From positions 1,302,001-1,366,000 of the forward strand of contig LR778114.1 of NCBI GenBank assembly GCA_902809825.1: a stretch of 64,000 nt of DNA, written 5' to 3'. The notes below the pieces were generated by a model. It made no database searches and was not told the origin of the DNA. It was given only the letters and a program-made list of their open reading frames with translations. This document shows, one piece after another, positions 1 to 64,000 of the stretch; the first letter of the stretch is position 1, and each line of letters begins with the position of its first letter. The stretch comes from Candidatus Hydrogenisulfobacillus filiaventi. Lineage in GTDB: Bacteria; Bacillota; Sulfobacillia; Sulfobacillales; R501. Position numbers and translations under genes: made by a program.

Positions 1-416
1 CTCTGCCCGGCCAGCTGGGCGGCACCTTTGTGGGCAACCCGGTGGCGGTGGCGGCCGCCCTGGCGGTGCTGGACCGTTTCGAGCAGGAGCCGTTGCTGGA
101 GGCGGCCCGCGACCAGGGCCGGCGCCTGCGGGACGGCCTCGAGGACCTGGCCCGCCAGGACCCCGGCATCGGCGAGGTCCGGGGCCTGGGGGCCATGCAG
201 GCCATCGAGCTGGTGCGGGACCGTACCAGCCGGGAGCCGGACCCGGCCCGCACGGCGGCGGTGGTGACCGCGGCCCGGGACCGCGGCCTCTTGCTCCTCC
301 CGGCCGGCATCTACAACAACGTCATCCGCTTCCTGGCCCCCCTCACCACCCCCCCAGCGGTGCTGGAGGAAGGGATGGCGGTGCTGGGGGAGGCCCTGGC
401 CGCCACCCGGGCTTAG
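1..416 (+). CDS. gabT: Class III aminotransferase (4-aminobutyrate aminotransferase-like), C-terminal part
   Basis: The reading frame is open from base 3 to the TAG at 414-416, so the gene begins outside the window and only its last 137 residues are seen. They match the C-terminal small domain of PLP-dependent class III aminotransferases of the GABA/ornithine type: the GGTFVGNP stretch just after the PLP-lysine region, the IGEVRGLGAM segment, and an NVIRFLAPL segment near the end. The family moves an amino group from 4-aminobutyrate or a similar omega-amino acid to 2-oxoglutarate. The catalytic lysine lies upstream and cannot be checked, so substrate choice within the family is inferred. The gene converges on the debranching enzyme and the two stop codons overlap by 4 bp. 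Confidence 0.85.
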   Translation, partial: LPGQLGGTFVGNPVAVAAALAVLDRFEQEPLLEAARDQGRRLRDGLEDLARQDPGIGEVRGLGAMQAIELVRDRTSREPDPARTAAVVTAARDRGLLLLPAGIYNNVIRFLAPLTTPPAVLEEGMAVLGEALAATRA

Positions 417-2602
417 ACGGGCTCGATAGAGATGGACAGGTCCCCTTCCATCCGCACGACGTTGGCGTAGGTGACACCCCGGCCGCGGGCGAACTCGATG
501 TCCAGGTGCCCGCTGCCGATCGCCAGCTGACGGAGGTAGATGGAATCCACCCAGGGCGGCAGCTCGGGCCGGCGCACCACGATCCGCCGGCCCTGGGCCT
601 CGATGCCCAGCAGCAGCCGCAGGAGCATGAAAGGGGTAGCCGCTGCCCAGCTCTGAGGGTCGCATGCCACCGGATAATGCACCGGCCCGCCCCCCTGCCG
701 GCGGGTGAAGCCGCAGAAAAGTTCCGGCAGCCGGCCTTGGGGGAAGAACTGCGCCGCCTCGTAGAGCGAACGGGCCAGGGTCATCAGCAACCCGCCCTCC
801 CCCAGCGTCTTCAGCCCCCAGGCCACGATGGCGTTGTCGTGGGGCCAGACCGACCCGTTGTGGTAGCTAAGCGGGTTGTAGTAGGGGGCGGTCTCCGCCA
901 GGGTGCGGATGCCCCAGCCGGAGAACATGGGGGTACGGAAGAGGGAGCGCGCGACCTGCCGAGCGGCCGGCCGGGGCAGGATGCCCGTAAATAGCAGGTG
1001 ACCCGGGTTGGAGGACTCCACCCACAGCGGCCGCTTATGGCCGTCCAAGGCCAAGGCCACCCGCCCCTGCACCGGATCCCAGAACCGGCTCAGGAACACC
1101 TCCCGCAGACGGTCCGCCTGCCGGCGCAGCTGCTCCGCTTCCTCCGGCTCCCCCAGGGCGGTCAGCATCACGGCGCCGGCGCGCAAGGCATGGTAGGCGT
1201 AGCCCTGCACCTCCACCAGGGCCACCGGCCCCTCGGGCGGCCGGCCCTCGGCATCCTGGACGGCATCCCAGGAGTCCTTCCAGCCCTGGTTGTCCAGCCC
1301 GCGCGGGGACCGGCGCTGGTATTCCACCAACCCGTCCCCGTCCATGTCCCCGTAGCGCCCGATCCAGTCCAGCGCCCGTTTCAGGGCGGGGGCCAGCTCC
1401 TCCAGCAGGCCCCGGTCGCCGGTGAAATTCCAGGCTTCGTAGAGGCCGATAATCCACCACAACGTGCTGTCGACCGAGCCGTAGTACGGGGTATGCGGCA
1501 CCTCGTTGCACCGGGCCATCTCCCCCCGCCGCAGCTCGTGCAGGATCTTGCCCGGCTCCTCCTCCCGCCAGTGGTTCTCCTCCACTCCCTGATAGCGGGC
1601 CAGGAAGCGCAGGCTGTCAATCAGGATCACCGGGTTCAGGATCAGGGTCTCGATGCCGGTAATGAGGGCATCCCGCCCGAAGGGCGCCACGTACCAGGGG
1701 ATACCTGCCGCAATGATGCGGCCCTGGCCGGGATAGGAGGTGAGCAGGGCCCGCATGTCCATGGTAGCCTGCCGCAGCTGCGCACTGTAGACCCGGTTGT
1801 CGGTCTCGATGCGGGTGCAGGAAGCCTCCCAGTCGCGGTATTCGCGCGCCTGCCGGAAGGCGGCGCGGGCAAAGCCCCGGCTGAGGGCCATCGCCGGGCC
1901 GGGATCCGCTGTTTCCCCCGGTTCGTGCAGCACCGGCAGCACTTCCAGATAGCGGTACTCCTTCACCCCCGGCGGCAGCTCCAGGTGGTAGGACAGGCGC
2001 GCGCGCCCGCTGTCGTCCCATTCCACCCGGTCGGGGGGCGGGTCCATGCGGCAGACCGTCTCCCGCAGCACCCCGTCCAGGCCCCGGTAGGCAAACCTCA
2101 CCCCGTCGGGGGTGCGCCGAGGTTCCAGGAGTTCGCCCCGCAGGACCCGCTGCAGGCCCCGCACTTCGAAGATGTCCCGGAAGTCGGCGGCGAGCAGCAG
2201 GTCCAGGGTGAACGCCACCGGGCGGTCGGAAAAGTTCAGCAGGCGCAGGCGCTGGTAGAGCCGGTCGGCCACCAGCACGCTGATGCGCAGGTGCAGGCGG
2301 TGGGCCGGCAGGCGGATCCCGTCCAGTAGCAGTTCGTGGTTGGTGGCGTCCATTTGCGCCCGGCCCGGTTCCGAGGCGCCTGCGGACAGGAGCTGCGGGC
2401 GGGTGCCGGCGATCCGCCAGGCCAGGCAGCTCAGGAAGCGCGTATCACGGTAGTATAGGCCCCCGCCGCCATCGGTCCGGCAGTCGTCATCCTCGGCATA
2501 GCCGACGTAAAACAGCTCCCCTTCCTTCAACACCGCCGCCGGATGCCCGTAGGCATCCGGCTGGGAGAAATCCTGCCGGCTAGGAGGCAAGAGGTGCGTC
2601 AC
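413..2602 (-). CDS. Glycogen debranching enzyme family (amylo-alpha-1,6-glucosidase-like), 729 aa
   Basis: An N-terminal beta-sandwich domain of the GDE_N_bis type (about residues 20-215) precedes an (alpha/alpha)6 barrel (about 270-700) with the segments PWYVAPFGRDALITG near 303 and GWKDSWDAV near 440, typical of bacterial amylo-alpha-1,6-glucosidases. The predicted role is hydrolysis of alpha-1,6 branches in glycogen-like glucans; other oligosaccharide substrates are possible. The start is GTG at 2602, directly after a near-perfect ribosome binding site (GGAGGTGAT, 5 nt spacing) that lies inside the end of the upstream glycosyltransferase gene; the two genes overlap by 23 bp and are probably translationally coupled. 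This pairing suggests one glucan or storage-polysaccharide module. Confidence 0.88.
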   Translation of the reverse strand: MTHLLPPSRQDFSQPDAYGHPAAVLKEGELFYVGYAEDDDCRTDGGGGLYYRDTRFLSCLAWRIAGTRPQLLSAGASEPGRAQMDATNHELLLDGIRLPAHRLHLRISVLVADRLYQRLRLLNFSDRPVAFTLDLLLAADFRDIFEVRGLQRVLRGELLEPRRTPDGVRFAYRGLDGVLRETVCRMDPPPDRVEWDDSGRARLSYHLELPPGVKEYRYLEVLPVLHEPGETADPGPAMALSRGFARAAFRQAREYRDWEASCTRIETDNRVYSAQLRQATMDMRALLTSYPGQGRIIAAGIPWYVAPFGRDALITGIETLILNPVILIDSLRFLARYQGVEENHWREEEPGKILHELRRGEMARCNEVPHTPYYGSVDSTLWWIIGLYEAWNFTGDRGLLEELAPALKRALDWIGRYGDMDGDGLVEYQRRSPRGLDNQGWKDSWDAVQDAEGRPPEGPVALVEVQGYAYHALRAGAVMLTALGEPEEAEQLRRQADRLREVFLSRFWDPVQGRVALALDGHKRPLWVESSNPGHLLFTGILPRPAARQVARSLFRTPMFSGWGIRTLAETAPYYNPLSYHNGSVWPHDNAIVAWGLKTLGEGGLLMTLARSLYEAAQFFPQGRLPELFCGFTRRQGGGPVHYPVACDPQSWAAATPFMLLRLLLGIEAQGRRIVVRRPELPPWVDSIYLRQLAIGSGHLDIEFARGRGVTYANVVRMEGDLSISIEPV

Positions 2603-3782
2603 GGGTCATCACCTCCGGCCGGGCCTTCAGGGCGGTCTGGTACACCGCTTCGGTGGCGGTGACCATCCCCTCCAGGGTGAAGGCGGCCTGCACCCGGGCC
2701 CGTGCCTCCCGGCCCAGGCGCGCCGCCTCCTCCGGCCGCGCCAGCACCCGGCGCATGGCCGCGGCCAGCTCCGCCACCGATCCCGGTGCCACCATCAGGC
2801 CGGAGCGGCCGTCCTCCACGATTTCCGGGAACGCCCCCAGGCGGGTGACCACCACCGGCCGCTGGCGGGCCATGGCCTCAATCACCACGATTCCGAACGG
2901 CTCCGGGTATTGGGACGGGTACACCACCAACGCGGCCTGGTCGTACATGGCCATGATCTCAGGCCAGGCGAAAGTGCGGAACCGGATGGCCGGCTCCAGG
3001 TCGGAGGCGGCGATGAGCTCGCGCATGGCGGCGATTTCGTGCCGCTGCAGGTTGCCCCAGTCCACTGTGCGGTCCACGCCCGCCAGCACCAGCACCGCGT
3101 CCGGCACCTCCGCCAGCACCTCGCGGAAGGCCAGCACCACCTCGCGCGAACCCTTGGCCAAGCTCATGCGCGCGGGATGGAAGATGACCGGCCGGCCCGC
3201 CAGGTCCGGATACACCGGCGGCCGCGGCGGCTCCTCCAGCCAGGCCGGCGCCAGGCCATGGTGCACCACATGCAGCCGGGCTGCCGGATACCCGTCCTGC
3301 AGGAGGGCCCGCCGGATATGCTCGCTCACCGCGATCACGGCGTCGTACCGGTCCCGGTAGCGGAGGAAGCTGCGGCCGGCGGCGTCCTCCCAGACGTTGT
3401 GGGCGGTGAGGACCAGGGCGGTCCGGGGGTGGGCCTCCCGCCAGGCCAGCACCGCCTCCAGGGGAACCGGGGTAAAATAATGCCAATTGTGCAGGTGGAC
3501 CACGTCGGGGGCGGCCGCATCCAGGAACTCGGCGATGGTCCGCTCCACCTGCTCGCGCTCGGCTTCAAAGTCGGCGGCGGTCAGGTGGTTCAGTTCCAGC
3601 CACTCGGTGCGGGTCACGGTCATGCCCTCAAAGGTTTCCACCGCGGGGGTGCCGGGCGGGCGCCCGCACAGCAGCGACACGGTGTGGCCCCGGCGGACCA
3701 GGGCCGGGCCCAGCAGGGCCAGGTGGGTTTCGACCCCGCCGATGGTGGGAGGAAACGCCCAGTGCAGATGGGCAATGTTCAT
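2580..3782 (-). CDS. GT4-family glycosyltransferase, 400 aa
   Basis: GT-B fold enzyme of family GT4. An N-terminal glycine-rich acceptor motif GGVETH (residues 15-20) and a C-terminal nucleotide-sugar motif EPFGIVVIE (E294 and E302, the E-x7-E pair) are visible, with an HNWHYF segment near 98-103. ATG at 3782 is chosen because AGGAAGGGAG stands about 10 nt upstream and the protein then begins in the usual beta strand; the in-frame extension to 3854 looks non-coding. It transfers a sugar from a nucleotide-activated donor, probably in the cytoplasm. Overlap with the downstream debranching enzyme gene suggests glucan or glycogen metabolism, but the exact donor and acceptor cannot be read from sequence. 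Confidence 0.85.
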   Translation of the reverse strand: MNIAHLHWAFPPTIGGVETHLALLGPALVRRGHTVSLLCGRPPGTPAVETFEGMTVTRTEWLELNHLTAADFEAEREQVERTIAEFLDAAAPDVVHLHNWHYFTPVPLEAVLAWREAHPRTALVLTAHNVWEDAAGRSFLRYRDRYDAVIAVSEHIRRALLQDGYPAARLHVVHHGLAPAWLEEPPRPPVYPDLAGRPVIFHPARMSLAKGSREVVLAFREVLAEVPDAVLVLAGVDRTVDWGNLQRHEIAAMRELIAASDLEPAIRFRTFAWPEIMAMYDQAALVVYPSQYPEPFGIVVIEAMARQRPVVVTRLGAFPEIVEDGRSGLMVAPGSVAELAAAMRRVLARPEEAARLGREARARVQAAFTLEGMVTATEAVYQTALKARPEVMTRDAPLAS

Positions 3783-4094
3783 CTGGTGACCGCTCCCTTC
3801 CTGCGCAGCTTTGCCAGCGACCCGGCCTGCGGTGGGGGAGCGGACGGGGCGCACCCGTAACGCCCTGGCCCTGTCGATCGGCTCGCGGGATCAGTCTACG
3901 AAACCCTCGAGGCCTTCATGTACCCTCCCCCCGCGCAGGCCCCGGTTCCGGTTTTACCAGAAAACCGGGCCGCGCTCCATCCCGCGCGCCGCCGGGTCGC
4001 ATGCGCTACCATGACAGGCAGGGGACGCCCCGGCGGGTATGTCCCCGCCATCCCGCAGGGCGGCCGCAGCCGGCCGCCGGAAAGGACCGTGACC
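3783..4094. other. Divergent intergenic region, 312 bp
   Basis: Lies between the minus-strand glycosyltransferase and the plus-strand acyltransferase. It must hold promoters for both directions, but I see no convincing -35/-10 pair. The longest AT-richer patch is near 3950-3965. No conserved RNA element or gene is recognisable. Confidence 0.4.
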
Positions 4095-4916
4095 ATGGCT
4101 GGCGACCTTCGCCCCCGTTACCGCTGGTACCAGCTGGATGCCTCCGCCGGGGCCGCAGCCCTGGCTCTCTCCCCGGTGCTGGATGAGGCGCTGGCCCCCA
4201 CCGTCACCCGGCCGGGGGCGCTGCCGCTGGTGCTGGTCCGCACCCAGTTCCCCCATGTCCTGCTGGGCCCCCGCGACCGCCGCCTGCCCCGGCTGGGGGA
4301 AGCCCTGGCCTGGCTGCGCCGGCAGGGCTACCCGGCCTATTTCCGGGCCGGCGGCGGCAGCGCCGTGCTGCTGGACGAAGGCTGCGTGAGCTTTGCGGTG
4401 GCCCGCCCCGCGCGCGACCTTACCCGCTGGCAGGCCAACTTTACTGAACTGGTGGAAGGGGTGGTGGCGGGGCTGGCGGAGCTCGGCATCCGGGCGCGGT
4501 TCGGGGCCGCTCCCGGGGCCTACTGCGAAGGGCCCTACGACCTGGTGGTGGACGGCCGCAAGCTGGCGGGGATTGCGCAGGCGGTCCGGCAGGGGTTTAC
4601 CCTGGTCTCCGGCATGGTCCTGGTGGACCAGGATCCGGCGCGCACTACCGCCCTGCTGCAGGAATTTTATGAGCGGGCCGGTGACGGGCGGCGCCTTGAC
4701 GCGGGCGCCGTCACCCATCTCAAGGCCCTCCGCCCGGAACGGCCCCCCGCCCCCGCGGAGGTGGCCGCGGCCCTGTACCGGGGCTACGCGACCGGCTTTG
4801 CCCTGGAGCCCGTCCCGTGGCAGGAGGCGGACTGGGACCGGGCCCGGCGCCTGCTGGCGGCGCGGGAGGCGGAGGTGTCCGCGCTGGCGGGGGATCAGGT
4901 GGCCAGGCCGGAATAG
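4095..4916 (+). CDS. Lipoyl/octanoyl-protein amidotransferase family (LipL/LipM/LplA-like), 273 aa
   Basis: Biotin/lipoate A/B ligase fold. The segment around residues 141-162 carries a cysteine (C144) followed by YDLVVDGRKLAGIAQ with K156, the arrangement seen in the cysteine-dependent octanoyltransferases LipM and LipL; an ordinary LplA ligase lacks that cysteine. The RAGGGSAVLLDEG stretch (84-96) is the acyl/nucleotide-binding loop. LipL moves octanoyl groups from GcvH to E2 subunits, which would suit the gcvH gene 16 kb away; LipM is the alternative and I cannot separate them without alignment. ATG at 4095 is preferred over the in-frame GTG at 4089 because AAAGGA is then 8 nt upstream. 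The 3' end overlaps the zinc-ribbon gene by 22 bp (convergent). Confidence 0.78.
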   Translation: MAGDLRPRYRWYQLDASAGAAALALSPVLDEALAPTVTRPGALPLVLVRTQFPHVLLGPRDRRLPRLGEALAWLRRQGYPAYFRAGGGSAVLLDEGCVSFAVARPARDLTRWQANFTELVEGVVAGLAELGIRARFGAAPGAYCEGPYDLVVDGRKLAGIAQAVRQGFTLVSGMVLVDQDPARTTALLQEFYERAGDGRRLDAGAVTHLKALRPERPPAPAEVAAALYRGYATGFALEPVPWQEADWDRARRLLAAREAEVSALAGDQVARPE

Positions 4917-5155
4917 CGGCGGCGTAACCGGCGGCGCTGCCGCAGCTGGTCCCGGAGGGCCCGGGTCAGGTAGCGCACGCCGGGCGGATAGAGCCGGACC
5001 AGTGCCGGCTGGGGGATGGCCAGCTCCAGGTGCCCGCAGAGTGTGCACAGGCTGGCGTGCTCCACCGTGACCTGCATCCGGGCGCCGCTGACGGTGAGGG
5101 TGCCGGCATCGACCACCTCACCGGATCCGCAGACCGGGCATCTTCCGTCCCACAT
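4895..5155 (-). CDS. Small zinc-ribbon protein, 86 aa
   Basis: Two CPxCG/CxxCG knuckles (CPVCG at residues 7-11 and CTLCG at 37-41) imply one structural zinc site, and the C-terminal 25 residues are arginine-rich. A good ribosome binding site (AAGGGGGG) stands before ATG 5155. I do not recognise a specific family. The arginine-rich tail would suit nucleic-acid binding, but that is inference. It ends inside the 3' end of the convergent acyltransferase gene. Confidence 0.65.
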   Translation of the reverse strand: MWDGRCPVCGSGEVVDAGTLTVSGARMQVTVEHASLCTLCGHLELAIPQPALVRLYPPGVRYLTRALRDQLRQRRRLRRRYSGLAT

Positions 5156-5377
5156 CGCTTGCTGCCCCCCTTATTCGGCGTCCCGCCCTGAGGGCGGCCG
5201 CCGTGACTTGCGCGGGGATGTTCGCCTTCCGGAAAACCGATTCCTGCTTATCCCCAAAAGATTCACCGATCATGCACAGACATTTGCACACCCTTATCCC
5301 CAGGATGTCCACAGCTTCGACATCGAGCCGGACGCCCCGGTGTCGAAACTATCCCGACAGGATCCCGCGCCGGCCTT
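5156..5377. other. Intergenic region with DnaA-box-like 9-mers
   Basis: Two identical TTATCCCCA 9-mers lie at 5248-5256 and 5294-5302 on the plus strand, each one base away from the Firmicutes DnaA box TTATCCACA. ATGTCCACA follows at 5305-5313. Two TGCACA hexamers (near 5273 and 5286) sit between them. The patch is AT-richer than its surroundings. A 64-aa minus-strand reading frame across it has no family or ribosome-site support and is not called. Confidence 0.35.
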
Positions 5378-5896
5378 TCAGGCCAGGCGTCCGGCCTCCT
5401 GCCGGGCCCGGCGGGCCCGGGCGATCCACGCCTCCTGCCCGGCCATCAGCGGCCCCGGCCAGTGCCCGGTCCGGTACCACCCGGCGGCCAGCACCTCCCC
5501 GTCAGCAGAGGGGGTGCCGGCCAGGCCGGCGGCCCCGGCCTCCCCCGCTTCCAGACCGCTGTCGATCCAGAAGCCCAGCTCCAGGTGGCGCGGCCGGGGA
5601 AGCGCGCTGCCCAGGGGATGCAGCGGCCCCGGCAGATGGAGGCCGGACTCCTCCCGGATTTCACGCAGGAGGGCGGTCTCAGGGGTCTCACCCGCCCGGA
5701 CCCAGCCGGTGGGCAGACCCCAGGGGTAGCGGGGACGGTAGGAATGGCGCAGCAAAAGGACGTGGTCCGGGGATGCCCAGACCACGCCCACCACGGCCAC
5801 CACGAAGTGGGACTGCGTCCACCACATGGCCTGCCAGACCGCCCAGGCCGGGCACCATCGCCCGGCCCGGCTCAAAAGCTGCTGCCTGTGCATCAC
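5378..5896 (-). CDS. NUDIX hydrolase, 172 aa
   Basis: A complete Nudix box G-x5-E-x7-REIREES-G-L spans residues 64-86 with all metal-binding glutamates (E70, E79, E82, E83) present. NUDIX enzymes hydrolyse nucleoside diphosphates linked to another moiety; the substrate cannot be told. The first 30 residues are tryptophan-rich, and a hydrophobic strand follows at 31-41. Start is GTG 5896 or the ATG immediately following (5893); GGAGGCGG lies upstream of both. Confidence 0.88.
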   Translation of the reverse strand: MMHRQQLLSRAGRWCPAWAVWQAMWWTQSHFVVAVVGVVWASPDHVLLLRHSYRPRYPWGLPTGWVRAGETPETALLREIREESGLHLPGPLHPLGSALPRPRHLELGFWIDSGLEAGEAGAAGLAGTPSADGEVLAAGWYRTGHWPGPLMAGQEAWIARARRARQEAGRLA

Positions 5897-5950
5897 GGTC
5901 CGCCTCCATCCCCGCCGCCGGGCGTGCCCGGCACGGGAGGCGGTCCGGGC

Positions 5951-6136
5951 TCAGGGCATCAAAAGGAGGGATACGCCTCCCACGGTGAAGACCGCCCCCA
6001 GCGCCCCCAGCCATTGCAGCAGGCGTTTGACACCCGGCGTCTTGCGTTCAATGAGTGCGGTCGCCAGAAACGTCAGCCCGAGGATCAGGATCAACACGCC
6101 CAGCGTGAGCCGGCCGTTCATGTTGCCCAGCGGCAT
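5951..6136 (-). CDS. Small two-helix membrane protein, 61 aa
   Basis: Two strongly hydrophobic segments (about residues 10-27 and 41-60) flank a short positively charged loop (ERKTPGVKR). ATG 6136 has an excellent AAGGAG ribosome site 8 nt upstream, which is the main support for calling it. I recognise no family. It lies just upstream of, and in the same direction as, the NUDIX gene (54 bp gap), so they may be co-transcribed. Confidence 0.6.
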   Translation of the reverse strand: MPLGNMNGRLTLGVLILILGLTFLATALIERKTPGVKRLLQWLGALGAVFTVGGVSLLLMP

Positions 6137-6440
6137 CGCGATCGCTCCTTGAGCAGAATACGGGTCCCGGCCGGAACTTATGCCCCTTGCCGTCCCGGCC
6201 CGTACCCCGGGGCAGGGCCTTGGGCCCTTCCTTTCACAATGGCCAAGGCCGCCGGCGCCGGCAACGGCCGAACCGGCTAAGAAACCCGACAGGCGGTCAT
6301 GGACAGCGGGGAAAATGGCGCGTTCCCGCCTGCCCGACCGGACCGGACGGGACGGCCAGGCCGTCCGCAGCCACCGCCGCCGCCCTGTGCTAGGCTCAAA
6401 GGGAATGCTGAGGCGGACCCCCGCCCGGAAAGGAGTGCCC
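6137..6440. other. Divergent intergenic region, 304 bp
   Basis: Separates the small membrane protein (minus) from the XRE regulator (plus). A possible extended -10 (TGTGCTAGGCT, near 6387-6397) faces the regulator gene but has no clear -35. Reading frames crossing it are compositional. Confidence 0.35.
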
Positions 6441-7076
6441 ATGGCGCGCCGATTGCCGCCCTATGCGCCCGTGATCCGCTTCCTGCGCCAGGCCCGTGGC
6501 TTAAGCCCGGAGGAACTGGCCCGCCGCATCGGGCAACCGGACTACTACGTGGGTTACCTGGAGGAAGGCTACCGACGCCCCCGCCTTCCGGTGCTGGAGG
6601 CCCTGGCGGCCGCCTTCGGCTGGCATCCCTTCGAGCTGGCGCTGGTGGCGGAGGAACCCATCCCCTACCCCGATTGGCCCGCCTCCGCCGCCACGGCCGA
6701 GTGGACCCGTCTGGCAGACGAATGGGCGACGGTGGTGGACGCGATCGACCGTTATGTGACCGCCCGTGCTCTGCTGGAGCATCCCGAATGGTGGGAGGAG
6801 GTAGGGGCCGGCCCCGAGGTCCGGGCCCGGGCGCAGGCCTGGGGCCTGGTCGCGGTCTACGATTGGTTGCGGGAGCGCTGGCAGCCGCTAGGTCGGCCGG
6901 CAGCCCGTCAGCGGGTCCCGGCCGGCCCCGCCGACATCCGGGCCCGCCTGGAGGCCGGCCCGCTGCCGCCGGCGGCACCTGAGCCCCTGCCGCCCTGGCT
7001 GGCCGGCCTGCCCGAACGTCAACGGCGCCTGCTGGCCCGCATCGCCGGGGCGCTGGCGGAACCGGAGGCCGACTAA
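6441..7076 (+). CDS. XRE-family helix-turn-helix protein, 211 aa
   Basis: Residues 9-62 form a Cro/C1-type helix-turn-helix domain (LSPEELARRI...YVGYLEEGYRRPRLPVLEALAAAFG). The remaining 150 residues are helical, tryptophan-rich and proline-punctuated, and match nothing I know. ATG 6441 follows GGAAAGGAG at 5 nt, which fixes the start. It is probably a DNA-binding regulator with a ligand or protein-interaction domain; the target is unknown. Its stop overlaps that of the convergent CofE-like gene by 4 bp. Confidence 0.8.
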   Translation: MARRLPPYAPVIRFLRQARGLSPEELARRIGQPDYYVGYLEEGYRRPRLPVLEALAAAFGWHPFELALVAEEPIPYPDWPASAATAEWTRLADEWATVVDAIDRYVTARALLEHPEWWEEVGAGPEVRARAQAWGLVAVYDWLRERWQPLGRPAARQRVPAGPADIRARLEAGPLPPAAPEPLPPWLAGLPERQRRLLARIAGALAEPEAD

Positions 7077-7882
7077 GCCGGCCCCGCCCCGCCGCCAGGC
7101 CAGGGCTGCAATACCCCCAGCCCCCCGGCCGGGCCGCCCGGCCGCCGGGGGTGTCCCGGCGCGGGCCGCCGCCGGGGCCGCAGTACCGCGACCGGGGTCT
7201 GTTGACTGCCTTGTCCCATCGGGTTGTCGCGCAGCGCCTCCTCCACCAGCCGGGCATCCACCCCGGGACTGCGGGCCAGCACCACACTGCCGACGTCGTT
7301 GACGTCCACCACCGCCACCCCGCACCCGAGGCGCCGGGCCAGCCGGCGGGCAAACAGCTCCGGGCGGCGCGGCCCCAGCACGATGGCCCGGTTATACGGG
7401 GGAATGGTAGTAGGCCCTGGACCGTCGATGGTGGAGACCCGGCGGCCGGCTACGCGGTAGAAATCCCCCGAACGGCCGGTCAGGCGGTCCAGGGCTCCCG
7501 CCGCGGCCGCCGCCATAATGCGGAGGCTGCCCACTTCCCGGATGGCCATCTCCATGGTCTCCGGCCGGCGCAGGCCCAGGCCGTATCCGAGCTGCCGCAC
7601 CCGGCCCGCAAGGAAGCGGGCCAGCCAGCGGGCCCGCACCGCCTCCAGCTCGTACACGCGCCCCTCCGCGATGGCCACCACCTTCTCGCCCACGCAGACG
7701 ATATCCCCGGGCCGCACCCGGCCCGCCAGATAGGGGCTCAGATTGCGCACCAGGTCCTCCCGCGGCTGGACCAGGTGGGTCCGGACCACATAGCGTTCCA
7801 CCCGGCCCGGGCCCACCTCCCGGGGCGCTTTGGGCAGCCAGTGTCCGGCCTGCCCGGTTGCCGGTCCCTCCATCCCGCTCAT
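7073..7882 (-). CDS. Coenzyme F420-0:L-glutamate ligase-like (CofE/FbiB domain) protein, 269 aa
   Basis: N-terminal THLVQPREDLVRNLSPYL plus RVRPGDIVCVGEKVVAIAEGR is the signature of the F420 ligase domain (PF01996), where GDI(V)xxxEKVVAxxEG binds GTP and metal; PPYNRAIVLGP and VVDVND follow further on. In archaea CofE adds gamma-linked glutamates to F420-0. Related proteins without F420 synthesis genes occur widely in Firmicutes, so the substrate here is uncertain and no cofC, cofD or fbiC is in the window. ATG 7882 has AAGGGGG upstream. The C-terminal 45 residues are proline/arginine/glycine-rich and look disordered. Confidence 0.75.
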   Translation of the reverse strand: MSGMEGPATGQAGHWLPKAPREVGPGRVERYVVRTHLVQPREDLVRNLSPYLAGRVRPGDIVCVGEKVVAIAEGRVYELEAVRARWLARFLAGRVRQLGYGLGLRRPETMEMAIREVGSLRIMAAAAAGALDRLTGRSGDFYRVAGRRVSTIDGPGPTTIPPYNRAIVLGPRRPELFARRLARRLGCGVAVVDVNDVGSVVLARSPGVDARLVEEALRDNPMGQGSQQTPVAVLRPRRRPAPGHPRRPGGPAGGLGVLQPWPGGGAGPA

Positions 7883-8008
7883 GCTCTGCTCAGCCCCCTT
7901 CCGCCCGGCCGGTCGGCCCGGCCTCCGGGGCCAGCCTATGCGGGGAAGGGCGGGGGGGACCGAGGGGCCTGACGCCAGCAGCGGCAGGGCCTGGAAGGGG
8001 CGGCGCGC

Positions 8009-8045
8009 AAAAAACGGCACAGGCCGCCGGAGGGGCGGCCTGTGC
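8009..8045 (-). terminator. Rho-independent terminator of fba
   Basis: Read on the minus strand: a 12-bp perfect stem (GCACAGGCCGCC / GGCGGCCTGTGC) with a 5-nt loop, then CG and six T, beginning 13 bp after the aldolase stop codon. Confidence 0.93.
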
Positions 8046-8057
8046 GGGAACCGGCGG

Positions 8058-8963
8058 TTAACGGCCGTAACGCTTCATGAGGTCGGAGACCGAGCGCGTC
8101 ACCGTCAGCGCGTCGCTGTAGGACCGCTGCCAGACGTTGCGGCCGAAGATGAGCCCGGTGGCGCCGGCGTCCATGCACAGGGCCGCCTTCTGCAGGGTGT
8201 TGTCGATGCTGCCCCGCTCGCCGCCGGCGAAGATGACCATGGACCGGCCGGCCGAACGGATGACCTGGCGCACCGCCTCCTCCACCGTCCACGGCCGCTG
8301 GTAGGCCTTGGGTGCCCGGGCCAGCTTTTCGGGGTCCACGTTGGGCACGTTCAGCTTGATGATGTCGGCACCCAGCTCGGCCGCGGTCCGGGCGGCGTAG
8401 TCGACGGCGTACACGGTGTCCTTGCCACCCTTGGCTTCGATGGCAGCCCCGCGCGGGTACGACCAGACGATGATGGGCATGCCGTAGCGGTCGGCGTCCT
8501 CCCGCACCTTGCGGAACTGAGCAAAGTCCTCATCCTGCCGCGGCGAGCCCACGTACAGGGTGTAGCCCACCGCCAGCGCGCCCAGGCGGACGGCGTCCTC
8601 GACCGTGGCGTTGAGGGGCGAGATCGGGGCTTCGTCGGACGGAATCTCGGTCTTGCCGTTCAACTTGAGGACCAGGGGCACGCGTCCCGCGTATTCCGGG
8701 TAATACCGCTCGGCCAGCCCAATCTGGACCGCAATGGCCGAGTACGGGCCCTCCAGGGCGATGCGGAACTGGAAGTCGGGGTCGGCGGCCTCCGGCGCGT
8801 CCAGGAAGTCGCGCGGGCCGTGCTCCAGGCCCTGGTCGATGGGCAGCACCAGCAGGGTGCCGTTGGCGGGCCCATACTTGTACAGGAGCTGGTACAGCCG
8901 CGCCTTCTTCCCCGGCGACAGCCGCATGTCTTCCAGGGTCGGACGCTGAATCAGCTGCGACAT
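8058..8963 (-). CDS. fba: Class I fructose-bisphosphate aldolase (DhnA/FbaB type), 301 aa
   Basis: Archaeal-type class I aldolase of the DeoC/FbaB/LacD superfamily. LVLPIDQGLEHGP near the N terminus, the Schiff-base strand ADIIKLN, and GGERGS plus GLIFGRNVWQR phosphate-binding loops are all present. It cleaves fructose-1,6-bisphosphate to glyceraldehyde-3-phosphate and dihydroxyacetone phosphate (or the reverse) without metal. ATG 8963 has AAGGGAG about 8 nt upstream; the in-frame extension to 9032 lies in non-coding sequence. It is monocistronic with its own terminator. Confidence 0.92.
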   Translation of the reverse strand: MSQLIQRPTLEDMRLSPGKKARLYQLLYKYGPANGTLLVLPIDQGLEHGPRDFLDAPEAADPDFQFRIALEGPYSAIAVQIGLAERYYPEYAGRVPLVLKLNGKTEIPSDEAPISPLNATVEDAVRLGALAVGYTLYVGSPRQDEDFAQFRKVREDADRYGMPIIVWSYPRGAAIEAKGGKDTVYAVDYAARTAAELGADIIKLNVPNVDPEKLARAPKAYQRPWTVEEAVRQVIRSAGRSMVIFAGGERGSIDNTLQKAALCMDAGATGLIFGRNVWQRSYSDALTVTRSVSDLMKRYGR

Positions 8964-9148
8964 GTGCGGTCTCCCTTCTTCATTCGAAATTACCTGGCCA
9001 GTGTACCGCCGGGACCGACGGAAGACCACCATCGCGTGCGGATATCGCCTCCGCGCCGCTCCAGGAGGAAGATGCGTTGACGAAGAATTCCCTCATCTCC
9101 CAACCCTCACAGTAGCACAAGAAGGAAAGTTTGTGAAGAAGCGAACAC

Positions 9149-9173
9149 AAGCCCGGCCCGAGGGGCCGGGCTT
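9149..9173 (-). terminator. Hairpin terminator at the end of the spoIIIA operon
   Basis: Perfect 11-bp inverted repeat AAGCCCGGCCC/GGGCCGGGCTT with a 3-nt loop, 16 bp after the spoIIIAH stop on the minus strand. The following U-tract is weak (TTGTGTT), so termination efficiency is uncertain. Confidence 0.75.
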
Positions 9174-9188
9174 GCGGAAGCGGGCTGC

Positions 9189-9707
9189 CTACTCCGCCTT
9201 AGGCAGGATGACCACATTCTCCGGCGGGAAGTGGGTCACCTTCATCACCGCATCGGCGATCCGCGCCACCTGGGTGGAGGAGAGGTGGTCGGCCCCCACC
9301 ACCACCACCGCCGAGTTGCGGGTCACCGTGACCGCGGTCAGAGGAAAGCCCTGTGCGCTCAACAATCCCTCGATGGCCGCCTCCTGCTTCAGTTCCTGGG
9401 TGTCGCGCACCATGGTCTGGGCCGCCTCCGACTTGGCCTCCCGCGAGAGGGCAGGGTTATTGAGCACCCCCTTCAGGGTGGCGATCTCCTGGCTCATGAC
9501 CTTGTCGCGGTGCATGCGGTAGTTCACGAAGTAGTTCTCCAGGCGTTGCAGGGATCCGCTGCTGGCCGGCCGGACCCGGTGGCGGGCTGCAGTGCTGAAG
9601 CCGACCGGCAGCTCCGACGCGGAGCGGTGATAGACCACGTAGCCCAGCAGGACCGCGAGCACGGTCACAAAGGCCGCGAAGCGCACGGTTTGCGTCCGGT
9701 TCATCAT
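9189..9707 (-). CDS. spoIIIAH: Stage III sporulation protein AH (SpoIIIAH), 172 aa
   Basis: One N-terminal membrane helix (about residues 9-26) is followed by a soluble helical region and a C-terminal ring-building-motif domain (about 85-170). In B. subtilis this protein sits in the mother-cell membrane and binds forespore SpoIIQ across the two membranes, forming the feeding-channel ring. It is the last gene of the eight-gene operon. Two tandem ATG codons (9707, 9704) follow AAGGGAAGG. Length is shorter than the about 218 aa of B. subtilis, mainly in the linker. Confidence 0.9.
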   Translation of the reverse strand: MMNRTQTVRFAAFVTVLAVLLGYVVYHRSASELPVGFSTAARHRVRPASSGSLQRLENYFVNYRMHRDKVMSQEIATLKGVLNNPALSREAKSEAAQTMVRDTQELKQEAAIEGLLSAQGFPLTAVTVTRNSAVVVVGADHLSSTQVARIADAVMKVTHFPPENVVILPKAE

Positions 9708-9749
9708 GGCTTGCCTTCCCTTCCCCTTTCCCCTTGCAGCCGTTTGCCG

Positions 9750-10270
9750 CTACAACCCCTCGGGCAGAATCAGGACCTGATAGGGGGCCAGATTGAGCAG
9801 GGTTTCCACCGCCTGCGCCAACTCCTGACGGACCAGGGGCCGGGTCGCCCCGCTGGCCACCACCACCACCCCCTGCACCACCGGCGCCAGCTCATCCAGG
9901 CGGACCGGCTGCTGGCCTCCGCTGGGGGTACTGACCACCAGCGGCCCGTTGCCGCCGCTCCCGCCGGATTCCCCCAGGTACTGGTCGGTCGCCGTCCGGG
10001 AGAGGGTGACGGCCACGTGCACGCGGCCGGCGCCGGGAATCCGGGCGAGGATGGCGGCCAAGCGGGCCGACACCGCCGCCTCCTCCCCGGCCAGGGTCCC
10101 CGCCGCCGTGCGGGCCGGGGCGCCGGAGCCCGGGGGGCCGCGCCCAGCCGGCCAAGCCATCCGCCGGCCCCCAGCAGCAGCACCCCCATCAGGCCCAGGG
10201 CGGCCAGGCGGGCCAGTGCCCGGCGGTCCTCCCGGGTCAGGTGGGTCCACCACTCCCGCAGCCCCTGCAT
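9750..10270 (-). CDS. spoIIIAG: Stage III sporulation protein AG (SpoIIIAG), interrupted by an apparent -1 frameshift
   Basis: The N-terminal part, starting at ATG 10270 (overlapping the spoIIIAF stop as ATGA), encodes a cytosolic segment and the single membrane helix ending in GGWLGRLG. The C-terminal part, in another frame to the TAG at 9750, encodes the ring-building-motif domain (RIPGAGRVHVAVTLSRT, then ELAPVVQGVVVVASGA). The switch lies near a run of six G on the plus strand at 10132-10137; one more base there makes a continuous 173-aa protein. SpoIIIAG forms the large ring of the SpoIIIA-SpoIIQ channel and is essential for late forespore gene expression in B. subtilis. Sequencing error, true mutation, or ribosomal slippage are the options. 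Confidence 0.8.
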
Positions 10271-10749
10271 CACGACTCCCCCTTCCCGGCCGCCACCGGC
10301 AGGACCTGCAGGCGGAAGGCGCGCCCCTGCCGGCCGGTCGCCGCCGCCAGCGCCGCCGCCACGTAAGCCCGGAAGTGCGGGCCGGGCGGGCGCCGGGCCC
10401 GGACCGCCACCGTGGCCGGAGCCCCGGGCCCGCGCCCGATCTGCACCCGGGCCGCCGTCACCCCCGGGTAGGCCTCCAGGATGGCCGCCGCCTGCTGCGC
10501 CTCCTCCTCCCGGATGAGGGCTCCATAGCCGGCCCCCCCGCCCACATAGCCGCCCGCCCCGGTCAGGGCAGCGCGGGCGTTGCCGAACAGGCGGGCGAAG
10601 GGCCCCAGGATGGCCAGCAGGAGCACCAGCCCCACCACCAGTCCTGCATGCCGGCGCAGGCTGGAATCGGGCAGCACCCACTCCAGCAGGTTCCCGAGCA
10701 GGGCCACCACCACCAGCGTCCGGACCCAGTCGCTCACCGTCGCCAGCAT
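10270..10749 (-). CDS. spoIIIAF: Stage III sporulation protein AF (SpoIIIAF), 159 aa
   Basis: Two N-terminal membrane helices (about residues 9-24 and 32-49) are followed by a soluble ring-building-motif domain (roughly 85-155). Start ATG 10749 overlaps the spoIIIAE stop (ATGA), and its own TGA overlaps the spoIIIAG start, showing tight translational coupling. It is a component of the mother-cell half of the sporulation feeding channel. Confidence 0.88.
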   Translation of the reverse strand: MLATVSDWVRTLVVVALLGNLLEWVLPDSSLRRHAGLVVGLVLLLAILGPFARLFGNARAALTGAGGYVGGGAGYGALIREEEAQQAAAILEAYPGVTAARVQIGRGPGAPATVAVRARRPPGPHFRAYVAAALAAATGRQGRAFRLQVLPVAAGKGES

Positions 10750-11918
10750 CAGAGCCCCACCCCGTTGGAGGCGCTGACCACCACGGTGATGACCAGGAAG
10801 AACATCAGGGCCACCGCCCCTCCCACCGCAATCATCCAGCCCATGGCATTGGCCAGGGCAGCCAGGGCCTGGCTCACCGGTCCCACACCCAGCGGCTCGG
10901 ATCCCGCCGCCCCCAGCCGGTAGAGGAACATCATCACGAACAGCTTCAGCAGCGGGAAGGCCACGGTCACGATGATGGCCAGGGCCCCCACGATGCTGAC
11001 CGCGCTCTTGAGCAGCAGGGAGGATCCCAGCACCGCCTCCATCGCATCGGAGAAGATCTTGCCGATGACGGGGACGAAGGTGTTGGCCAGGAATTTGGTG
11101 GCCCGCAGGCTGACTCCGTCCGCCACGGCCCCCGCCGCCCCTTGCACCGCCATCACCCCCAGAAAGACGGTCAGCAGTCCGCCCAACAGGGCCCCGCCCG
11201 CCTGCCGGAAGAGATTGGCCACATGGCGCAAGGAGAAGCGGGGCAGCCAGGTTCCGAGGAGCTCCAGCACGGTGGCGAACAGGATGAGGGGCAGCACCCA
11301 CTGCCGCACCAGCACCGCCACCACGTTGACAGCCGCCACCATCCACGGGTGGAAGATGCCGGCGGCGGTGATGGAGCCGCTGCCGACCATCAGCACGACC
11401 AGCAGCGGAATCAGGGCCTCCATCATGCCGACCAGGTGGGTGACCACCCCCTGGACCAGCCCCAGGGCCAGGGCGAAGGAGCGGAGGGAGATGAGCAGGA
11501 TGCCCGAGACCACCACCACCTCCGCCACCTGCGCCACCGCCGGGGCCTCAAAGGCGGCCCCCAGGCGCTCCAGCAGGGCGGCAAACACCGTCAGCACCAG
11601 GATGAGGCCTACCACCCGGAAGTCGGCGGCCACATCCCCGACCAGCCCTGCGCGCAGCAGCCGGAGCAGGTCGCCGGGGGAGACGGGGGCCCGGTGCTGG
11701 AGCAAATCCCGGGCCACCTCGCCCGGGGTGGGCAGCCGGGCACCGGGGTAGCTGGCGGTGAGCTGCCGGAGGTAGGCGTCCAGAGGGCCGGTATTGAGGC
11801 TTTGCAGTTCCCGGGACAGGACCGCCTGCGGCCCGGCGGCCCGGGCGGCCGGTGTCGCCGGCCCCCACGCCAGGAACAGGATCCCGGCCAGCACCCCCAG
11901 ACCGGTACGCCAGCGCAT
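10749..11918 (-). CDS. spoIIIAE: Stage III sporulation protein AE (SpoIIIAE), 389 aa
   Basis: A cleavable signal-like N terminus (residues 1-27, ending AARA) is followed by a short extracellular part and about seven to eight membrane helices from residue 100 to the end. The conserved core FLANTFVPVIGKIFSDAMEAVLGSSLLLKS is recognisable (read in two pieces). Start ATG 11918 has GGAGG 8 nt upstream; the same frame remains open to 13322, but that part lies antisense or out of frame to spoIIIAA-AD and is not coding. It is the polytopic membrane component of the SpoIIIA channel. Confidence 0.92.
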   Translation of the reverse strand: MRWRTGLGVLAGILFLAWGPATPAARAAGPQAVLSRELQSLNTGPLDAYLRQLTASYPGARLPTPGEVARDLLQHRAPVSPGDLLRLLRAGLVGDVAADFRVVGLILVLTVFAALLERLGAAFEAPAVAQVAEVVVVSGILLISLRSFALALGLVQGVVTHLVGMMEALIPLLVVLMVGSGSITAAGIFHPWMVAAVNVVAVLVRQWVLPLILFATVLELLGTWLPRFSLRHVANLFRQAGGALLGGLLTVFLGVMAVQGAAGAVADGVSLRATKFLANTFVPVIGKIFSDAMEAVLGSSLLLKSAVSIVGALAIIVTVAFPLLKLFVMMFLYRLGAAGSEPLGVGPVSQALAALANAMGWMIAVGGAVALMFFLVITVVVSASNGVGL

Positions 11919-11947
11919 GCACCGTCCCTCCCCCCGCAGCCCGGTCC

Positions 11948-12340
11948 TCAGGTCGGCAGCCAATGGATCAGGGTTTCGGTGATGGCCCGGATGATGGGGA
12001 GGGCCAGGGCCAGGATGAGCACCTTCCCGGCCAGCTCCACCCGCCCCGCCACCAGGGTCTCCCCGGCATCGCGTGCGACCTGGGCGGCCAGGGTGGTCAG
12101 GTAGGCAATCCCGAGCACCTTCAGCAGCAGGGTCAGGTAGGCGCCCTGGAGATGGCCCAGACCGGCCAGCTGGGTGAGGGTCCCCACTACCCGGCCCAAG
12201 GGCACCAGGACCAGGAACAGCAGAGCCACCCCCGCCGCCAGCGCCACCACCACCCCCCATTCCGGGCGCTCCCGCCGCAGGAGCAGGAGGAGGACGGTGC
12301 TGATGAGCCCGATGCCCACTGCCTGGAATGCCGCCGCCAC
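11948..12340 (-). CDS. spoIIIAD: Stage III sporulation protein AD (SpoIIIAD), 130 aa
   Basis: A small polytopic membrane protein with four hydrophobic segments, matching SpoIIIAD in size and operon position. GTG 12340 is the only in-frame start with a ribosome site (AGGGAGG, about 8 nt). It overlaps nothing; 29 bp separate it from spoIIIAE. Confidence 0.9.
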   Translation of the reverse strand: MAAAFQAVGIGLISTVLLLLLRRERPEWGVVVALAAGVALLFLVLVPLGRVVGTLTQLAGLGHLQGAYLTLLLKVLGIAYLTTLAAQVARDAGETLVAGRVELAGKVLILALALPIIRAITETLIHWLPT

Positions 12341-12352
12341 CGCATGCCCTCC

Positions 12353-12547
12353 CTAGACGTGGAACATGGTGCGGACGGCCTGAAAGAGCTGGGCTACGGC
12401 TTGTATCACCATGAAGAATCCGATGGCCACTCCCGCCAGCACCACCAGCTGCCCGTATTCGCGCCGATCCAGCCGGTCCAGCACGCTGTAGACCACCGTG
12501 ACCAGGATGCCGATCCCGGCCAGCTTCATGATGAGGTCGATGTTCAT
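12353..12547 (-). CDS. spoIIIAC: Stage III sporulation protein AC (SpoIIIAC), 64 aa
   Basis: Two membrane helices (about residues 8-22 and 34-56) joined by the charged loop DRLDRREYGQ. Size, topology and position between AB and AD identify it. SpoIIIAC and AD are the least characterised channel components. The ribosome site (GGGGGCGGAT) is weak, suggesting dependence on coupling to upstream translation. Confidence 0.9.
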   Translation of the reverse strand: MNIDLIMKLAGIGILVTVVYSVLDRLDRREYGQLVVLAGVAIGFFMVIQAVAQLFQAVRTMFHV

Positions 12548-12568
12548 ATCCGCCCCCGGCCGTTCGCA

Positions 12569-13099
12569 TCAGTAGGTGACAATAGCCATGGCCAGGCCCG
12601 CCACCGCCGCCAGCACCTGCACTACCCGCGCCTGTTTGAGATCCTCGGCCTCCGCCGCTTCCCGCAGGAGGCCCAGCTCCCGCCGGGCCTCCTCCAGATG
12701 CCGCCGCTGGGCCGCGGCATCCCCATGTCCCAGGCGGCCGGCCAGGGCCGCCAGCAGGGCCCGTTCGGCCGGCCACAGCCCGGCGGCCTCCGCCTCCCCG
12801 TCCGCCCGGGCAAAGGCCTCTGCCACCGTCGCCGCGCCGGCCGTTCCCAGCCCCCGTTCCACCGCCGCCAGCCAGGGCTCCAGCAGCACCGTCCGCCGGC
12901 GGCGGCGGTACTGATGCCAAGCCAGCGGCAGCGGCCGGGCCTGGCGGCCGACCGCCACCTCCAGCCAGGCCAGGAAGAGGTCCAGCTCCCGCAGAGCCGC
13001 CCAGCGCCGGTAATAGGGGCGGGCCAGCACCCGTCCCGCTGCCGCGCCCACCGCCGCCACCAGGACCGCGGTTAACAGCCGCCAGGGCAGCCCCATCAC
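12569..13099 (-). CDS. spoIIIAB: Stage III sporulation protein AB (SpoIIIAB), 176 aa
   Basis: An N-terminal membrane helix, a soluble helical domain with an RELDLFLAWLEVAV segment, and a C-terminal hydrophobic helix give the type II secretion F-like topology reported for SpoIIIAB. It starts at GTG 13099 (GTGA overlap with the spoIIIAA stop) or ATG 13096. It is thought to be the membrane platform partner of the AA ATPase. Confidence 0.88.
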   Translation of the reverse strand: MMGLPWRLLTAVLVAAVGAAAGRVLARPYYRRWAALRELDLFLAWLEVAVGRQARPLPLAWHQYRRRRRTVLLEPWLAAVERGLGTAGAATVAEAFARADGEAEAAGLWPAERALLAALAGRLGHGDAAAQRRHLEEARRELGLLREAAEAEDLKQARVVQVLAAVAGLAMAIVTY

Positions 13100-14061
13100 G
13101 GATCCCCCGCCCCCCGCCGCCAGACCGTCTCCACCGTGCCCGGCCCCCGGCGGCGGGACAGCACCGCCACCGCCGCCACCGTGCCGTCGTCCAGCAGGGC
13201 CCGCAGGGGCGGACGGGCCCGCAGGTCCTCGAGGCCGGCACCGTGGACCGTGGCCAGGACCTGCACCCCGGCCCGGCGGGCTTCCCGCACCGCCTCCGCG
13301 TCCGCCGCCGAGCCCACCTCATCCATCACCACCACGTCGGGCCCCAGGGTGCGGACAGCCACCCGGGTCCCGGCCGGCTTGGACCAGCCCAGCAGGACGT
13401 CCGCATGCAACCCCAGCTCGAACCGGCCCCCGCCCGAGATCTCGCCCCGCTCGTCGACCACCACCAGACGGCGGCCGTCGCCGGCCCAGGCCCGGGCGAG
13501 GTCCCGCACCAGGGTGGTCTTGCCCGATCGGGGCGGCCCGGCCAGGAGGATGGCGGCAGGGGCGGGGATGGCCTCCAGGTGCGGGCGCAGGGCATTGGCC
13601 GCCCCCGGGACCGCCCGCGCCACCCGCAGGTTGATCCCGGTCACCGGTTCCTGCATCACCACCGTGTGCCCCTGCCGCACCGCCTGTCCCGCCACTCCGA
13701 CCCGGTGGCCGCCGGCGACAGTGAGGTAGCCTTCGGCCAGCTCCGCGGCGTGGGCATAGGGGGAATGCTCGGCCAGAGCCTCGAAGACCCGGGCCAGCTC
13801 CTCCGCCTCCAGGCGCGGCACGCCGGGCCCCGGGGGGGAGGTTCCCCGGGGACCCAGGCAGCGCCATCCTCCGGACCGGAAATAGAGCACCACCGGCCGG
13901 CCCACCCGCATCCGGACCTCCTCCAGCTCCTCCCGCTCCGCCGGGGTCAGGCGTCCCAGCCAGTCCCCATACGGAGCCGGCAGGGCCGGCAGGTCTCCGG
14001 CCGGACCGGCGGACGGTCCCCCCACGCGGATTCCGATATCTGCGCCCACGGGATGGTGCAT
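13096..14061 (-). CDS. spoIIIAA: Stage III sporulation protein AA (SpoIIIAA) ATPase, 321 aa
   Basis: A secretion-type ATPase of the GspE/VirB11 class: Walker A GPPRSGKT (residues 175-182), Walker B-like RLVVVDERGE and VVVMDEVG, and the His-containing VLATVHGAGLED segment. It powers assembly or transport through the SpoIIIA-SpoIIQ channel from the mother-cell cytoplasm. ATG 14061 has GAGGAGG at 5 nt; the upstream in-frame extension is not used. A possible sigma-E -10 (GCATAACC) lies near 14135-14142, but I see no good -35. Confidence 0.92.
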   Translation of the reverse strand: MHHPVGADIGIRVGGPSAGPAGDLPALPAPYGDWLGRLTPAEREELEEVRMRVGRPVVLYFRSGGWRCLGPRGTSPPGPGVPRLEAEELARVFEALAEHSPYAHAAELAEGYLTVAGGHRVGVAGQAVRQGHTVVMQEPVTGINLRVARAVPGAANALRPHLEAIPAPAAILLAGPPRSGKTTLVRDLARAWAGDGRRLVVVDERGEISGGGRFELGLHADVLLGWSKPAGTRVAVRTLGPDVVVMDEVGSAADAEAVREARRAGVQVLATVHGAGLEDLRARPPLRALLDDGTVAAVAVLSRRRGPGTVETVWRRGAGDP

Positions 14062-14168
14062 GGCAGCCTCCTCGCTTCGGGCGGGCCTACGGTCTTCGGC
14101 ATCCTCCCGCTCCATCTCTACGGGACGGGCCCGCCGGTTATGCAGACGGGCCCCGGCGGCAGGGACAC

Positions 14169-14195
14169 AAAAAAACGGCCGGGGGACCGGCCGTT
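14169..14195 (-). terminator. Rho-independent terminator upstream of spoIIIAA
   Basis: On the minus strand: 9-bp perfect stem AACGGCCGG/CCGGCCGTT, 4-nt loop, then a run of T beginning in the stem. It ends the CD1247-type gene and isolates the spoIIIA operon. Confidence 0.92.
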
Positions 14196-14208
14196 CCCGG
14201 CGGCGCCG

Positions 14209-14640
14209 TCAGCGCTGCGCCTCCTCCTCGTCGTCCATCACCAGGCAGTCGACATCCGAGTCATAGACCACCGCCCCGCAATTGGGGCAGGTCAGTTCCA
14301 CCCCGTCCCGGCCGCTGTCGAAAAGGGCGGCATTGTAGGCCGTCCAATGCCCGCATTCCGGGCATTGCAGCTCGATCTCCTCCCGGTCGGCGGCGGCCTC
14401 GTCGTGGCCGGTCCCCGACGCCGGCAGCACGTCCTCCTCCAGGGTCAGCAGGTCGGAGTCAATCTCCCCCAGGTAGTCCTCCAGCTCCTCCTGGCCCTCG
14501 GCGAGCTCCTCCACCCCTTCCGCCACATCCTCGAGGATGTCCGCCATCTCATGCAGGATGCGGCCCTGGCGGCCTTCGCGGCCGTCATAGCGATCGATAA
14601 GGTCGTGCAACCGCGACACCTTGCGCTTGAGGTCCGCCAT
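14209..14640 (-). CDS. CD1247-type protein with zinc ribbon, 143 aa
   Basis: The N-terminal 75 residues are helical and very acidic, resembling the CD1247 N-terminal domain. The C-terminal part has a zinc ribbon built from CPECGHW and CPNCGAV, then a DSDVDCLVMDDEEE tail. Genes of this family commonly sit between efp and spoIIIAA in Firmicutes, as here; no function is established. It has its own terminators on both sides (14727-14750 upstream, 14169-14195 downstream), so it is transcribed alone. Confidence 0.8.
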   Translation of the reverse strand: MADLKRKVSRLHDLIDRYDGREGRQGRILHEMADILEDVAEGVEELAEGQEELEDYLGEIDSDLLTLEEDVLPASGTGHDEAAADREEIELQCPECGHWTAYNAALFDSGRDGVELTCPNCGAVVYDSDVDCLVMDDEEEAQR

Positions 14641-14726
14641 TGCCCCACCTCCTTCGCCCCAGTCCGGGAGCCGCCTCCGGCGTCCCGGTTTTAACCTGTC
14701 CGGGGCTCCCGGCGCCCATACCCGAC

Positions 14727-14750
14727 AAAAAAAGGCGGGCCGTGCCCGCC
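14727..14750 (-). terminator. Rho-independent terminator after efp
   Basis: On the minus strand: GGCGGGC/GCCCGCC 7-bp stem, 3-nt loop, followed by seven T. Begins 16 bp after the efp stop and marks the end of the aro/gcv/efp transcription unit. Confidence 0.93.
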
Positions 14751-14766
14751 CAGGCGCCGGCCGCCC

Positions 14767-15324
14767 TCAGGCCCGGCCCAGGTACTCCCCGGTCCGGGTG
14801 TCGACGATGATGGTGGTGCCGTTTTCGATGAAGAGCGGCACCTTCACCACCGCCCCCGTCTCCAGCTTGGCCGGTTTGGTGCCCCCGGTGGCGGTGTCTC
14901 CCTTGAAGCCGGGCTCCGTCTCCACAATCTTGAGCTCCACGCTGTTCGGCAGGTCCACCCCGATGACCGCCCCTTTGTAGAACACAATCCAGACGGTCAT
15001 GTTCTCCTTCAGGAAACGCACCCCGGGACCGATGTCCGCCGAGGGGATGGTGTGCTGTTCGAAGTTTTCACTGTCCATAAAGGTGTAGTCGTCCCCGCTG
15101 GAGTACAGGTACTGCATCTCCCGGCGCTCCACCCGCGCCGCCGGGACCCGCTCGCCGGCATTGAAGGTGCGATCCACCACCCCGCCCGTCTGCAGGTTCT
15201 TCAGCTTGGTCCGCACGAAGGCGGCGCCTTTGCCGGGTTTCACATGCTGGAATTCAATCACCTGATAAACCTGTCCGTCCAACTCGATGGTAACCCCGTT
15301 GCGGAAATCGTTGCTGGAAATCAT
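14767..15324 (-). CDS. efp: Translation elongation factor P, 185 aa
   Basis: Standard-length EF-P with the KOW-like N-terminal domain and two OB domains. The modification loop reads KPGKGAAF with lysine K32, the residue carrying 5-aminopentanol in B. subtilis, so a lysine-type modification is expected. EF-P rescues ribosomes stalled at polyproline. The gene ends the long minus-strand operon and is followed by a terminator. The ribosome site GAGGGGG precedes ATG 15324. Confidence 0.96.
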
Positions 15325-15349
15325 GGCTTGTCCCCCTCTGTGGGCGGCC

Positions 15350-16441
15350 TCAGGTGGTCCGCCAGTCTTTATCCCAGGTCGTCAGCCGCTCGCAACCGGT
15401 CTCCGTGACCACCAGGGTGTCCTCCAGGCGCACGCCCCCCCGGCCGGGCAGATAGATGCCCGGCTCCACGGTCAGGATCATCCCCGGCTCCAGCACGTAG
15501 TCGACCGGCGGCTGGGCGGCGGCCCAGGGCGCTTCATGCACCTCCAGCCCCACCCCATGGCCAGTGCTGTGCCCGAAGGCCTCCCCGTACCCGGCCTCCT
15601 CGATGACCCCCCGGGCCGCCCGGTCCACCGCGGACGCGGGCACGCCCGGCCGTATGGCGGCAATCCCGGCCGCCTGCGCCCGCCGCACCACCTCATAGAC
15701 CGGCCGCAGGGGGTGGGCGGCGGCGGCCGCGCCGATGCCCACCGTCACGGTCTCATCGGAATGGTAGCCGTCCAGGCGCGCCCCGAAGTCGATGGTGACC
15801 AGGTCCCCGGCCTCCAGACGGCGGGGGCCCGGTCGCGCGTGGGGCAGGGAGCCCCGGGGACCCGAGGCCACGATGGTGGGGAAGGCTTCGGCTTCGGCCC
15901 CCAGCCGGCGCATGGTACACTCCAGTTCCAGGGCCACCTCGGCCTCGCTGACGCCCGGCACCAGTCGGGGCCACACCGCCTCCAGCGCCCGCCGCGCCAG
16001 GGCCGCGGCCGCCCGTACCGCCTCTACCTCGTCCGGCGTCTTCACCAGCCGCAGCCCTTCCACCAGGCCGCTGACCGGACGCCAGGTAATGCCCCGGGCC
16101 TCCCCGGCCGCTTCCAGGCGGCGGAAGGCGGCCAGGGTCACATGATCGGCCTCCACTCCCACCGTTCGCCAGCCGGCGGCGGCCGCCTGCCCGGCCAGAT
16201 CGGACCACACGTCACGCCCGTGCCGGATCACCGTCCAGCCCGGGGCCTGGGCGGCCGCCTGTTCGAGGTAGCGGAAGTCGGTCAGCAGCAGCCCGCGGCC
16301 GTCGGCGCCCGCCAGGAGGTAGGCGGAGGAGCCGGTGAAGCCGCTCAGATAGCGGCGGTTGGGCGAGGACCAGACCAGCAGCGCGTCCAGGCCGGCCTCC
16401 GCCAGCCTGGGCGCGAGGCGTTGCCGCCGCTCGCCGCTCAT
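15350..16441 (-). CDS. pepP: M24-family Xaa-Pro aminopeptidase/dipeptidase, 363 aa
   Basis: A pita-bread metallopeptidase with an N-terminal creatinase-like domain ([13 protein letters not shown]) and a C-terminal catalytic domain. The dinuclear metal ligands are visible in order: D of TIDFGA, D of YHSDETV, H of [15 protein letters not shown] of TVEPGIY and E of RLEDTL. It removes N-terminal residues before proline or splits Xaa-Pro dipeptides. Start ATG 16441 overlaps the aroQ stop (ATGA). Neighbouring efp and aroQ are conserved companions across Firmicutes (yqhS-yqhT-efp in B. subtilis). Confidence 0.92.
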
Positions 16442-16920
16442 GCCTCCGCCTCCCCGCCCGGGCGCTGCCGGCGCCACAGCGCCTCCAGCGCCAGGTGATA
16501 GCCCAGCCAGCCGAGGCCGCTGACCTGGCCCCAGGCGGCAGGGGCGGTCAACGACCGTGCCCGGAAGTCCTCGCGGGCGAAGATGTTGGAGAGATGCACC
16601 TCCACCACCGGCATGGGCAGCGCCCGCAGACAGTCGGCTAGCACGTAGCTCTGGTGCGTCAGTGCACCCGGGTTGAGGGCAACCCCACCGCAGCCGCGGT
16701 CGGCCGCTGCCTCCAGGTAGTCCACCAGCCGCCCCTCATGGTTGGACTGGAAGAACTCCAGCGCCACCCCCCGCGGGCGCCACCAGCGCTCCAGGCGGGC
16801 CTGGATGGCCTCCCAGCTTTCCGTGCCGTAGATGCCGGGCTCCCGCCGGCCCAGCCGGCCCAGGTTGGGCCCGTTCACCACCGCCAGCCACAGGCCGACG
16901 GCCGCTGCCGCTTCCGCCAT
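16438..16920 (-). CDS. aroQ: Type II 3-dehydroquinate dehydratase, 160 aa
   Basis: NGPNLGRLGRREPGIYG contains the catalytic arginine and tyrosine loop; FQSNHEG, NPGALTHQS and EVHLSNIFAREDFR supply the remaining active-site residues of the dodecameric type II enzyme. It converts 3-dehydroquinate to 3-dehydroshikimate. It is slightly longer than usual at both ends. It is separated from the other aro genes by the glycine cleavage cluster yet in the same transcription unit. Confidence 0.95.
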   Translation of the reverse strand: MAEAAAAVGLWLAVVNGPNLGRLGRREPGIYGTESWEAIQARLERWWRPRGVALEFFQSNHEGRLVDYLEAAADRGCGGVALNPGALTHQSYVLADCLRALPMPVVEVHLSNIFAREDFRARSLTAPAAWGQVSGLGWLGYHLALEALWRRQRPGGEAEA

Positions 16921-16939
16921 GCTGCGCCTCCTGTCCGTT

Positions 16940-18193
16940 TCAGGCCGGGATACCCGGCAGCGGGTACGCCCGCGCCAGGTCCCGCACCCGTGCCGCCCAG
17001 GGGGCGGGGTCGAAACCGGCCTCAGCCTTGAGCACGCCGGCGATGATGCGGCCGAGGTCGCGGATGGCGTTCTCGTCCAGGCCCCGGGTGGTGACCTGGG
17101 GCGTGCCGATGCGGATGCCGGAGGCCACGGTGGGCTTCTCGGTCTCGAAGGGGATGGTGTTTTTATTGACAGTGATGCCCACCCGTTCCAACCGCTCCTG
17201 GGCCTCCTTGCCGGTAATGCCCACGCTGGCCTTCACATCCACCAGCATCAGGTGGTTGTCGGTCCCGCCCGACACCAGGCGCAGGCCCTCCTCCTGCAGG
17301 ACGGCCGCCAGGGTGCGGGCGTTGGCCACCACCCGCCGCTGATAGACCCGGAAGTCCTCCTCCAGCGCCTCCCCGAAGGCCACCGCCTTGGCGGCAATCA
17401 GGTTCATCAACGGGCCCCCCTGCAGGCCGGGGAAGACCACCTTATCCAGGGTCCGCCCCCATTCGGGGTCGGCCAGGATGAAGCCGCCGCGGGGCCCGCG
17501 CAGGGTCTTATGGGTGGTGGAGGTGACAAAGTGGGCATGGGGCACCGGGTTGGGGTGCAGGCCCGCCGCCACCAGGCCGGCGATATGGGCCATATCCACC
17601 ATCAACAGCGCCCCGACCTCGTCGGCGATGGCCCGGAAGGCCTCAAAATCCAGCACGCGGGGATAGGCAGAGGCCCCGGCCACAATCAGACGGGGCCGCA
17701 CCCGCCGGGCCAGGTCCCGGACGGCATCCATGTCCAGCCGCTCCGTCTGCCGGTCCACCCCGTAACTCTCCACGTGGTAGAGCTGGCCCGACAGGTTGAC
17801 CGGGCTACCGTGGGTGAGGTGCCCGCCGTGGCTCAGGTTCATCCCCATCAAGGTATCGCCCGGCTTGAGGCAGGCCAGGTAGACCGCGGTATTGGCCATG
17901 GCGCCGGCGTGGGGTTGCACATTGGCGTAAGCGGCCCCGAACAGCCGCTTCACCCGCTCCCGGGCCAGATCCTCCACCACGTCCATGTATTCGCACCCGC
18001 CGTAATAGCGGTGCCCCGGATAGCCCTCGGCATACTTGTCGGTCATGACCGAGCCCATGGCCTCCCGGACCGCGACCGAGGTCCAGTTCTCGGAGGCGAT
18101 CAGCTCCAGATGGTCCTGCTGGCGCCGTTCCTCCTGGCGGATGGCCTCGTAAACCGCCGGGTCCCGTTCCCGTAATGCGTCCATTGCAGACAT
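16940..18193 (-). CDS. glyA: Serine hydroxymethyltransferase, 417 aa
   Basis: Full-length fold-type I PLP enzyme; the Schiff-base lysine is in [15 protein letters not shown], and the N-terminal LIASENWTS and [13 protein letters not shown] substrate loops are intact. It interconverts serine and glycine with tetrahydrofolate. ATG 18193 has GGAAGGGGAAAG upstream. Directly downstream of gcvPB, it couples serine formation to glycine cleavage: the methylene-THF made by GcvT can be used here. Confidence 0.97.
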
Positions 18194-18211
18194 TCGCTTT
18201 CCCCTTCCGCC

Positions 18212-19678
18212 CTATGGCGAGTCTTCCGGCCTCCGCCAGACCAGGTCGGGCTGCCGGGCTGCCCGCGCTTCGTCGGGCCGGCTGATGCGGGTCTCATGCG
18301 GTGCCTCGGCCAGCAGGGCCGGGTCCCGCCCGATTTCGGCGTCAATGGCCAGCAGCGCCTCCGCAAACCGGTCCAGGGTCTCCTTGCTCTCGGTTTCCGT
18401 CGGCTCCACCATCATGGCCTCGGGCACCACCAGCGGGAAATAGACCGTGGGCGGATAGTAGCCGTAGTCGATCAGCCGCTTGGCAACGTCCAGCGCCCGG
18501 GCGCCCCGCCGTTTCTGCTCCTCCAGCGTGAGCACGAATTCGTGCTTGACCGGCCGTTCCCGGGCGGGCCGGTAGGCCGGCCGCAACCGGGCCAGGAGGT
18601 AGTTGGCGTTAAGCACCGCCGTCTCGGCTACCGCGGTCAGGCCTTCGGCCCCCTGCTGCAGGATGTAGGCATAGGCGCGCAGGAGCACCCCCACGTTGCC
18701 GTAGAAGGCGCGCACAGCGCCGATGGACAGCGGCCCCGCCTCCTCCCAACGCCAGCCCTCCGGGCCCGGGACCAGGCGGGGACCGGGCAGAAAGGGGGCC
18801 AGGGCCGCCTTCACCCCCACCGGTCCCGACCCCGGACCTCCGCCGCCGTGGGGGGTGGAGAACGTCTTATGGAGGTTGAGGTGGACCACGTCGAAGCCCA
18901 TGTCCCCCGGCCGGGTTTTGCCCAGGATGGCGTTGGCGTTGGCACCATCATAATACAGGAGGCCGCCCGCGGCATGGACCGCCTCCGCGATCTCCAGGAT
19001 GTCGCTCTCGAACAGGCCCAAGGTGTTGGGATTGGTCAGCATGAGGCCGGCGGTGCGGCCGTCCACGATGGCCTTGAGCGCGGCCAGGTCCACCAGCCCC
19101 CGGGCATCGGACGGCACCACCCGTACCTCAAAGCCGGCCATGGCGGCGCTGGCAGGATTGGTGCCATGAGCGGAGTCGGGCACGATCATCACCCGCCGTT
19201 CCGGCTCCCCCCGGTGGGCCAGAAAGGCCTTGACGATCAGCATGCCGGTGAGCTCCCCGTGGGCCCCGGCCGCCGGCTGCAGGGTGATGGCATCCATGCC
19301 CGTGATTTCTGCCAGGGCCTGTTCCAGCCCCGCCAGCAGCTCCAGGATCCCCTGCACCGTCTCCGGCGGCTGCAAGGGGTGCAGGTCCCGGAAGCCCTCC
19401 AGCCCGGCCAGGCGGTCGTCGGCCTTGGGGTTGTACTTCATAGTGCAGGAACCGAGAGGATAGAAGCCGGTGTCCACGCCGTAGTTAAGGGTGGAAAGGG
19501 CGGTGTAATGGCGCACCACATCCAGCTCCGAAACCTCCGGCAGCAACGGCGGATCCCGGCGTGCAAACCCTGCCGGCAGCGCCTCCTCCGCCCGCCAGGG
19601 GGGCACATCCGGGGCCGGCAGCTGCACCCCGCGCCGCCCGGGCACCGAACGTTCAAAGATTACCGGGACGCCATCCAT
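18212..19678 (-). CDS. gcvPB: Glycine dehydrogenase (decarboxylating) subunit 2, 488 aa
   Basis: C-terminal-half subunit of the split P-protein. The PLP lysine is in [17 protein letters not shown]; the [14 protein letters not shown] and [11 protein letters not shown] segments are also conserved. With GcvPA it decarboxylates glycine and passes aminomethyl to lipoyl-GcvH. ATG 19678 has GGAGGGGG upstream and overlaps gcvPA by 19 bp. Confidence 0.97.
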
Positions 19679-20997
19679 GCCCGCACCCCCTCCACCAGCC
19701 GGTCCAGCTCCGCCCGGGTCCGCTTCTCCGTGACCGCTAGCTGCCACAGGCCCGTAAAGGCTGGGTCAGCCGCCCCCAGGTCCCGGCCGCCCAGAATCCC
19801 GGCGTGGTCCAGCAGGTAGCGGTTGAGGTCCGCCACCGGACCCGGCACCTGCACCACAAACTCGTAGAGGAACGGCTCTTCCGGATCCGGCCGTTGCAGG
19901 CCGGCCACAGCCAGGGCCTCCGCCAGGTAATGGGCCTTGGCCGCCGACAGCTCCGCCACCTCCCGCAGCCCGGCCGGCCCCAGCAGCGCCATATGGATGG
20001 TGGCCATCAGGGCGTTGAGGGCGTGATTGGAGCAGATGTTGGAGGTGGCCTTCTCCCGCCGGATGTGCTGTTCCCGCGCCTGCAGGGTGAGCACGAAGGC
20101 CCGGCGGCCGCGCCGGTCCACCGTGGCGCCGGCCAGGCGGCCCGGCAACCGGCGCAGCAGCTCGCGGCGCACGGTGAAGAACCCGAAGGAGGGCCCCCCG
20201 TAGGAGAGGGGGTTGCCCAAGGGCTGCCCTTCCCCCACCACCACATCCGCCCCCCAGGCGCCGGGCGGGGTCAGCACCGCCAAGGCCACCGGGTCGCTCA
20301 TCACCACCGCCAGGGCGCCCTGCTCATGGGCCCAGGCGATGGCCCCGGGCAGGTCGCGAATGCCGCCCCACAGGTCCGGATAGGCCCACAGCACGGCCGC
20401 CGGGGCGGGACCGCCGCCGTGACGGCGCAGGTCGGCCAAGTCCTCCACCACCTCCAGGTCGGCCCCCCGGGGGCGCAGGTAGGTCCGCACCACCGCCAGC
20501 GCCTCCGGTGGCAGGCGCCGCGAGGCCAGCACCCGGCGGGATCCCGTCTGGGCCAGGGCCAGCAGCGCCGCCTCCCCCAGGGCGGAGGCCCCGTCGTACA
20601 TGGAAGCCTGGGCCACATCCATGCCCGTCAGGGAGGCGATCATGGTCTGGAATTCATAAATGGCGGCCAGGGTACCCTGCGACAGCTCCGGCTGGTAGGG
20701 GGTATAGGCGGTGGCAAACTCGCCCCGCCCCGCCAGCGCCTCCACCGCCGCCGGGATGAAGCGGTCGTAGAACCCGCTCCCCAAAAAGGAGACGAGCCGT
20801 TCCGTCCCCCGGTTGCGGCCGGCGGCGGCGGCAAACGCGGCCGCCACCTCCAGCTCGGAGCGGGCGGGGGGCAAGGCCAGGGGTTCCCGCCGGCGGACGG
20901 CTTCCGGGATGTCGGCGAACAGGTCCTCGATCCCGGATACCCCCACCGCCGCCAGCATGGCGTCACGGTCCGCAGGCGTATGCGGCAGGAAGGCCAT
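19660..20997 (-). CDS. gcvPA: Glycine dehydrogenase (decarboxylating) subunit 1, 445 aa
   Basis: N-terminal-half subunit of the split P-protein: [38 protein letters not shown] and the [15 protein letters not shown] segment near the C-terminal third are characteristic. It forms a heterotetramer with GcvPB. ATG 20997 lies 6 bp after the gcvH stop with only a weak ribosome site, so translation probably depends on coupling. Confidence 0.97.
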
Positions 20998-21003
20998 CCG
21001 CGC

Positions 21004-21372
21004 CTACGCCCCTTCCGTCAGGGCCCGGTAGGCGTCAGCGGTCAGCAGGTCGGGCGGCTCCTGGTCCACGGCCAGGCGGGCGATCCAGCCGGATCCGTAG
21101 GGGTCCTGGTTCACCAGTTCGGGATGGTCGCGCAGCGCCTCGTTCACCTCCACCACCGTCCCGCCCACCGGACTATAGATGTCCGAGACCGACTTTACCG
21201 ACTCCACCACCGCAAAGGCATCCCCCGGCGCCAGCTTGCGGCCGGTCTCCGGCAGCTCCACGAATACGACGTCCCCCAGGGCATCCTGGGCGAAATCGGT
21301 GATCCCCACCCGCCCGTCGCCGTCGATCCATTCGTGTTCCCGCGTATAGCGCAGATGCGCCGGAAACTCCAT
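21004..21372 (-). CDS. gcvH: Glycine cleavage system H protein, 122 aa
   Basis: Lipoyl-carrier protein with the modified lysine K60 in VVESVKSVSD. It shuttles the aminomethyl group between P and T proteins; in many Firmicutes it is also the first octanoylated protein from which LipL transfers acyl groups to 2-oxoacid dehydrogenases. It is immediately downstream of gcvT (29 bp). Confidence 0.97.
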   Translation of the reverse strand: MEFPAHLRYTREHEWIDGDGRVGITDFAQDALGDVVFVELPETGRKLAPGDAFAVVESVKSVSDIYSPVGGTVVEVNEALRDHPELVNQDPYGSGWIARLAVDQEPPDLLTADAYRALTEGA

Positions 21373-21401
21373 CTCGTCCCCTCCCCCTCATCGCGCGCCC
21401 G

Positions 21402-22508
21402 TCAGCGCGGGCGCCGGTAGAACGGTGTGGGCACCACCGGGGCGGGCACGCGCCGGCCCCGGACCTCCACCCACAGGGGCGTCCCCAGGGCGGCCGCCTC
21501 CGCCTCCACCAGGGCCAGGGCAATGGGATGCCCCAGGGTGGGGGAATGGGTGCCGGACGTAACCCGGCCTACCACCCGCTCCCCCAGGCCCACGGCGGCT
21601 CCCGACCGGGCAATGGCCCCCTGAGGCGCGAGGCCCACCAGGCGGCGGTGGCCGGGATCCTGCCGCTGCTCCCAGAGCCGGCTGCGGCCGATGAAGGCCG
21701 GCTTGGCCTCGAATTTCACAAACGGGGTCAGTCCCGCCTCCACCGGCGTGATGTCCTCATCCAGCTCATGCCCGTACAGCGGCAGGCGCGCTTCCAGGCG
21801 CAGGGTATCCCGGGCCCCGAGCCCGGCGGGACGCGCCCCTGCCGCCACCACCGCCTCCCAGATGGGCTCCGCCCCCCCGGCTTCCACGTAGATCTCGAAG
21901 CCGTCCTCCCCCGTGTAGCCGGTCCGGGAGATGGCCGTCACCGGCACCCCGGCCACCCGGGCCCCCAGTACCGCATGGTAGCTGCCCAGCCCGGCCAGGT
22001 CGGCATCCGTCAAGGGCGTGAGCAGGGCAAGGGCCTGGGGCCCCTGCACCGCCAGCAGGGCCGTCGCGTCGGAGATGTCCTCCGGCTGCCCCGGGTCGGC
22101 AGGCGCATGCACCTCGCGGAAGGTGCGCAGGGTCTGTTCCAGCCAGGCCCAGTCCTTCTCCCGGTTGGCGGCATTCACCACCAGCATGAACCGTGCCGGT
22201 GCCAGGCGGTAGACCAGGAGGTCGTCCACCGTGCCGCCCGACGGATAGCACATGGGGGTGTACAGCGCCTGGCCCACCGCCAGACCTTGCGGCCGGTTGG
22301 TCACCAGCCAGTCCAGGTAGGCGCCGGCGGCGGGCCCTTCAAGGAGGAACTCCCCCATGTGGGACACGTCGAACACGCCCACCCCCGTGCGGACCGCCCG
22401 GTGCTCCTCCAGGATGCTGCCGTAGTCCACCGGCATCTCGTAGCCGGCAAACGCCGTCAGGCGCGCTCCGTGATCCCGGTGCCAGGTATAGAGCGGCGTC
22501 CGTTTCAT
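21402..22508 (-). CDS. gcvT: Glycine cleavage system aminomethyltransferase (T protein), 368 aa
   Basis: YEMPVDYGSILEEHRAVR with VFDVSHMGE, SRTGYTGEDGFEIYV and the C-terminal GRVTSGTHSPTLG are diagnostic of the folate-binding T protein. It releases ammonia and makes 5,10-methylene-THF. The ATG at 22508 overlaps the aroB stop (ATGA). No glycine riboswitch precedes it, because it has no leader of its own. The frame upstream of the start, open to 23273, is antisense-type noise inside aroB. Confidence 0.96.
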   Translation of the reverse strand: MKRTPLYTWHRDHGARLTAFAGYEMPVDYGSILEEHRAVRTGVGVFDVSHMGEFLLEGPAAGAYLDWLVTNRPQGLAVGQALYTPMCYPSGGTVDDLLVYRLAPARFMLVVNAANREKDWAWLEQTLRTFREVHAPADPGQPEDISDATALLAVQGPQALALLTPLTDADLAGLGSYHAVLGARVAGVPVTAISRTGYTGEDGFEIYVEAGGAEPIWEAVVAAGARPAGLGARDTLRLEARLPLYGHELDEDITPVEAGLTPFVKFEAKPAFIGRSRLWEQRQDPGHRRLVGLAPQGAIARSGAAVGLGERVVGRVTSGTHSPTLGHPIALALVEAEAAALGTPLWVEVRGRRVPAPVVPTPFYRRPR

Positions 22509-23668
22509 GCCCCGGCCTCCTTCCCGCGGCCGGCCGCCGTTTCCGCCGGCAGGATGGTCTCCACCGCCTCCCACACCAGCTCCCAGGGCACGTCCCGGCT
22601 GATGACCGGCTCGCCCGCCGCCCGCAGCAACGTCCACTGCAGGCCGAAGGCCCGGGCCTTCTTGTCCCGGTTGAGCACGGCCGCCAGGGCGGCGCGGTCG
22701 GCCACCGCCGCCGCCTGGGCGGGATCCAGGCGCACCGGCATCCCCCAGGCCTGCAGCCAATGCCGCACCTCCGCCTGCACGGCCGGGTCCAGCCCCCACA
22801 GCTGCTCCGACAAGTAGAGGGCCACCAGGCTGCCGAGCCCCACCGCCTCCCCGTGGCTGATGCGCCCATACCCGATGAGGGTCTCCAGGGCGTGGCCCAG
22901 GGTATGGCCAAAATTCAGGGCCATGCGGGGGCCGCCCTCGTGGGGATCGGCCGCCACCACCGCCGCCTTGACCGCGATGGTGCCGGCGATGATGGGCGTC
23001 CACCGCTCCAGCTCCCTTCCCGGTTCCGGCAATCCGGCACGCAAAGTGTTCCATAGGCCGCTCTTGGCAATCAAGGCCGACTTGACCACCTCGCCTAGCC
23101 CCGACCGCCATTCCGCCACCGGGAGGGTCGCCAGCCAGGCCGGCGCCGCCAGCACCAGTTCGGGCAGGAAGAAAGCGCCGGCCAGATTCTTGCCTTCGGG
23201 CAGGTCCACCGCGGTCTTGCCGCCGACTGCCGCATCCACCTGCGCCAGCAGGGTGGTGGGGACCGCGACCCACCGCACCCCGCGCAGGTAGGTGGCGGCG
23301 ACAAACCCGGCCAGGTCGGTCACCACGCCCCCGCCTACCGCCAGCACCACCCCGTCCCGGGGCAGCGCCGCCCGGGCCAGCTGGCGCAGCACCTCCCCCG
23401 CCTGCGCCCAGGTCTTGGAGGGCTCCCCGGCCGGGATCACGGCCGTGGTGCGCACCTCAGCCACGGCGGCCAAGCCCGCCGTGACCCGCTCCGCCATGGG
23501 CAGGGTATGCGTATCCGCCACCACCGCCACCGGCCGGCCCTGGCAGTAGGGCGCCAGGATCTCCCCCAGGCGGGCCTCCAGCCGGGCATCCAGCACCGTG
23601 TCCGGCAGCAGCCGCACCTCGGTCCGGGGCCCGAACTGCCCGGGCAGGGACCACCGGTATTCCTCCAC
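22505..23668 (-). CDS. aroB: 3-dehydroquinate synthase, 387 aa
   Basis: NAD-binding GGGVVTDLAGFVAATYLRG, the metal-site helix LGEVVKSALIA, and the zinc ligands in NFGHTLGHALE and ISHGEAVG are all present. It converts DAHP to 3-dehydroquinate. The start is GTG 23668 behind GGGAGGAGG. It is followed without gap by gcvT (4-bp overlap), which places the aromatic and one-carbon pathways in one message. Confidence 0.96.
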   Translation of the reverse strand: MEEYRWSLPGQFGPRTEVRLLPDTVLDARLEARLGEILAPYCQGRPVAVVADTHTLPMAERVTAGLAAVAEVRTTAVIPAGEPSKTWAQAGEVLRQLARAALPRDGVVLAVGGGVVTDLAGFVAATYLRGVRWVAVPTTLLAQVDAAVGGKTAVDLPEGKNLAGAFFLPELVLAAPAWLATLPVAEWRSGLGEVVKSALIAKSGLWNTLRAGLPEPGRELERWTPIIAGTIAVKAAVVAADPHEGGPRMALNFGHTLGHALETLIGYGRISHGEAVGLGSLVALYLSEQLWGLDPAVQAEVRHWLQAWGMPVRLDPAQAAAVADRAALAAVLNRDKKARAFGLQWTLLRAAGEPVISRDVPWELVWEAVETILPAETAAGRGKEAGA

Positions 23669-23700
23669 GCCTCGTCCTCCTCCCCGGCGGCGAAGGCCGC

Positions 23701-24273
23701 CTAGTCGTCCTCCTCGGGCTCAGGCCGCCGGCGCCGCCAGCGGGCCAGGATCTCCTCCGCCACCGCTTCCGGGGGGCGGCGGTCCACGTCCACGGTGTAC
23801 GCCGCCGCTGCGGCGTAGACCACCTGCCGCTGCCGGAACAGCTGGTAGGCGTTGGGTCCGAAAAGGGGACGGGAGGGGTCCTCCCCGCCCAGACGCCGGG
23901 TCACCTCCTCCCAGCTGATGCGGAGCCAAACCGGCCAGGCCCGCCGGATGATGAGGGCGCGGTTGTCGGCATCCAATACCGTCCCCCCGCCCACCGCCAG
24001 GATAAGGGACCCGGCCCCGGGCCCCAACGCCCGTTCCAGCGCTGCCCGTTCCCGCGCTCGGAATCCGGCCTCCCCCTCACGCCGGAAGATGTCCGCCACC
24101 GAACGGCCCACCGTGTGCTCGATGACCCGGTCGAGGTCGATAAAGGGACAGCCGGCCATGCGCGCCAGCACGGGGCCCACCGTGCTCTTGCCCGCGCCCA
24201 TGAAGCCGATGAGCACAATGCGGCAGGGCGGCTCCGGCCGCGGCCCTAAAACCGGCGCACCCGTTGATCCCAT
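23701..24273 (-). CDS. aroK: Shikimate kinase, 190 aa
   Basis: P-loop GFMGAGKS (residues 23-30), the DLDRVIE and FRARER shikimate-binding residues and the GGGTVLD Walker-B-like segment identify it. It phosphorylates shikimate at O3. Start ATG 24273 lies 28 bp inside the aroC 3' end. The C terminus is longer and charged ([11 protein letters not shown]). Confidence 0.94.
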
Positions 24274-25406
24274 GCCTCGACCCTTTCCCGGACTTCCTCG
24301 AGACTGTCCCCGCCGAACTTCTGCAGCACGGCGTCCGCCAGCACGTGCAGCACCATGGCCTCCCCCACCACCACCGCCGCCGGCACCGCGGTGACATCGG
24401 ACCGCTCCACCTGGGCCAGGAACGGCTGTTTACTCTCAATATCGACCGACTCCAGTGGCTTCATCAGGGTGGAGAGGGGTTTCATGGCGATGCGGACCAC
24501 CAAGGGCTGTCCGGTGGTGATGCCGCCTTCGAGACCGCCGGCCCGGTTGGTGGGACGGGTAAAACCGGTCCCGGCCTCCCAGCGGATGGGGTCGTGCACC
24601 GCGGACCCCGGCTCCGCACTCTGCCGGAAGCCGGTCCCGACCTCCACCCCTTTGATGGCAGGGATGCTGAGCAGGGCGGCCCCCAGGGCGGCCTCCAGCC
24701 TCCGGTCCCACTGTACGTAGGAGCCCAGGCCGACCGGCAGGCCGAAGGCATCCACCTCGAACACGCCGCCCAAGGTATCGCCGGCCGCCTTGGCCCGGTC
24801 CACCTCCGCCATCATGGCCTCCTCGGCGGCCGGGTCCACCACCCGAACAGGCGAGGTCTCGGCCCGCTCCAGCTCCTCCAGGGTGTAGGCACGGGCGGGC
24901 GCCTCCACCGCCCCCAGGCTGAGCACGTGCCCCCGTACCGTAATTCCGAGGGCACTCAGAAAGGCCCGGGCCACCGCCCCCAACGCCACCCGCATGGTGG
25001 TCTCACGGGCCGAGGCCCGCTCCAGCACATTGCGCAGGTCACGATGGCCGTATTTGATGCCGCCGGCCAGGTCGGCGTGGCCGGGACGGGGCCGGGTCAC
25101 CACCCGATCCACCTCCGCCACCGGTTCCACTGCCATGGTGGTCCGCCAGTGCTCGTGGTCCTTGTTGGCCACCAGCAGGGCCACCGGGCTGCCCAGGGTG
25201 CGCCCGTGACGGACGCCGCCCCAAATGGTGACCCGGTCCTGCTCAATGCGCATGCGGCCGCCGCGGCCGTAGCCCTGCTGCCGCCGGGCCAGGTCCCGGT
25301 CAATATCCGCCGGGCCCAGGGGCACCCCGGCCGGCACCCCCTCCACAATTCCCACCAGCCCGGGCCCGTGCGATTCCCCGGCCGTCAACCACCGCCACGC
25401 CTGCAA
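24246..25406 (-). CDS. aroC: Chorismate synthase, 386 aa
   Basis: [20 protein letters not shown] at the N terminus, [31 protein letters not shown] and the [12 protein letters not shown] segment are signature FMN/EPSP-binding regions. It makes chorismate from EPSP. The start must be the rare TTG at 25406: it has AGGAGG 7-8 nt upstream, and no ATG or GTG gives an intact N terminus. Confidence 0.95.
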
Positions 25407-25452
25407 CCCGTCCCCTCCTCACCAGATAGCTTGTACACCCCGGCCGCCGCCT

Positions 25453-26047
25453 TCAGCCGGCGTGCACGGCCAGCAGCAAGGCAGCCAGCCCGCCCAGGGC
25501 CAGGTAGGGCCCGAAGGCCAACGCATCCCGCGGGCCCAGCCGGCGCAGGGCCAGGGCCCCTGCCGCCACCGCCCCCCCAGCCAGGCTGCCCAGGGTTACC
25601 GCCCACAGGGCGGCGGGCCAGCCCAGTCCCAGGCCCAGGGCGGCCCCCAGCTTCACATCCCCGGCCCCGAGACCGCGGGTCCAGGCGGCCAGGGCGCCCA
25701 GCAACCCCAGCATCCCGGCGGCGGTGACCAGGTGCACCCAGACCGGCTGGCGGCCCCAGACCGCCAGCCACGCCCCGGCCGCCGCCACCAGTTGCAGGCG
25801 GTCGGGCAGGATGCGCTCCTGCAGGTCGACCGCCGCGGAGGCCGTCAGGGCCCCCGCCGCCAGGGCCGCCCCCGCCAGGTGCCAGCCGGAATAGGCTTGG
25901 GCCAGCAGCCCCCGCCAGCCCCGCCGCCGCGCCGGCCCCGGCCCGTGCCCGGGGGGATGGCAGCCGTTCCGCTCCCCAGGCCGGGGCAGAGACAGCCGCT
26001 GTCACACCGGTGGCTACGGCCCACCCCGCCATCGTCAGAAGGGTCAT
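25453..26047 (-). CDS. Type IV prepilin peptidase (A24 family), interrupted by an apparent +1 frameshift
   Basis: The ATG at 26047 overlaps the aroE stop (ATGA) and opens a frame encoding a membrane helix (MTLLTMAGWAVATGVTAAVS). Both catalytic aspartates lie in a different frame downstream: D in VDLQERILPD and D in the GAGDVKLG form of the GxGD motif. That second frame has no ATG, GTG or TTG before codon 25788, which is already past the first aspartate. Dropping one base, for example from the six-G run at 25951-25956, yields a continuous 197-aa protein. It would be a short membrane aspartyl protease for prepilin-like signal peptides without the N-methylase domain; no pilin genes are in the window. 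Confidence 0.7.
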
Positions 26048-26847
26048 GCGGGTTCCACCTGCGCCGCCGCCGTCAGCATGACGGCCCGGGGACCTTCCTG
26101 TCCGAACCAGTAACGCCAGGCCAGGGCCGCCTGTTCGACCAGCAGGGTCAGCCCGTCCACCACCCCGCAGCCGCGTTGCCGGGCCGCCGCCAGGAACGGC
26201 GTCAGGCGGGGCCGGTACACCCAGTCCACCGCCACACTGTACCCCGGTTCAAGGGCGGGAAGGGAATCCCAGGGGGGCTCGCCCTCCTGACCCAGGGGGC
26301 TGGCGTTGACCACCACCCGCCAGCGCCCTTCACCCTTGGCCTCCCACGGCACCACCCGCGGATGCCAGACCACGCCCTCCGGATGGCGGGCCGCAACCGT
26401 GACCAGGTAGCCGAGCCCCTCCAGCACCGCCACGGTGGCGCGGCCCACCCCGCCCGCCCCCACCACCAGGGCCGCTTCCCCGGGCCCGGCGGGGGGGCAG
26501 AGGGCGGACAGGGCCTCGGCATCGGTATTGGCGCCGGCGAGTTCGGTCCCTTCCCAATACAGGGTGTTCACCGCCCCGGTACGTTCCGCCCACGGCTGCC
26601 GGCGCCCCGCCAGCCGGAAGGCCTCGGTCTTGAGGGGCCGGGTGATGTTGCACCCGCGCCCGTCGCGGGCCCGGAAGGCTTCCAGGGCCGCCGCCAGCTC
26701 CCCCGGCCGGACCTCCCAGGCCTCATAGCGGGCGGCGATGCCCCTTTCCCGGAAGGCCGCGTTGTGCATGACCGGGGACAGGGAATGCCCGATGGGATAG
26801 CCGAAAACTGCATAGCGGGCAATCTGCCCGGCGTGTGATTGCACCAT
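26044..26847 (-). CDS. aroE: Shikimate dehydrogenase, 267 aa
   Basis: Shikimate-binding SLSPVMHN at the N terminus, the catalytic lysine in NITRPLK, the aspartate in GANTDA, and the NADP Rossmann loop VVGAGGVGRA are present. The usual N-(V/I)-T-(V/I)-P-(H/F)-K motif is altered to an Arg after Thr and a Leu before Lys. It reduces 3-dehydroshikimate to shikimate. Start ATG 26847 has AAAGGGG upstream; the longer open frame to 27429 runs antisense-like through yqeG and is excluded. Confidence 0.92.
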   Translation of the reverse strand: MVQSHAGQIARYAVFGYPIGHSLSPVMHNAAFRERGIAARYEAWEVRPGELAAALEAFRARDGRGCNITRPLKTEAFRLAGRRQPWAERTGAVNTLYWEGTELAGANTDAEALSALCPPAGPGEAALVVGAGGVGRATVAVLEGLGYLVTVAARHPEGVVWHPRVVPWEAKGEGRWRVVVNASPLGQEGEPPWDSLPALEPGYSVAVDWVYRPRLTPFLAAARQRGCGVVDGLTLLVEQAALAWRYWFGQEGPRAVMLTAAAQVEPA

Positions 26848-26873
26848 GCTTGCCCCTTTACCGGATGCGGGGG

Positions 26874-27398
26874 TTAACCCTCCCCCCAGGACTGCGGGGT
26901 CCCGCCGCCCAGTATCAGGCGGCGCCGCACCAGGGCTTCGAGGCGGCGGAGCAGGCGGGTCCCCCAGAATTCGTGCTCCGCCACCGGCTGTACCAGGATG
27001 GTGAACAGTCCCAGACGGTTGCCGCCCAGGATGTCGGTGAAAACCTGATCGCCGATGACGGCGGTACTGCCGGCATGGGTCTGCATGGCGGCCATGGCCC
27101 GGGAGAAGGCCCGGCGCCGGGGTTTGCCGGCGCGGGCGATGCGGGCCGCCCCCACCGACTCCGCAAATCCGCGCACCCGCTCGTCGTGATTGTTGGACAC
27201 GATGCAGCAGGTCAGTCCGGCCGCCCGCGCCCGCCGGAACCAGGCCGCCACCGCCGGGGTCACCTCGCGCTGGTTCCACGGAACCAGGGTATTGTCCAGA
27301 TCCACCACCAAGCCCCGGATGCCCCGGCGGTACAGGCGGGCAAAATCGATGTCGAAGACGGAGGATACATAAAGGTGCGGACGCAACAGCGTATACAC
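26874..27398 (-). CDS. yqeG: YqeG-family HAD (subclass IIIA) phosphatase, 174 aa
   Basis: HAD motif I DLDNT (D33 and D35), motif II SNN and motif IV GDQVFTDILGGN are intact. YqeG proteins are conserved in Firmicutes; substrate unknown, and in B. subtilis the gene neighbours aroD and yqeH. The start is GTG 27398 behind GGAGGGGG. It is the first gene of the long minus-strand unit; its promoter would lie between 27399 and 27525. Confidence 0.9.
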   Translation of the reverse strand: MYTLLRPHLYVSSVFDIDFARLYRRGIRGLVVDLDNTLVPWNQREVTPAVAAWFRRARAAGLTCCIVSNNHDERVRGFAESVGAARIARAGKPRRRAFSRAMAAMQTHAGSTAVIGDQVFTDILGGNRLGLFTILVQPVAEHEFWGTRLLRRLEALVRRRLILGGGTPQSWGEG

Positions 27399-27525
27399 CG
27401 GCGGCCCCCTCCATTTTAGTCCCCAGCATTATAGCACGGGCGCCGCCCGCATCCCACGCCGGAGGCCGGCCCCGGCCCTATGGCCGCCGGTCCTTTCTCC
27501 CCCATCAACAATAACCCCCGGGCGA

Positions 27526-27553
27526 TTGACATCCGGCTGAAGACCGCTAAACT
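27526..27553 (+). promoter_or_regulatory. Sigma-A type promoter of the suf operon
   Basis: TTGACA at 27526-27531, 16-nt spacer, TAAACT at 27548-27553. Transcription would begin near 27560, just before the palindrome at 27565-27581 and 60 bp upstream of sufC. Confidence 0.75.
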
Positions 27554-27564
27554 AGAGAGGAAAA

Positions 27565-27581
27565 CCGAGTAAAATACTCGG
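27565..27581. promoter_or_regulatory. Perfect palindrome, candidate operator of the suf operon
   Basis: CCGAGTA-AAA-TACTCGG, 7-bp arms and a 3-nt centre, sitting at the expected transcription start. The GAGT/ACTC core and dyad size resemble Rrf2-family (IscR-like) sites. An Rrf2 regulator with three cysteines is encoded at 54091-54555. Binding is inference. Confidence 0.65.
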
Positions 27582-27622
27582 AAATGGCGGCCGACGCCGT
27601 CGGAGGCGAGGAGTGAGCAGCG

Positions 27623-28396
27623 GTGGCATCCCCGGTATTGGAAATCCAGGACCTCCATGTAGCCATTGGCGACAAGCCCATCCTGAAGGGCGTCACCCTG
27701 ACGGTGCGCGGCGGGGAGGTGCATGCCGTGATGGGCCCCAACGGCACCGGCAAGACCTCCCTGGCCCAGACCCTCATGGGCTGGCCCTCGTATACCGTCA
27801 CCGGCGGCCGGGTACTCCTGGACGGCCAGGATCTGCTGGCCATGCGCACCGACCAGCGGGCCCGCGCGGGGCTGTTCCTGGCCATGCAATACCCCAGCGA
27901 AATTTCGGGCGTCACCACCGCCAACTTCCTGCGCACCGCCTTAAATGCCCGCCGGGGCGAGGACAACCCCATCGGCCTCAAGGAGTTCCGTGATCAGCTG
28001 GACGCGGCCATGGACCAGCTGGAAATGAACCACCAGTTCGCCAACCGGTACCTGAACGAAGGGTTCTCGGGGGGCGAGAAGAAGCGCAATGAAATCCTGC
28101 AGATGCTGATGTTGAAGCCCCGCATCGCGGTGCTGGACGAAATCGACTCCGGCCTAGACATTGACGCGGTCAAGGTGGTGGCGGCCGGGGTGCAATCCCT
28201 GGTCGGCCCGGAATTCGGCGCCCTCATCATCACCCATTACCATCGCATCCTGGACTACATCCGGCCGGATTACGTGCACATCATGATGGACGGGCGGGTG
28301 GTCATGTCGGGCGGACCGGAGCTGGCCCACGAGCTGGAGGCCAAGGGCTACGACTGGGTCCGCAGCACCGTGCTTAACGCCGACCAGGCTCATTAA
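27623..28396 (+). CDS. sufC: Fe-S cluster assembly ATPase SufC, 257 aa
   Basis: ABC-type ATPase: Walker A GPNGTGKT, signature FSGGEKKR, Walker B IAVLDEIDSGLD and the H-loop histidine in IITHYHRIL. It forms the SufBCD scaffold on which Fe-S clusters are built. The GTG start at 27623 follows GAGGAG. First gene of the suf operon. Confidence 0.97.
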   Translation: MASPVLEIQDLHVAIGDKPILKGVTLTVRGGEVHAVMGPNGTGKTSLAQTLMGWPSYTVTGGRVLLDGQDLLAMRTDQRARAGLFLAMQYPSEISGVTTANFLRTALNARRGEDNPIGLKEFRDQLDAAMDQLEMNHQFANRYLNEGFSGGEKKRNEILQMLMLKPRIAVLDEIDSGLDIDAVKVVAAGVQSLVGPEFGALIITHYHRILDYIRPDYVHIMMDGRVVMSGGPELAHELEAKGYDWVRSTVLNADQAH

Positions 28397-28416
28397 TCCG
28401 CCGGGAGGAATCGGTC

Positions 28417-29697
28417 ATGCATGAGGGCATCGCCACCCTGGGCCCTGAAACCCTGGAAGCGGCCGTACGCAGCCGCTTTGCCGACGATCCCGACTGGCTG
28501 CGCGCACGCCGGCTGGAGCTGGCAGCGGCCGCACTGGAACGGGAGCTGCCGCAACGGCCCCATACCCCGCTGAAAAGCCGCCGGCTGGACCGCATCCCCG
28601 TCCTGGCCGCAGGGGACACCAGCCCCGCCCTGCCCGAGATCGGGGTGGAAGGGGCGGCCGGTCTGCTGGTGGTGGCCGACGGCCGGCCCCTGCGCAGCTG
28701 GCTCGACCCCGCCCTGGCCCCCCAAGGGGTGGTGTTCACCACCCTCAGCCAGGCCGCCCGCGAAGCGCCGGGCCTGGTCATGCGCTTCCTCGGCCGATCG
28801 GCGGATGATACCGCCGACCGACTGGCAGCCCTCAACGGCACCCTCTGGGACGGCGGCGCCTTCCTGTACGTTCCCCCGGGGGTGGAGATCCCCGGCCTGT
28901 TCGTGGTGTTGTACCTGACCGGGGACAGCACCCCCGGCAGCTTCCCCCGCACCCTGGCCGTGCTCGACCGCGGGGCCCGCGCGACCTTGGTGGAGCGCTT
29001 CCAGGGCGGCGGCAGCGGCCGCACCCTCTTCTCCGCCACCAGCGAGGTGTTCCTGGAGGAGGCGGCGGCGCTGACCATGGGTTCCCTCCAACAGCTGGCA
29101 GGCGGCGTGGAAGCCTTCCTGCGGCGGGCGGCCACCCTGAATGCCGACGCCACCCTCGACTGGTCGATCGGGGAATTCGGTGCCGGACTGGTGGTTACCG
29201 GGCATCAGGTGCGGCTTACCGCCCCCGGTGCCCGGGCCGCCACCACCACCGTGTTCTTCGGTTCCGGCCGTCAGCATCAGGATTACCGGGCTGAGGTCGA
29301 ACACCTGTCCCCCCACACCGCCAGCACCATGGTGGCACGGGGGGTGGTCAAGGATAAGGCCCGCACCGCCTTTTACGGCGTTTCCCACATCCATGCCGGG
29401 GCCAAGGGGGCGGATGCGCGGCAGAAGGAACAGATCCTGATGCTAAACGACGGCGCCCGCGCAGATGCGGTGCCGGCCCTGCTCATCGACGAGAACGACG
29501 TGTTCGCGGCCCATTCCGCCAGCGCCGGTCCTGTCGACCGGCAGGCCCTCTACTACCTGATGGCGCGCGGGCTGAGCGAGGAGCAGGCTGTCCGGCTGTA
29601 TGTGCACGGGTTCCTGGCCCCGGTGATCGACACCATCGGCGACCCCTGGCTGCGGGCCCGGGTGTGGGAGGAAGCGGAAGGGAAGATGCTGACGTGA
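28417..29697 (+). CDS. sufD: Fe-S cluster assembly protein SufD, 426 aa
   Basis: Beta-helix core protein paralogous to SufB; the C-terminal SAGPVDRQALYYLMARGLSE region and HSASAG motif are characteristic, and the lower similarity to SufB and position after sufC identify it as SufD. It stabilises the SufBC2D scaffold and assists iron entry. Ribosome site GGGAGGAA precedes ATG 28417. Confidence 0.95.
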   Translation: MHEGIATLGPETLEAAVRSRFADDPDWLRARRLELAAAALERELPQRPHTPLKSRRLDRIPVLAAGDTSPALPEIGVEGAAGLLVVADGRPLRSWLDPALAPQGVVFTTLSQAAREAPGLVMRFLGRSADDTADRLAALNGTLWDGGAFLYVPPGVEIPGLFVVLYLTGDSTPGSFPRTLAVLDRGARATLVERFQGGGSGRTLFSATSEVFLEEAAALTMGSLQQLAGGVEAFLRRAATLNADATLDWSIGEFGAGLVVTGHQVRLTAPGARAATTTVFFGSGRQHQDYRAEVEHLSPHTASTMVARGVVKDKARTAFYGVSHIHAGAKGADARQKEQILMLNDGARADAVPALLIDENDVFAAHSASAGPVDRQALYYLMARGLSEEQAVRLYVHGFLAPVIDTIGDPWLRARVWEEAEGKMLT

Positions 29698-30908
29698 ACC
29701 CGCTGGTGCCCCGCGAGGACTTCCCTATTCTCAGCCGCAGCGTGCATGGCCGCCGGCTGGTCTACCTGGATTCGGCCGCCACTGCCCAGAAGCCGGCCCC
29801 GGTGATCGCGGCGGTGGACCATTTCTACCGGTACACCAACGCCAACGTGCTACGCAGCGCCCACGCCCTGGCCGACGAGGCCACCGAGGCCTATGAGGCA
29901 GCCCGGGTCAAGGTAGCCCGTTTCATCGGGGCCGCCTCCCCGGCCGAGGTGGTGTTCACGCGGGGCACTACCGAATCCCTGAACGGCATCGCCCGCGGCT
30001 GGGGGGACAAGTTCGTCGGCCCCGGGGATGAGATTGTGCTCTCCCCCATGGAACATCACGCCAATCTGATCCCCTGGCAGCAGCTGGCGCGCCGCCGGGA
30101 GGCCCGCCTACGTTTCATTGAGCTGACCCCTGACGGCCGCATCACCCTGGAGGCGGCGCAGGCCGTCATCGGTCCCCGGACCCGGCTGGTGGCGCTCTCG
30201 GCGGTTTCCAACGTGCTGGGCACCATCAACCCCATCCCGGAGGTGGCCGCGCTGGCGCATCAGGTCGGTGCCGTCATGGTAGTGGACGGCGCCCAGTCGG
30301 TACCCCATGAGCCCACCGACGTGGCCGCCTTGGGAGCCGATTTCCTGGCCTTCTCCGGCCACAAGCTGGGCGGCCCTACCGGCATCGGCGTCCTCTGGGG
30401 CCGGGAGACGCTGCTGGACGCCATGGACCCCTTCCTGTTCGGGGGCGAGATGATCGCCTATGTCGACCGCGAGCATGCCACCTGGGCCGACCTGCCCCAC
30501 AAGTTCGAAGCCGGCACCCCCCATATCGCGGGGGCGGTAGGCCTGGGCGCCGCCTTGGACTACCTGCAAGCGGTCGGCATGGCCCGCGTGCGCGATCACG
30601 GGCGGGCCCTGGGGGAGGAGGCCTACCGGCGGCTGGCGGAGGCCGGGGTGCAGGTGTACGGCCCGGCGGCGCCCCGGGCCGCCCTGGTGGCCTTCAATCT
30701 GGGTCCAATCCACCCTCACGACGTGGCACAGGTGTTCGATGCCGAGGGCGTAGCCATCCGGGCCGGCCACCACTGCGCCCAGCCCCTCATGCAGTGGCTG
30801 GGAGTGGCGGCCACGGCACGGGCCAGTTTCTACATTTATAACGGCTCCGACGACATCGACGCCCTGCTGCACGCGGTTGAGGTGACAAAGAGGTACTTCC
30901 GCCGATGA
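29694..30908 (+). CDS. sufS: Type II cysteine desulfurase SufS, 404 aa
   Basis: PLP lysine K224 in SGHKLGGPTG and catalytic cysteine C361 in RAGHHCAQPL, which is the class II motif. It abstracts sulfur from cysteine as a persulfide and hands it to SufU. GTG 29694 overlaps the sufD TGA by 4 bp (GTGA), and its own stop overlaps sufU (ATGA). Confidence 0.96.
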   Translation: MNPLVPREDFPILSRSVHGRRLVYLDSAATAQKPAPVIAAVDHFYRYTNANVLRSAHALADEATEAYEAARVKVARFIGAASPAEVVFTRGTTESLNGIARGWGDKFVGPGDEIVLSPMEHHANLIPWQQLARRREARLRFIELTPDGRITLEAAQAVIGPRTRLVALSAVSNVLGTINPIPEVAALAHQVGAVMVVDGAQSVPHEPTDVAALGADFLAFSGHKLGGPTGIGVLWGRETLLDAMDPFLFGGEMIAYVDREHATWADLPHKFEAGTPHIAGAVGLGAALDYLQAVGMARVRDHGRALGEEAYRRLAEAGVQVYGPAAPRAALVAFNLGPIHPHDVAQVFDAEGVAIRAGHHCAQPLMQWLGVAATARASFYIYNGSDDIDALLHAVEVTKRYFRR

Positions 30909-31342
30909 GCCTGGACGAACTCTACCGGGAAATCATCCTGGATCACAATCAGCAGCCCCGTAACCGGGGCCGCCTGGAGCACCCCACCGCTACGGTGGGC
31001 CTGTTCAATCCGACCTGCGGCGACCAGATTCGGCTCGACCTGCTGGTGGAGGACGGCCGGGTCAAGGACATCCGGTTCGACGGACAGGGCTGCTCCATCA
31101 GCATGGCCTCCGCCTCTATGATGACGGAGGCGGTCAAGGGCAAGCCGGTTGAGGAGGCGCTAGCGCTGGCCCGCGGGTTTAAAGCCTTCCTGCGGGGGGA
31201 GCCCCCGGGGGTGGCCCTGGGGGATCTGGAGGTGCTGGGCGGGGTAACCCAGTTTCCCAGCCGGGTGAAATGTGCCACCCTGGCTCATAATGCCCTGGAG
31301 AAGGGCCTGACCGGCCAGCAGGGCGGTCTGGACGAGGAATAG
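30905..31342 (+). CDS. sufU: Sulfur transfer protein SufU, 145 aa
   Basis: IscU-like fold with zinc ligands C38, D40, C63 and C123 (NPTCGD, GQGCS, VKCATL) and the about 20-residue insertion between the second and third cysteines typical of SufU as opposed to IscU. It accepts persulfide from SufS by zinc-ligand exchange and delivers it to SufB. Confidence 0.95.
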
Positions 31343-31391
31343 GCCGCCGGAGGCAGCCCGCGACGGCGTGCGACTAAAGGAGGAACCTGCC

Positions 31392-32792
31392 ATGTCGGTC
31401 GACAATCGCGTCGTATCGGACGAGTACCGCTACGGCTTCAACGACGGCGACGTCAGCGTGCTGAAATTCAAGCGCGGCTTGTCCCGGGAAGTGGTGGAGG
31501 AGATCTCCCGCATTAAGCAGGAGCCGAAGTGGATGCTGGACTTCCGGCTACACGCGCTGGACGTCTTCCTCTCCAAGCCCATGCCGGCGTGGGGTGCCGA
31601 CCTCTCCGCCCTGGACTTCGACAACATCGTCTACTACGTGCGCCCGTCCGAACGCCAGGGCCGCACCTGGGATGAGGTGCCGCAGGCCATCAAGGACACC
31701 TTTGAGCGCCTCGGCATCCCGGAGGCGGAGCGGAAGTACCTGGCCGGGGTCTCGGCCCAGTATGAGTCGGAGGTCGTATACCACAGCATCCGCAAGGACC
31801 TGCAGGAGAAGGGCATCATCTTCTGCGACACCGACACGGCGGTCCGGGAATACCCCGAGCTGGTGCGGGAGTATTTCGGCACGGTGGTGCCGCCGGAGGA
31901 CAACAAGTTTGCCGCCCTCAACTCGGCGGTCTGGTCGGGGGGATCCTTCGTCTACATCCCCAAGGGGGCGCGGGCGGAAACCCCTTTGCAGGCCTATTTC
32001 CGCATCAACTCCCAGAACATGGGGCAGTTCGAGCGGACGCTCATCATCGCGGAGGAGGATTCCTTCGGGCACTACGTGGAGGGCTGCACCGCCCCCACCT
32101 ACAACTCGGAGTCGCTGCATTCGGCGGTGGTGGAGATTATCATTAAGGACAACGCCCGCATCCGGTACACCACGGTGCAGAACTGGGCCCCTAACGTCTA
32201 CAACCTGGTCACCAAGCGGGCGGTAGCCTACCGCAACGCCACCATGGAGTGGGTGGACGGCAATATCGGGTCCAAGGTGACCATGAAGTATCCGGCCGTG
32301 TACCTGCTGGGGGAAGGGGCCCGCGGGTCGGTGCTCTCCATTGCGGTGGGCGGCAAGGGGCAGCACCAGGATACGGGGGCCAAAATGGTGCATATCGCGC
32401 CCAACACCACCTCCACCATCGTGTCCAAGTCCATCAGCCAGCATGGGGGCAAGACCACCTACCGCGGGCTGGTGGAGTTCGGGCCCAATGCGGCCGGCGC
32501 CAAATCCTCGGTCAAGTGTGACACCCTCATCCTGGATCCGGAGTCGAGCTCGGACACCATCCCCACCAACGAGGTGGAAACCAGCCAGGGGCACATGGAA
32601 CACGAGGCCACCGTCACCAAGGTCAGCGAGGAGCAGCTCTTCTACCTGATGAGCCGCGGCCTCAGCGAAGAGGAAGCGACCCGCCTCATCGTCATGGGCT
32701 TCATCGAACCCTTCACCCGGGAGCTGCCGATGGAGTTCGCGGTGGGGATGAACCGGCTGATCAAGTTCGAGATGGAAGGGGCTATCGGCTGA
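31392..32792 (+). CDS. sufB: Fe-S cluster assembly scaffold SufB, 466 aa
   Basis: Highly conserved beta-helix protein: [13 protein letters not shown] near the N terminus, [37 protein letters not shown] and the C-terminal [15 protein letters not shown]. Cysteines in EGCTAP and VKCDTL are the candidate cluster and sulfur ligands. The strongest ribosome site in the operon (AAAGGAGGAA) precedes ATG 31392. Confidence 0.97.
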
Positions 32793-32793
32793 T

Positions 32794-33105
32794 ATGGCCT
32801 GGATACGGGTGGCAGAGGCAGCGGATGTGGAACCCGGCCGTCCGCTGCTGGTTTCCCTGGACGAGCAGGACATTGCCCTCTACCGGGTCGGCAACGAATG
32901 GTATGCGACCGATGACCTCTGTTCCCATGCCGAGGCCTCCCTGGCCGAAGGCCGGCTGGACGGCTACCGCATCACCTGTCCCCGGCACGGGGGCCAGTTC
33001 GATATCCGGACGGGGGAGGCGGTCAAGATGCCCGCCATCACCCCCATTGCCACCTTCCCGGTCCGGGAGGAAGGTGGCGTGATCTACATCGACTACGAAC
33101 CCTGA
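32794..33105 (+). CDS. Rieske-type [2Fe-2S] ferredoxin, 103 aa
   Basis: Soluble Rieske fold with cluster ligands C43/H45 (CSH) and C62/H65 (CPRH), like ferredoxin subunits of non-haem oxygenases. It starts 1 bp after the sufB stop, so it is a true operon member and probably supplies electrons for, or is an early client of, Suf assembly. Such genes at the end of suf operons are common in actinobacteria and some Firmicutes. No oxygenase is nearby. Confidence 0.9.
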   Translation: MAWIRVAEAADVEPGRPLLVSLDEQDIALYRVGNEWYATDDLCSHAEASLAEGRLDGYRITCPRHGGQFDIRTGEAVKMPAITPIATFPVREEGGVIYIDYEP

Positions 33106-33224
33106 TCCGTCGTCCCGGTGGCGAACCGGCCGTACGGACCGGGCGGGTGCATAACCCTGGCGGCGCCCGCTCAAACTAGGTCCGGTGCGGCCGGTTTCGT
33201 CGTGGACAGGAAGGGGGACCGGGA

Positions 33225-33608
33225 ATGGCACAAGCCCCGGAAGTCTTCTGTGAAGTGCGGACCTGTGGCCATTGGATGGCCGGCGACCGCTGCGCAGCCG
33301 GCAAGATCGACATCCTGATGCAGGACCCCCGCCACATGGCGGGCACGGTGGAGGAAACCGAGTGCAAGACCTTCGGGCGCAAGGATACCCTGGCCAACAT
33401 GCTGGGCGGCCTCGACAACACCAACTGGTCGGGCGCGGTGATGGAACCCTTTGCCCCCGGCCGGCAGCTCAATCCGGCCGTGACCTGTGTGGTGAAGTCC
33501 TGCCGCTATTGGGTCCCGGGCGACGGCTGCCGGGCTGCGGAAATCCGCGTCATCGGGGCCCAGGCTCAGGAATGCCAGGACACCCATTGCCAGACCTTCG
33601 TGCAATAG
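33225..33608 (+). CDS. Tandem DUF1540 cysteine-rich protein, 127 aa
   Basis: Two DUF1540-like units (about residues 8-50 and 86-125). Each shows C-x4-C, then C-(A/R)-A-x-x-I near a short strand, ending in C-x-T-F (ECKTF and HCQTF). The regular spacing implies metal or disulfide stabilisation. DUF1540 has no assigned function. It lies 119 bp after the Rieske gene, in the same direction, with its own GGAAGGGGG ribosome site; it may be read from the suf promoter. Convergent with the next gene (7-bp gap). Confidence 0.85.
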   Translation: MAQAPEVFCEVRTCGHWMAGDRCAAGKIDILMQDPRHMAGTVEETECKTFGRKDTLANMLGGLDNTNWSGAVMEPFAPGRQLNPAVTCVVKSCRYWVPGDGCRAAEIRVIGAQAQECQDTHCQTFVQ

Positions 33609-33615
33609 CGGTGGC

Positions 33616-34779
33616 CTACCCGCCCAGGCGGGCGGCCAGGAAAGCCCGGACCCCCGGCAATCCCAGCAAGGTGGCCAGCAGCACCACCGCCGCCAGGACA
33701 TAGAGCCGCTGGTTAAGGCTGTCCCGGTCATCCTCTAGTACCTGCTGCTGGATGCGGTCGAACAGTTCGTCCAGACGGCGGGACGCCTTCGCCTCCAGCC
33801 ACAGGCGTTCATCCTGGATGTCCCGCGAGAGGCTGTAAAACCACATCCCCCGCCGGAATTGCCGGAAGAGATGGGCAAACTCCGACGTCCCCTGCAACCA
33901 CCGCCAGAACCCGTGCCAGAAATGGCGGCTACGGCGGTTGCGTCCGGTCAGTTCCGAAATCTGCAACAGTACCTGGCGCTGAACCTCCGCCAGCAGCACC
34001 ATCGGCAGGTAACGCGCCCCCACCCAGGTCAGGGTGTTCCCGGGACGGGTCACCTGGGGCACCTCCACCCCCCCGTTATGGGACAGGGCCAGGATGAATT
34101 CGCCGGCGGGGGTAAACCCGTACCGGGTGCTGGCCCATTGGTGGAACACCCGGTCCGTCGGCGGCGGATTGAGAAAACTGCCGGCTCCGTTCTCCCGCAT
34201 GTCGGCCGTCGCCGGATGCCGCTTGAAACGACGGCCGGCATCAAACCAGTCCGCCACCGTATACGGCCCCAGGCGCCGGGTCCAGCCCTCGCCCTGGCGG
34301 GCATCCACCGCGGCGAAGCTTAATACCTTGCAATAGGCGATCCCGGGCGGCCGCACGGTCAGGTCCTCCGCCAGGACGGCCCAAAGCGCCTGCCGGAATT
34401 CGGCATTAAAGCGCAGTAAACCCTCCAGCCCCGGTTCCGGGCCCTCGAAAGCGGCCCGGACCACCACCGCATCCCATTCCCACCCCCGGGCTAGGCGGAA
34501 CCGCCAGACCTCCAGCGGACCCCACTGCACCGGTAGCGGGGACGATGGCAGGCGCTCCACCGGAAGCGGCTGTTCCCCCACCGACACCGCCCGCCGGAAG
34601 AAGGCCAGGACCTCATCCGAAAACTGGTGGGGATCCGGCAGCACGGGCCGCGCCGGGGACCGGCGGCCGCCGGACGGCGGCAGCGCCCCGCGGGGAAGCA
34701 CCACATAAAAATACGTGACGGCCACCGGCCGGCCCCCGGCCGGGGTGACAATCCGAGGTTGCTCCTCCCGCCGCTCCAT
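33616..34779 (-). CDS. Unrecognised protein with C-terminal membrane anchor, 387 aa
   Basis: A mixed soluble domain of about 350 residues, rich in Trp and Arg, then one hydrophobic helix near the C terminus (RLYVLAAVVLLATLLGL) and a short basic tail. The region before the helix (DERLWLEAKASRRLDELFDRIQQQVLEDDRDSL) is predicted long helix or coiled coil. This resembles the architecture of tail-anchored proteins, but I recognise no family. ATG 34779 has a weak ribosome site (GTAGGGCGG); a -10-like TATACT at 34831-34836 on the minus strand could serve it. Confidence 0.6.
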   Translation of the reverse strand: MERREEQPRIVTPAGGRPVAVTYFYVVLPRGALPPSGGRRSPARPVLPDPHQFSDEVLAFFRRAVSVGEQPLPVERLPSSPLPVQWGPLEVWRFRLARGWEWDAVVVRAAFEGPEPGLEGLLRFNAEFRQALWAVLAEDLTVRPPGIAYCKVLSFAAVDARQGEGWTRRLGPYTVADWFDAGRRFKRHPATADMRENGAGSFLNPPPTDRVFHQWASTRYGFTPAGEFILALSHNGGVEVPQVTRPGNTLTWVGARYLPMVLLAEVQRQVLLQISELTGRNRRSRHFWHGFWRWLQGTSEFAHLFRQFRRGMWFYSLSRDIQDERLWLEAKASRRLDELFDRIQQQVLEDDRDSLNQRLYVLAAVVLLATLLGLPGVRAFLAARLGG

Positions 34780-34945
34780 CTGCGTCCGCCCTACCCGCCC
34801 GCCGCCGGACCTGCGTCGGTTTTTTCCCCCAGTATAACCCCCTGCGCTCCCCGCCTCATCTTCCGGGAGCTGCCGCGGGGCATCGATGCGTAAACCGGAC
34901 CCCTTCCACGGGTACACTACCCCTGACCGACGGCCTGGCGGGAGC

Positions 34946-35239
34946 GTGAACCGGTTGGAACTCGAACTGCTGCTGCACACCCCGGGGGATTCGTGCGGGA
35001 TCGCCATCGCCCCGCTCGAGGCGGGCCGGCCGGTCACGGGACTGGTGCTCGCGGACCGGTCCTCCCTTCAGCTGACGCCCCTGGAGGACATTCCCCTGGC
35101 TCACAAGGTGGCCGTCCGGGCAGTGGCAGCCGGGCAGCCCGTGATCCTGTACGGGCAGCCGATCGGCCAGGCCACCCGTCCCATCCGTCCGGGCGAACAC
35201 GTGCATACCCATAATCTTAAGAGTTTGAGGTGGACATGA
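34946..35239 (+). CDS. UxaA-type dehydratase small subunit (SAF domain), 97 aa
   Basis: SAF domain as found at the N terminus of altronate dehydratase (UxaA) and as the small subunit of split enzymes: GIAIAPLEAGRPV, then DIPLAHKVAVRAVAAGQPVILYGQPIGQAT. The family dehydrates sugar acids (altronate, galactarate) or, as SuyA, works on sulfolactate. Start is uncertain: GTG 34946 suits the family's N terminus, while ATG 34886 would add 20 residues; TTG 34955 is a third option. The stop overlaps the large-subunit start (ATGA). Confidence 0.8.
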   Translation: MNRLELELLLHTPGDSCGIAIAPLEAGRPVTGLVLADRSSLQLTPLEDIPLAHKVAVRAVAAGQPVILYGQPIGQATRPIRPGEHVHTHNLKSLRWT

Positions 35240-36399
35240 CCGTGGGCAACTACACCTTCCCGGGATACCGGCGGCCCGACGGACGGGTCGGCGTGCGCAA
35301 TCTGGTGCTGCTCCTCCCCATTGACGGCATCGCCAACCGGGCCGCAGAGAACGTCGCCCATATCGTCCGCGGCACCACCGCCCTCAAGCATCCCTATGGC
35401 GACCTGCAGTTCGGGGAGGACCTCGAGGTCTTCTTCCGGGTGCTGATCGGGGCCGGCACCAATCCCAACGTGGCAGCCGTGATCGTCATCGGACTGGAAC
35501 CGGTGTGGGTGGACCGGGTCGCCTCCGGCATCGCGGCGAGCGGAAAGCCGGTGGCGCGGTTCGTCATCGGGCAGGCCGGGGACCTGGCCACGATTGAACG
35601 GGCGGCCCGGAAGGCGGTGGACTTCGTGATCCGGGCCAGCGAGCTGCGGCCGGAACCGGCCGGCCTGGACGCGATCATCCTGGCCGTGAAGTGCAGCGAA
35701 TCGGACCCCACCAGCGGGCTGGCCGCCAACCCGGTCGTCGGCCTGGTGGTGGACCGGGTGGTGGCAGCCGGGGGAACGGTGCTGTTCGGGGAAACCTCGG
35801 AGCTGACCGGGGCCGAACAGCTGGTAGCGGACCGTTTCCGGACCCTGGAGGAGCGGGAAAGGTTCCTCCGGGTCTATCAAGAGTACGTCGGTTTCCTGGC
35901 CTCCCAGCATGCCAGCCTCCTGGGCTCCCAGCCCAGTCAGGCCAACCTCCAGGGCGGGTTGACCACCATCGAGGAAAAGGCCTTCGGGAACCTCACCAAG
36001 ATCGGGCAGGCCCCGATCGAAGGAGTGCTGGAAAGCGCCCAGCACCCCCCGGACCGGGGCCTGTGGTTCATGAACACCTCCAGCGCGGCAGCGGAGGTGC
36101 TGACCCTCTTCTCCGCCGCCGGCACCGGTCTCGCGGTGGTGACCACCGGCCAGGGCAATATCATCGGGAATCCGCTCATGCCGGTCCTCAAACTGACCGC
36201 CAACCCGCAGACCGCCCACACCATGGCCGAGCATGTCGACCTCGACCTCTCCCCGGTGCTGCGCCAGGAGGTGACCCCGGAGGCCGCCGCCGACCAGCTG
36301 CTGGACCTGATCCTGCGGGTGGCAGGGGGCCGCTGGACGGCGGCGGAGGTGCTGCGGCACACCGAATTCGTGCCCGTCAAGCTGTTCCGGAGCGCCTGA
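35236..36399 (+). CDS. UxaA-type dehydratase large subunit, 387 aa
   Basis: The UxaA C-terminal domain: YRRPDGRVGVRNLVLLLP at the start, KCSESDPTSGLAANPVVG, ETSEL, and a C-terminal TGQGNIIGNPLMPVLKLTANP block. With the SAF subunit it should form an iron-dependent dehydratase for a hexarate/hexonate or a lyase of the SuyB type; substrate is not readable. ATG 35236 is chosen for the 4-bp overlap with the small subunit; GTG 35230 is an in-frame alternative. Confidence 0.87.
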   Translation: MTVGNYTFPGYRRPDGRVGVRNLVLLLPIDGIANRAAENVAHIVRGTTALKHPYGDLQFGEDLEVFFRVLIGAGTNPNVAAVIVIGLEPVWVDRVASGIAASGKPVARFVIGQAGDLATIERAARKAVDFVIRASELRPEPAGLDAIILAVKCSESDPTSGLAANPVVGLVVDRVVAAGGTVLFGETSELTGAEQLVADRFRTLEERERFLRVYQEYVGFLASQHASLLGSQPSQANLQGGLTTIEEKAFGNLTKIGQAPIEGVLESAQHPPDRGLWFMNTSSAAAEVLTLFSAAGTGLAVVTTGQGNIIGNPLMPVLKLTANPQTAHTMAEHVDLDLSPVLRQEVTPEAAADQLLDLILRVAGGRWTAAEVLRHTEFVPVKLFRSA

Positions 36400-36592
36400 G
36401 CGGGTGCCCGGCCCGGGCATGCCCGGCGGCCACGCAGGGTCCGCTGGCACCCCCGCGGGGCCGGTCCCCGCCCGGGTTCCGGGATGTTCCAGTAACCGGG
36501 GTCCGGGAGCCGACGTTCCTGAGGACGCTGGGGATTCGGATGGAACACCGGACTGTCCAGGGAGGCGCACCGTTTATGACAGCCGGGCATTT

Positions 36593-37261
36593 GTGGCATG
36601 GGGGCGCCCTCATCGGGCTTGCGGTCTGCTTCTGGCAGGCTGCGGGGCGGCTTCCGGCGGGCCGCCGGCGCCGGAGAATACGACTACCAACCAGACGGTG
36701 TCCTCCTCAGATACACTAAGCCCCCCATCCTCCACGGCTGTGCCGAATCACCCCATTGCCCCGACCCCGGCGCCCACCGCGCGGTCATCTTCAGTCACTA
36801 CGCCCCCGTTCGCGGGCACCATCCTGCACCGGGTGGTGGGGCCGCGCGGCCCCCAAGCCCTTCCCAACGGTTTTGTTAGCAGTCCGCCGAGCCATGTAAT
36901 CTTCTCCTCCAGCCGCTTTCCGCTGGCGGAAAGCTTCAGCGGCCGCCTGGCGGGCCATCCGTTTATTCTGGACTTTTACCGGAATTCACAAGGGGGGTTC
37001 ATCGGCGTCCGCTACAACTCGCGCCCCGTGTATTTTGGTCCCGGCCCGGTCCCCACCCTCTCGATTCTCAATTTCACCGGCCCGTGGGTGGTGGTCGGCA
37101 CCCCCTCGGCGGTGGCCTACGAGGCTATCAATCCCACGTCGGGCAGTACCATCAACAATCCGCAACAAGCTGCCCGGATGAAGCGATATCGCGGATTGGG
37201 CGAGCCGTCTCACATTTTAGGCCTACCTGCGAACAACCGCTGGCCTGTGACCATCCCCTAA
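36593..37261 (+). CDS. Secreted lipoprotein of unknown function, about 222 aa; start region uncertain
   Basis: A lipobox LLLAGC is followed by a Ser/Thr/Pro/Asn-rich linker of about 70 residues and a globular domain (from PFAGTILHRVVG to the end). From GTG 36593 the signal would be MAWGRPHRACGLLLAGC, short but usable. A better-placed ATG at 36576, with GGGAGG upstream, opens another frame whose hydrophobic stretch would join the lipobox if one G were added in 36601-36640. So this gene may also carry a one-base error. GC content is lower than its neighbours. No family recognised. Confidence 0.6.
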   Translation: MAWGRPHRACGLLLAGCGAASGGPPAPENTTTNQTVSSSDTLSPPSSTAVPNHPIAPTPAPTARSSSVTTPPFAGTILHRVVGPRGPQALPNGFVSSPPSHVIFSSSRFPLAESFSGRLAGHPFILDFYRNSQGGFIGVRYNSRPVYFGPGPVPTLSILNFTGPWVVVGTPSAVAYEAINPTSGSTINNPQQAARMKRYRGLGEPSHILGLPANNRWPVTIP

Positions 37262-37274
37262 ACCGGTCCCGATC

Positions 37275-37312
37275 GCGCAGGGACGGTCCACGCATCATGA
37301 CCGTCCCTGCGC
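37275..37312. terminator. Perfect 14-bp hairpin, probable terminator
   Basis: GCGCAGGGACGGTC/GACCGTCCCTGCGC with a 10-nt loop, 14 bp after the lipoprotein stop. There is no U-tract on either strand, so it may act as a 3' stability hairpin or a bidirectional barrier between convergent genes. Confidence 0.6.
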
Positions 37313-37686
37313 CGATATGCCCCTCCCGCTCCTCAGGACCGTACCCGAGACAGCCCGCCGGCCGGTCTGCCTCCGGCACCGGCAGCGGGACAGCCGGGAG
37401 CGCCGGCCCAGGGCATGCAGGCCGCTCCCGGCACGGCGCACACCCGTCTGGGCCGGACTGCCCGCTGGAGGGGGCCGTTGCCGCGTGCCGCCGGACGGGA
37501 TCGGACGGCGGGAGCGCCCTGCCCGCAGCTCTCCAAGGCTCGGGTTCTCCGCCGCGGGCCCGGCTGCCGGCTGCCTATCCCCGGATGGTCGGACGCGCGC
37601 GGCCCCCGCGACCCCCGGGGTCCGCCCGCCGGACCGGCGGCCGGGCCGCGAGAGCGCCCCCGGCCACCCCGGCCCCCGGCACCGCC
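37313..37686. other. Gene-less GC-rich region between convergent genes, 374 bp
   Basis: Extremely GC-rich and dominated by Arg/Pro/Gly/Ala codons in every frame, which is why several reading frames stay open; none has a family match or a sensible start. I see no RNA or repeat. Confidence 0.45.
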
Positions 37687-38418
37687 TCAGGCCCGGGTGG
37701 CAGCCTCCTGGTGGTCATTCCGGATATTCTTCAGAATCCGCGTCACCGCCCGCTTTTCGATCCGGGAGACGTAGCTGCGGGAAATGCCCAGCTCGCGGGC
37801 GATATCGCGCTGGGTCTGCCGGGGATGCCCGCTGAGCCCGAACCGCCGGTCCAGCACCAGGCGTTCCTTTTCGGTCAGGCCGGACAGGTAGCCCTTCAGC
37901 CACTCCACCAGCATCTCCGATTCCACCTGGTCGGCGATGGAGTCCGCGTCGCTCTTGAGCACATCCAGCAGGGAGATCTCATTGCCCTCGCGGTCCACCC
38001 CGATGGGTTCGTACAGACTGACCTCGCGGGCGGTCTTGCGCTGGGCGCGGAGGAACATCAGGATCTCGTTCTCAATACAGCGCGCAGCGTAGGTCGCCAG
38101 GCGGACCCCTTTGTCAGTCCGGAAGGTATCCACCGCCTTGATCAGCCCTACCGTTCCGATGCTGATGAGGTCATCCGGTTCCTCCACGCTGTGGGTATAC
38201 TTCTTGACCACGTGCGCCACCAGCCGCAGGTTGCGCTCGATCAGCAGCGCCCGGGCCTCCCGGTCCCCGGCCGCCATCCGCTCAAGGGCCTCCCGTTCCT
38301 CGGCCTCGCTCAAGGGATGGGGAAAGGCGTTCCCGCCCACGTACCCCGCCAGCCAGACCAGCCCCTGCAGGAGGGCGGCGGCCGCGGAAGCCACCAGGGT
38401 CAGCACCGTCAACGACAT
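37687..38418 (-). CDS. sigK: Sporulation sigma factor K, pro-protein, 243 aa
   Basis: Sigma-70 family with the hydrophobic pro-sequence of pro-sigma-K (residues 1-28), then NAFPHPLSEAEE at the mature start, region 2 (DLISIGTVGLIKAVDTF, RLATYAARCIENEIL) and region 4 helix-turn-helix (QTQRDIARELGISRSYVSRIEKRAV). Sigma-K directs late mother-cell transcription after SpoIVFB removes the pro-sequence. The gene is continuous, with no skin-element interruption. ATG 38418 has GGAGGTGA upstream. A sigma-E pro-protein is the alternative, but the N-terminal pattern fits sigma-K. Confidence 0.93.
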   Translation of the reverse strand: MSLTVLTLVASAAAALLQGLVWLAGYVGGNAFPHPLSEAEEREALERMAAGDREARALLIERNLRLVAHVVKKYTHSVEEPDDLISIGTVGLIKAVDTFRTDKGVRLATYAARCIENEILMFLRAQRKTAREVSLYEPIGVDREGNEISLLDVLKSDADSIADQVESEMLVEWLKGYLSGLTEKERLVLDRRFGLSGHPRQTQRDIARELGISRSYVSRIEKRAVTRILKNIRNDHQEAATRA

Positions 38419-38536
38419 GCGTCCTCACCTCCACCAGCCCGGGCGGGTCCGCACCCCGGACCCGCCGATGGGCTACCAGGGTATGCCGGGCGCCCGCCGG
38501 AGGTGACGGCGGACGGGGGAGCCGGAACGCTCATGC

Positions 38537-38542
38537 TATACT
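38537..38542 (+). promoter_or_regulatory. Extended -10 element before the NifS-ThiI gene
   Basis: TG-C-TATACT (TATACT at 38537-38542), 63 bp upstream of ATG 38606. No clear -35, so it would be an extended -10 promoter. Confidence 0.55.
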
Positions 38543-38605
38543 GGGAGCGGATTCCGTGACGGAACGGGGACGGCGGGTGCCGTCCCCACCGGGGAGGGAA
38601 GGCAC

Positions 38606-41119
38606 ATGGCCGGCAGCGCATACCTTGACAACGCCGCCACCACCCGGGTGCGCCCTGAGGTGACGGCGGTCATGCGGGAAGCTCTGGAAGACACTTACGG
38701 CAACCCTTCCTCCGTCCACCAGGCGGGACGGGCCGCCCGTCATCTGCTGGAGCGGGCGCGGGAAACGCTGGCGTCGGCCATCGCCGTGCCGCCCGCCTGT
38801 CTCCTCTTCACCTCCGGGGGCACCGAGGCCAACAACCTGGCCCTGAAGGGGGCGATGGCCGCCTACGGCCGCGAAGGGCGCCACCTGGTGACCACCGCCA
38901 TCGAGCACGCCTCCGTCCTGGACACCGCTCGCGCCCTGGAACGGGCCGGCTATACCCTCACCATCGTGGAGCCCGACCGCACCGGACGCATCGACCCCGA
39001 CCGGGTGGCGGCAGCGGTGCGGCCGGACACGGTGCTGGTGAGTGTGATGCTGGTAAACAATGAGATTGGCACTGTGGAGCCGCTCAGCGACATCGTCCGG
39101 GCCGTCCGGGCCGTGCGGCCCCGGCCGCCGCTGGTGCACATGGACGCCGTGCAGGCCCTGGGCAAGATCCCGGTCACCCCCCGTCTCTGGGGTGTGGACC
39201 TGGCCTCCTTCAGCGCCCACAAGATTCACGGCCCTAAAGGCACGGGCGCGCTCTATGTCCGGGAAGGGGTCCGGCTGGTGCCCCTCCTCACCGGCGGGGG
39301 GCAGGAGCGCAACCTGCGCTCCGGGACCGAGAACGTGGCCGGCATCGCCGGCTTCGCCGAAGCCGCCCGCCTGCTGCTGGCGGAGCAGCCGGCCCTGCGG
39401 GAGCGCTGGGCCGCCTTCAAGCAGCGCATCCTGGACGGTCTGACCCCGCGCCTCCCGGGCCTGGCCGTCAACGGACCTGCCCCCGCGGAGGCGGCGCCCC
39501 ACATCCTCAACCTGTCCGTCCCCGGCGTCCGCGGGGAGACCCTGGTCCATGCCCTGGCCGCGCGCGGCGTGTATGTCTCCACCGCCTCCGCCTGCTCCTC
39601 GCACCATAGCGGTCCCAGCCATGTGCTCACCGCCCTGCATCTGCCGGCAGACCGGCTAGAGGGCGCCATCCGCATCTCCTTTTCGCGGGAGACCACAGAG
39701 GACGACGTGGACCGCCTGATCGCAGCCGTGCCCGAGGCCGTAGCGGAAATCCGGCGGCCGGGGCCCGTGCGGCTGCCGGACCCGCCCCGGTCCCTGGCCG
39801 TGGGGCCGGCCGCGGAGCTGCCCGCGGGCGGTGCGGCGGAGGCATCCCGCCCGGCCGTGGCCGCTGCGCCGGCGGTCCCGTCCCCGGGACCGGCAGAGGA
39901 GGCGCAACCGGTGGTGCTGGTGCGCTACGGCGAGATCGGGCTCAAGGGGGAGAACCGCCGGCACTTCGAACACCTGCTCCTGACCCGTATCCGGCATGCG
40001 CTGGAGCCCTGGCCGGACGCGGCGGTGCATTGGAGCGGCGGACGCATCTGGGTGGAGCCCGGCACCGGCGGCCCGCCGGTGCTGGAAGCGCTGCGGCGGG
40101 TGTTCGGCACGGTGGCCCTCTCCCCGGGGGAGCGGGTGCCGCTGGACCTCGACGCCATGACCCGGGCCGGCATCCGTCTCCTGGGCGCCGCGGTGCGGGA
40201 GGACGGCGCTGCCAGTTTCAAGGTGGATACCCGCCGGCCCAACAAACGGTTCCCGCTCAATTCCCTGGAGGTCAACCGGGAACTGGGGCACCGCCTGCAT
40301 CAGGCCTTTCCCGCCCTCAGGGTCGATGTCCACCAGCCCGAGGTGGAGGTCACCGTAGAGGTGCGTGACGACGCGGCCTACCTGTATGCCCGTTCCCTGC
40401 CGGCCGTAGGCGGCCTGCCGGCCGGCATGAGCGGACGCGCCTGCGCGCTGCTCTCCGGCGGGATCGACAGCCCGGTGGCGGCCTGGATGATGATGAAGCG
40501 GGGGATGACCATCATCCCGGTCTACTTCCACAGCTATCCCTTCACCGGCGACCAGACCAAGGATAAGGTGGTCGAGCTGACCCGCATCCTGGCCGGTTGG
40601 GCAGGAGGACGGATGCGCCTATGGGTGGTGCACTTCACCGAGGTCCAGAAGGCCATCTATGCGGATGCTCCGGCCCGCTATGGGGTGGCCATCATGCGGC
40701 GCATGATGCTGCGGCTGGCGGAACGAATCGCCGGCCGCGAACGGGCCACCGCCCTGGTCACCGGCGAGAGCCTGGGCCAGGTGGCAAGCCAGACGGCGGA
40801 GAACATCCGCTCCATCGCCGCCGTCACCCGCCTGCCCGTTCTGCGGCCCCTCATCGGCCTGGACAAGACCGAAATCATGGCCAAGGCCCAGGAAATCGGG
40901 ACCTACCCGGTCTCCATCCTGCCCTATGAAGACTGCTGCACGCTGTTCATCCCCAAACACCCCGCCACCCGCAGCCGCCCGGAGGACCTGGAGCGGCTGG
41001 AACAGGGCCGGGACTGGGAACCCCTGCTGCAGGAGGCCCTGGGCCGCAGCGAGGTCCTGACGGTGGAGGCGGTGCCGGCGCCCGCTCCCCCCGTCGTGGC
41101 CCCCGTCAGCGGTCAATAA
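38606..41119 (+). CDS. Cysteine desulfurase-ThiI fusion: NifS/IscS-type desulfurase joined to tRNA 4-thiouridine sulfurtransferase, 837 aa
   Basis: Residues 1-383 form a complete class I (IscS/NifS-type) PLP cysteine desulfurase, with PLP lysine K206 (SAHKIHGPKG) and persulfide cysteine C330 (STASACSS). Residues 384-434 are an Ala/Pro/Gly-rich linker. Residues 435-820 form ThiI: ferredoxin-like plus THUMP domain from VVLVRYGEIGLKGENRRHFE, PP-loop SGGIDS (617-622), the GESLGQVASQT motif, and C777/C778 in YEDCCTLFIPKHP. No rhodanese domain follows. The frame is open throughout. The enzyme should take sulfur from cysteine and thiolate U8 of tRNAs; the desulfurase partner is normally a separate protein. 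ATG 38606 follows GGGAGGGAAGG. Its end overlaps the convergent lipoprotein gene by 7 bp. Confidence 0.93.
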   Translation: MAGSAYLDNAATTRVRPEVTAVMREALEDTYGNPSSVHQAGRAARHLLERARETLASAIAVPPACLLFTSGGTEANNLALKGAMAAYGREGRHLVTTAIEHASVLDTARALERAGYTLTIVEPDRTGRIDPDRVAAAVRPDTVLVSVMLVNNEIGTVEPLSDIVRAVRAVRPRPPLVHMDAVQALGKIPVTPRLWGVDLASFSAHKIHGPKGTGALYVREGVRLVPLLTGGGQERNLRSGTENVAGIAGFAEAARLLLAEQPALRERWAAFKQRILDGLTPRLPGLAVNGPAPAEAAPHILNLSVPGVRGETLVHALAARGVYVSTASACSSHHSGPSHVLTALHLPADRLEGAIRISFSRETTEDDVDRLIAAVPEAVAEIRRPGPVRLPDPPRSLAVGPAAELPAGGAAEASRPAVAAAPAVPSPGPAEEAQPVVLVRYGEIGLKGENRRHFEHLLLTRIRHALEPWPDAAVHWSGGRIWVEPGTGGPPVLEALRRVFGTVALSPGERVPLDLDAMTRAGIRLLGAAVREDGAASFKVDTRRPNKRFPLNSLEVNRELGHRLHQAFPALRVDVHQPEVEVTVEVRDDAAYLYARSLPAVGGLPAGMSGRACALLSGGIDSPVAAWMMMKRGMTIIPVYFHSYPFTGDQTKDKVVELTRILAGWAGGRMRLWVVHFTEVQKAIYADAPARYGVAIMRRMMLRLAERIAGRERATALVTGESLGQVASQTAENIRSIAAVTRLPVLRPLIGLDKTEIMAKAQEIGTYPVSILPYEDCCTLFIPKHPATRSRPEDLERLEQGRDWEPLLQEALGRSEVLTVEAVPAPAPPVVAPVSGQ

Positions 41120-41628
41120 CCGCTGCCCCCGCCGGCGCCCCCCGCCGGCGGGCCGGCGGGGACAGCCGCCTTCAGGCCCGGCACCGCCACGAACCATTCG
41201 TGGAACAACCCCTCCCCGTGGGCCTGACCGGGCGCCAGGTCGAGGCTGTACGTGTAGAGGGGGTGGCCGTTGTAGGTCACCTGCTCCCCGTTGCCGTCGG
41301 CCACTATCTTAAAGCGGCCGGGCACCCCGGATGGAATCTGGACGGGCTCAGTGGGGCTCACGGCCCGCAGCGCGGGCCAGATCTGCTGGCAGCTGCCGGT
41401 ACAGGCCGACCGCTGCGGCTGGTCCAGGGTGAAGTAGTAGAGGGTGTGCCCCGCGTCGTTGGTGAGGACGGTTTCCTCCCGGCCCGCCACCAGGGCCCGC
41501 CCCACCTTAATCACCACCGCCTTCGCCCTGGACGGCGCGGCGGCCGGCCGGGCGGCGACCCCGCAGCCGCTGAGCAGGACGCCGGCCGCCGCGGCGGCGG
41601 CGGCCTGGCGCCAACCGGACCCCTTCAT
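41113..41628 (-). CDS. Lipoprotein with PF03640 secreted-repeat domain, 171 aa
   Basis: Type II signal peptide with lipobox LLSGC (mature Cys near residue 20), then two PF03640-like units: VLTNDAGHTLYYFTLDQ...CTGSCQQIWPAL and VTYNGHPLYTYSLDLAPGQAHGEG. Function of the family is unknown; such proteins are exported and often sit near redox genes. ATG 41628 has AAGGAGG upstream. The C-terminal tail is Gly-rich. Confidence 0.85.
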   Translation of the reverse strand: MKGSGWRQAAAAAAAGVLLSGCGVAARPAAAPSRAKAVVIKVGRALVAGREETVLTNDAGHTLYYFTLDQPQRSACTGSCQQIWPALRAVSPTEPVQIPSGVPGRFKIVADGNGEQVTYNGHPLYTYSLDLAPGQAHGEGLFHEWFVAVPGLKAAVPAGPPAGGAGGGSGY

Positions 41629-41683
41629 GGGCCTGGCCTCCTTCCTGCGCGCCGGCACCGGCGCGCTCCGCTGTCCGTCCCGG

Positions 41684-42448
41684 TTACGCGCCGGAGAGCC
41701 GGCCGGATTCATCTCCGGCCGGCTCCACCCGGTACAGCGCCGGCGGCTCCGCCGCCCGGAGACCGCCGCCCAGGCGGGCACAGCCGCCGGCAACCGGGCA
41801 CAGCAGGCAGGCCGGTTTGCGGGCAGTGCAGATGAGGGCCCCCAGGTCCATGAGGGCCTGATTGAACTGGTCCGCCCCCTCCTCGGGCAGCACGGCCTCG
41901 GCCAGGGCCCATAGATGGTGGCGGCGCTCGGCCCCGCGCCCGCCGGGTCCCAACGCCGGGACCTCGAAGTACCGCCCCAGCACCCGCTCCACGTTGGTAT
42001 CCAGGATGGGCGACCGGAGCCCGAAGGCGAAGGAGCGCACGGCCCCGGCCGTATAGCGGCCCACGCCCGGCAGCGCCAGCAGCTCCTCCCAGCTGTCGGG
42101 GATGCGGCCCCCGTGGCGCGCCGTCACCGCCCGGGCGATTTCCCACAGCCAGCGGCCCCGGACCTTATAGCCCAGGGGGTCGGTGATGGCTTTGACCTCC
42201 GCCAGCGGGGCCCCGGCCAAGGCGTCGAGAGTGGGAAAACGGGCCAGGAAGGCCTCATAAACCGGAATGACGGTGCGGACCTGGGTCTGATGCAGCAGGA
42301 CCTCGGACACCAGGATGGCGTAGGGGTCCCGGGTGCGCCGCCAGGGCAGGTCGCGTCCGTGACGCCGGTACCAGGCCGCCAGCTCGCGTCGGAACAGGGT
42401 GAGCGGCCCCGGCGCCACCACCGCCCGGTATTTGAACAGCCGCTTCAC
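41684..42448 (-). CDS. mutY: A/G-specific adenine glycosylase MutY-like, short form, 254 aa
   Basis: HhH-GPD glycosylase: catalytic E49 (SEVLLHQTQV), helix-hairpin-helix LPGVGRYTAGAV, catalytic D150 (ILDTNVERVLGRY) and a [4Fe-4S] loop C207-x6-C214-x2-C217-x5-C223. It removes adenine paired with 8-oxoguanine. Only about 30 residues follow the Fe-S loop, so the NUDIX-like C-terminal domain that reads 8-oxoG is missing; residue 53 is His where Gln is usual. The GTG start at 42448 overlaps the upstream membrane-protein stop (GTGA), and there is no own ribosome site. Confidence 0.85.
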   Translation of the reverse strand: MKRLFKYRAVVAPGPLTLFRRELAAWYRRHGRDLPWRRTRDPYAILVSEVLLHQTQVRTVIPVYEAFLARFPTLDALAGAPLAEVKAITDPLGYKVRGRWLWEIARAVTARHGGRIPDSWEELLALPGVGRYTAGAVRSFAFGLRSPILDTNVERVLGRYFEVPALGPGGRGAERRHHLWALAEAVLPEEGADQFNQALMDLGALICTARKPACLLCPVAGGCARLGGGLRAAEPPALYRVEPAGDESGRLSGA

Positions 42449-43287
42449 CAGCCGCCGGCTGCACGCCCCAGCCGCAGCCGCACCCCCCCGCCCCGCCCCA
42501 GCCAACGGTTGTAGGCCACGGCCAGGAGGTACATCCACCAGCCGGTCGCCACCGCAACCAGAAACCCGCCCAGGGCGGTCAGGAACCCGCTGAAGATGGC
42601 AATGCTGAAACCGAAGTACCCCGCCGGCAGGTGGCGGGCCAGTACGGTCAGGGCCAGGTACAGCCCCCCCACCGTCAGCACCACCGCCACCAGGACCCAG
42701 GCGAAGAACAGGGTGGCCGAGACCAGCCGGATGCCGTTGGGGTCCAACGCCGCGACCCGCGTCCAGTCCTCCCCGCCGGCAGCTTCCTCCGGCCAGGTGA
42801 GGGTCCCGTAGAAGGGCACCACCACCCGGTTGTAGAGGAGGACGCTCCCTTCCACCAGGAGGAATCCCGCCGTCACGCCTGCCGCCAGCGGCCATCCCCA
42901 GCCCAACAGGGCGACGACCGGATGCAGCCAGCCCAGCAGGCCCAGCAGGACGGTGAGCCCGCCTCCTTCCAGGATCCCCCCGGCCAGCGCGGGGAGCAGC
43001 GCGGAGCGGGCATCCACCGCCATGATCTCCTGTCCTTCCAGCCAGAAGCGGTACCCGTGCCGGGGCCCGATCCAGCGGTTGTACACCCCGGCGGTCAACG
43101 CTCGCAACCCGAGCCAGCCGGCCCAGAGCAGCCCCCCCTGACCCAGGGCGCCCAGCGCCGCTCGGAACCCGCTCAGGTGCCCGGCGATCCAGAGGGTGAC
43201 CGCCGCCACCGGCGGCAGCAGCAGCACCGCCCCCACCACCACCCACGGCCAGACGGCAACCGCCTGCACGTGGCGCTGTTCCCACAT
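42445..43287 (-). CDS. Polytopic membrane protein with recurring YNR motifs, 280 aa
   Basis: About six hydrophobic segments. Three similar motifs recur at membrane edges: VYNRWIGPRHGYRFWLEG, LLYNRVVVPFYG and AYNRWLGRGGGVRLRLG. The first and last look like the Y-N-x-x-x...GG-(I/V)-x-(V/F)-x-L pattern of DUF3566-type proteins, suggesting a duplicated fold. Function unknown. ATG 43287 is chosen because upstream codons are compositional. Coupled to mutY by a 4-bp overlap. Confidence 0.6.
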   Translation of the reverse strand: MWEQRHVQAVAVWPWVVVGAVLLLPPVAAVTLWIAGHLSGFRAALGALGQGGLLWAGWLGLRALTAGVYNRWIGPRHGYRFWLEGQEIMAVDARSALLPALAGGILEGGGLTVLLGLLGWLHPVVALLGWGWPLAAGVTAGFLLVEGSVLLYNRVVVPFYGTLTWPEEAAGGEDWTRVAALDPNGIRLVSATLFFAWVLVAVVLTVGGLYLALTVLARHLPAGYFGFSIAIFSGFLTALGGFLVAVATGWWMYLLAVAYNRWLGRGGGVRLRLGRAAGGW

Positions 43288-43482
43288 TCCCGACCACCAG
43301 TCCCCTTCGCCGCCGGCGCCCGGCGCCCGGCCGCAGCCGGGCCGCGTCCCCGCCGGCCCCTCCCACCCTACCCATGGTAGCGTATGCGCCGGCGTCCCGC
43401 CACGGCCCGGCGCCGGCGGACGGGGGTGCCCGCGGACGCAGAGGCGTCCCGCCAGCATTTCCTGGCCGGATGGGCCTAGTTG

Positions 43483-43499
43483 CATAATATTGCGTTATG
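43483..43499. promoter_or_regulatory. AT-rich inverted repeat upstream of ccdA, candidate operator
   Basis: CATAA-TATTGCG-TTATG lies in a 25-bp AT-rich island (43479-43507) in an otherwise GC-rich divergent region, 38 bp before the ccdA start. TATGAT at 43496-43501 could be a -10 overlapped by the repeat. Confidence 0.45.
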
Positions 43500-43536
43500 A
43501 TGATATCCGGCCGCACCAACGGGAGGGGGGACGGGG

Positions 43537-44235
43537 ATGCACGGCCTGGAGGGCTGGTATCCGTTTCTGATGGGAGTAGCCGCGGTCTTCAACCCCTGCG
43601 GCATCGCCCTGCTGCCGGCGACCCTGGCCTGGATGGGGGGCACCGTCCCTGCGGGCCCGGGCATGCTGCACCCCGCGGGCCGGGGGGCGGCGGTGGGCCT
43701 GGCCATGGCGGCCGGGTTTACGGGAGTGGTAGCGCTGCTGGGCCTGGTGGTCCACCTGGCGGGGGTGGTGCTGGCCCCGGTCCTGCGGCCGCTGCTGGTC
43801 GGCCTCGGCCTGGCGGTCCTGGCCGGGGGGATGCTGGTGGCGGGCGGTCGCCTGCACCTGCCCGTCAGCCGGTGGACGGGGGCCGACCGCCTGCCGTCGG
43901 GGCAGGCCGGGAGCCTATGGGCCGCCTTCCTGGCCGGGGTGGTCTATGCCACCGCCGCCCTGGGCTGCACCCTGCCCTTGTTCGTGGCCGTGCTGCTGCC
44001 CGCCCTGACCGCCGGCTGGACCGCCTTCCTGGCCCTGGTGGGATCCTTCGGTGCCGGGGCGGCGCTGGTGCTGACGGCTGCCGGGGTCGCTGTCCTCTTC
44101 GCCCGCGAGGCATTGGCCGGCGCGGTGGCCCGTCTGGGCCCGCGCCTTAACCTCTGGCTGGGCCTTATCATCGGGGCGGCCGGGGCGTATCTGACCTACT
44201 ACTGGCTCTGGGGCCCGGGCCGCCTGCTCGCCTGA
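43537..44235 (+). CDS. ccdA: CcdA-family thiol-disulfide membrane transporter, 232 aa
   Basis: Six to seven membrane helices with the two redox cysteines of the CcdA/DsbD family: C21 in FNPCGIALLP and C144 in ALGCTLPLF, each beside the conserved proline. It passes reducing equivalents from cytoplasmic thioredoxin to extracytoplasmic thiol proteins. The next gene encodes such an acceptor. No haem-lyase (resBC) genes are nearby, so a role other than cytochrome c maturation, such as sporulation or oxidative repair, is possible. Confidence 0.88.
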   Translation: MHGLEGWYPFLMGVAAVFNPCGIALLPATLAWMGGTVPAGPGMLHPAGRGAAVGLAMAAGFTGVVALLGLVVHLAGVVLAPVLRPLLVGLGLAVLAGGMLVAGGRLHLPVSRWTGADRLPSGQAGSLWAAFLAGVVYATAALGCTLPLFVAVLLPALTAGWTAFLALVGSFGAGAALVLTAAGVAVLFAREALAGAVARLGPRLNLWLGLIIGAAGAYLTYYWLWGPGRLLA

Positions 44236-44258
44236 GGGACCCGGAAGGAGGCGGGAAC

Positions 44259-44783
44259 ATGCGGGGAGGACGCCGGGCCGCGCTGGTCTGGCTGGGTGTT
44301 GCCCTGGCCGCGGGTGCCGGCGCATGGTGGGCCGGCAGGCAGACCCCGCCGCGCGCCTCGCGGGCGGCACCGGTTTCCCCGTCCCGGGCCGCGGCCTTCC
44401 GGCTGCAGGCCCTGGGCGGGCAGCTGATCCGGGTTCCGGCCGGGGGACCCACCCTGCTCTACTTCATGTCGGCCCAGTGCGCCAGCTGCATCGCCGGGGA
44501 GGAGCAGCTGGCCGCCCTGCGGCCCCGCCTGCCGGCGGGAGTGCACCTGGTCTCTCTGGATGTGACCCCGGGGTACGACACGGCCGCGGCCCTGGCCGCC
44601 CTGGCCCGCCGGGCCGGGGCCGGCTGGCCGCAGGCCTTCGCCACCCCGGCCATCCTAACCGCCTACCGGGTCACCGCCCTGGACCAGGTGGCGGTGATTT
44701 CGCGGCAGGGACACCTGCTCTACGACGGGCCCCTACCGTCCGACCGGCGCCTGCTGGCCCTGATGGCTGCCGCCGCGCGCTGA
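44259..44783 (+). CDS. Membrane-anchored thioredoxin-fold (TlpA/ResA-like) protein, 174 aa
   Basis: An N-terminal signal anchor (residues 7-24), then a thioredoxin fold with redox motif C74-ASC77 (MSAQCASCIAGEE) and a cis-Pro in FATPAILTAYRV. Predicted outside the cytoplasmic membrane, receiving electrons from CcdA 23 bp upstream. The ribosome site GGAAGGAGG precedes ATG 44259. Its last 51 bp overlap the convergent PBP-like gene. Confidence 0.85.
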   Translation: MRGGRRAALVWLGVALAAGAGAWWAGRQTPPRASRAAPVSPSRAAAFRLQALGGQLIRVPAGGPTLLYFMSAQCASCIAGEEQLAALRPRLPAGVHLVSLDVTPGYDTAAALAALARRAGAGWPQAFATPAILTAYRVTALDQVAVISRQGHLLYDGPLPSDRRLLALMAAAAR

Positions 44784-46106
44784 CCCGGCGGCGCCGGGCG
44801 TCCCGCGCGGCCGCTGCAACCCCTCAGCGGCCCCGGACCGGGGGACGGGGGACCGCCCCCCCGGGCGCGTAGCCGCCAGCCAGGCGGCCCGATGGCTCTG
44901 CCACCAGGCCAGCAGGGCGCCCAGCCCGGCCTGCAGCGACTGACGGCCGGCCGCCGCCGGACCCGTGAACACCACCACCAGGCGGGCAGCCGGGCCCGCA
45001 CTGCCCGGCACCAACGCCACCGCCGGGCCCCGGCCGAGCCCGCCCCAGACGACCACCTGGCGGCCGTCCACGGTCAGAACGGGCAGCGCGTCCAGCAGGG
45101 CGGCCCAGCCGCCGGCCGCCCCGGCCGCCGGAGCCGGGACCGGCTGCAGTCCCAGGCGCACCGGCGGCAGGTCGCCGCCGGCGACAAAGGGCAGATAGGC
45201 CCGGGCCAGGGTGAGCGGGGTCACCGCCGGTGCCCCGGCTCCCCACCACGCCACCGTGCCGGCCGGACGCCTTGGCGGGGGCGGAGCCCCGGGCAGGGGA
45301 TCGGCAGCCGGCAGCGCGGCGGCCAAGGCCCGTGCCGTGCCCGCCGCCCCCCAGCGCCGCACGTAGGCCTGCAATACCGTGGGGCCCAGCGCCGCGGACG
45401 GCCACGGCGGCCCCCCCAGTTCCGGTGCCTCGGCCAGCAGCACCGGCAGCAGAGAGACCCCCGCCGGCACCGCACGCCAGGCGGCCGCGCCGCCGGCCAG
45501 GGCCAGCACGGCGCCGTCCCCGTCCACCACCGCCGCCCCCGACCCGGCAGGCAGGTGGGCCGCCAGCGCCGCCCCCAACCCGGGGGCCAGGGAGAGGGGG
45601 GCCGGCCCCCGGCGCGGGCCGGTAGACCCCGCCCGCGCCCCGCACCAGCCGGACGCGGCGGGGGCGGCCGCCGGCACCGCCTTCGCCAGCCCCGCCGGCA
45701 GCCCCTCCAGTACCGGCACCGCCGCCCGCGCGGCCACCAGGGCGCCGGGCGGCAGCCGCCCCTGCCAGGCACCCAGCCAGGGTACCTGACGCCGCAACAC
45801 CAGCCAGGGCCCCCGTCCGCGCCCGCCGGCCGGCAGCCGGTCCGCCAGCCGCCGGCGCAGCGCGGCCGGCAGCGGGCCCTGAAGCACCCAGGCCGGGACC
45901 GGCGTCCAGCGGACCCGTGCACCGGTCCAGCTGCGGGCCGCCACGGGGAAGCCGGCCGCCTCCACCCGGGCCGGCACGGGCAGAGGCCGGGGCGTACCCG
46001 CCCCCAGGCGTCCGAAGCCCCAGGCTGCGGCCGCCAGGCCCGCCGATGCCGCCGCCATCCAGAGGGCCCGCCCCGTCCAGGCCGGCGCCCTGTTCCGCCA
46101 CAGCAC
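44733..46106 (-). CDS. Degenerate penicillin-binding-protein-like (transpeptidase fold) protein, 457 aa
   Basis: An N-terminal membrane helix (residues 12-32), then an Ala/Pro-rich region. The C-terminal half keeps landmarks of class B PBPs: GAAVVDGDGAVLALAGG, VTPLTLARAYLPFVAGGDLPPVRL (295-318) and a final RLVVVFTG strand. The catalytic motifs are gone: where S-x-x-K should be there is S218-LLP221, no S-x-N is visible, and K-T-G is replaced by WGG. I infer a pseudoenzyme. Family assignment rests on pattern memory and is moderate. GTG 46106 has GGGAGGG upstream. It lies directly downstream of mltG, the peptidoglycan terminase. Confidence 0.55.
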   Translation of the reverse strand: MLWRNRAPAWTGRALWMAAASAGLAAAAWGFGRLGAGTPRPLPVPARVEAAGFPVAARSWTGARVRWTPVPAWVLQGPLPAALRRRLADRLPAGGRGRGPWLVLRRQVPWLGAWQGRLPPGALVAARAAVPVLEGLPAGLAKAVPAAAPAASGWCGARAGSTGPRRGPAPLSLAPGLGAALAAHLPAGSGAAVVDGDGAVLALAGGAAAWRAVPAGVSLLPVLLAEAPELGGPPWPSAALGPTVLQAYVRRWGAAGTARALAAALPAADPLPGAPPPPRRPAGTVAWWGAGAPAVTPLTLARAYLPFVAGGDLPPVRLGLQPVPAPAAGAAGGWAALLDALPVLTVDGRQVVVWGGLGRGPAVALVPGSAGPAARLVVVFTGPAAAGRQSLQAGLGALLAWWQSHRAAWLAATRPGGRSPVPRSGAAEGLQRPRGTPGAAGSARGGSHQGQQAPVGR

Positions 46107-46153
46107 CCTGCCATCCCTCCCGGTATGCCTGATACCGGAAGTATTCCCAGGTT

Positions 46154-47212
46154 TTACTTCCCTAAGCGGGCCGGCGCCAGGGCCCGCAGGTGCTGCAGCT
46201 GCTGGGCATAGGTGTCCGCAAACAGGAAGCGGCCGTCCGGGGTGCTGACAAAGTAGAGGTAGCCCACGCGGGCAGGGTGCAGGGCTGCCTGCAGCGCGAC
46301 CGCACCCGGGTTGCAGATGGGTCCGGGCGGAAGCCCGCGGTACCGGTAGGTGTTGTAGGGGGACGGTACGGTCAGGTCCTGGAGATCGAGGGGACCGGAC
46401 GGAGGGTCCCCCAACGCATAGCGCACGCTGGCGTCCGACTGCAGGGGCATGCCGCGCGCGAGCCGGTTCTCAAACACGGCCGCAATCCGGGCATCGGTGG
46501 CCGGGTCCTGATTGCCCTCCGCCTGCACCAGGGACGCCAGGGTGACCCATTCCGTCAGGGTCCAGTGCTGCCGGGCCAGTAGGGGAGCGGCCCCCGCCGT
46601 CTCGCGCCGGAAGGCAGCCAGGGCGGCCCCCAGCGCCGCCCGGGGCCCGGCGCCCCAGGGCAGGGTGTACGTCGCCGGAAACACGTAACCCTCCCAGGGG
46701 TCCCGCACCCCGGGGGCCGGAGGAATCCCGGCAGGCGGCCGGCGCAGCGCCGCCGCCCAGGCGGCGGGACTGCCGATCCCGGCCCGCTCCAACCGGGCCA
46801 CTGCGGCCCGGACGGTAAGGCCTTCCGGTAGCACCACCCGCACCACGGCCACCTGCCCCCGCACCATCCGGGCCAGGATGGCGGTGGCGGTCATGGCCGG
46901 GGACAAGCGGTAGGTCCCCGCCTTGATAGCCGTGGCCCGCCCGCCCAGGCGGCTCCACCACGCAAAAAAGAGCCCGCTACGCACCACCCCGGCCGCCTGC
47001 AGCTGCCGGCCGATGGCAGCGGCGCTTTCGCCCGGGCGGACGCGGATATAGCGGACTTCCCGCGCTCCAGGGTGCAATGGCCCGTTGACGTACCGCCATC
47101 CCCCGGCCCCGGCGGCCAGGGCCAGGGCCGCTGCCCCCAACGCCACCGGCACACGCCGCGGGCGGCCGGCCGCGCCCCGCAGGCCCCGCTCCGGCTGCCC
47201 GCCTCCGGTCAT
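46154..47212 (-). CDS. mltG: Endolytic transglycosylase MltG, 352 aa
   Basis: One membrane helix (residues 22-40), a LysM-like subdomain (IRVRPGESAAAIGRQL) and the YceG catalytic domain with FENRLARGMPLQSDASVRYALG and PSPYNTYRYRGLPPGPICNPG. It cleaves nascent glycan strands and helps set their length. In the motif normally V-E-x-E the first Glu is Gln (Q230), the second (E232) is kept. Follows ruvX-DUF1292 as in other Firmicutes; the ribosome site is modest. Confidence 0.92.
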   Translation of the reverse strand: MTGGGQPERGLRGAAGRPRRVPVALGAAALALAAGAGGWRYVNGPLHPGAREVRYIRVRPGESAAAIGRQLQAAGVVRSGLFFAWWSRLGGRATAIKAGTYRLSPAMTATAILARMVRGQVAVVRVVLPEGLTVRAAVARLERAGIGSPAAWAAALRRPPAGIPPAPGVRDPWEGYVFPATYTLPWGAGPRAALGAALAAFRRETAGAAPLLARQHWTLTEWVTLASLVQAEGNQDPATDARIAAVFENRLARGMPLQSDASVRYALGDPPSGPLDLQDLTVPSPYNTYRYRGLPPGPICNPGAVALQAALHPARVGYLYFVSTPDGRFLFADTYAQQLQHLRALAPARLGK

Positions 47213-47222
47213 GCCGGACGCC

Positions 47223-47969
47223 CTACTCCTCTTCCTCGTCCAGCATATTCTCGTAAACCTGGGCGACCTTCTCCCATTCCGCCTCGTCGTCGATGTCAAC
47301 CAGGATGTCGTCGCCGTCCGCGTCCTTTTCCAGCCGCAGGATGACGGCCTCTGCCTCCTCCTCCTCCGGCGCGTCGATCGGCAGCAGGATGGCGTACTCG
47401 CGGCTCTCGACCTCAATCACGTCGACCACCACAAACTCGTGTTCGTGGCCATCCTCGTCCGTCAGGACGATGACCTCGTCCTCCTGCTCGGCTTCGCCCT
47501 CCCCAGGATTGAAGAGGTCCTTGTCGTCAGCCATTCCAGTCACCCCGGTTTCAAATTGATGTCGGTGGTCGAGATAACCCTGAAGGATCCAGACCGCTGC
47601 CATCCCGTCGATGAGTTGCCGTCGCCGCTCCCGGCGGACGTTCTGTGCAATGAGGAGACGCTCCGCCCCCCTGGTGCTCAGCCGTTCGTCCCACAGGCGG
47701 ACGGGACGCACCCTCTGCAACGCCTCCGCCAGCGGACGGACGGCCTCCGCCTGGGGGCCGACCGATCCATTCAGGTTCACTGGCCATCCTACCACAATTT
47801 CGGCGGCCTGCCACCTGTCGGCCAGGGCGGCAATCGCACGCACATCATCCTCCAAGGCGGGGGCCCGGACCAGGGGCGGCAGGGGCTGCGCAATCAGCCC
47901 GGTCTCATCACTGACCGCGACCCCGACCCGCCGCTGGCCCACGTCCAGCGCCAGCACCCGGCCCGGCAT
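47223..47969 (-). CDS. ruvX: RuvX (YqgF) Holliday-junction resolvase-like domain continuous with DUF1292, 248 aa
   Basis: Residues 1-140 are RuvX/YqgF: LALDVGQRRVGVAVSD, VVGWPVNLNGS and the DERLSTRGAE catalytic motif (RNase H-like fold, 16S rRNA 5' end processing in E. coli). Without a stop the frame continues into a complete acidic DUF1292 protein (from M146 at 47534). These are usually two genes (yrrK, yrzB). ATG 47534 has its own GGGGTGA 5 nt upstream, so DUF1292 could also be made separately. Losing one base of the CCCC run 47543-47546 would create a TGA right after ETG. ATG 47969 overlaps the ireB stop. Confidence 0.85.
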   Translation of the reverse strand: MPGRVLALDVGQRRVGVAVSDETGLIAQPLPPLVRAPALEDDVRAIAALADRWQAAEIVVGWPVNLNGSVGPQAEAVRPLAEALQRVRPVRLWDERLSTRGAERLLIAQNVRRERRRQLIDGMAAVWILQGYLDHRHQFETGVTGMADDKDLFNPGEGEAEQEDEVIVLTDEDGHEHEFVVVDVIEVESREYAILLPIDAPEEEEAEAVILRLEKDADGDDILVDIDDEAEWEKVAQVYENMLDEEEE

Positions 47970-48235
47970 CAGCCGTCCAGCTCCAGGTGACTCACATACT
48001 GGCGCAGGAGCTCCTCCAGCAGCTCGTCCCGCTCCACCTGCCGGATAAGGTTGCGCGCCCCCTGATAGGCGGTAATGTACGCCGGATCGCCGGACAAGAT
48101 GTACCCCACCAGCTGGCTGATGGGATTGTATCCCTTGGCTTTGAGGGCGGCGTAGACCTCCCGCAGCACCGCGTCGGCCTGGTTGGCCGCCTCCTGGTGC
48201 CCCCACAGACGGCGGGTTTCATCCATCCCGGCCAT
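47969..48235 (-). CDS. ireB: IreB family regulatory phosphoprotein, 88 aa
   Basis: UPF0297 (YrzL/IreB): the [39 protein letters not shown] block is nearly invariant in the family (quoted in pieces: [12 protein letters not shown] and [12 protein letters not shown]). In Enterococcus IreB is a substrate of the PASTA kinase IreK affecting cephalosporin resistance. It is conserved with ruvX and DUF1292 downstream and alaS upstream. ATG 48235 follows GGGAGGGG. Confidence 0.95.
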
Positions 48236-48295
48236 GGCCCGCTCCCCTCCCTTTCCGCGCCCGCCGCGGCCCAGCGCCCGCTCCGGCGGGACACC

Positions 48296-50911
48296 CTAGC
48301 CTGTCGATACCAACATTTCTTGAAGCAGCCGACGCGATTCGTCAAGTACCGCGGGCAGGCCCTCCGGGCGCCGTCCCCCCGCCTGGGCCACATCCGGCCG
48401 GCCGCCGCCGCCGCCCTCGATGAGGGGCGCCAGCCGCCGGATGACCCCGTCCGCCCGCAGTCCGGCCGCCCGCGGCCCTGGGCCCGCGTAGGCTACCAGC
48501 CCCGCCCGGCCGCCCAGGTCCGCCGCCAGCACGGCCACATCCACCCGGCCCTTGACCAGGTCCAGGTAGCGGCGCAGGTCCTCGGCCGCGCCCAAACCCT
48601 CCAGGCGGGCGACCAGCACCCGGAAGCCCTGCACGGTCTCCGCCTGCCGCAGGAGGGCCTCTACCGCCTGCGCCGCCTCCCGCTCGGCACGGGCGGTCAG
48701 CCGCCGGTCCTTCTCCCGCAGATCGGCCTGCAAGGCACGGATGCGGGCCGGCACCTCCGCCGGGGCCGTCTTGAGGAGCCCCGCCGCCTCCATCAGGCGG
48801 TTGCGCCATTCCCGCGTCTGCGCCAGCGCCCCCCAGCCGGTGACCGCCTCCAGGCGCCGGGCCCCGGACCCCACGCTGACGTCCTCCAGCAGCAGAAAGC
48901 TGCCGATCTCCCCCGTGGAACGGCAATGGGTACCGCCGCACAGCTCCCGGCTGGCACCGGGTACCGTCACCATGCGCACCCGCTCGCCGTACTTCTCCCC
49001 GAAGAAGGCCAGAGCCCCCGCCGCCAGCGCCTCTTCACGGGCCCGCTCCTCGACCTGTACCGGACGGTCCTCCAGGATCCAGCGGTTGACCAGGTCCTCC
49101 ACTGCCAGCCGTTCCGCCTCGGTCAACGGGCGGTCGAGGGTGAAGTCGAAGCGCAGGCGGTCGGGCGCCACCAGGGATCCGGCCTGGCGCACCTCGGGCC
49201 CCAGCACCTCGCGCAAGGCGGCATGCAACAGATGGGTCGCGGTATGGTTGCGCATGGCGCCCGCCCGCAGCCCGGCGTCCACCTCGGCGTGGACCGCCTC
49301 GCCGGCCTCCAGCCAGCCCGACTCCATCTCCCCGATATGCCAGATCACCTCGCCCTGGCGGCGGGTGTCGGTCACCCGGAAGACCCCATGCGGCCCCACC
49401 AGGCGGCCCTTATCGCCCACCTGGCCGCCGCCCTCCGGGTAGAAGGGGCTCTCCGGCAGCCAGACCAGCCCCCCCTGGCCCATCTCCAGCCGTTCCACCG
49501 GGTCGTCGTCGATGTAGAGCGCCCCCACGGGGACCGGGCCGGCGCTCAGGCTGCCGTAGCCGACAAAGCGCGTGGGCCCGGGGGCCGGCAGCCGCTCCGC
49601 CAGCACCGCCCGCCCCGCCCGCGCCCGCTGCCGCTGTTCCTCCATGGCTGCGGCAAAGCCGTCCGCGTCCACCCCGATCCCGCGCTCACGGGCGGCATCC
49701 ACCGTGAGGTCCAGGGGGAAGCCGTAGGTGTCATGCAGCATAAAGGCCTCGCGCCCGTCCAGCACCTGACCCGGCTGCAGGCCGGCCAGCTTCTCGTCCA
49801 GCACCCGCATCCCCTGGGCGAGGGTGGCCAGGAACCGCTCCTCCTCGCGCCGCAGGGCGGCCTTGACCGCATCCCGGTAACGGACCACCTCCGGGTAGGC
49901 CTCGCCCATGGTCTCCCCGACCGTATCCACCAGCTCCCCCAGAAAGGGCTCGTCCAGGCCGAGCAGGAAGCCGTAGCGCAGGGCGCGGCGCAGGATGCGG
50001 CGCATCACGTACCCCCGCCCTTCATTGCTGAAGGACACCCCTTCCGCCAGCAGGAAGGTCAGGGCCCGCACATGGTCGGCGATGACCCGGAAGGGCAGCC
50101 CGGCCGGACCGGGGTCGTAGGGTCGTCCGCTCAGCCGTCCCACCTGGCGGACCAGCGGTGCCAGCAGGTCGGTATCAAAATTGGATTCCACCCCCTGCAG
50201 GAAGGCCGCCACCCGCTCCAGGCCCATCCCGGTGTCGATGCTGGGCCGCGGCAAGGGGGTCAACCGCCCGCTGAGGTCCCGGTCATACTGCATAAAGACT
50301 AGGTTCCAGATCTCCTCATAGCGGTCGCAGTCACAAAACCCCAGGCCGCATTCCGGGCCGCAGGCATGCTCCGGTCCCCGATCGACGTAGATCTCGCTGC
50401 TGGGTCCGCAGGGGCCCGTATCGCCCATCTGCCAGAAGTTGTCCGCATCCCCCAGGCGGACGATGCGCGCCGGGTCGATACCGGCCACCTCCACCCACAG
50501 GCGGGCGGCCTCGTCGTCGGACTCGTGCACCGTCACCCACAGCACCGCCGGATCAATGCCCAGTTCGCGGGTGAGGAACTCCCAGGCGAAACCGATCGCC
50601 TCGCGCTTGAAGTAGTCGCCGAAGGAGAAGTTCCCCAGCATCTCGAAAAAGGTGAGATGGCGGGCGGTGCGGCCCACCTGTTCCAGGTCGTTGTGCTTGC
50701 CGCCGGCCCGCATGCACTTCTGGGCGCTGGTGGCCCGCTTATAAGACCGCTGGTCGGTTCCCAGAAAAACATCCTTGAACTGGACCATGCCGGCATTGGT
50801 GAACAGGAGGGTGGGATCCCCTGCCGGAACCAGCGGCGAGCTGGGCACCACCTGGTGGCCCCGTTCCGCAAAGAACTGCAAAAATTTCCGCCGAATGACC
50901 TCGGCCTTCAT
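48296..50911 (-). CDS. alaS: Alanyl-tRNA synthetase, 871 aa
   Basis: Class II synthetase with all domains: catalytic core (TNAGMVQFKDVFLG, FFEMLGNFSFGDYFKREA, GDTGPCGPSSEI), editing domain with zinc-type motifs HTATHLLH and CGGTHC, and the C-terminal C-Ala domain. ATG 50911 has GGGAGGAG at 8 nt. No T-box leader precedes it; the leader is only about 80 nt. Confidence 0.97.
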   Translation of the reverse strand: MKAEVIRRKFLQFFAERGHQVVPSSPLVPAGDPTLLFTNAGMVQFKDVFLGTDQRSYKRATSAQKCMRAGGKHNDLEQVGRTARHLTFFEMLGNFSFGDYFKREAIGFAWEFLTRELGIDPAVLWVTVHESDDEAARLWVEVAGIDPARIVRLGDADNFWQMGDTGPCGPSSEIYVDRGPEHACGPECGLGFCDCDRYEEIWNLVFMQYDRDLSGRLTPLPRPSIDTGMGLERVAAFLQGVESNFDTDLLAPLVRQVGRLSGRPYDPGPAGLPFRVIADHVRALTFLLAEGVSFSNEGRGYVMRRILRRALRYGFLLGLDEPFLGELVDTVGETMGEAYPEVVRYRDAVKAALRREEERFLATLAQGMRVLDEKLAGLQPGQVLDGREAFMLHDTYGFPLDLTVDAARERGIGVDADGFAAAMEEQRQRARAGRAVLAERLPAPGPTRFVGYGSLSAGPVPVGALYIDDDPVERLEMGQGGLVWLPESPFYPEGGGQVGDKGRLVGPHGVFRVTDTRRQGEVIWHIGEMESGWLEAGEAVHAEVDAGLRAGAMRNHTATHLLHAALREVLGPEVRQAGSLVAPDRLRFDFTLDRPLTEAERLAVEDLVNRWILEDRPVQVEERAREEALAAGALAFFGEKYGERVRMVTVPGASRELCGGTHCRSTGEIGSFLLLEDVSVGSGARRLEAVTGWGALAQTREWRNRLMEAAGLLKTAPAEVPARIRALQADLREKDRRLTARAEREAAQAVEALLRQAETVQGFRVLVARLEGLGAAEDLRRYLDLVKGRVDVAVLAADLGGRAGLVAYAGPGPRAAGLRADGVIRRLAPLIEGGGGGRPDVAQAGGRRPEGLPAVLDESRRLLQEMLVSTG

Positions 50912-50941
50912 CCGCGCCGCTCCTCCCGCCAGATGGCAGAC

Positions 50942-50965
50942 GCGGGGGCGCCCCGGCGCCCCCGC
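50942..50965. repeat. GC-only hairpin in the alaS leader
   Basis: GCGGGGGCGC/GCGCCCCCGC inverted repeat with a very short centre, between the alaS promoter and start codon. It may be a leader hairpin affecting translation; no U-tract follows. Confidence 0.55.
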
Positions 50966-50995
50966 CCTTCCCGGCCTGTGACGGCCATATGGTTC

Positions 50996-51025
50996 ATTGT
51001 AGCCAGCGCGACCAAATCCGGTCAA
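50996..51025 (-). promoter_or_regulatory. Sigma-A promoter of alaS
   Basis: On the minus strand: TTGACC (51020-51025), 18-nt spacer, TACAAT (50996-51001). It lies just after the AI-2E permease stop, so alaS-ireB-ruvX-mltG have their own start. Confidence 0.8.
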
Positions 51026-51041
51026 GACAAGGACCGGCCGG

Positions 51042-52121
51042 TCAGGCTGCCAGCCGGTGGTAGAGATGTTCCAGCAGGACCTTGACCACCGCCGCCGCGG
51101 GTACGGCCAGGAACACTCCCAGCACCCCGCCGGCCTCCGCCCCCACCAGCAGGGCCAGGATGACCACCAGCGGATGCAGGCCAACCGCCTCACCCATCAC
51201 CAGTGGCCCGACCACCGCTCCTTCCAGCTGATGGATGGCAATGAAGCCGGCCGCCACCCACAGCGCCCGCCACGGCGAGACCGCCAGCGCCAGCAGCACG
51301 GCCGGCAGGGCCCCGGCCAGGGGCCCCAGGTACGGCACGATGTCGGTGACGGCGGCCAGCACGGCGATCAGGGGCGCAAAGGGGATGCCGAGAGCCCAGA
51401 GCCAGGCCAGCGCCAACAGCCCCACCGCCGCCGCCACCAGCAGCTGGCCGCGCACAAACCCGCCCAGCGCCCGGTCGAGGTCCAGGAGCAGCTTATAGAC
51501 CGCCGCATGCCAGGGAGCCGGGACCAGCGCCCAAAACCGCTCGCGGATGCGGTCGCGGTCCTTCAACAGAAAAAAGGCCAGCACCGGAGCCAGCACCAGG
51601 GAGGCCAGGCCGGGCAGCAGGCCGATGGCCCCCCAGACCAGCCGGCCCAGAGAGGCCGCGATCCGCCCTTCCAGCTCCGACACGCCGTGCAGCAGGGCCT
51701 GGTGCAGGCCCTGTGGCAGCGGCGCCTGGTGCACCCGGGCCAGGGCCGCGTCCCACCAGGCCTCCCCTTCCCCCAGATAGCGGGGCACCAGGGCCAGGAG
51801 CCGGATGCCTTCCCGGGACAGCACCGGCAGCCCGTAGAAGAGGCCCGCCGCCAGTCCCGCGCCGGCCAGCACATAGACCAGGCTGACGGCCGCGCCGCGA
51901 GGGAGTCCCCACCCCGCCAGCGCTGCCACGGCCGGCTCCAGCAGATAAGCCAACACCAGCGCGAACCCGAAGGGCAGCAGCACAGGCGCCGCCGCCACCA
52001 GCAGGGCCGTAGCGGCCAGGGTCAGCCCGCCCAGTAACGCTAGGCGCCCGGCCCGGCGCCCACGCGCCGGACCGGACGCCTCCCCCAGCACCGGGACCCG
52101 GGAATCAGCCCCGACCCGCAT
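51042..52121 (-). CDS. AI-2E family transporter (YtvI/PerM-like permease), 359 aa
   Basis: Seven to eight membrane helices with the family features FGFALVLAYLLEP near the N terminus, the FFLLKDRDRIRERFW loop, and the DIVPYLGPLAG and IHQLEGAVVGPLVMG motifs. Family members export small molecules or exchange Na+/H+; the true substrate is unknown. ATG 52121 lies within the end of the small upstream gene (17-bp overlap). Confidence 0.9.
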   Translation of the reverse strand: MRVGADSRVPVLGEASGPARGRRAGRLALLGGLTLAATALLVAAAPVLLPFGFALVLAYLLEPAVAALAGWGLPRGAAVSLVYVLAGAGLAAGLFYGLPVLSREGIRLLALVPRYLGEGEAWWDAALARVHQAPLPQGLHQALLHGVSELEGRIAASLGRLVWGAIGLLPGLASLVLAPVLAFFLLKDRDRIRERFWALVPAPWHAAVYKLLLDLDRALGGFVRGQLLVAAAVGLLALAWLWALGIPFAPLIAVLAAVTDIVPYLGPLAGALPAVLLALAVSPWRALWVAAGFIAIHQLEGAVVGPLVMGEAVGLHPLVVILALLVGAEAGGVLGVFLAVPAAAVVKVLLEHLYHRLAA

Positions 52122-52290
52122 GTGCCAGCCAGCGGCCGCCGGCCCGCAGCCACCGCCAGACCTCTGGACCCGCGGTCAACCCCCACCGCCCCAGGTTACG
52201 GACCGCCGGAGAGCGGCGGGCAGCCCATACCCCCGCTACCACCGCCCCCAGCACCGCCGCCCCGGTCAGCACACTGCCCATGCGCCGCAT
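52105..52290 (-). CDS. Small single-helix membrane protein, 61 aa
   Basis: One N-terminal hydrophobic helix (residues 6-24) followed by a basic, Trp-rich tail. AAGGGGG precedes ATG 52290. No family recognised. Overlap with the AI-2E permease gene suggests co-translation. Confidence 0.55.
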   Translation of the reverse strand: MRRMGSVLTGAAVLGAVVAGVWAARRSPAVRNLGRWGLTAGPEVWRWLRAGGRWLAHAGRG

Positions 52291-52309
52291 ACCGGTCCCC
52301 CTTCCAGGG

Positions 52310-52492
52310 TCACGCCGGGACGTCCGGACCGTCGATGCGGGACAGTTCCCCGTCCGCCTCAACGCGGTACAGGCGTACCCCGCGGTTGCCCCAATTGAAC
52401 TCGATACAGCAATCCCAGCAGTAGTATTGTCCGGTGCCTACGCGCCCCACGTTGCGCCCGCGGCATGCAGGACAGTCCGGCATCTTCACCAC
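52310..52492 (-). CDS. Small zinc-ribbon protein, 60 aa
   Basis: CPACRGRN...YYCWDCCIEFNW supplies a four-cysteine zinc site. Starts at GTG 52492 or the adjacent GTG 52489; GGGAGGA is well placed. It is the type of short protein often left uncalled; function unknown. It lies between the PRC-barrel gene and the small membrane protein in a same-strand run. Confidence 0.65.
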   Translation of the reverse strand: MVKMPDCPACRGRNVGRVGTGQYYCWDCCIEFNWGNRGVRLYRVEADGELSRIDGPDVPA

Positions 52493-52518
52493 GGTGTCCT
52501 CCCGTTCGGGACGGAGTC

Positions 52519-53007
52519 TCAGCCGTTAGTATCCCCGCCCGGGTCCACGGTTATGCCGGGGGGACCCAGATGGCGCTCCTGCACCCCGCGGGCCGGCACC
52601 ACCAGCAGCCCTTGCCAGAGGTCGGCCAGGACGCCGCGCGATACCAGCAGGTCGGTCACGGCCCCGGTGTCCTCCCGGATGCGGATGTCCGTCAGCCGGC
52701 CCAGGTAGTGATCCTCCGGATCATAGACAGCCAACGGCCGCAGCATCCGCCCTGCCGCCCGTTGGCGGCGCCACCAGCTCTGCGCCACCGGCTGCGGCAG
52801 GTCGGGCCGGGCTACCTCCACCCCCCGGGCGTGCAGCCGCACCTCGGGCCCGGTTGGGATCAAAAACAGGCGCAGGCCTGCCCGCGCCAGCACCCCCGTG
52901 ACCTGCCGCTGCCCCCAGTCGAGCTCGAGCTCCTCCACCCGGCCCCAGGCCCGCTGCCGCGAGCCCAGCCGGACCGGCAGGTGCAGGAGCTCCCAGCGCC
53001 TGATCAT
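52519..53007 (-). CDS. PRC-barrel domain protein, 162 aa
   Basis: Two PRC-barrel-like units: residues 4-65 (LPVRLGSRQRAWGRVEELELD) and 90-150 (PLAVYDPEDHYLGRLTDIRIRED). PRC barrels occur in RimM and in photosynthetic H subunits and act as protein or RNA interaction modules. A YrrD-like protein next to mnmA and cymR is a known Firmicutes arrangement. ATG 53007 is inside a GGGCGGGGG ribosome site context. Confidence 0.78.
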   Translation of the reverse strand: MIRRWELLHLPVRLGSRQRAWGRVEELELDWGQRQVTGVLARAGLRLFLIPTGPEVRLHARGVEVARPDLPQPVAQSWWRRQRAAGRMLRPLAVYDPEDHYLGRLTDIRIREDTGAVTDLLVSRGVLADLWQGLLVVPARGVQERHLGPPGITVDPGGDTNG

Positions 53008-53017
53008 GCCCCCGCCC

Positions 53018-54088
53018 TCAATCCTCCGCCTGCAGGCGGCCGCCGGCCAGGAGCCGTCCCGCGGCGTCGTACCAGACCGCCACCTGCCCCGGGGCGACTG
53101 CCCACTGCGGCCGCGCAAATTCGATCCGGGCCCGGGACGGATCAGCCGGATCCGGGATCCAAACCGCGGGCACCGGCTCCATGTTGTAGCGTACCTTCAC
53201 CCAGCCCCGGCGCGGTTCCGGAAACGGATTTCCCAAGGGGTAGTGGACCGCCTCTACGACCGCCCGGCGGCGCTCCGCCTCCCGGCGGCGGCCGATGATC
53301 ACGCGGTTGCGGGCGGCGTCCAGTCCGACCACGTACCGGGGCTCGTCCGCAGTGATCCCCAGGCCCCGCCGCTGTCCCACCGTGAAGAAGGCCACCCCGG
53401 GATGCTGCCCCACCACCCGCCCCGCCGTGTCCACCATCTCCCCCGGGCGGGCGGCATCGGGCCGGTGGCGGCGGAGATAGGCGCGATAGTCGTTGCCGGG
53501 TACAAAGCAGAGCTCCTGGCTCTCGGCCTTGTCGGCCGTCGGGAGCCCCCGCCGGCGGACGTAGTCCCGTACCGCCGGCTTGAGCCACCCGCCGAGCGGG
53601 AACCGGACATGCGCCAGGTCCTCCTGGCCCAGGGTGTAGAGCAGGTAGCTCTGGTCCTTGGCGGTGTCCCGCGCCCGGGCCAGCACCCACCGGTCGGCCC
53701 CGAAGGGCTGCCGGCGCACGTAATGACCCGTCGCCACCAAGTCTGCCCCCTGCGCCGCCGCCCATTCCCACAGGGCCCCGAATTTGATGGCCCGGTTGCA
53801 GAGGGCACAGGGATTCGGGGTACGGCCGCCCAAATAGGCGGCCTCAAAGGGTTCGATCACAGCCTCCCGGAAGCGGCGGCGGACATCCACCACCGTATGA
53901 GGAATGCCCAGGGCTTTGGCCACTCGTTTGGCATCCGCCACCGCCCCCAGGGAGCAGCAGCCGTTATCGGCCCCGGGGGGCAGCTGCAGGAGGGTCACCC
54001 CCAGCACGGTGTGGCCCTGCTCCACAAGTAAAGCGGCGGCCGCCGAGGAGTCGACGCCGCCGCTCATGCCCACCACCACCACGGCCAC
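53018..54088 (-). CDS. mnmA: tRNA-specific 2-thiouridylase MnmA, 356 aa
   Basis: PP-loop GMSGGVDSS at the N terminus; the catalytic cysteine pair in TPNPCALCN and [11 protein letters not shown]/tRNA motif ATGHYVR. It forms 2-thiouridine at U34 of Lys, Glu and Gln tRNAs using persulfide from a cysteine desulfurase. GTG 54088 has GGGAGGG upstream and lies 2 bp after the Rrf2 stop. In most Firmicutes a desulfurase gene stands between the regulator and mnmA; here it is missing. Confidence 0.96.
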
Positions 54089-54090
54089 GG

Positions 54091-54555
54091 CTACCCTCCC
54101 CCTGCCTGCACCACACGGGCCAGAAGCTTGTCCCGGACCGCCTCCTGCTGTTCCTCCACCAACTGTTGAAAGGTCATGGCGTCCATGGCGCCCAGCAGGG
54201 CGTCCTGCACCCGGCTCCAGACATCCGGGCCGATGCAGCGCCCGATCTCCGGGCAGCTGGAGGCCGCCTCGCTGGTGCAGTCGGCGATGCCGATTGGGCC
54301 CTCCAGCGCCCGCACCACGTCCCCCACGGAAATCTCCGCCGGCTGGCGGGCCAGGCGGTAGCCCCCCTGGGCCCCCCGTACCCCGACCACCAGGCCGGCG
54401 CGTTTGAGCGGCACCATCAGCTGCTCCAGATACTGCTCCGAGATGGCCTGGCGACGGGCGATGGCGGACACCGTCAGGGCGCCGTTGCCGTAATTCCGGG
54501 CCAGTTCGTAAACGGCCTTGACCCCATACCGTCCCTTGCTGGATACCCGCAACAC
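54091..54555 (-). CDS. Rrf2-family transcription regulator, IscR-like with three cysteines, 154 aa
   Basis: Winged helix: [31 protein letters not shown] and the wing [16 protein letters not shown]. Unlike CymR, which has no cluster, it has C93-x7-C101-x5-C107 ([19 protein letters not shown]), so an Fe-S cluster is plausible. Coupled to mnmA. It could be the sensor for the suf palindrome at 27565-27581. GTG 54555 is preferred (GGAGG 10 nt upstream); ATG 54588 would add 11 residues. Confidence 0.88.
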
Positions 54556-54633
54556 CCGGACCCCACCTCCCGTAGACAGCACGCCCATTTCACAATACCG
54601 CTTCCCGGGGGGGCTGGCAATCGCGAGCCGTTC

Positions 54634-56358
54634 TCAGTAGGAGCGTTCCTTGGGCGGGTAGCGGGTGATCACCACCGGCTCCTCCTCCCGCACCAGTCCG
54701 TCCGCCCCATCCGGGGTATAAAGGAAATGCTTGAGAAACCGGCTGTCATCCCGCGCCGGAAAATCGGTGCGGGCATGGGCCCCCCGGCTCTCCTCCCGGG
54801 CCAGGGCCCCGTCCACGATCACGCGGGCCAGGTCCAGCATGTAGCCCGTTTCCAGGAAGGCCAGCAGGTCGTAATTGAACAGGTCGCCGGTATCCATGAG
54901 GCTGGCACCCGCATAGCGTGCACGCAGCTCCTCAATGCGCCGGCGGGCCTCGGCCAGGCGGGGCCCGTCCCGGAAGGTGCCCACATAGTCGGTCATGGTC
55001 TGCCGCAGCTCGCGCCGGATGGAACCGTAATGCTCGCTGCCGGGCCCGGCCGGCCGCGCCTTGATGGCAGCGATGCGGGCCGCCTCTGCACTCAGGGCTT
55101 CCACGGGGAAGGGGACGGCCCCCTCGCGTTTGGCCCATTCCGCCGCGCCCAGCCCTGCCTGCCGCCCGAAGACCAGGGTATCCAGCAGGGAGTTGGCCCC
55201 CAGCCGGTTGGCTCCGTGCACGCTCACCGCCGCACACTCCCCGGCTGCGAAAAACCCCGGCAACCGGGTCTCCGCCCGCCGGTTGGTAGCGATGCCGCCC
55301 ATCATATAGTGCTGGCCCGGCTGGACCGGTACCGGCTCATGCACCGGGTTGATGCCTTTGTAGGTGAGGGAAAAGTCGTAAATCTCCGAGAGCCGGTGCC
55401 GGATGAGGTCCTCCCCCAGATGGCGCATGTCCAGCAGCACATAACCACCGGGGAACCCGCGCCCCTCCAGGATCTCGGTTTCGATGGCCCGGCTGACGAT
55501 GTCCCGGGGGGCCACCTCCATCAGCTTGGGGGCGTAGCGCGCCATAAACCGCTCGCCCTCCCGGTTGAGCAGGTAGGCCCCTTCGCCCCGCGCCCCTTCC
55601 GTGATCAGGACGTTCAACCCCGGCAGGGTGGTGGGGTGGAACTGGACAAACTCCATGTCCTTTAACGGCACCCCGGCCCGGAAGGCGATGGCCATCCCTT
55701 CCCCCGTATTAATGTAGGGATTGGTGGTGCGGGCGTACAGCATCCCGGCTCCCCCGGTCGCAAAGATGACCGCCTTGGCGCTCAGCCCGACCACCCGCCC
55801 GCTCTTGATCTCCAGCGCCACCACCCCGGCCACCCGCCCCCGGGACACGGCCAGGGAGAGGACGAAGAATTCCTCGAACACGCGGATGCGATGGTGGATA
55901 GACTGCTCAAACAGGGTCTGATAGAGGGCGCGTCCCGTCTTATCGGCCGCATAACAGGCCCGGGGATAGCCCTGACCGCCGAAGGAGCGCTGGGCGATGC
56001 GGCCGTCAGGACGGCGGGAGAAGAGGGTGCCCCAATGTTCCATTTCGTAGACCACCCGGGGGGCATCCTCGCACATGAATTCCACCGCGTCCTGGTCCGC
56101 CAGGTAGTCGCTGCCCTTGACGGTGTCGAACGCATGGTCCTCCCAGCGGTCCTGGGGATCAATGGCCGCATTGATTCCGCCCTGGGCGGCCACTGAATGG
56201 GAACGCACCGGGTACACCTTGCTCAAGACGGCGGTCTTGAGCGCCGGATCCACCGCCAGCGCCGCCCGCAGGCCGGCCAGGCCGGCGCCGACGATGAGCA
56301 CATCAAAGGTCTCTACAGGAGCGGTTGCTTCCAGCAGGCCGTCGGCCTCATGCGCCAT
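54634..56358 (-). CDS. sdhA: Succinate dehydrogenase/fumarate reductase flavoprotein subunit, 574 aa
   Basis: FAD-binding [15 protein letters not shown], the covalent-flavin histidine in [21 protein letters not shown], and the active-site Arg region with [12 protein letters not shown]. It oxidises succinate to fumarate on the inner membrane face. Last gene of sdhCDBA. ATG 56358 follows GTAGGAAG. Confidence 0.95.
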
Positions 56359-56366
56359 GGTTCTTC

Positions 56367-57149
56367 CTACTTCCCTTCCGTATCTGCGCCGCGCGCGGCG
56401 GCCGGTATCCGCCGCCGGCCGCCGCCCAGACGGAACCGGACCATCTTGCGGCGCAGCTCCAGGATGCCGCGGGTGACAGGGATCCCCTTGGGGCAGGCAG
56501 CGGTGCAGTTGAAGGTCTGCCGGCAGCGCCACACCCCCTGCTGACCGCCTACCACCGGGGCCCGGGCAGCGGTGGCGGCGTCGCGGGGATCCACCTCAAA
56601 CCGGAAGGCCTTGATCAGGGCCTGGGGACCGAGGTACCCGTGGTCCTGCGCCACAATCGGGCATTCCGAGTAGCACACCCCGCAGAAGATGCAGTCGGAC
56701 GCCTTGGAGAGTTCGTCAAAGGCCTCCGGGGCCAGGATCATACGCCGCTCCTCGACCGGCTCCGGTTCCGCCGGATCCGGCTGCACCCAGGGATCCACCG
56801 CCCGGAAATGCTCCCAGAACTGCGCCTGATCCACCACCAGGTCCTTGACGTAGGGGAAGTTGCGCAGGGGCTCGAGGGTAATCACGGAACCCTGCCGCAG
56901 CAGGTCGCTGACCTGAGTCTTACACGCCAAGCGGGAACGCCCGTTGATGATCATCCCGTCCGATCCGCAGATGCCGGAGCGGCAGGAGGCCCGGAAGGCC
57001 AGGCTACCGTCCTGCTCCTCCCGGATCTTCATCAGGGCCGCCAGCACCACATCCCCCGGCTCCACCTCCACGGTGTAGTAGGCCCAGTAGGGTTCGTGAT
57101 CCCGGCCGGGATCGAAACGGAAGACCTTGAACGTGACCGGTTGCCCCAT
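56367..57149 (-). CDS. sdhB: Succinate dehydrogenase iron-sulfur subunit, 260 aa
   Basis: Three cluster sites: [2Fe-2S] [11 protein letters not shown]...C, [4Fe-4S] [12 protein letters not shown] and [3Fe-4S] [15 protein letters not shown]. It carries electrons from SdhA to the membrane subunits. The C-terminal tail is Arg-rich. sdhA follows after 8 bp. Confidence 0.96.
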
Positions 57150-57176
57150 CCCGCCATCGTCTCCTTCACAGGCGTG

Positions 57177-57578
57177 CTAGAACCGGAACAGGGGATGGCC
57201 CCAAAGGAAGGGGGACAGCACGTCCAGCCCGAACGCCACTGTCAGGACCCCCAGCACCCAAAGGCCGGCGGTGATGCGCCGCTGGGCAGCCGGGGTCCAA
57301 GGCAGGTCGAACAGCACGGTGCCTAGCCCGTTGAGGCCGTGATAGACCACCACCACCAGCAGGCCCACATCGACCACGACGTAAAAGGCGTGCAACAGCC
57401 GGGCCGCCACGGCCGCAAACGTGATCCGCGCCCCCAGGTGCAAAAAATGCTCAATCCAGAGATGCCCCAGCACCAGGAACAGCAGCAGGACCGCGCTCAC
57501 CCGCTGCAGCAGCCAGGGCCACAGGCCCTGACCCTGAGGCGGGGGGCTGCCGGCCCCGGTTTCGTCCGCCTGTGCCAC
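57177..57578 (-). CDS. sdhD: Succinate dehydrogenase membrane subunit SdhD, 133 aa
   Basis: Three membrane helices with histidines in VLGHLWIEHF and VVYHGLNGLGTVLFDL, the haem/quinone-side positions. GTG 57578 behind AAGGGAGGG is the start. With SdhC it forms the quinone-reducing anchor. Confidence 0.85.
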   Translation of the reverse strand: MAQADETGAGSPPPQGQGLWPWLLQRVSAVLLLFLVLGHLWIEHFLHLGARITFAAVAARLLHAFYVVVDVGLLVVVVYHGLNGLGTVLFDLPWTPAAQRRITAGLWVLGVLTVAFGLDVLSPFLWGHPLFRF

Positions 57579-57604
57579 ACCGGATCCCTCCCTTGCCAGG
57601 CCCC

Positions 57605-58003
57605 TTAGGCCGTCGGCAGCAGCGCGGCGGCCGCCGCCACCAGGAGCGCGGCTCCCAGGGCCATCAGGACCCAGAACACCGTCTCCTGCCGGTCCACCCA
57701 CATCCCCAGGTCGAGCAGCATGATGCGGATGCCGTTCAGAGCGTGATACAGGATGAGGGCGAACAGGACCAGGTCGGCCGCCAGGAAGGGCGGACTGGTC
57801 AGCACCGCCACCACCCGGTTGAAGGCCGCCTCCCCGCCCCGCCAGATGGCCGAGGACAGGACAATCAGATGGAAATACAGGTAGGCCAGAATCAGGAGGC
57901 CGCTCACCCGATGCAGCCACCAGGCCCAGGTGCCGGTCCGGTAGGCCGCGCGCGCCCGCGCTGCCCGCCGCTCCACGCGCGCCGGGGCCTCGCGTCGCAC
58001 CAT
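57605..58003 (-). CDS. sdhC: Succinate dehydrogenase cytochrome b556 subunit SdhC, 132 aa
   Basis: Three membrane helices; HRVSGLLILAYLYFHLIVL and LYHALNGIRIMLLDLG are the SdhC quinone and haem-b motifs. ATG 58003 lies 3 bp after the rarA stop and has GAGGAGGAGG upstream, so sdh may be transcribed with rarA. Confidence 0.9.
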   Translation of the reverse strand: MVRREAPARVERRAARARAAYRTGTWAWWLHRVSGLLILAYLYFHLIVLSSAIWRGGEAAFNRVVAVLTSPPFLAADLVLFALILYHALNGIRIMLLDLGMWVDRQETVFWVLMALGAALLVAAAAALLPTA

Positions 58004-58005
58004 GT

Positions 58006-59382
58006 TTACCCCTCCTCCTCGGTCGCAGCCGCCGGGCCGGCGCGGCGGGCCTGATCCCGAGCCCGGGCCGCCCGCCAGGCCGCCAGCCGTTCCGCCACCG
58101 CCGCCTCGGCCCCTTCAGCGGACGGCTGGTAGAGCTCGAGCCCCTCGAGCTCCGGCGGCAGATGGGGATCGGGCAGGAAATGGCCGGGCGCCGTATGCGG
58201 ATACCGGTAGCTGCCGTCCCCGCCCAGCCCCGGCCGCCGCAGGAAGTCCGGCACCGGGGCTGCCGGGTGCCGCTTGACCGCCTCGTCCATGCGCTCCAGG
58301 GCAGCCACCACGCTGTTAGACTTCGGGGCTGTGGCCAGGTAGACGGTAGCCATGGCGATGGGGATGCGCGCTTCCGGCAGGCCCACCGCCTCCAGGGCCG
58401 TCCAGGCCGCCTGCGCCACCACCAGCCCCAGGGGGTCCGCCAAGCCGATGTCCTCCGCCGCATGCACCAGGATGCGGCGGACGATAAAGCGGGGATCCTC
58501 ACCCCCCGCCAGCATGCGCCCCAACCAGTATAGCGCAGCGTCGGGATCGGACCCCCGAATGCTCTTGATATAGGCCGAAATCAGGTCGTAATGGGCATCC
58601 CCCGCCCGGTCGTGGTAATGAGGCGCCTCCTGCCAGACCTGCTCCAGGTCCTCCAGGGTCAAGCGGGGAGGCCGGCGCCGGCGGGCGCGGTCCGCCACCC
58701 GTTCCAGGATGGTGAGGGCCAGCCGGGCGTCGCCGCCGGCCCGGGCGGCGATGGCCGCCGGCAGGGCCGGATCCCGCTCCACCTCGCCCGGTAGCCATTC
58801 CGCCCGCCGGGCCCAGGCCCGCTCCAGCACCGCCGCCACCGCGGCCGGGTCCAACGGCCGGAAGCGCACCGGCAGCACCCGCGACAGGAGTGCCGGCTCC
58901 ACGCTGACCCAGGGATTTTCGGAGGTCGCCCCGATCAGCGCGACGGTGCCGTCTTCCACATGCGGCAGCAGGGCATCCTGCTGGACCCGGGTGAAACGGT
59001 GGATCTCGTCAATGAAGAGCACCGTCCCCCGGCCCTCCAGCTCCCAGCGTTCCCGGGCGGCCGCCACCACCTGCCGCAGGTCGGTGACGGTGGCCTCCAC
59101 CGCCGACAGGCGCACGAACGCCTGCCGAGCGGCTCGGGCCACGATTTCCGCCGCGCTGGTCTTGCCGGTCCCGGGCGGCCCGTAAAACAACGCGGGCCGC
59201 ACCCGGCCCTCCTCCACCATCACCCGCAGGATCCCGTCCGGCCCGGTAAGCGCTTCCTGGCCCTCCAGCTCCTCCAGGGTGCGGGGACGCAAGCGCCAGG
59301 GTAACGGGGCCGCCCGTTCCCGGTCCTGCCGTCCCTGCTCCGTAAACAGATCGGGTCCTGATCCCGTGCGCCGTCGCGTCAC
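58006..59382 (-). CDS. rarA: Replication-associated recombination protein RarA (MgsA), 458 aa
   Basis: AAA+ ATPase: Walker A GPPGTGKT (68-75), Walker B LFIDEIHR, sensor 1 IGATSENPW, and the RarA C-terminal DAHYDLISAYIKSIRGSDPDAALYW tetramerisation region. It acts at stalled replication forks. GTG 59382. In B. subtilis (yrvN) it lies beside cymR and the 6S RNA, as in this window. Confidence 0.95.
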   Translation of the reverse strand: MTRRRTGSGPDLFTEQGRQDRERAAPLPWRLRPRTLEELEGQEALTGPDGILRVMVEEGRVRPALFYGPPGTGKTSAAEIVARAARQAFVRLSAVEATVTDLRQVVAAARERWELEGRGTVLFIDEIHRFTRVQQDALLPHVEDGTVALIGATSENPWVSVEPALLSRVLPVRFRPLDPAAVAAVLERAWARRAEWLPGEVERDPALPAAIAARAGGDARLALTILERVADRARRRRPPRLTLEDLEQVWQEAPHYHDRAGDAHYDLISAYIKSIRGSDPDAALYWLGRMLAGGEDPRFIVRRILVHAAEDIGLADPLGLVVAQAAWTALEAVGLPEARIPIAMATVYLATAPKSNSVVAALERMDEAVKRHPAAPVPDFLRRPGLGGDGSYRYPHTAPGHFLPDPHLPPELEGLELYQPSAEGAEAAVAERLAAWRAARARDQARRAGPAAATEEEG

Positions 59383-59412
59383 GGCCGCCCCCGTTTCCGA
59401 CCCCGGCGGCCT

Positions 59413-59742
59413 TTATTGCGCCAGGCCCAGCCGCTTAAGCAGGTGGGCCCGCGGCAGCACCCCCACCACCCGCTGCACCTCCCGCCCGCCTTCGAAGCGG
59501 ATGATGGTGGGGATGCTCATGACCCCGTACTCGGCCGCCAGATTGGGGTTCTCATCCACATTGACCTTGGCCACTTTAATCTGACCCTGGCGCTCCCGCG
59601 CCACTTCCTCCAACGCCGGCGAGACCATGCGGCAGGGCACGCACCAGGGTGCCCAAAAATCCACCAGCACCGGCACCGGGGACTGCCGCACCTCGGTGTC
59701 GAAGTTCGCTTCCCCCACCGCGACGATGGTTTCGCCCGCCAT
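59413..59742 (-). CDS. trxA: Thioredoxin, 109 aa, with a WCVPC active site
   Basis: Standard-length thioredoxin fold, VLVDFWAPWC34-VP-C37, and cis-Pro in SIPTIIRF. The usual WCGPC has Val for Gly, which may shift redox potential or partner choice. GAGGAGG precedes ATG 59742. It lies 30 bp upstream of rarA and could start that transcript. Confidence 0.93.
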   Translation of the reverse strand: MAGETIVAVGEANFDTEVRQSPVPVLVDFWAPWCVPCRMVSPALEEVARERQGQIKVAKVNVDENPNLAAEYGVMSIPTIIRFEGGREVQRVVGVLPRAHLLKRLGLAQ

Positions 59743-59853
59743 GCTCGTCCTCCTCGTTCACCGTTCATCCCTGCCCCACCAGGGGTACCATCGTCATCTT
59801 AGCAATTTCCCGGCCGGCCGTACGCGTTGTAGGGAAAGACGCAATGTTTGAAC

Positions 59854-59881
59854 AAAAAAGGGAGCCTTCCCGGGCTCCCTT
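59854..59881 (-). terminator. Terminator of the 6S-like RNA
   Basis: Minus strand: AAGGGAGCC/GGCTCCCTT 9-bp stem, 6-nt loop, T-run of six. Also lies 112 bp upstream of trxA. Confidence 0.92.
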
Positions 59882-60088
59882 CCTGAATACCCCGCCTATG
59901 CCGTGTCACCGAAGTTTTGAACCTGCGCGCTCGCAGGTGGGCGCCTCCGGCCGGCTTTCGCAGTCCCCTGGCGTTCTTGCGAACGGGGGCAGGACGGCCA
60001 CCGTCCTGGATCAGGCTCCCTATGTTTTGGTGTTGGCTCAAAACATATCGGACCGGATCACGCGCATCGCAGGGCTTCCGTCCGTCGC
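59854..60088 (-). ncRNA. ssrS: Candidate 6S RNA
   Basis: A transcript bounded by a consensus promoter (60095-60123) and a terminator (59854-59881), without a coding frame. It has a rod-like design: an inner closing stem ATGCgCGTG (60059-60067) with CACGGCAT (59898-59905), and an 8-bp hairpin ATGTTTTG/CAAAACAT around AGCCAACAC, followed by AGGGAGCC. The UUUUGAGCCAACA...AGGGAGCC block is what I remember from Firmicutes 6S RNAs. Synteny agrees: B. subtilis bsrA lies between aspS and rarA. 6S RNA binds sigma-A RNA polymerase and tunes it in stationary phase. Length (about 235 nt with terminator) is somewhat long. Confidence 0.75.
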
Positions 60089-60094
60089 GGGCTC

Positions 60095-60123
60095 ATTATA
60101 CGCCCCGCCGGGCCCCCTGGCAA
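60095..60123 (-). promoter_or_regulatory. Sigma-A promoter of the 6S-like RNA
   Basis: Minus strand: TTGCCA (60118-60123), 17-nt spacer, consensus TATAAT (60095-60100). The strongest promoter in the window. Confidence 0.88.
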
Positions 60124-60162
60124 GGGAGGCGCGTCAGCGCCCCCCTGGCCGGGCGGGACCGG

Positions 60163-60411
60163 TTATTGCAGCTCCTCCTTGGCCATCCGCGCCACCAGGT
60201 CCGCCAGGACCTCCTTGTCGTGCTGACCGGCCGCCTGCCACAGGCGCTTGGCGATCTGGTCCTGGACGGTCTTGGGTTCGACGCCGCTCTGCAGCATGGC
60301 GTCCCCCATCTCGATAATGTCCTGCTTGACGTCCACGGAGCCGTTGGCCATACGCTGGGTCACGCGACTCTTCAGCTCCTCGAACGACTGCGGAACCTCG
60401 GCTTGGCTCAC
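60163..60411 (-). CDS. Small acidic helical protein, 82 aa
   Basis: Predicted helical throughout, no membrane segment or cysteine. GTG 60411 has GAGGAGGG upstream. I know no family. It ends 40 bp before the 6S-like promoter. Confidence 0.65.
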   Translation of the reverse strand: MSQAEVPQSFEELKSRVTQRMANGSVDVKQDIIEMGDAMLQSGVEPKTVQDQIAKRLWQAAGQHDKEVLADLVARMAKEELQ

Positions 60412-60673
60412 GATGCGCCCTCCTCTCTGCAATCCGGGGCGCCGGGCGCCCGGGCTACCGCCCCGTCCCGGAGCCCGGCGGCCGGCCGGCGCCAGCGGCG
60501 GGCAACCGCACCCGCGGGCGTCCCGCCTGCCCCCTAACATGTACAGCCCCCGACCCCTTCATGCAGGCAGCCGGCGCATAGGCCGCGGCCCACGGGGGCA
60601 TGCTGCCCGGGAGGCGCCCGGAACCGGACCCGACCGTCCGCCGGCGCCGCGAGGACAAAAGGAGGCGAAACCC

Positions 60674-61006
60674 GTGAACTGGGTCGGTGCAATCGTCCGA
60701 TTCCTGGTGGCAACCCTGGTGCTGATGCTGCTGGGGTACGTGGTGCCGGGATTCACGCCCCTCACGTTCTGGTCCGCCCTGCTGGCTGCGATCGTCATTG
60801 CCCTGCTGGGCTATGTAATTGAGGCCCTGTTCGGACGCAACAACTCCCCTTACGGGCGCGGGCTGGTGGGATTCCTGGTTTCGGCCGCCGTCATCTGGGT
60901 GGCGCAGGCGGTGGTGCCGGGCATGCACGTCACCATCCTGGGGGCCCTGATTGCCGCCTTCCTCATCGGGCTGGTCGACCTGTTCGTGCCGACCGCGGTG
61001 CGTTAA
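60674..61006 (+). CDS. Phage-holin-family-4-like (YvlD-type) membrane protein, 110 aa
   Basis: Four hydrophobic segments with the pattern LLGYVVPGFTPLTFWSALLAAIVIALL and VVPGMHVTILGALIAAFLIGLVDLFVP (each quoted as a short stretch), as in YvlD and 'phage holin family 4' proteins. These are chromosomal in Firmicutes and not evidence of a prophage. GTG 60674 follows AAAAGGAGG. Ends overlapping the aspS stop by 4 bp (convergent). Confidence 0.82.
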   Translation: MNWVGAIVRFLVATLVLMLLGYVVPGFTPLTFWSALLAAIVIALLGYVIEALFGRNNSPYGRGLVGFLVSAAVIWVAQAVVPGMHVTILGALIAAFLIGLVDLFVPTAVR

Positions 61007-62760
61007 GCGCGACCGCGGTCCCGGATCAGGGTCAGGCCCAGCTCCCGCAGCTGCCGGGGGTCCACCGGGGCTGGCGCCTCCATCAGCGGGTCGGTACCGC
61101 TGGCCGTCTTGGGGAAGGCGATCACCTCGCGGATGGTACGGGCGCCCACCATCAGCATGACCAGCCGGTCCAGGCCGAAGGCGATCCCGCCATGCGGCGG
61201 GGCGCCGTATTGGAAGGCCCGCACCAGGAACCCGAACTTTTCCTCGATTTCCTGGTCCCCCAGGCCGAGGATGGCGAAGATACGCCGCTGGAGGCCGGGA
61301 TCATAGATGCGCAGGCTGCCGGAGGCCAGCTCTACCCCGTTGAGGACCACATCGTAGGCCTCGGCCCGGCAGGCGAGGGGATCCGACTCCAGGCGCTCCC
61401 AATCCGCCTCCTTGGGCATGGTGAAGGGATGGTGCATAGCGGTCAGGCGCTGTTCCTCCTGGGACCATTCGAACATGGGGAAATCGGTTACCCAGAGGAA
61501 GCGCCAGCCCTCCTCCAGGCGCCCCAGGGCCTGGGCCGCCTCCACCCGCAGGCTGCCGGCGGCCGCCAGCACCTCCGCCTCCGGGCCCGCCGCCACCAGC
61601 AACCCGTCGCCGGGACGCAGGCCCGCCACCGTACCCAAGGTGGCCATGCCATCCTCGCCCAACCATTTGCCGGCCGAACTACGCCAGCCGTCGCCCTCGC
61701 GCAGAATCCAGACCAGCCCCCCCAGTCCCAGCGCGCGGGCCCGCTCCACCCAGGCATCCAGTTCGCGGCGGGAAGGATGCCAGTCCGGGATGCGCACCCC
61801 GCTCACCGCGGGGGCTTCCCGCAAAAGACTCCAGCCCAGTTCCCGGCTGGCGGCGGTCAGGTCCACCAGGGGCGGCCCCGCCCGCAGGTCGGGCTTGTCG
61901 GAGCCGTACAGGCGCATGGCCTCGGCGTAGGTCATGCGCGGCATGGGGCCGGGATCGGTCCCCAGCGTCGTGCGGAAGACCGTCCGGATCATCCGTTCCA
62001 TGAGCTCCAGGATTTCATCCCGGCTCATGAAGGACATCTCCACGTCCAGCTGCGTGAATTCCGGCTGGCGATCGGCCCGCAGGTCCTCATCCCGGAAGGC
62101 CTTGACGATCTGGTAATAGCGGTCGAAGCCGGCCACCATCAGCAGCTGCTTGAAGATCTGGGGGCTCTGGGGCAGGGCGTAGAAGTGCCCCGGCTGCAGG
62201 CGGCTGGGGACCAGGAAGTCGCGGGCCCCTTCCGGGGTGGAACGGGCCAGGGCAGGGGTTTCCACCTCCCAGAAGCCCTCCGCGGCAAAGAAGTCGCGCA
62301 TGGCACGGATGACGTGGTCGCGCATGCGGAAATGGGCCTGCAGTTCCGGCCGCCGCAGGTCGATGTAACGGTAGCGGAGGCGGACCAGCTCGTCCACCCC
62401 CTCCGCGCTCTCCTGGGGCAGGAAAGGCGGGGTGCGGGACTCGGCATAGACGTGGATCTCCGCCGCTTCCACCTCCACCGTGCCGGTGGACAGGTCGGGG
62501 TTGGCCATGCCCGGGGGACGCAGGCGCACGGTGCCCCGCACCCGGACCACGTATTCCAGCCGCAGCCGTTCCGCAGCCGCGAACGCCTCCGCCCGTTCGG
62601 GTGTAACCACCACCTGGACAATCCCGCTGCGATCCCGGAGGTCGATGAAAATGAGGCCGCCGTGGTCCCGCCGCCGATGCACCCAGCCCGCCACGGTCAC
62701 CTCGCGGCCGGCCAGCGCCTCCCCGATTTCGCCTGCATAAACCGTCCGATGTACGCCCAT
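61003..62760 (-). CDS. aspS: Aspartyl-tRNA synthetase, bacterial type, 585 aa
   Basis: OB anticodon domain (VAGWVHRRRDHGGLIFIDLRDRSG), class II motifs (RYRYIDLRR, FRDEDLRADRQPEFTQLDVEMSF, GIAFGLDRL) and the bacterial GAD insertion. It may be non-discriminating (also charging tRNA-Asn), which sequence alone does not decide. ATG 62760. No hisS lies upstream. Confidence 0.96.
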   Translation of the reverse strand: MGVHRTVYAGEIGEALAGREVTVAGWVHRRRDHGGLIFIDLRDRSGIVQVVVTPERAEAFAAAERLRLEYVVRVRGTVRLRPPGMANPDLSTGTVEVEAAEIHVYAESRTPPFLPQESAEGVDELVRLRYRYIDLRRPELQAHFRMRDHVIRAMRDFFAAEGFWEVETPALARSTPEGARDFLVPSRLQPGHFYALPQSPQIFKQLLMVAGFDRYYQIVKAFRDEDLRADRQPEFTQLDVEMSFMSRDEILELMERMIRTVFRTTLGTDPGPMPRMTYAEAMRLYGSDKPDLRAGPPLVDLTAASRELGWSLLREAPAVSGVRIPDWHPSRRELDAWVERARALGLGGLVWILREGDGWRSSAGKWLGEDGMATLGTVAGLRPGDGLLVAAGPEAEVLAAAGSLRVEAAQALGRLEEGWRFLWVTDFPMFEWSQEEQRLTAMHHPFTMPKEADWERLESDPLACRAEAYDVVLNGVELASGSLRIYDPGLQRRIFAILGLGDQEIEEKFGFLVRAFQYGAPPHGGIAFGLDRLVMLMVGARTIREVIAFPKTASGTDPLMEAPAPVDPRQLRELGLTLIRDRGRA

Positions 62761-62799
62761 GCTCGCCTCGTCGTCCCTTCCTGCATCCCTTGCCCGGCC

Positions 62800-63255
62800 T
62801 CAACGCCGCCGCGAATCCAGCCAGATGGTCACCGGTCCGTCGTTAACCAGCTGCACCTGCATGTGGGCACCGAAACGCCCGGTAGCCACCAGGGTGCCCG
62901 GCGGCAGGGCCGCGCGCACCGCGGCCTCCAGGCGGGCGAACCAGGCCCGCGCCTCCGCCGGCGGCGCCGCCGGCCCCAAGTCCGGGCGCCGGCCGCGGGC
63001 CACCGCTGCGCAGAGGGTCACCTGCGACACCAGCAGCACGGCCCCGCCCGCCTCCGCGACGTCGCGCGCCAGGTGCCCGCCGCCGTCTGCAAAGATGCGC
63101 AGTCCGGTCAGCTTGCGGACCGTCCAGGCCAAGTCGTCCTCGTTGTCCTCCCGGCAAATACCCACCAGCGCCAGCAGCCCCGGCCCGATGGCGGCCACCG
63201 TCTCCGTGTCCACCACCACCGCCGCTGCCCGGACCCGTTGCACCACCGTTCTCAA
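62800..63255 (-). CDS. dtd: D-aminoacyl-tRNA deacylase, 151 aa
   Basis: DTD motifs SQVTL and N-x-GPVT (NDGPVTI) are present, the second acting as the cross-subunit Gly-cisPro chirality filter. It hydrolyses D-aminoacyl-tRNAs and glycyl-tRNA-Ala. The start is TTG 63255 overlapping the relA stop (TTGA), giving the standard MRTVVQRV N terminus. 39 bp upstream of aspS. Confidence 0.93.
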   Translation of the reverse strand: MRTVVQRVRAAAVVVDTETVAAIGPGLLALVGICREDNEDDLAWTVRKLTGLRIFADGGGHLARDVAEAGGAVLLVSQVTLCAAVARGRRPDLGPAAPPAEARAWFARLEAAVRAALPPGTLVATGRFGAHMQVQLVNDGPVTIWLDSRRR

Positions 63256-64000
63256 TGGCGGCCCCCCGCGGCGGTGCCGGTGCGGGCGGCCGGCCCCGTT
63301 CGCCGCTGCCGCTCCCGGTGGGAAAGCCGGGCCACGCGGGTCACATAGGGCAGCGCCCGGATCCGGTCCACGATACGGGTCAGCTGACCAAGGTTTTTCA
63401 CCTCCAGGGACAGGTTGACCACCGCAGTGCGATCGCGGAAGGTCTCCACCTTGGCGTTGGTGATGTTGGCGCCGGCCACACTGTTGGCCACGTCGGCCAG
63501 GAGGCCCGGCCGGTCCCAGGCATAGACCGCCAAGTGCACCAGATGGACTGCCTCCTCCTCCGCTCGGGGACTCCAGGTCACCTCGATCAGCCGATCGGGA
63601 TCGCGGGCCAGAGCCCGCTCGTTGGGGCAGTCCAGCCGGTGCACGGTAATGCCCCGACCCCGGGTGAGGTACCCGATGATGGGATCCCCGGGGACCGGCT
63701 GGCAGCAGCGGGCCAGGCGGGTCAACATATTCGCCTGGCCGCGCACTAGGACCTCCGAGCCGCCCTCCCCGGCCGGAGCCGCGGCCGGCACAGGACGGGG
63801 CGCCGGGCCGCGCGCCGCCTCCGGCCCTTCCAGGTCCTCCCGGATGCGAGCTACCGCTTGGCTCAGATTGATGGTGCCCTCGCTGACCCCGACCGCCAGG
63901 TCCTCCACCGTGCCCCAACCGAGGCGGCGGACCGCCTCCGCCAGCCGCTCCGGCGACGGGCTCAAGCCCACCCGATGCAGTTCACGCTCCAAAAGGTCCT
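63252..64000 (-). CDS. relA: RelA/SpoT (p)ppGpp synthetase/hydrolase, C-terminal part
   Basis: The frame runs off the window edge at 64000; about 249 residues of the C-terminal regulatory region are seen. They include the conserved-cysteine domain (LARCCQPVPGDPIIGYLTRGRGITVH) and a C-terminal ACT domain (VYAWDRPGLLADVANSVAGANI). The catalytic HD and synthetase domains lie outside. A Pro/Ala-rich insert precedes the Cys domain. Adjacent dtd is the usual neighbour. Confidence 0.94.
   Translation of the reverse strand, partial: DLLERELHRVGLSPSPERLAEAVRRLGWGTVEDLAVGVSEGTINLSQAVARIREDLEGPEAARGPAPRPVPAAAPAGEGGSEVLVRGQANMLTRLARCCQPVPGDPIIGYLTRGRGITVHRLDCPNERALARDPDRLIEVTWSPRAEEEAVHLVHLAVYAWDRPGLLADVANSVAGANITNAKVETFRDRTAVVNLSLEVKNLGQLTRIVDRIRALPYVTRVARLSHRERQRRTGPAARTGTAAGGRH

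Follow-up and report, generated by a model that had tools for sequence, protein, structure and literature searches.

The window, by which we mean the whole stretch of 64,000 nucleotides analysed, carries a sufCDSUB operon on its plus strand and, further on, a gene for an Rrf2 family regulator on its minus strand. The features on which the argument depends are as follows.

27526 to 27531, plus strand: -35 hexamer TTGACA of the suf promoter (promoter scan; TTGAC[A/T] with a 16-nt spacer in all 39 order genomes)
27548 to 27553, plus strand: -10 hexamer TAAACT (promoter scan; TACACT, TAGACT or TAAACT in relatives)
27561 to 27585, no strand: 25-bp dyad AAAACCGAGTAAAATACTCGGAAAT, candidate Rrf2/IscR-type operator (conservation and E. 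coli consensus)
27565 to 27581, no strand: 7-3-7 core palindrome CCGAGTA-AAA-TACTCGG (original prediction and pattern search)
27623 to 28396, plus strand: sufC, GTG start, first gene of sufCDSUB (TIGR01978, 349 bits, cut-off 212.8)
28417 to 29697, plus strand: sufD (TIGR01981, 219 bits, just below the cut-off of 222; operon position)
29664 to 30908, plus strand: sufS (TIGR01979, 558 bits)
30905 to 31342, plus strand: sufU (TIGR01994, 158.8 bits)
31368 to 32792, plus strand: sufB (TIGR01980, 733 bits)
53018 to 54088, minus strand: mnmA, directly 3' of RrfA (same gene order in 17 of 17 order loci)
54091 to 54555, minus strand: rrf2 gene 'RrfA', IscR-like regulator, likeliest reader of the dyad (PF02082; GTG start inferred from relatives)
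54592 to 54620, minus strand: possible weak promoter of RrfA, TTGCCA-17-TATTGT, without a dyad (by eye)

The original prediction placed a sigma-A promoter and a perfect palindrome at the suf transcription start. Both are present: TTGACA-16-TAAACT is the sole promoter-like match between 26800 and 28400, and CCGAGTA-AAA-TACTCGG is exact at 27565-27581. If transcription begins 7 nt past the -10 hexamer, the start would lie near 27560, so that the 17-mer would run from about +5 and the 25-bp dyad from about +1. The predicted overlap with the start is thus good for the full dyad and weaker for the palindrome. Directly 3' of sufB, at 32794-33105, is a gene for a small Rieske-type [2Fe-2S] protein (PF00355, 80.7 bits), possibly the final one of the operon.

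An exact pattern search found the 17-mer only once in the 2.57-Mb genome (one contig), with no copies at one or two mismatches elsewhere in the genome. Copies with three mismatches numbered 27 more in the genome, compared with 80 for a backward-read control, and their count within the window was at the level given by shuffles. Because that count is no higher than in shuffles, and because the GC-rich window contains 23 perfect 7-3-7 palindromes, the palindrome by itself is weak evidence, and in these comparisons it is conservation that argues for a function. The exact 17-mer was rejected as the conserved unit, since among 299 genomes of the phylum it is present in this genome alone. The alignments point instead to a relaxed 25-bp dyad as the conserved unit, of which the palindrome is the core.

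To follow the dyad across the order, 42 genomes were searched, including this one, and 39 gave a sufC match; the three without a match (G036, G039, G040) are 59-71% complete, and the survey leaves out the second sufC paralogues (55% identical) of G026, G030 and G032. A dyad lies 5' of sufC in all 39, a count scored with a consensus drawn by eye from the same sequences. In every case it begins 7-11 nt past the -10 of a TTGAC[A/T]-16-TA[C/G/A]ACT promoter, and it stands 12-43 nt before the start of the sufC match. The mean majority-base fraction is 0.82 within the dyad and 0.37-0.53 in the flanks, in an alignment whose rows are anchored on the dyad and which therefore favours it. A typical dyad of the order is AATACTGAGTAnnnTACTCAGAAAT; the forms in family f2 are closer to that of E. 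coli, for example AAACCCGACTAAAGTACTAGGGTAT. The left half CCGAGTA occurs in the window genome alone among the 39. Separately, three order genomes have a good copy of the dyad within the sufU coding frame (L155, L156 and L162, at about 1501-1525), and G019, G023 and G034 have matches at the same distance from sufC as these internal copies. The sufU copies may follow from conservation of the peptide ENPTK.VGLLNPT, or may represent an intragenic operator.

The consensus of the E. coli IscR type-1 operator, given in PMC6599224 as ATASYYGACTRWWWYAGTCRRSTAT, is a published sequence that owes nothing to those of the order, and so provides a test independent of the by-eye consensus. The window dyad matches it at 19 of 25 positions, with none of 200 shuffles as good, and the features that mark a type-1 operator, a 25-bp dyad near the promoter of Fe-S assembly genes, are found together here. 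The dyad is the top-scoring position for the E. coli consensus in 37 of the 39 order genomes, the exceptions being L017 and L032, in which another position scored higher; the best positions in the order score 17-21 of 25. At most one of 200 shuffles equalled the dyad score in 16 of the 39 genomes, the window's included, and more than one did so in the remaining 23. The same consensus was applied upstream of sufC in seven genomes of the class outside the order, giving sites equalled by 2/200 shuffles in G044 and 8/200 in G048, and no convincing site 5' of sufC in the other five.

Similar sites occur elsewhere in the class, where they precede genes of related function. Since one profile model (R1) had been trained partly on class sites, which makes its class matches circular, we relied on a weight matrix and a second profile model (R2), both trained solely on 30 distinct suf sites of the order. 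Of 11 relatives from the class but not the order, eight have a matrix site in the promoter of their own IscR-like rrf2 (scores 7.5 to 20.9, each with 0/200 shuffles as good) and three have none; this count excludes L067 and L069, for which the offset or frame was bad. In L067 a dyad-like stretch was seen by eye about 145 nt upstream of rrf2, and L160, from the same genome as L069, has an R1 match just 5' of rrf2. A scan of 131 class genomes with R2 matched 12 of the 112 non-order genomes at E<=0.2, and 10 of these matches precede rrf2 (six: G362, G367, G369, G376, G377 and G395, directly 5' of the gene), nifS/iscS (two: G060 and G371), sufC (one: G391, gene identified by translation) or cysE (one). 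The rrf2 gene of G362 runs off the end of its contig and was identified by eye from its translated first codons, and the matches in G057 and G358 are without explanation. In G314 the dyad (L258, 1501-1525) stands 5' of cysE, the gene for serine acetyltransferase, a hint that cysteine supply in that organism could also be governed by an IscR-like switch.

Among Bacillales-type loci, 71 of 72 lack a site scoring above 10 upstream of sufC, and only two of the 72 score above zero (Vulcanibacillus modesticaldus at 25.1 and one weak site at 6.2); all eight order loci in the same comparison, which overlap with the 39, score at least 20.6. The V. modesticaldus site (L174), AAAATTGACTAATTTAGTCAGGATT, lies 122 nt upstream of sufC and comes close to the type-1 dyad of E. 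coli. Another arrangement was seen in G042 (L055), a relative within the class that has the dyad at its IscR-like gene: a Fur-box-like sequence, TGAGAATGATTCTCA, follows the -10 of its sufC promoter, roughly 50-30 nt ahead of the sufC match. Judging from this sequence, suf in G042 may be under Fur instead.

Within the order a second target is suggested. The scan of relatives with R1 gave 17 second dyads outside the suf operon, 16 of which (in 16 genomes) precede a sufT-like gene; this identity rests on a family search for one of the 16 and for the copy in this genome, the rest having been recognised by eye. The one searched gave 90.5 bits for PF01883 and fell under the TIGR02945 equivalog cut-off. 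In many of these sites the dyad starts inside a TATAAT. The sufT-like gene of this genome (G000:C1:579054-579341) is 73% identical, and about 235 nt 5' of its start a degenerate dyad, ATAACAGAGTGCGATAGTCGGAATT, at G000:C1:579583-579607, abuts TTGCCC-17-TACAAT. This dyad is one of the 27 three-mismatch copies of the 17-mer. A whole-genome scan of this genome with a profile model at E<=10 reported the suf site alone and missed the sufT-like site, which is therefore the weaker claim, resting on the pattern search and the matrix. The expectation of further sites before Fe-S or cysteine genes is borne out well in the relatives and weakly in this genome, by one degenerate site at the sufT-like gene. 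The 17th second site is a near-perfect symmetric dyad, AAATCCTAGTAACCTACTAGGATTT (L150, 1501-1525), lying in an ftsW-like coding frame recognised by eye, and is probably due to chance.

The likeliest reader of the dyad is the product of the rrf2 gene at 54.1-54.6 kb. The genome encodes two Rrf2 proteins above the Pfam cut-off, RrfA and RrfB. RrfA is a clear member of the superfamily (PF02082, 136.4 bits against a cut-off of 30; TIGR00738, 121 bits against 73.3), as had been proposed, and falls below the equivalog thresholds for both IscR (TIGR02010, 114.1 against 207.55 bits) and CymR (NF047409, 125.9 against 195 bits). The cysteines predicted at positions 93, 101 and 107 hold given a GTG start with its first base at 54555 on the minus strand, which the N-termini of relatives support. 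Their spacing, C-x7-C-x5-C, recurs in 35 of 37 order RrfA rows, the other two having (9,5) and (6,5); the cysteines of E. coli IscR, C92/C98/C104, are spaced 5,5. His107, the fourth cluster ligand of E. coli IscR according to PMC6599224, has a proline (CIGP) at its place in RrfA, three residues past the last cysteine. Because of this proline and of the scores below the IscR and CymR cut-offs, we do not file RrfA as IscR proper.

A phylogenetic tree places the RrfA of the order (37 rows) as sister to the IscRs of the class with support of 94/78, and splits this joint group from RrfB at 100/100. The class IscRs that are sister to RrfA carry the dyad in their own promoters. The matrix search found no dyad before RrfA, in agreement with the original observation that the palindrome is missing there, and the same is true of the RrfA promoter in 37 of 37 order genomes (17/17 and 20/20), so that the usual argument from autoregulation is missing in this organism. 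RrfA thus departs from an autoregulated first gene of an isc operon on both counts, its neighbor being mnmA in 17/17 loci and its promoter lacking the dyad in 37/37. RrfA nevertheless probably works like IscR.

Considering together the sequence, conservation and position of the dyad, its co-occurrence with iscR, iscS and suf genes, and the kinship of RrfA, we think it probable that the dyad, lying over the predicted sufCDSUB start, belongs with the type-1 operators of IscR and is read by RrfA as a cluster-sensing repressor whose autoregulation has been lost. The proposal that an Rrf2 protein uses this site is well supported in these comparisons by its presence upstream of sufC in 39/39 genomes, by its likeness to type-1 sites, and by the sites before iscR-like, nifS/iscS, sufC and cysE genes; the sister relationship of RrfA to class IscRs with a dyad in their own promoters supports it further. 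We infer binding by RrfA, the sign of regulation and its dependence on the cluster. An RrfA dimer would bind the dyad with one wing-helix domain on each half site A-W-W-W-C-Y-G/T-A-S-T-A. When clusters are plentiful, RrfA holding a cluster on its three cysteines would cover the suf start and block RNA polymerase, and once iron shortage or oxidation has removed the clusters, RrfA would release the dyad and allow suf to be expressed. The same regulator may act on the second, degenerate site at the -10 of the sufT-like gene, and apparently does not repress its own gene, unlike E. coli IscR and the class relatives. The position of the dyad, over the predicted suf start and abutting the sufT-like -10, is well matched to repression. 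The type-1 sites of E. coli are bound by IscR only in its holo form, as described in PMC5411485 and PMC8593673, and every promoter with a type-1 site is repressed, as described in PMC8593673; it is by analogy with these sites that repression by RrfA with its cluster, and derepression of suf on cluster loss, are proposed.

It is conceivable, but rather unlikely, that the dyad serves RrfB or a protein of another family. RrfB, at about 14.5 kb of G000:C1, is conserved in much of the order, has a cysteine-rich C-terminal part, and shares the YLEQL recognition-helix motif with RrfA; because this motif is common to both, the helix alone cannot choose between them. Seven order genomes (G001, G003, G005, G007, G009, G011 and G020), however, have the dyad with no RrfB listed, and all seven have RrfA. 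A branch of length 2 also separates RrfB from the dyad-bearing class IscRs, and the promoters of RrfB and other non-RrfA Rrf2 genes gave 0/21 positive-scoring sites (one scored -3.4, with 0/200 shuffles as good, 288 nt upstream). As an observation in its own right, RrfB (L003, 1494-1950; L089-L105) is an order-wide second Rrf2 whose cysteines lie close together. Many relatives have it directly 3' of a gene with a cysteine synthase-like end (by eye), and this genome has it 3' of a transporter-like frame; it may be a cysteine regulator.

A second alternative is that the palindrome acts as a hairpin in the 5'-leader RNA, as an attenuator or mRNA stabiliser, or as an antisense terminator (reverse strand CCGAGTATTTTACTCGGTTTTCC). 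The window RNA does fold into a 7-bp stem of -8.9 kcal/mol, with 7/200 shuffles as good, a scan marks a minus-strand terminator-like site at the palindrome, and the double-change cells exceed those of all 500 shuffles. The last excess, however, is also predicted for a two-fold protein site, and the pairing is not kept across relatives as it would be in an intrinsic terminator or attenuator: 72.5% of cells are paired over the 39 sequences, two core pairs are unpaired in 15 of the 39, and none of four relatives' leader stretches folded into the same perfect stem. The two arms change almost independently of each other (7.57 of 11 positions symmetric, compared with 7.23 when re-dealt; 101/2000 as high), and the motif recurs before iscR-like, iscS and cysE genes. 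Conservation as a terminator or attenuator, the outcome that would have spoken against an operator, was thus not found, and a hairpin or terminator function appears unlikely from the sequences; we give it little credence. Just as improbable, in our judgment, is that RrfA is an activator or an apo-form binder in the manner of type-2 sites, with cluster loss directly switching suf on. E. coli apo-IscR does activate suf via a type-2 site, as described in PMC5411485, but a dyad over or just past the predicted start, and abutting the sufT-like -10, is poorly placed for an activator, and it resembles the type-1 sites, whose E. coli promoters are all repressed according to PMC8593673. That the palindrome is a chance occurrence without function, for which the number of perfect 7-3-7 palindromes in the 64 kb might speak, is scarcely credible given its order-wide conservation in sequence and position, its rarity upstream of sufC in Bacillales-type loci, and the class sites before rrf2 genes and among the R2 matches.

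If RrfA is indeed the repressor that reads the dyad, the Sulfobacillus order would possess an open-loop, IscR-like switch, below the equivalog thresholds, without the histidine ligand, with control of its own gene lost, with roughly two operons kept under its control (suf and the sufT-like gene), and with GAGTA in place of GACTA in its half site. Sister orders keep the operator on iscR, iscS, suf or cysE, and because of this we suggest that, within the class, the switch was transferred from isc control to suf control; for this wider proposal we see the chances as evenly balanced. One lineage of Bacillota would then offer a candidate operator, a candidate regulator and a two-target regulon, together with a natural series tracing the passage of an IscR circuit from isc to suf and the loss of its feedback. 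For an acid-loving group of Bacillota, the dyad points to a way in which the essential pathway of Fe-S cluster assembly may be controlled.

IscR type-1 operators, and control of suf by Rrf2 proteins such as RisR (PMC9973013), are already known, and a review describes the control of suf in Gram-positive bacteria as unknown. Among the open-licence papers searched for IscR or Rrf2 in Sulfobacillus and for suf operators in Bacillota, none was listed on this operator or lineage, nor on the loss of autoregulation or the change of half site. With the E. coli type-1 operator the dyad shares its 25-bp length, its half-site plan and its place before Fe-S assembly genes. It differs in that most half sites of the order are CTGAGTA or CCGAGTA rather than YYGACTA, and in that the target is suf and not isc, without autoregulation; RrfA also lies outside an isc operon and has no equivalent of His107. 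RisR of Myxococcus xanthus is similar in being an Rrf2 repressor of suf and isc that acts via an imperfect palindrome, but its site, T(t/g)GAC-N7-GTCC(t/a), has a half site other than that of the dyad (PMC9973013).

Among the solved structures, the IscR of Thermincola potens (PDB 4cic), a Bacillota IscR, is the best match of RrfA, at 122 bits, and the two proteins have identical YLEQL and VRGAQGGY stretches. The paper on this IscR is reportedly that of Santos et al. 2014. The entry 4cic is named as the T. potens regulator in PMC4618611. Among the next best structures is CymR of Bacillus and Staphylococcus (2y75, 3t8r), and the CymR rows among the matches listed are without the three cysteines of RrfA. 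The cymR gene of B. subtilis lies near mnmA, as RrfA does here.

Follow-up and report, generated by a model that had tools for sequence, protein, structure and literature searches.

The closest described counterparts of the locus reported here are pairs of separate proteins. In B. subtilis, the cysteine desulfurase NifZ and a ThiI that lacks a rhodanese domain are together enough for the formation of 4-thiouridine (s4U), and the desulfurase gene lies directly upstream of thiI (PMC5372745); the same paper leaves the persulfide route to rhodanese-less ThiI (the accepting cysteine, and transfer within or between subunits) to await experiment. The chemistry is the same in E. coli, where the persulfide of IscS is passed to ThiI and U8 is adenylated, but there IscS is a separate housekeeping enzyme with many partners and ThiI has a C-terminal rhodanese domain. 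Desulfurases and ThiI are both dimers in known structures. Fusions of a desulfurase to a sulfur acceptor or an end-use domain have been described, such as the CD-rhodanese of Pseudorhodoferax sp. (WP_056898193.1), which was shown to be bifunctional, and plant ABA3, in which a NifS-like domain is joined to a MOSC domain (PMC8931425). No report of a desulfurase-ThiI fusion was found in the open-access literature searched.

In "Candidatus Hydrogenisulfobacillus filiaventi" R50, a hydrogen-oxidising bacterium, the two enzymes are encoded in one frame. The gene lies in the window (the whole 64,000 nt stretch of DNA that was analysed), which is part of a genome of 2,570,337 bp (PMC10080006). A single open frame of 837 codons extends from 38606 to 41119 (+), beginning with an ATG that has GGGGAGGG upstream and ending with a TAA stop; the uninterrupted frame and its two complete enzymes are exactly as the first-pass annotation had described them, as ORF, Pfam and NCBIfam evidence confirms. 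Each half has its full length and all its catalytic residues, so the finding is not due to chance. The gene stands alone, with a sigma factor gene upstream on the other strand. The last 7 bases of the ORF (41113-41119) are shared with a convergent Lipoprotein_15 gene (41113-41793, -). The enzymes, their order, the direct upstream position of the desulfurase and the absence of a rhodanese domain are all shared with B. subtilis, but a single frame replaces the two separate products of that system. In the Pseudorhodoferax protein the acceptor is a rhodanese, whereas in R50 it is the tRNA-modifying enzyme itself, and ABA3 differs in being eukaryotic and in serving molybdenum cofactor sulfuration. 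The R50 gene thus joins two well-known functional partners in a new domain arrangement, and desulfurase-acceptor fusions as such are already known.

The presence of a complete NifS/IscS-type desulfurase (K206, C330), a long Ala/Pro linker and a complete ThiI (THUMP, SGGIDS, C777/C778) without a rhodanese domain had been proposed from the letters, and all of these features were recovered by profile searches and alignment. The desulfurase domain (aa 1-383; 38606..39754, +) was delimited by Pfam, alignment and AlphaFold2/Foldseek. Aminotran_5 matched residues 6-371 (E 1.8e-76), and the PLP lysine (K206), the persulfide cysteine (C330) and H101 are all conserved in a 12-row alignment; the invariant K206 and C330 and the class V aminotransferase fold place the domain in class I of the NifS/IscS desulfurases. 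None of the NCBIfam cut-offs for a named equivalog (NifS, IscS, DndA) was reached by this half, the best model being TIGR03402 (385 bits vs a cut-off of 530.75), and judged by its sequence it is NifS-type, of an unnamed subfamily. Foldseek matched it to NifS/IscS/Nfs1 structures, including 1ecx and 8rme, with TMt values of about 0.9 or more.

The ThiI domain (NFLD, THUMP and PP-loop; aa 436-825; 39911..41080, +) was placed by the same means together with NCBIfam. Pfam matches were to ThiI_fer (PF22025, 436-506), THUMP (PF02926, 530-594) and ThiI (PF02568, 607-800, E 2.6e-67), and TIGR00342 matched residues 437-800 with 345.9 bits, above its curated cut-off of 264.5, which identifies the half as ThiI. 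The PP-loop motif SGGIDSP occupies residues 617-623, and SGG, DSP and the pair C777/C778 are invariant in the 12-row alignment. In T. maritima ThiI, the only cysteine at this site aligns with C778, and the C777/C778 site is presumably the equivalent of E. coli C344. The structures found by Foldseek for this half include B. anthracis ThiI (2c5s) and T. maritima ThiI (4kr7). A Pfam scan detected no rhodanese domain in the fused protein, the chain ending 37 residues past the Pfam ThiI domain, and the protein is therefore not an E. coli-type ThiI, in which a C-terminal rhodanese carries the persulfide cysteine C456. The idea that the fusion replaces a rhodanese domain does not hold, as the unfused ThiI of B. 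subtilis has none (PMC5372745), and neither do the unfused thiI genes in relatives of R50, which are about 400 codons long. Loss of the rhodanese domain is thus older than the fusion.

The linker between the enzymes (aa 384-435; 39755..39910, +), delimited by composition, coding score and AlphaFold2, is rich in Ala, Pro and Gly. Its composition had been called normal, but the 156 nt are 86% GC, compared to about 70% for the genome. Stop triplets are absent from all three of its forward frames; at 86% GC, the probability of 52 codons without a stop is about 0.78, so an open linker is to be expected and its openness is by itself no proof of translation. The codon likelihood of frame 0 is 17.5 log units above that of the other frames, a difference equalled by 0.5% of shuffles (p ~0.005), and the signal comes mainly from the first half (p 0.007), the second half being weakly coding-like (p 0.08). 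A linker that is coding-like in the fused frame suggests that the fusion is probably real. AlphaFold2 (12 rows) modeled the fused protein with a mean pLDDT of 82 and a pTM of 0.50, in which both enzymes are confident and residues 384-430 have a pLDDT of about 30, so that neither the structure of the linker nor the orientation of the domains is defined. The linker is predicted to be disordered.

Whole-protein and ThiI-family searches covered 154 class genomes and a phylum sample of 398, and DNA was then read in six frames. In every one of the other class genomes read directly (65/65), the desulfurase gene and thiI are separate neighbors with the same orientation; none is fused, the two frames being different in 51 and the same in 14, where one or more in-frame stops intervene. 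These 14 include four of the five closest relatives of R50. In the remaining class genomes that exceeded the ThiI cut-off, the frame of ThiI is too short to hold a fusion, and of ten relatives given by a scan of named genomes, none has desulfurase and ThiI in one frame. The adjacent, separate pair is also found in the sampled phylum, in which the sole full-length match without a stop is that of R50. Among the class and phylum genomes searched, R50 is the only fused case found, and since no second species has the fusion, the fused state itself is unsupported by conservation. Several candidates were rejected along the way. Thirteen further phylum candidates with long reported frames proved to have separate genes when read directly, apparent open frames of about 800 aa (in G001, G013, G018, G074, G164, G356, G380 and others) resolved into in-frame neighbors with a stop on six-frame reading, and the long ThiI frames of seven high-GC genomes (G033, G034, G035, G149, G031, G072 and G133) have the desulfurase in a different frame.

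The closest relatives (family f41, genomes G135-G139) are 60–67% identical to R50 in each half and 62–63% over the pair. R50 is placed beside f41 both by a desulfurase tree (support 100/99) and by a ThiI tree made by a quick method (support 100), indicating that the two halves were inherited together. No ThiI above the family cut-off is present in the order-mates of R50 (families f2 and f3, genomes G084-G124), so the R50 pair was either retained or acquired by horizontal gain. In G135, the first ~95 residues of ThiI and the remainder match separately, about 170 nt apart, following a long spacer (L124, ~3194-4838); by its sequence, this gene may possibly have suffered an insertion or a frameshift.

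On this evidence, it is considered likely that the R50 gene encodes a bifunctional s4U8 tRNA synthase that arose by stop loss between the neighboring genes of an ordinary NifZ-ThiI pair, as known from Gram-positive bacteria. In G136, G137 and G139, the desulfurase stop is followed by a spacer of 42–81 nt in the same frame and then by a TTG start of thiI with a GGAGG-type site before it; from such in-frame neighbors, the fusion would have formed by loss of the stop and later change of the spacer. The desulfurase half would take sulfur from L-cysteine, using PLP on K206, to form a persulfide on C330, while the NFLD and THUMP domains of the ThiI half would bind tRNA and its PP-loop adenylate U8. 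C777/C778 would then accept the persulfide, leading to 4-thiouridine at U8. The flexible linker of about 50 residues would tether the halves, giving C330 and the accepting cysteine of ThiI a high local concentration at which to meet, either within or across the expected dimer. We infer the activity, the sulfur transfer and the dual products of the fused gene (see below). The fusion would be natural evidence that a NifZ-type desulfurase works as a single machine with a rhodanese-less ThiI, and a single-chain protein would let the persulfide route to such a ThiI be assayed. It would also illustrate how same-frame operon neighbors can become fused by stop loss, and it reveals no new pathway.

Two other accounts of the locus concern the frame itself and its products. 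An assembly or sequencing error would mean that the true R50 sequence holds two ordinary neighboring genes, parted by a stop or frameshift; in favor of this, all relatives have separate genes. The first-pass annotation had held that a single-base error could not explain the fusion, and this was too strong: close relatives keep the two genes in a common frame, parted by one stop and a spacer of 42–81 nt, so that a single stop loss, real or erroneous, would join them, and six linker codons of R50 are one substitution away from a stop. Moreover, the assembly was made by Canu from Nanopore reads, and a linker of 86% GC is where assembly errors are likeliest; however, it was polished with Racon and Pilon, and Illumina reads had also been taken (PMC10080006). 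The codons that align with the stop region of the relatives are GAC and CCG (392-393), neither of which is one substitution from a stop, and frame 0 is favored across the whole linker as well as its first half, a pattern that an indel inside would break. An error is accordingly judged quite improbable. A better prospect, though still a doubtful one, is that the genes are fused in the DNA while the proteins are mainly separate, initiation at an internal start giving free ThiI and the long product being a minor or neutral by-product. Comparison with the relatives revealed a putative retained ribosome-binding site, AGAGGAGG (39895..39902, +), at the place of the thiI Shine-Dalgarno (SD) sequence of f41, and an in-frame GTG (39911..39913, +) lies exactly at ThiI residue 1 (aa 436), where translation of free ThiI (about 402 aa) could start. 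The spacing between the two is 8 nt. Across 11 genes of the window, AGGAGG at a distance of 4–10 nt precedes just 2 of the 312 in-frame start codons that are internal. A strong SD retained at this position suggests that some free ThiI may be made beside the fused protein, so that the direct channelling proposed in the first-pass annotation may not be obligate, and, given an internal start, the fused form may not be the sole, or not the main, form; a singleton fusion is also what a neutral stop loss would give. On the other hand, GAGGAGG may reflect merely a Glu-Glu codon pair, the linker is coding-like, and with no stop in any of its forward frames, all ribosomes that leave the desulfurase enter the ThiI region.

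A further alternative, which is compatible with a bifunctional s4U8 synthase and comes nearer to it in probability than the preceding ones without reaching even chances, is that the fused desulfurase is a general NifS-type donor to MnmA and others, with no dedicated channel to ThiI. At all eight loci checked in relatives (8/8), mnmA is directly preceded by a second NifS-type desulfurase gene, the YrvO-MnmA arrangement. By genome comparison, the R50 gene for MnmA (s2U34 synthase; 53018..54088, -) has no adjoining desulfurase gene. Its neighbors are a transporter-like gene on one side and succinate dehydrogenase-like genes on the other. The MnmA-paired second desulfurase is absent from the R50 genome, where the only clear desulfurases found are the fusion and SufS, suggesting that the fused enzyme may have clients other than ThiI. 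SufS (29664 or 29700-30908, +) belongs to a suf operon, sufC-D-S-U-B (27623..32792, +), the names of which were read from the sequences, with only SufS being matched to a family. It could itself supply MnmA, just as in the Plasmodium apicoplast one desulfurase serves tRNA modification as well as Fe-S assembly (PMC10219651). MnmA of R50 is most likely fed by either SufS or the fused protein, and in the second case the fusion would be no channel dedicated to ThiI. That the protein is a self-contained s4U synthase, whose sulfur passes chiefly inside one polypeptide or dimer, and that it also supplies MnmA, so serving both tRNA thiolation routes, is considered unlikely. The same window also carries a 6S RNA (RF00013) at 59885-60078 (-), detected with 73 bits.
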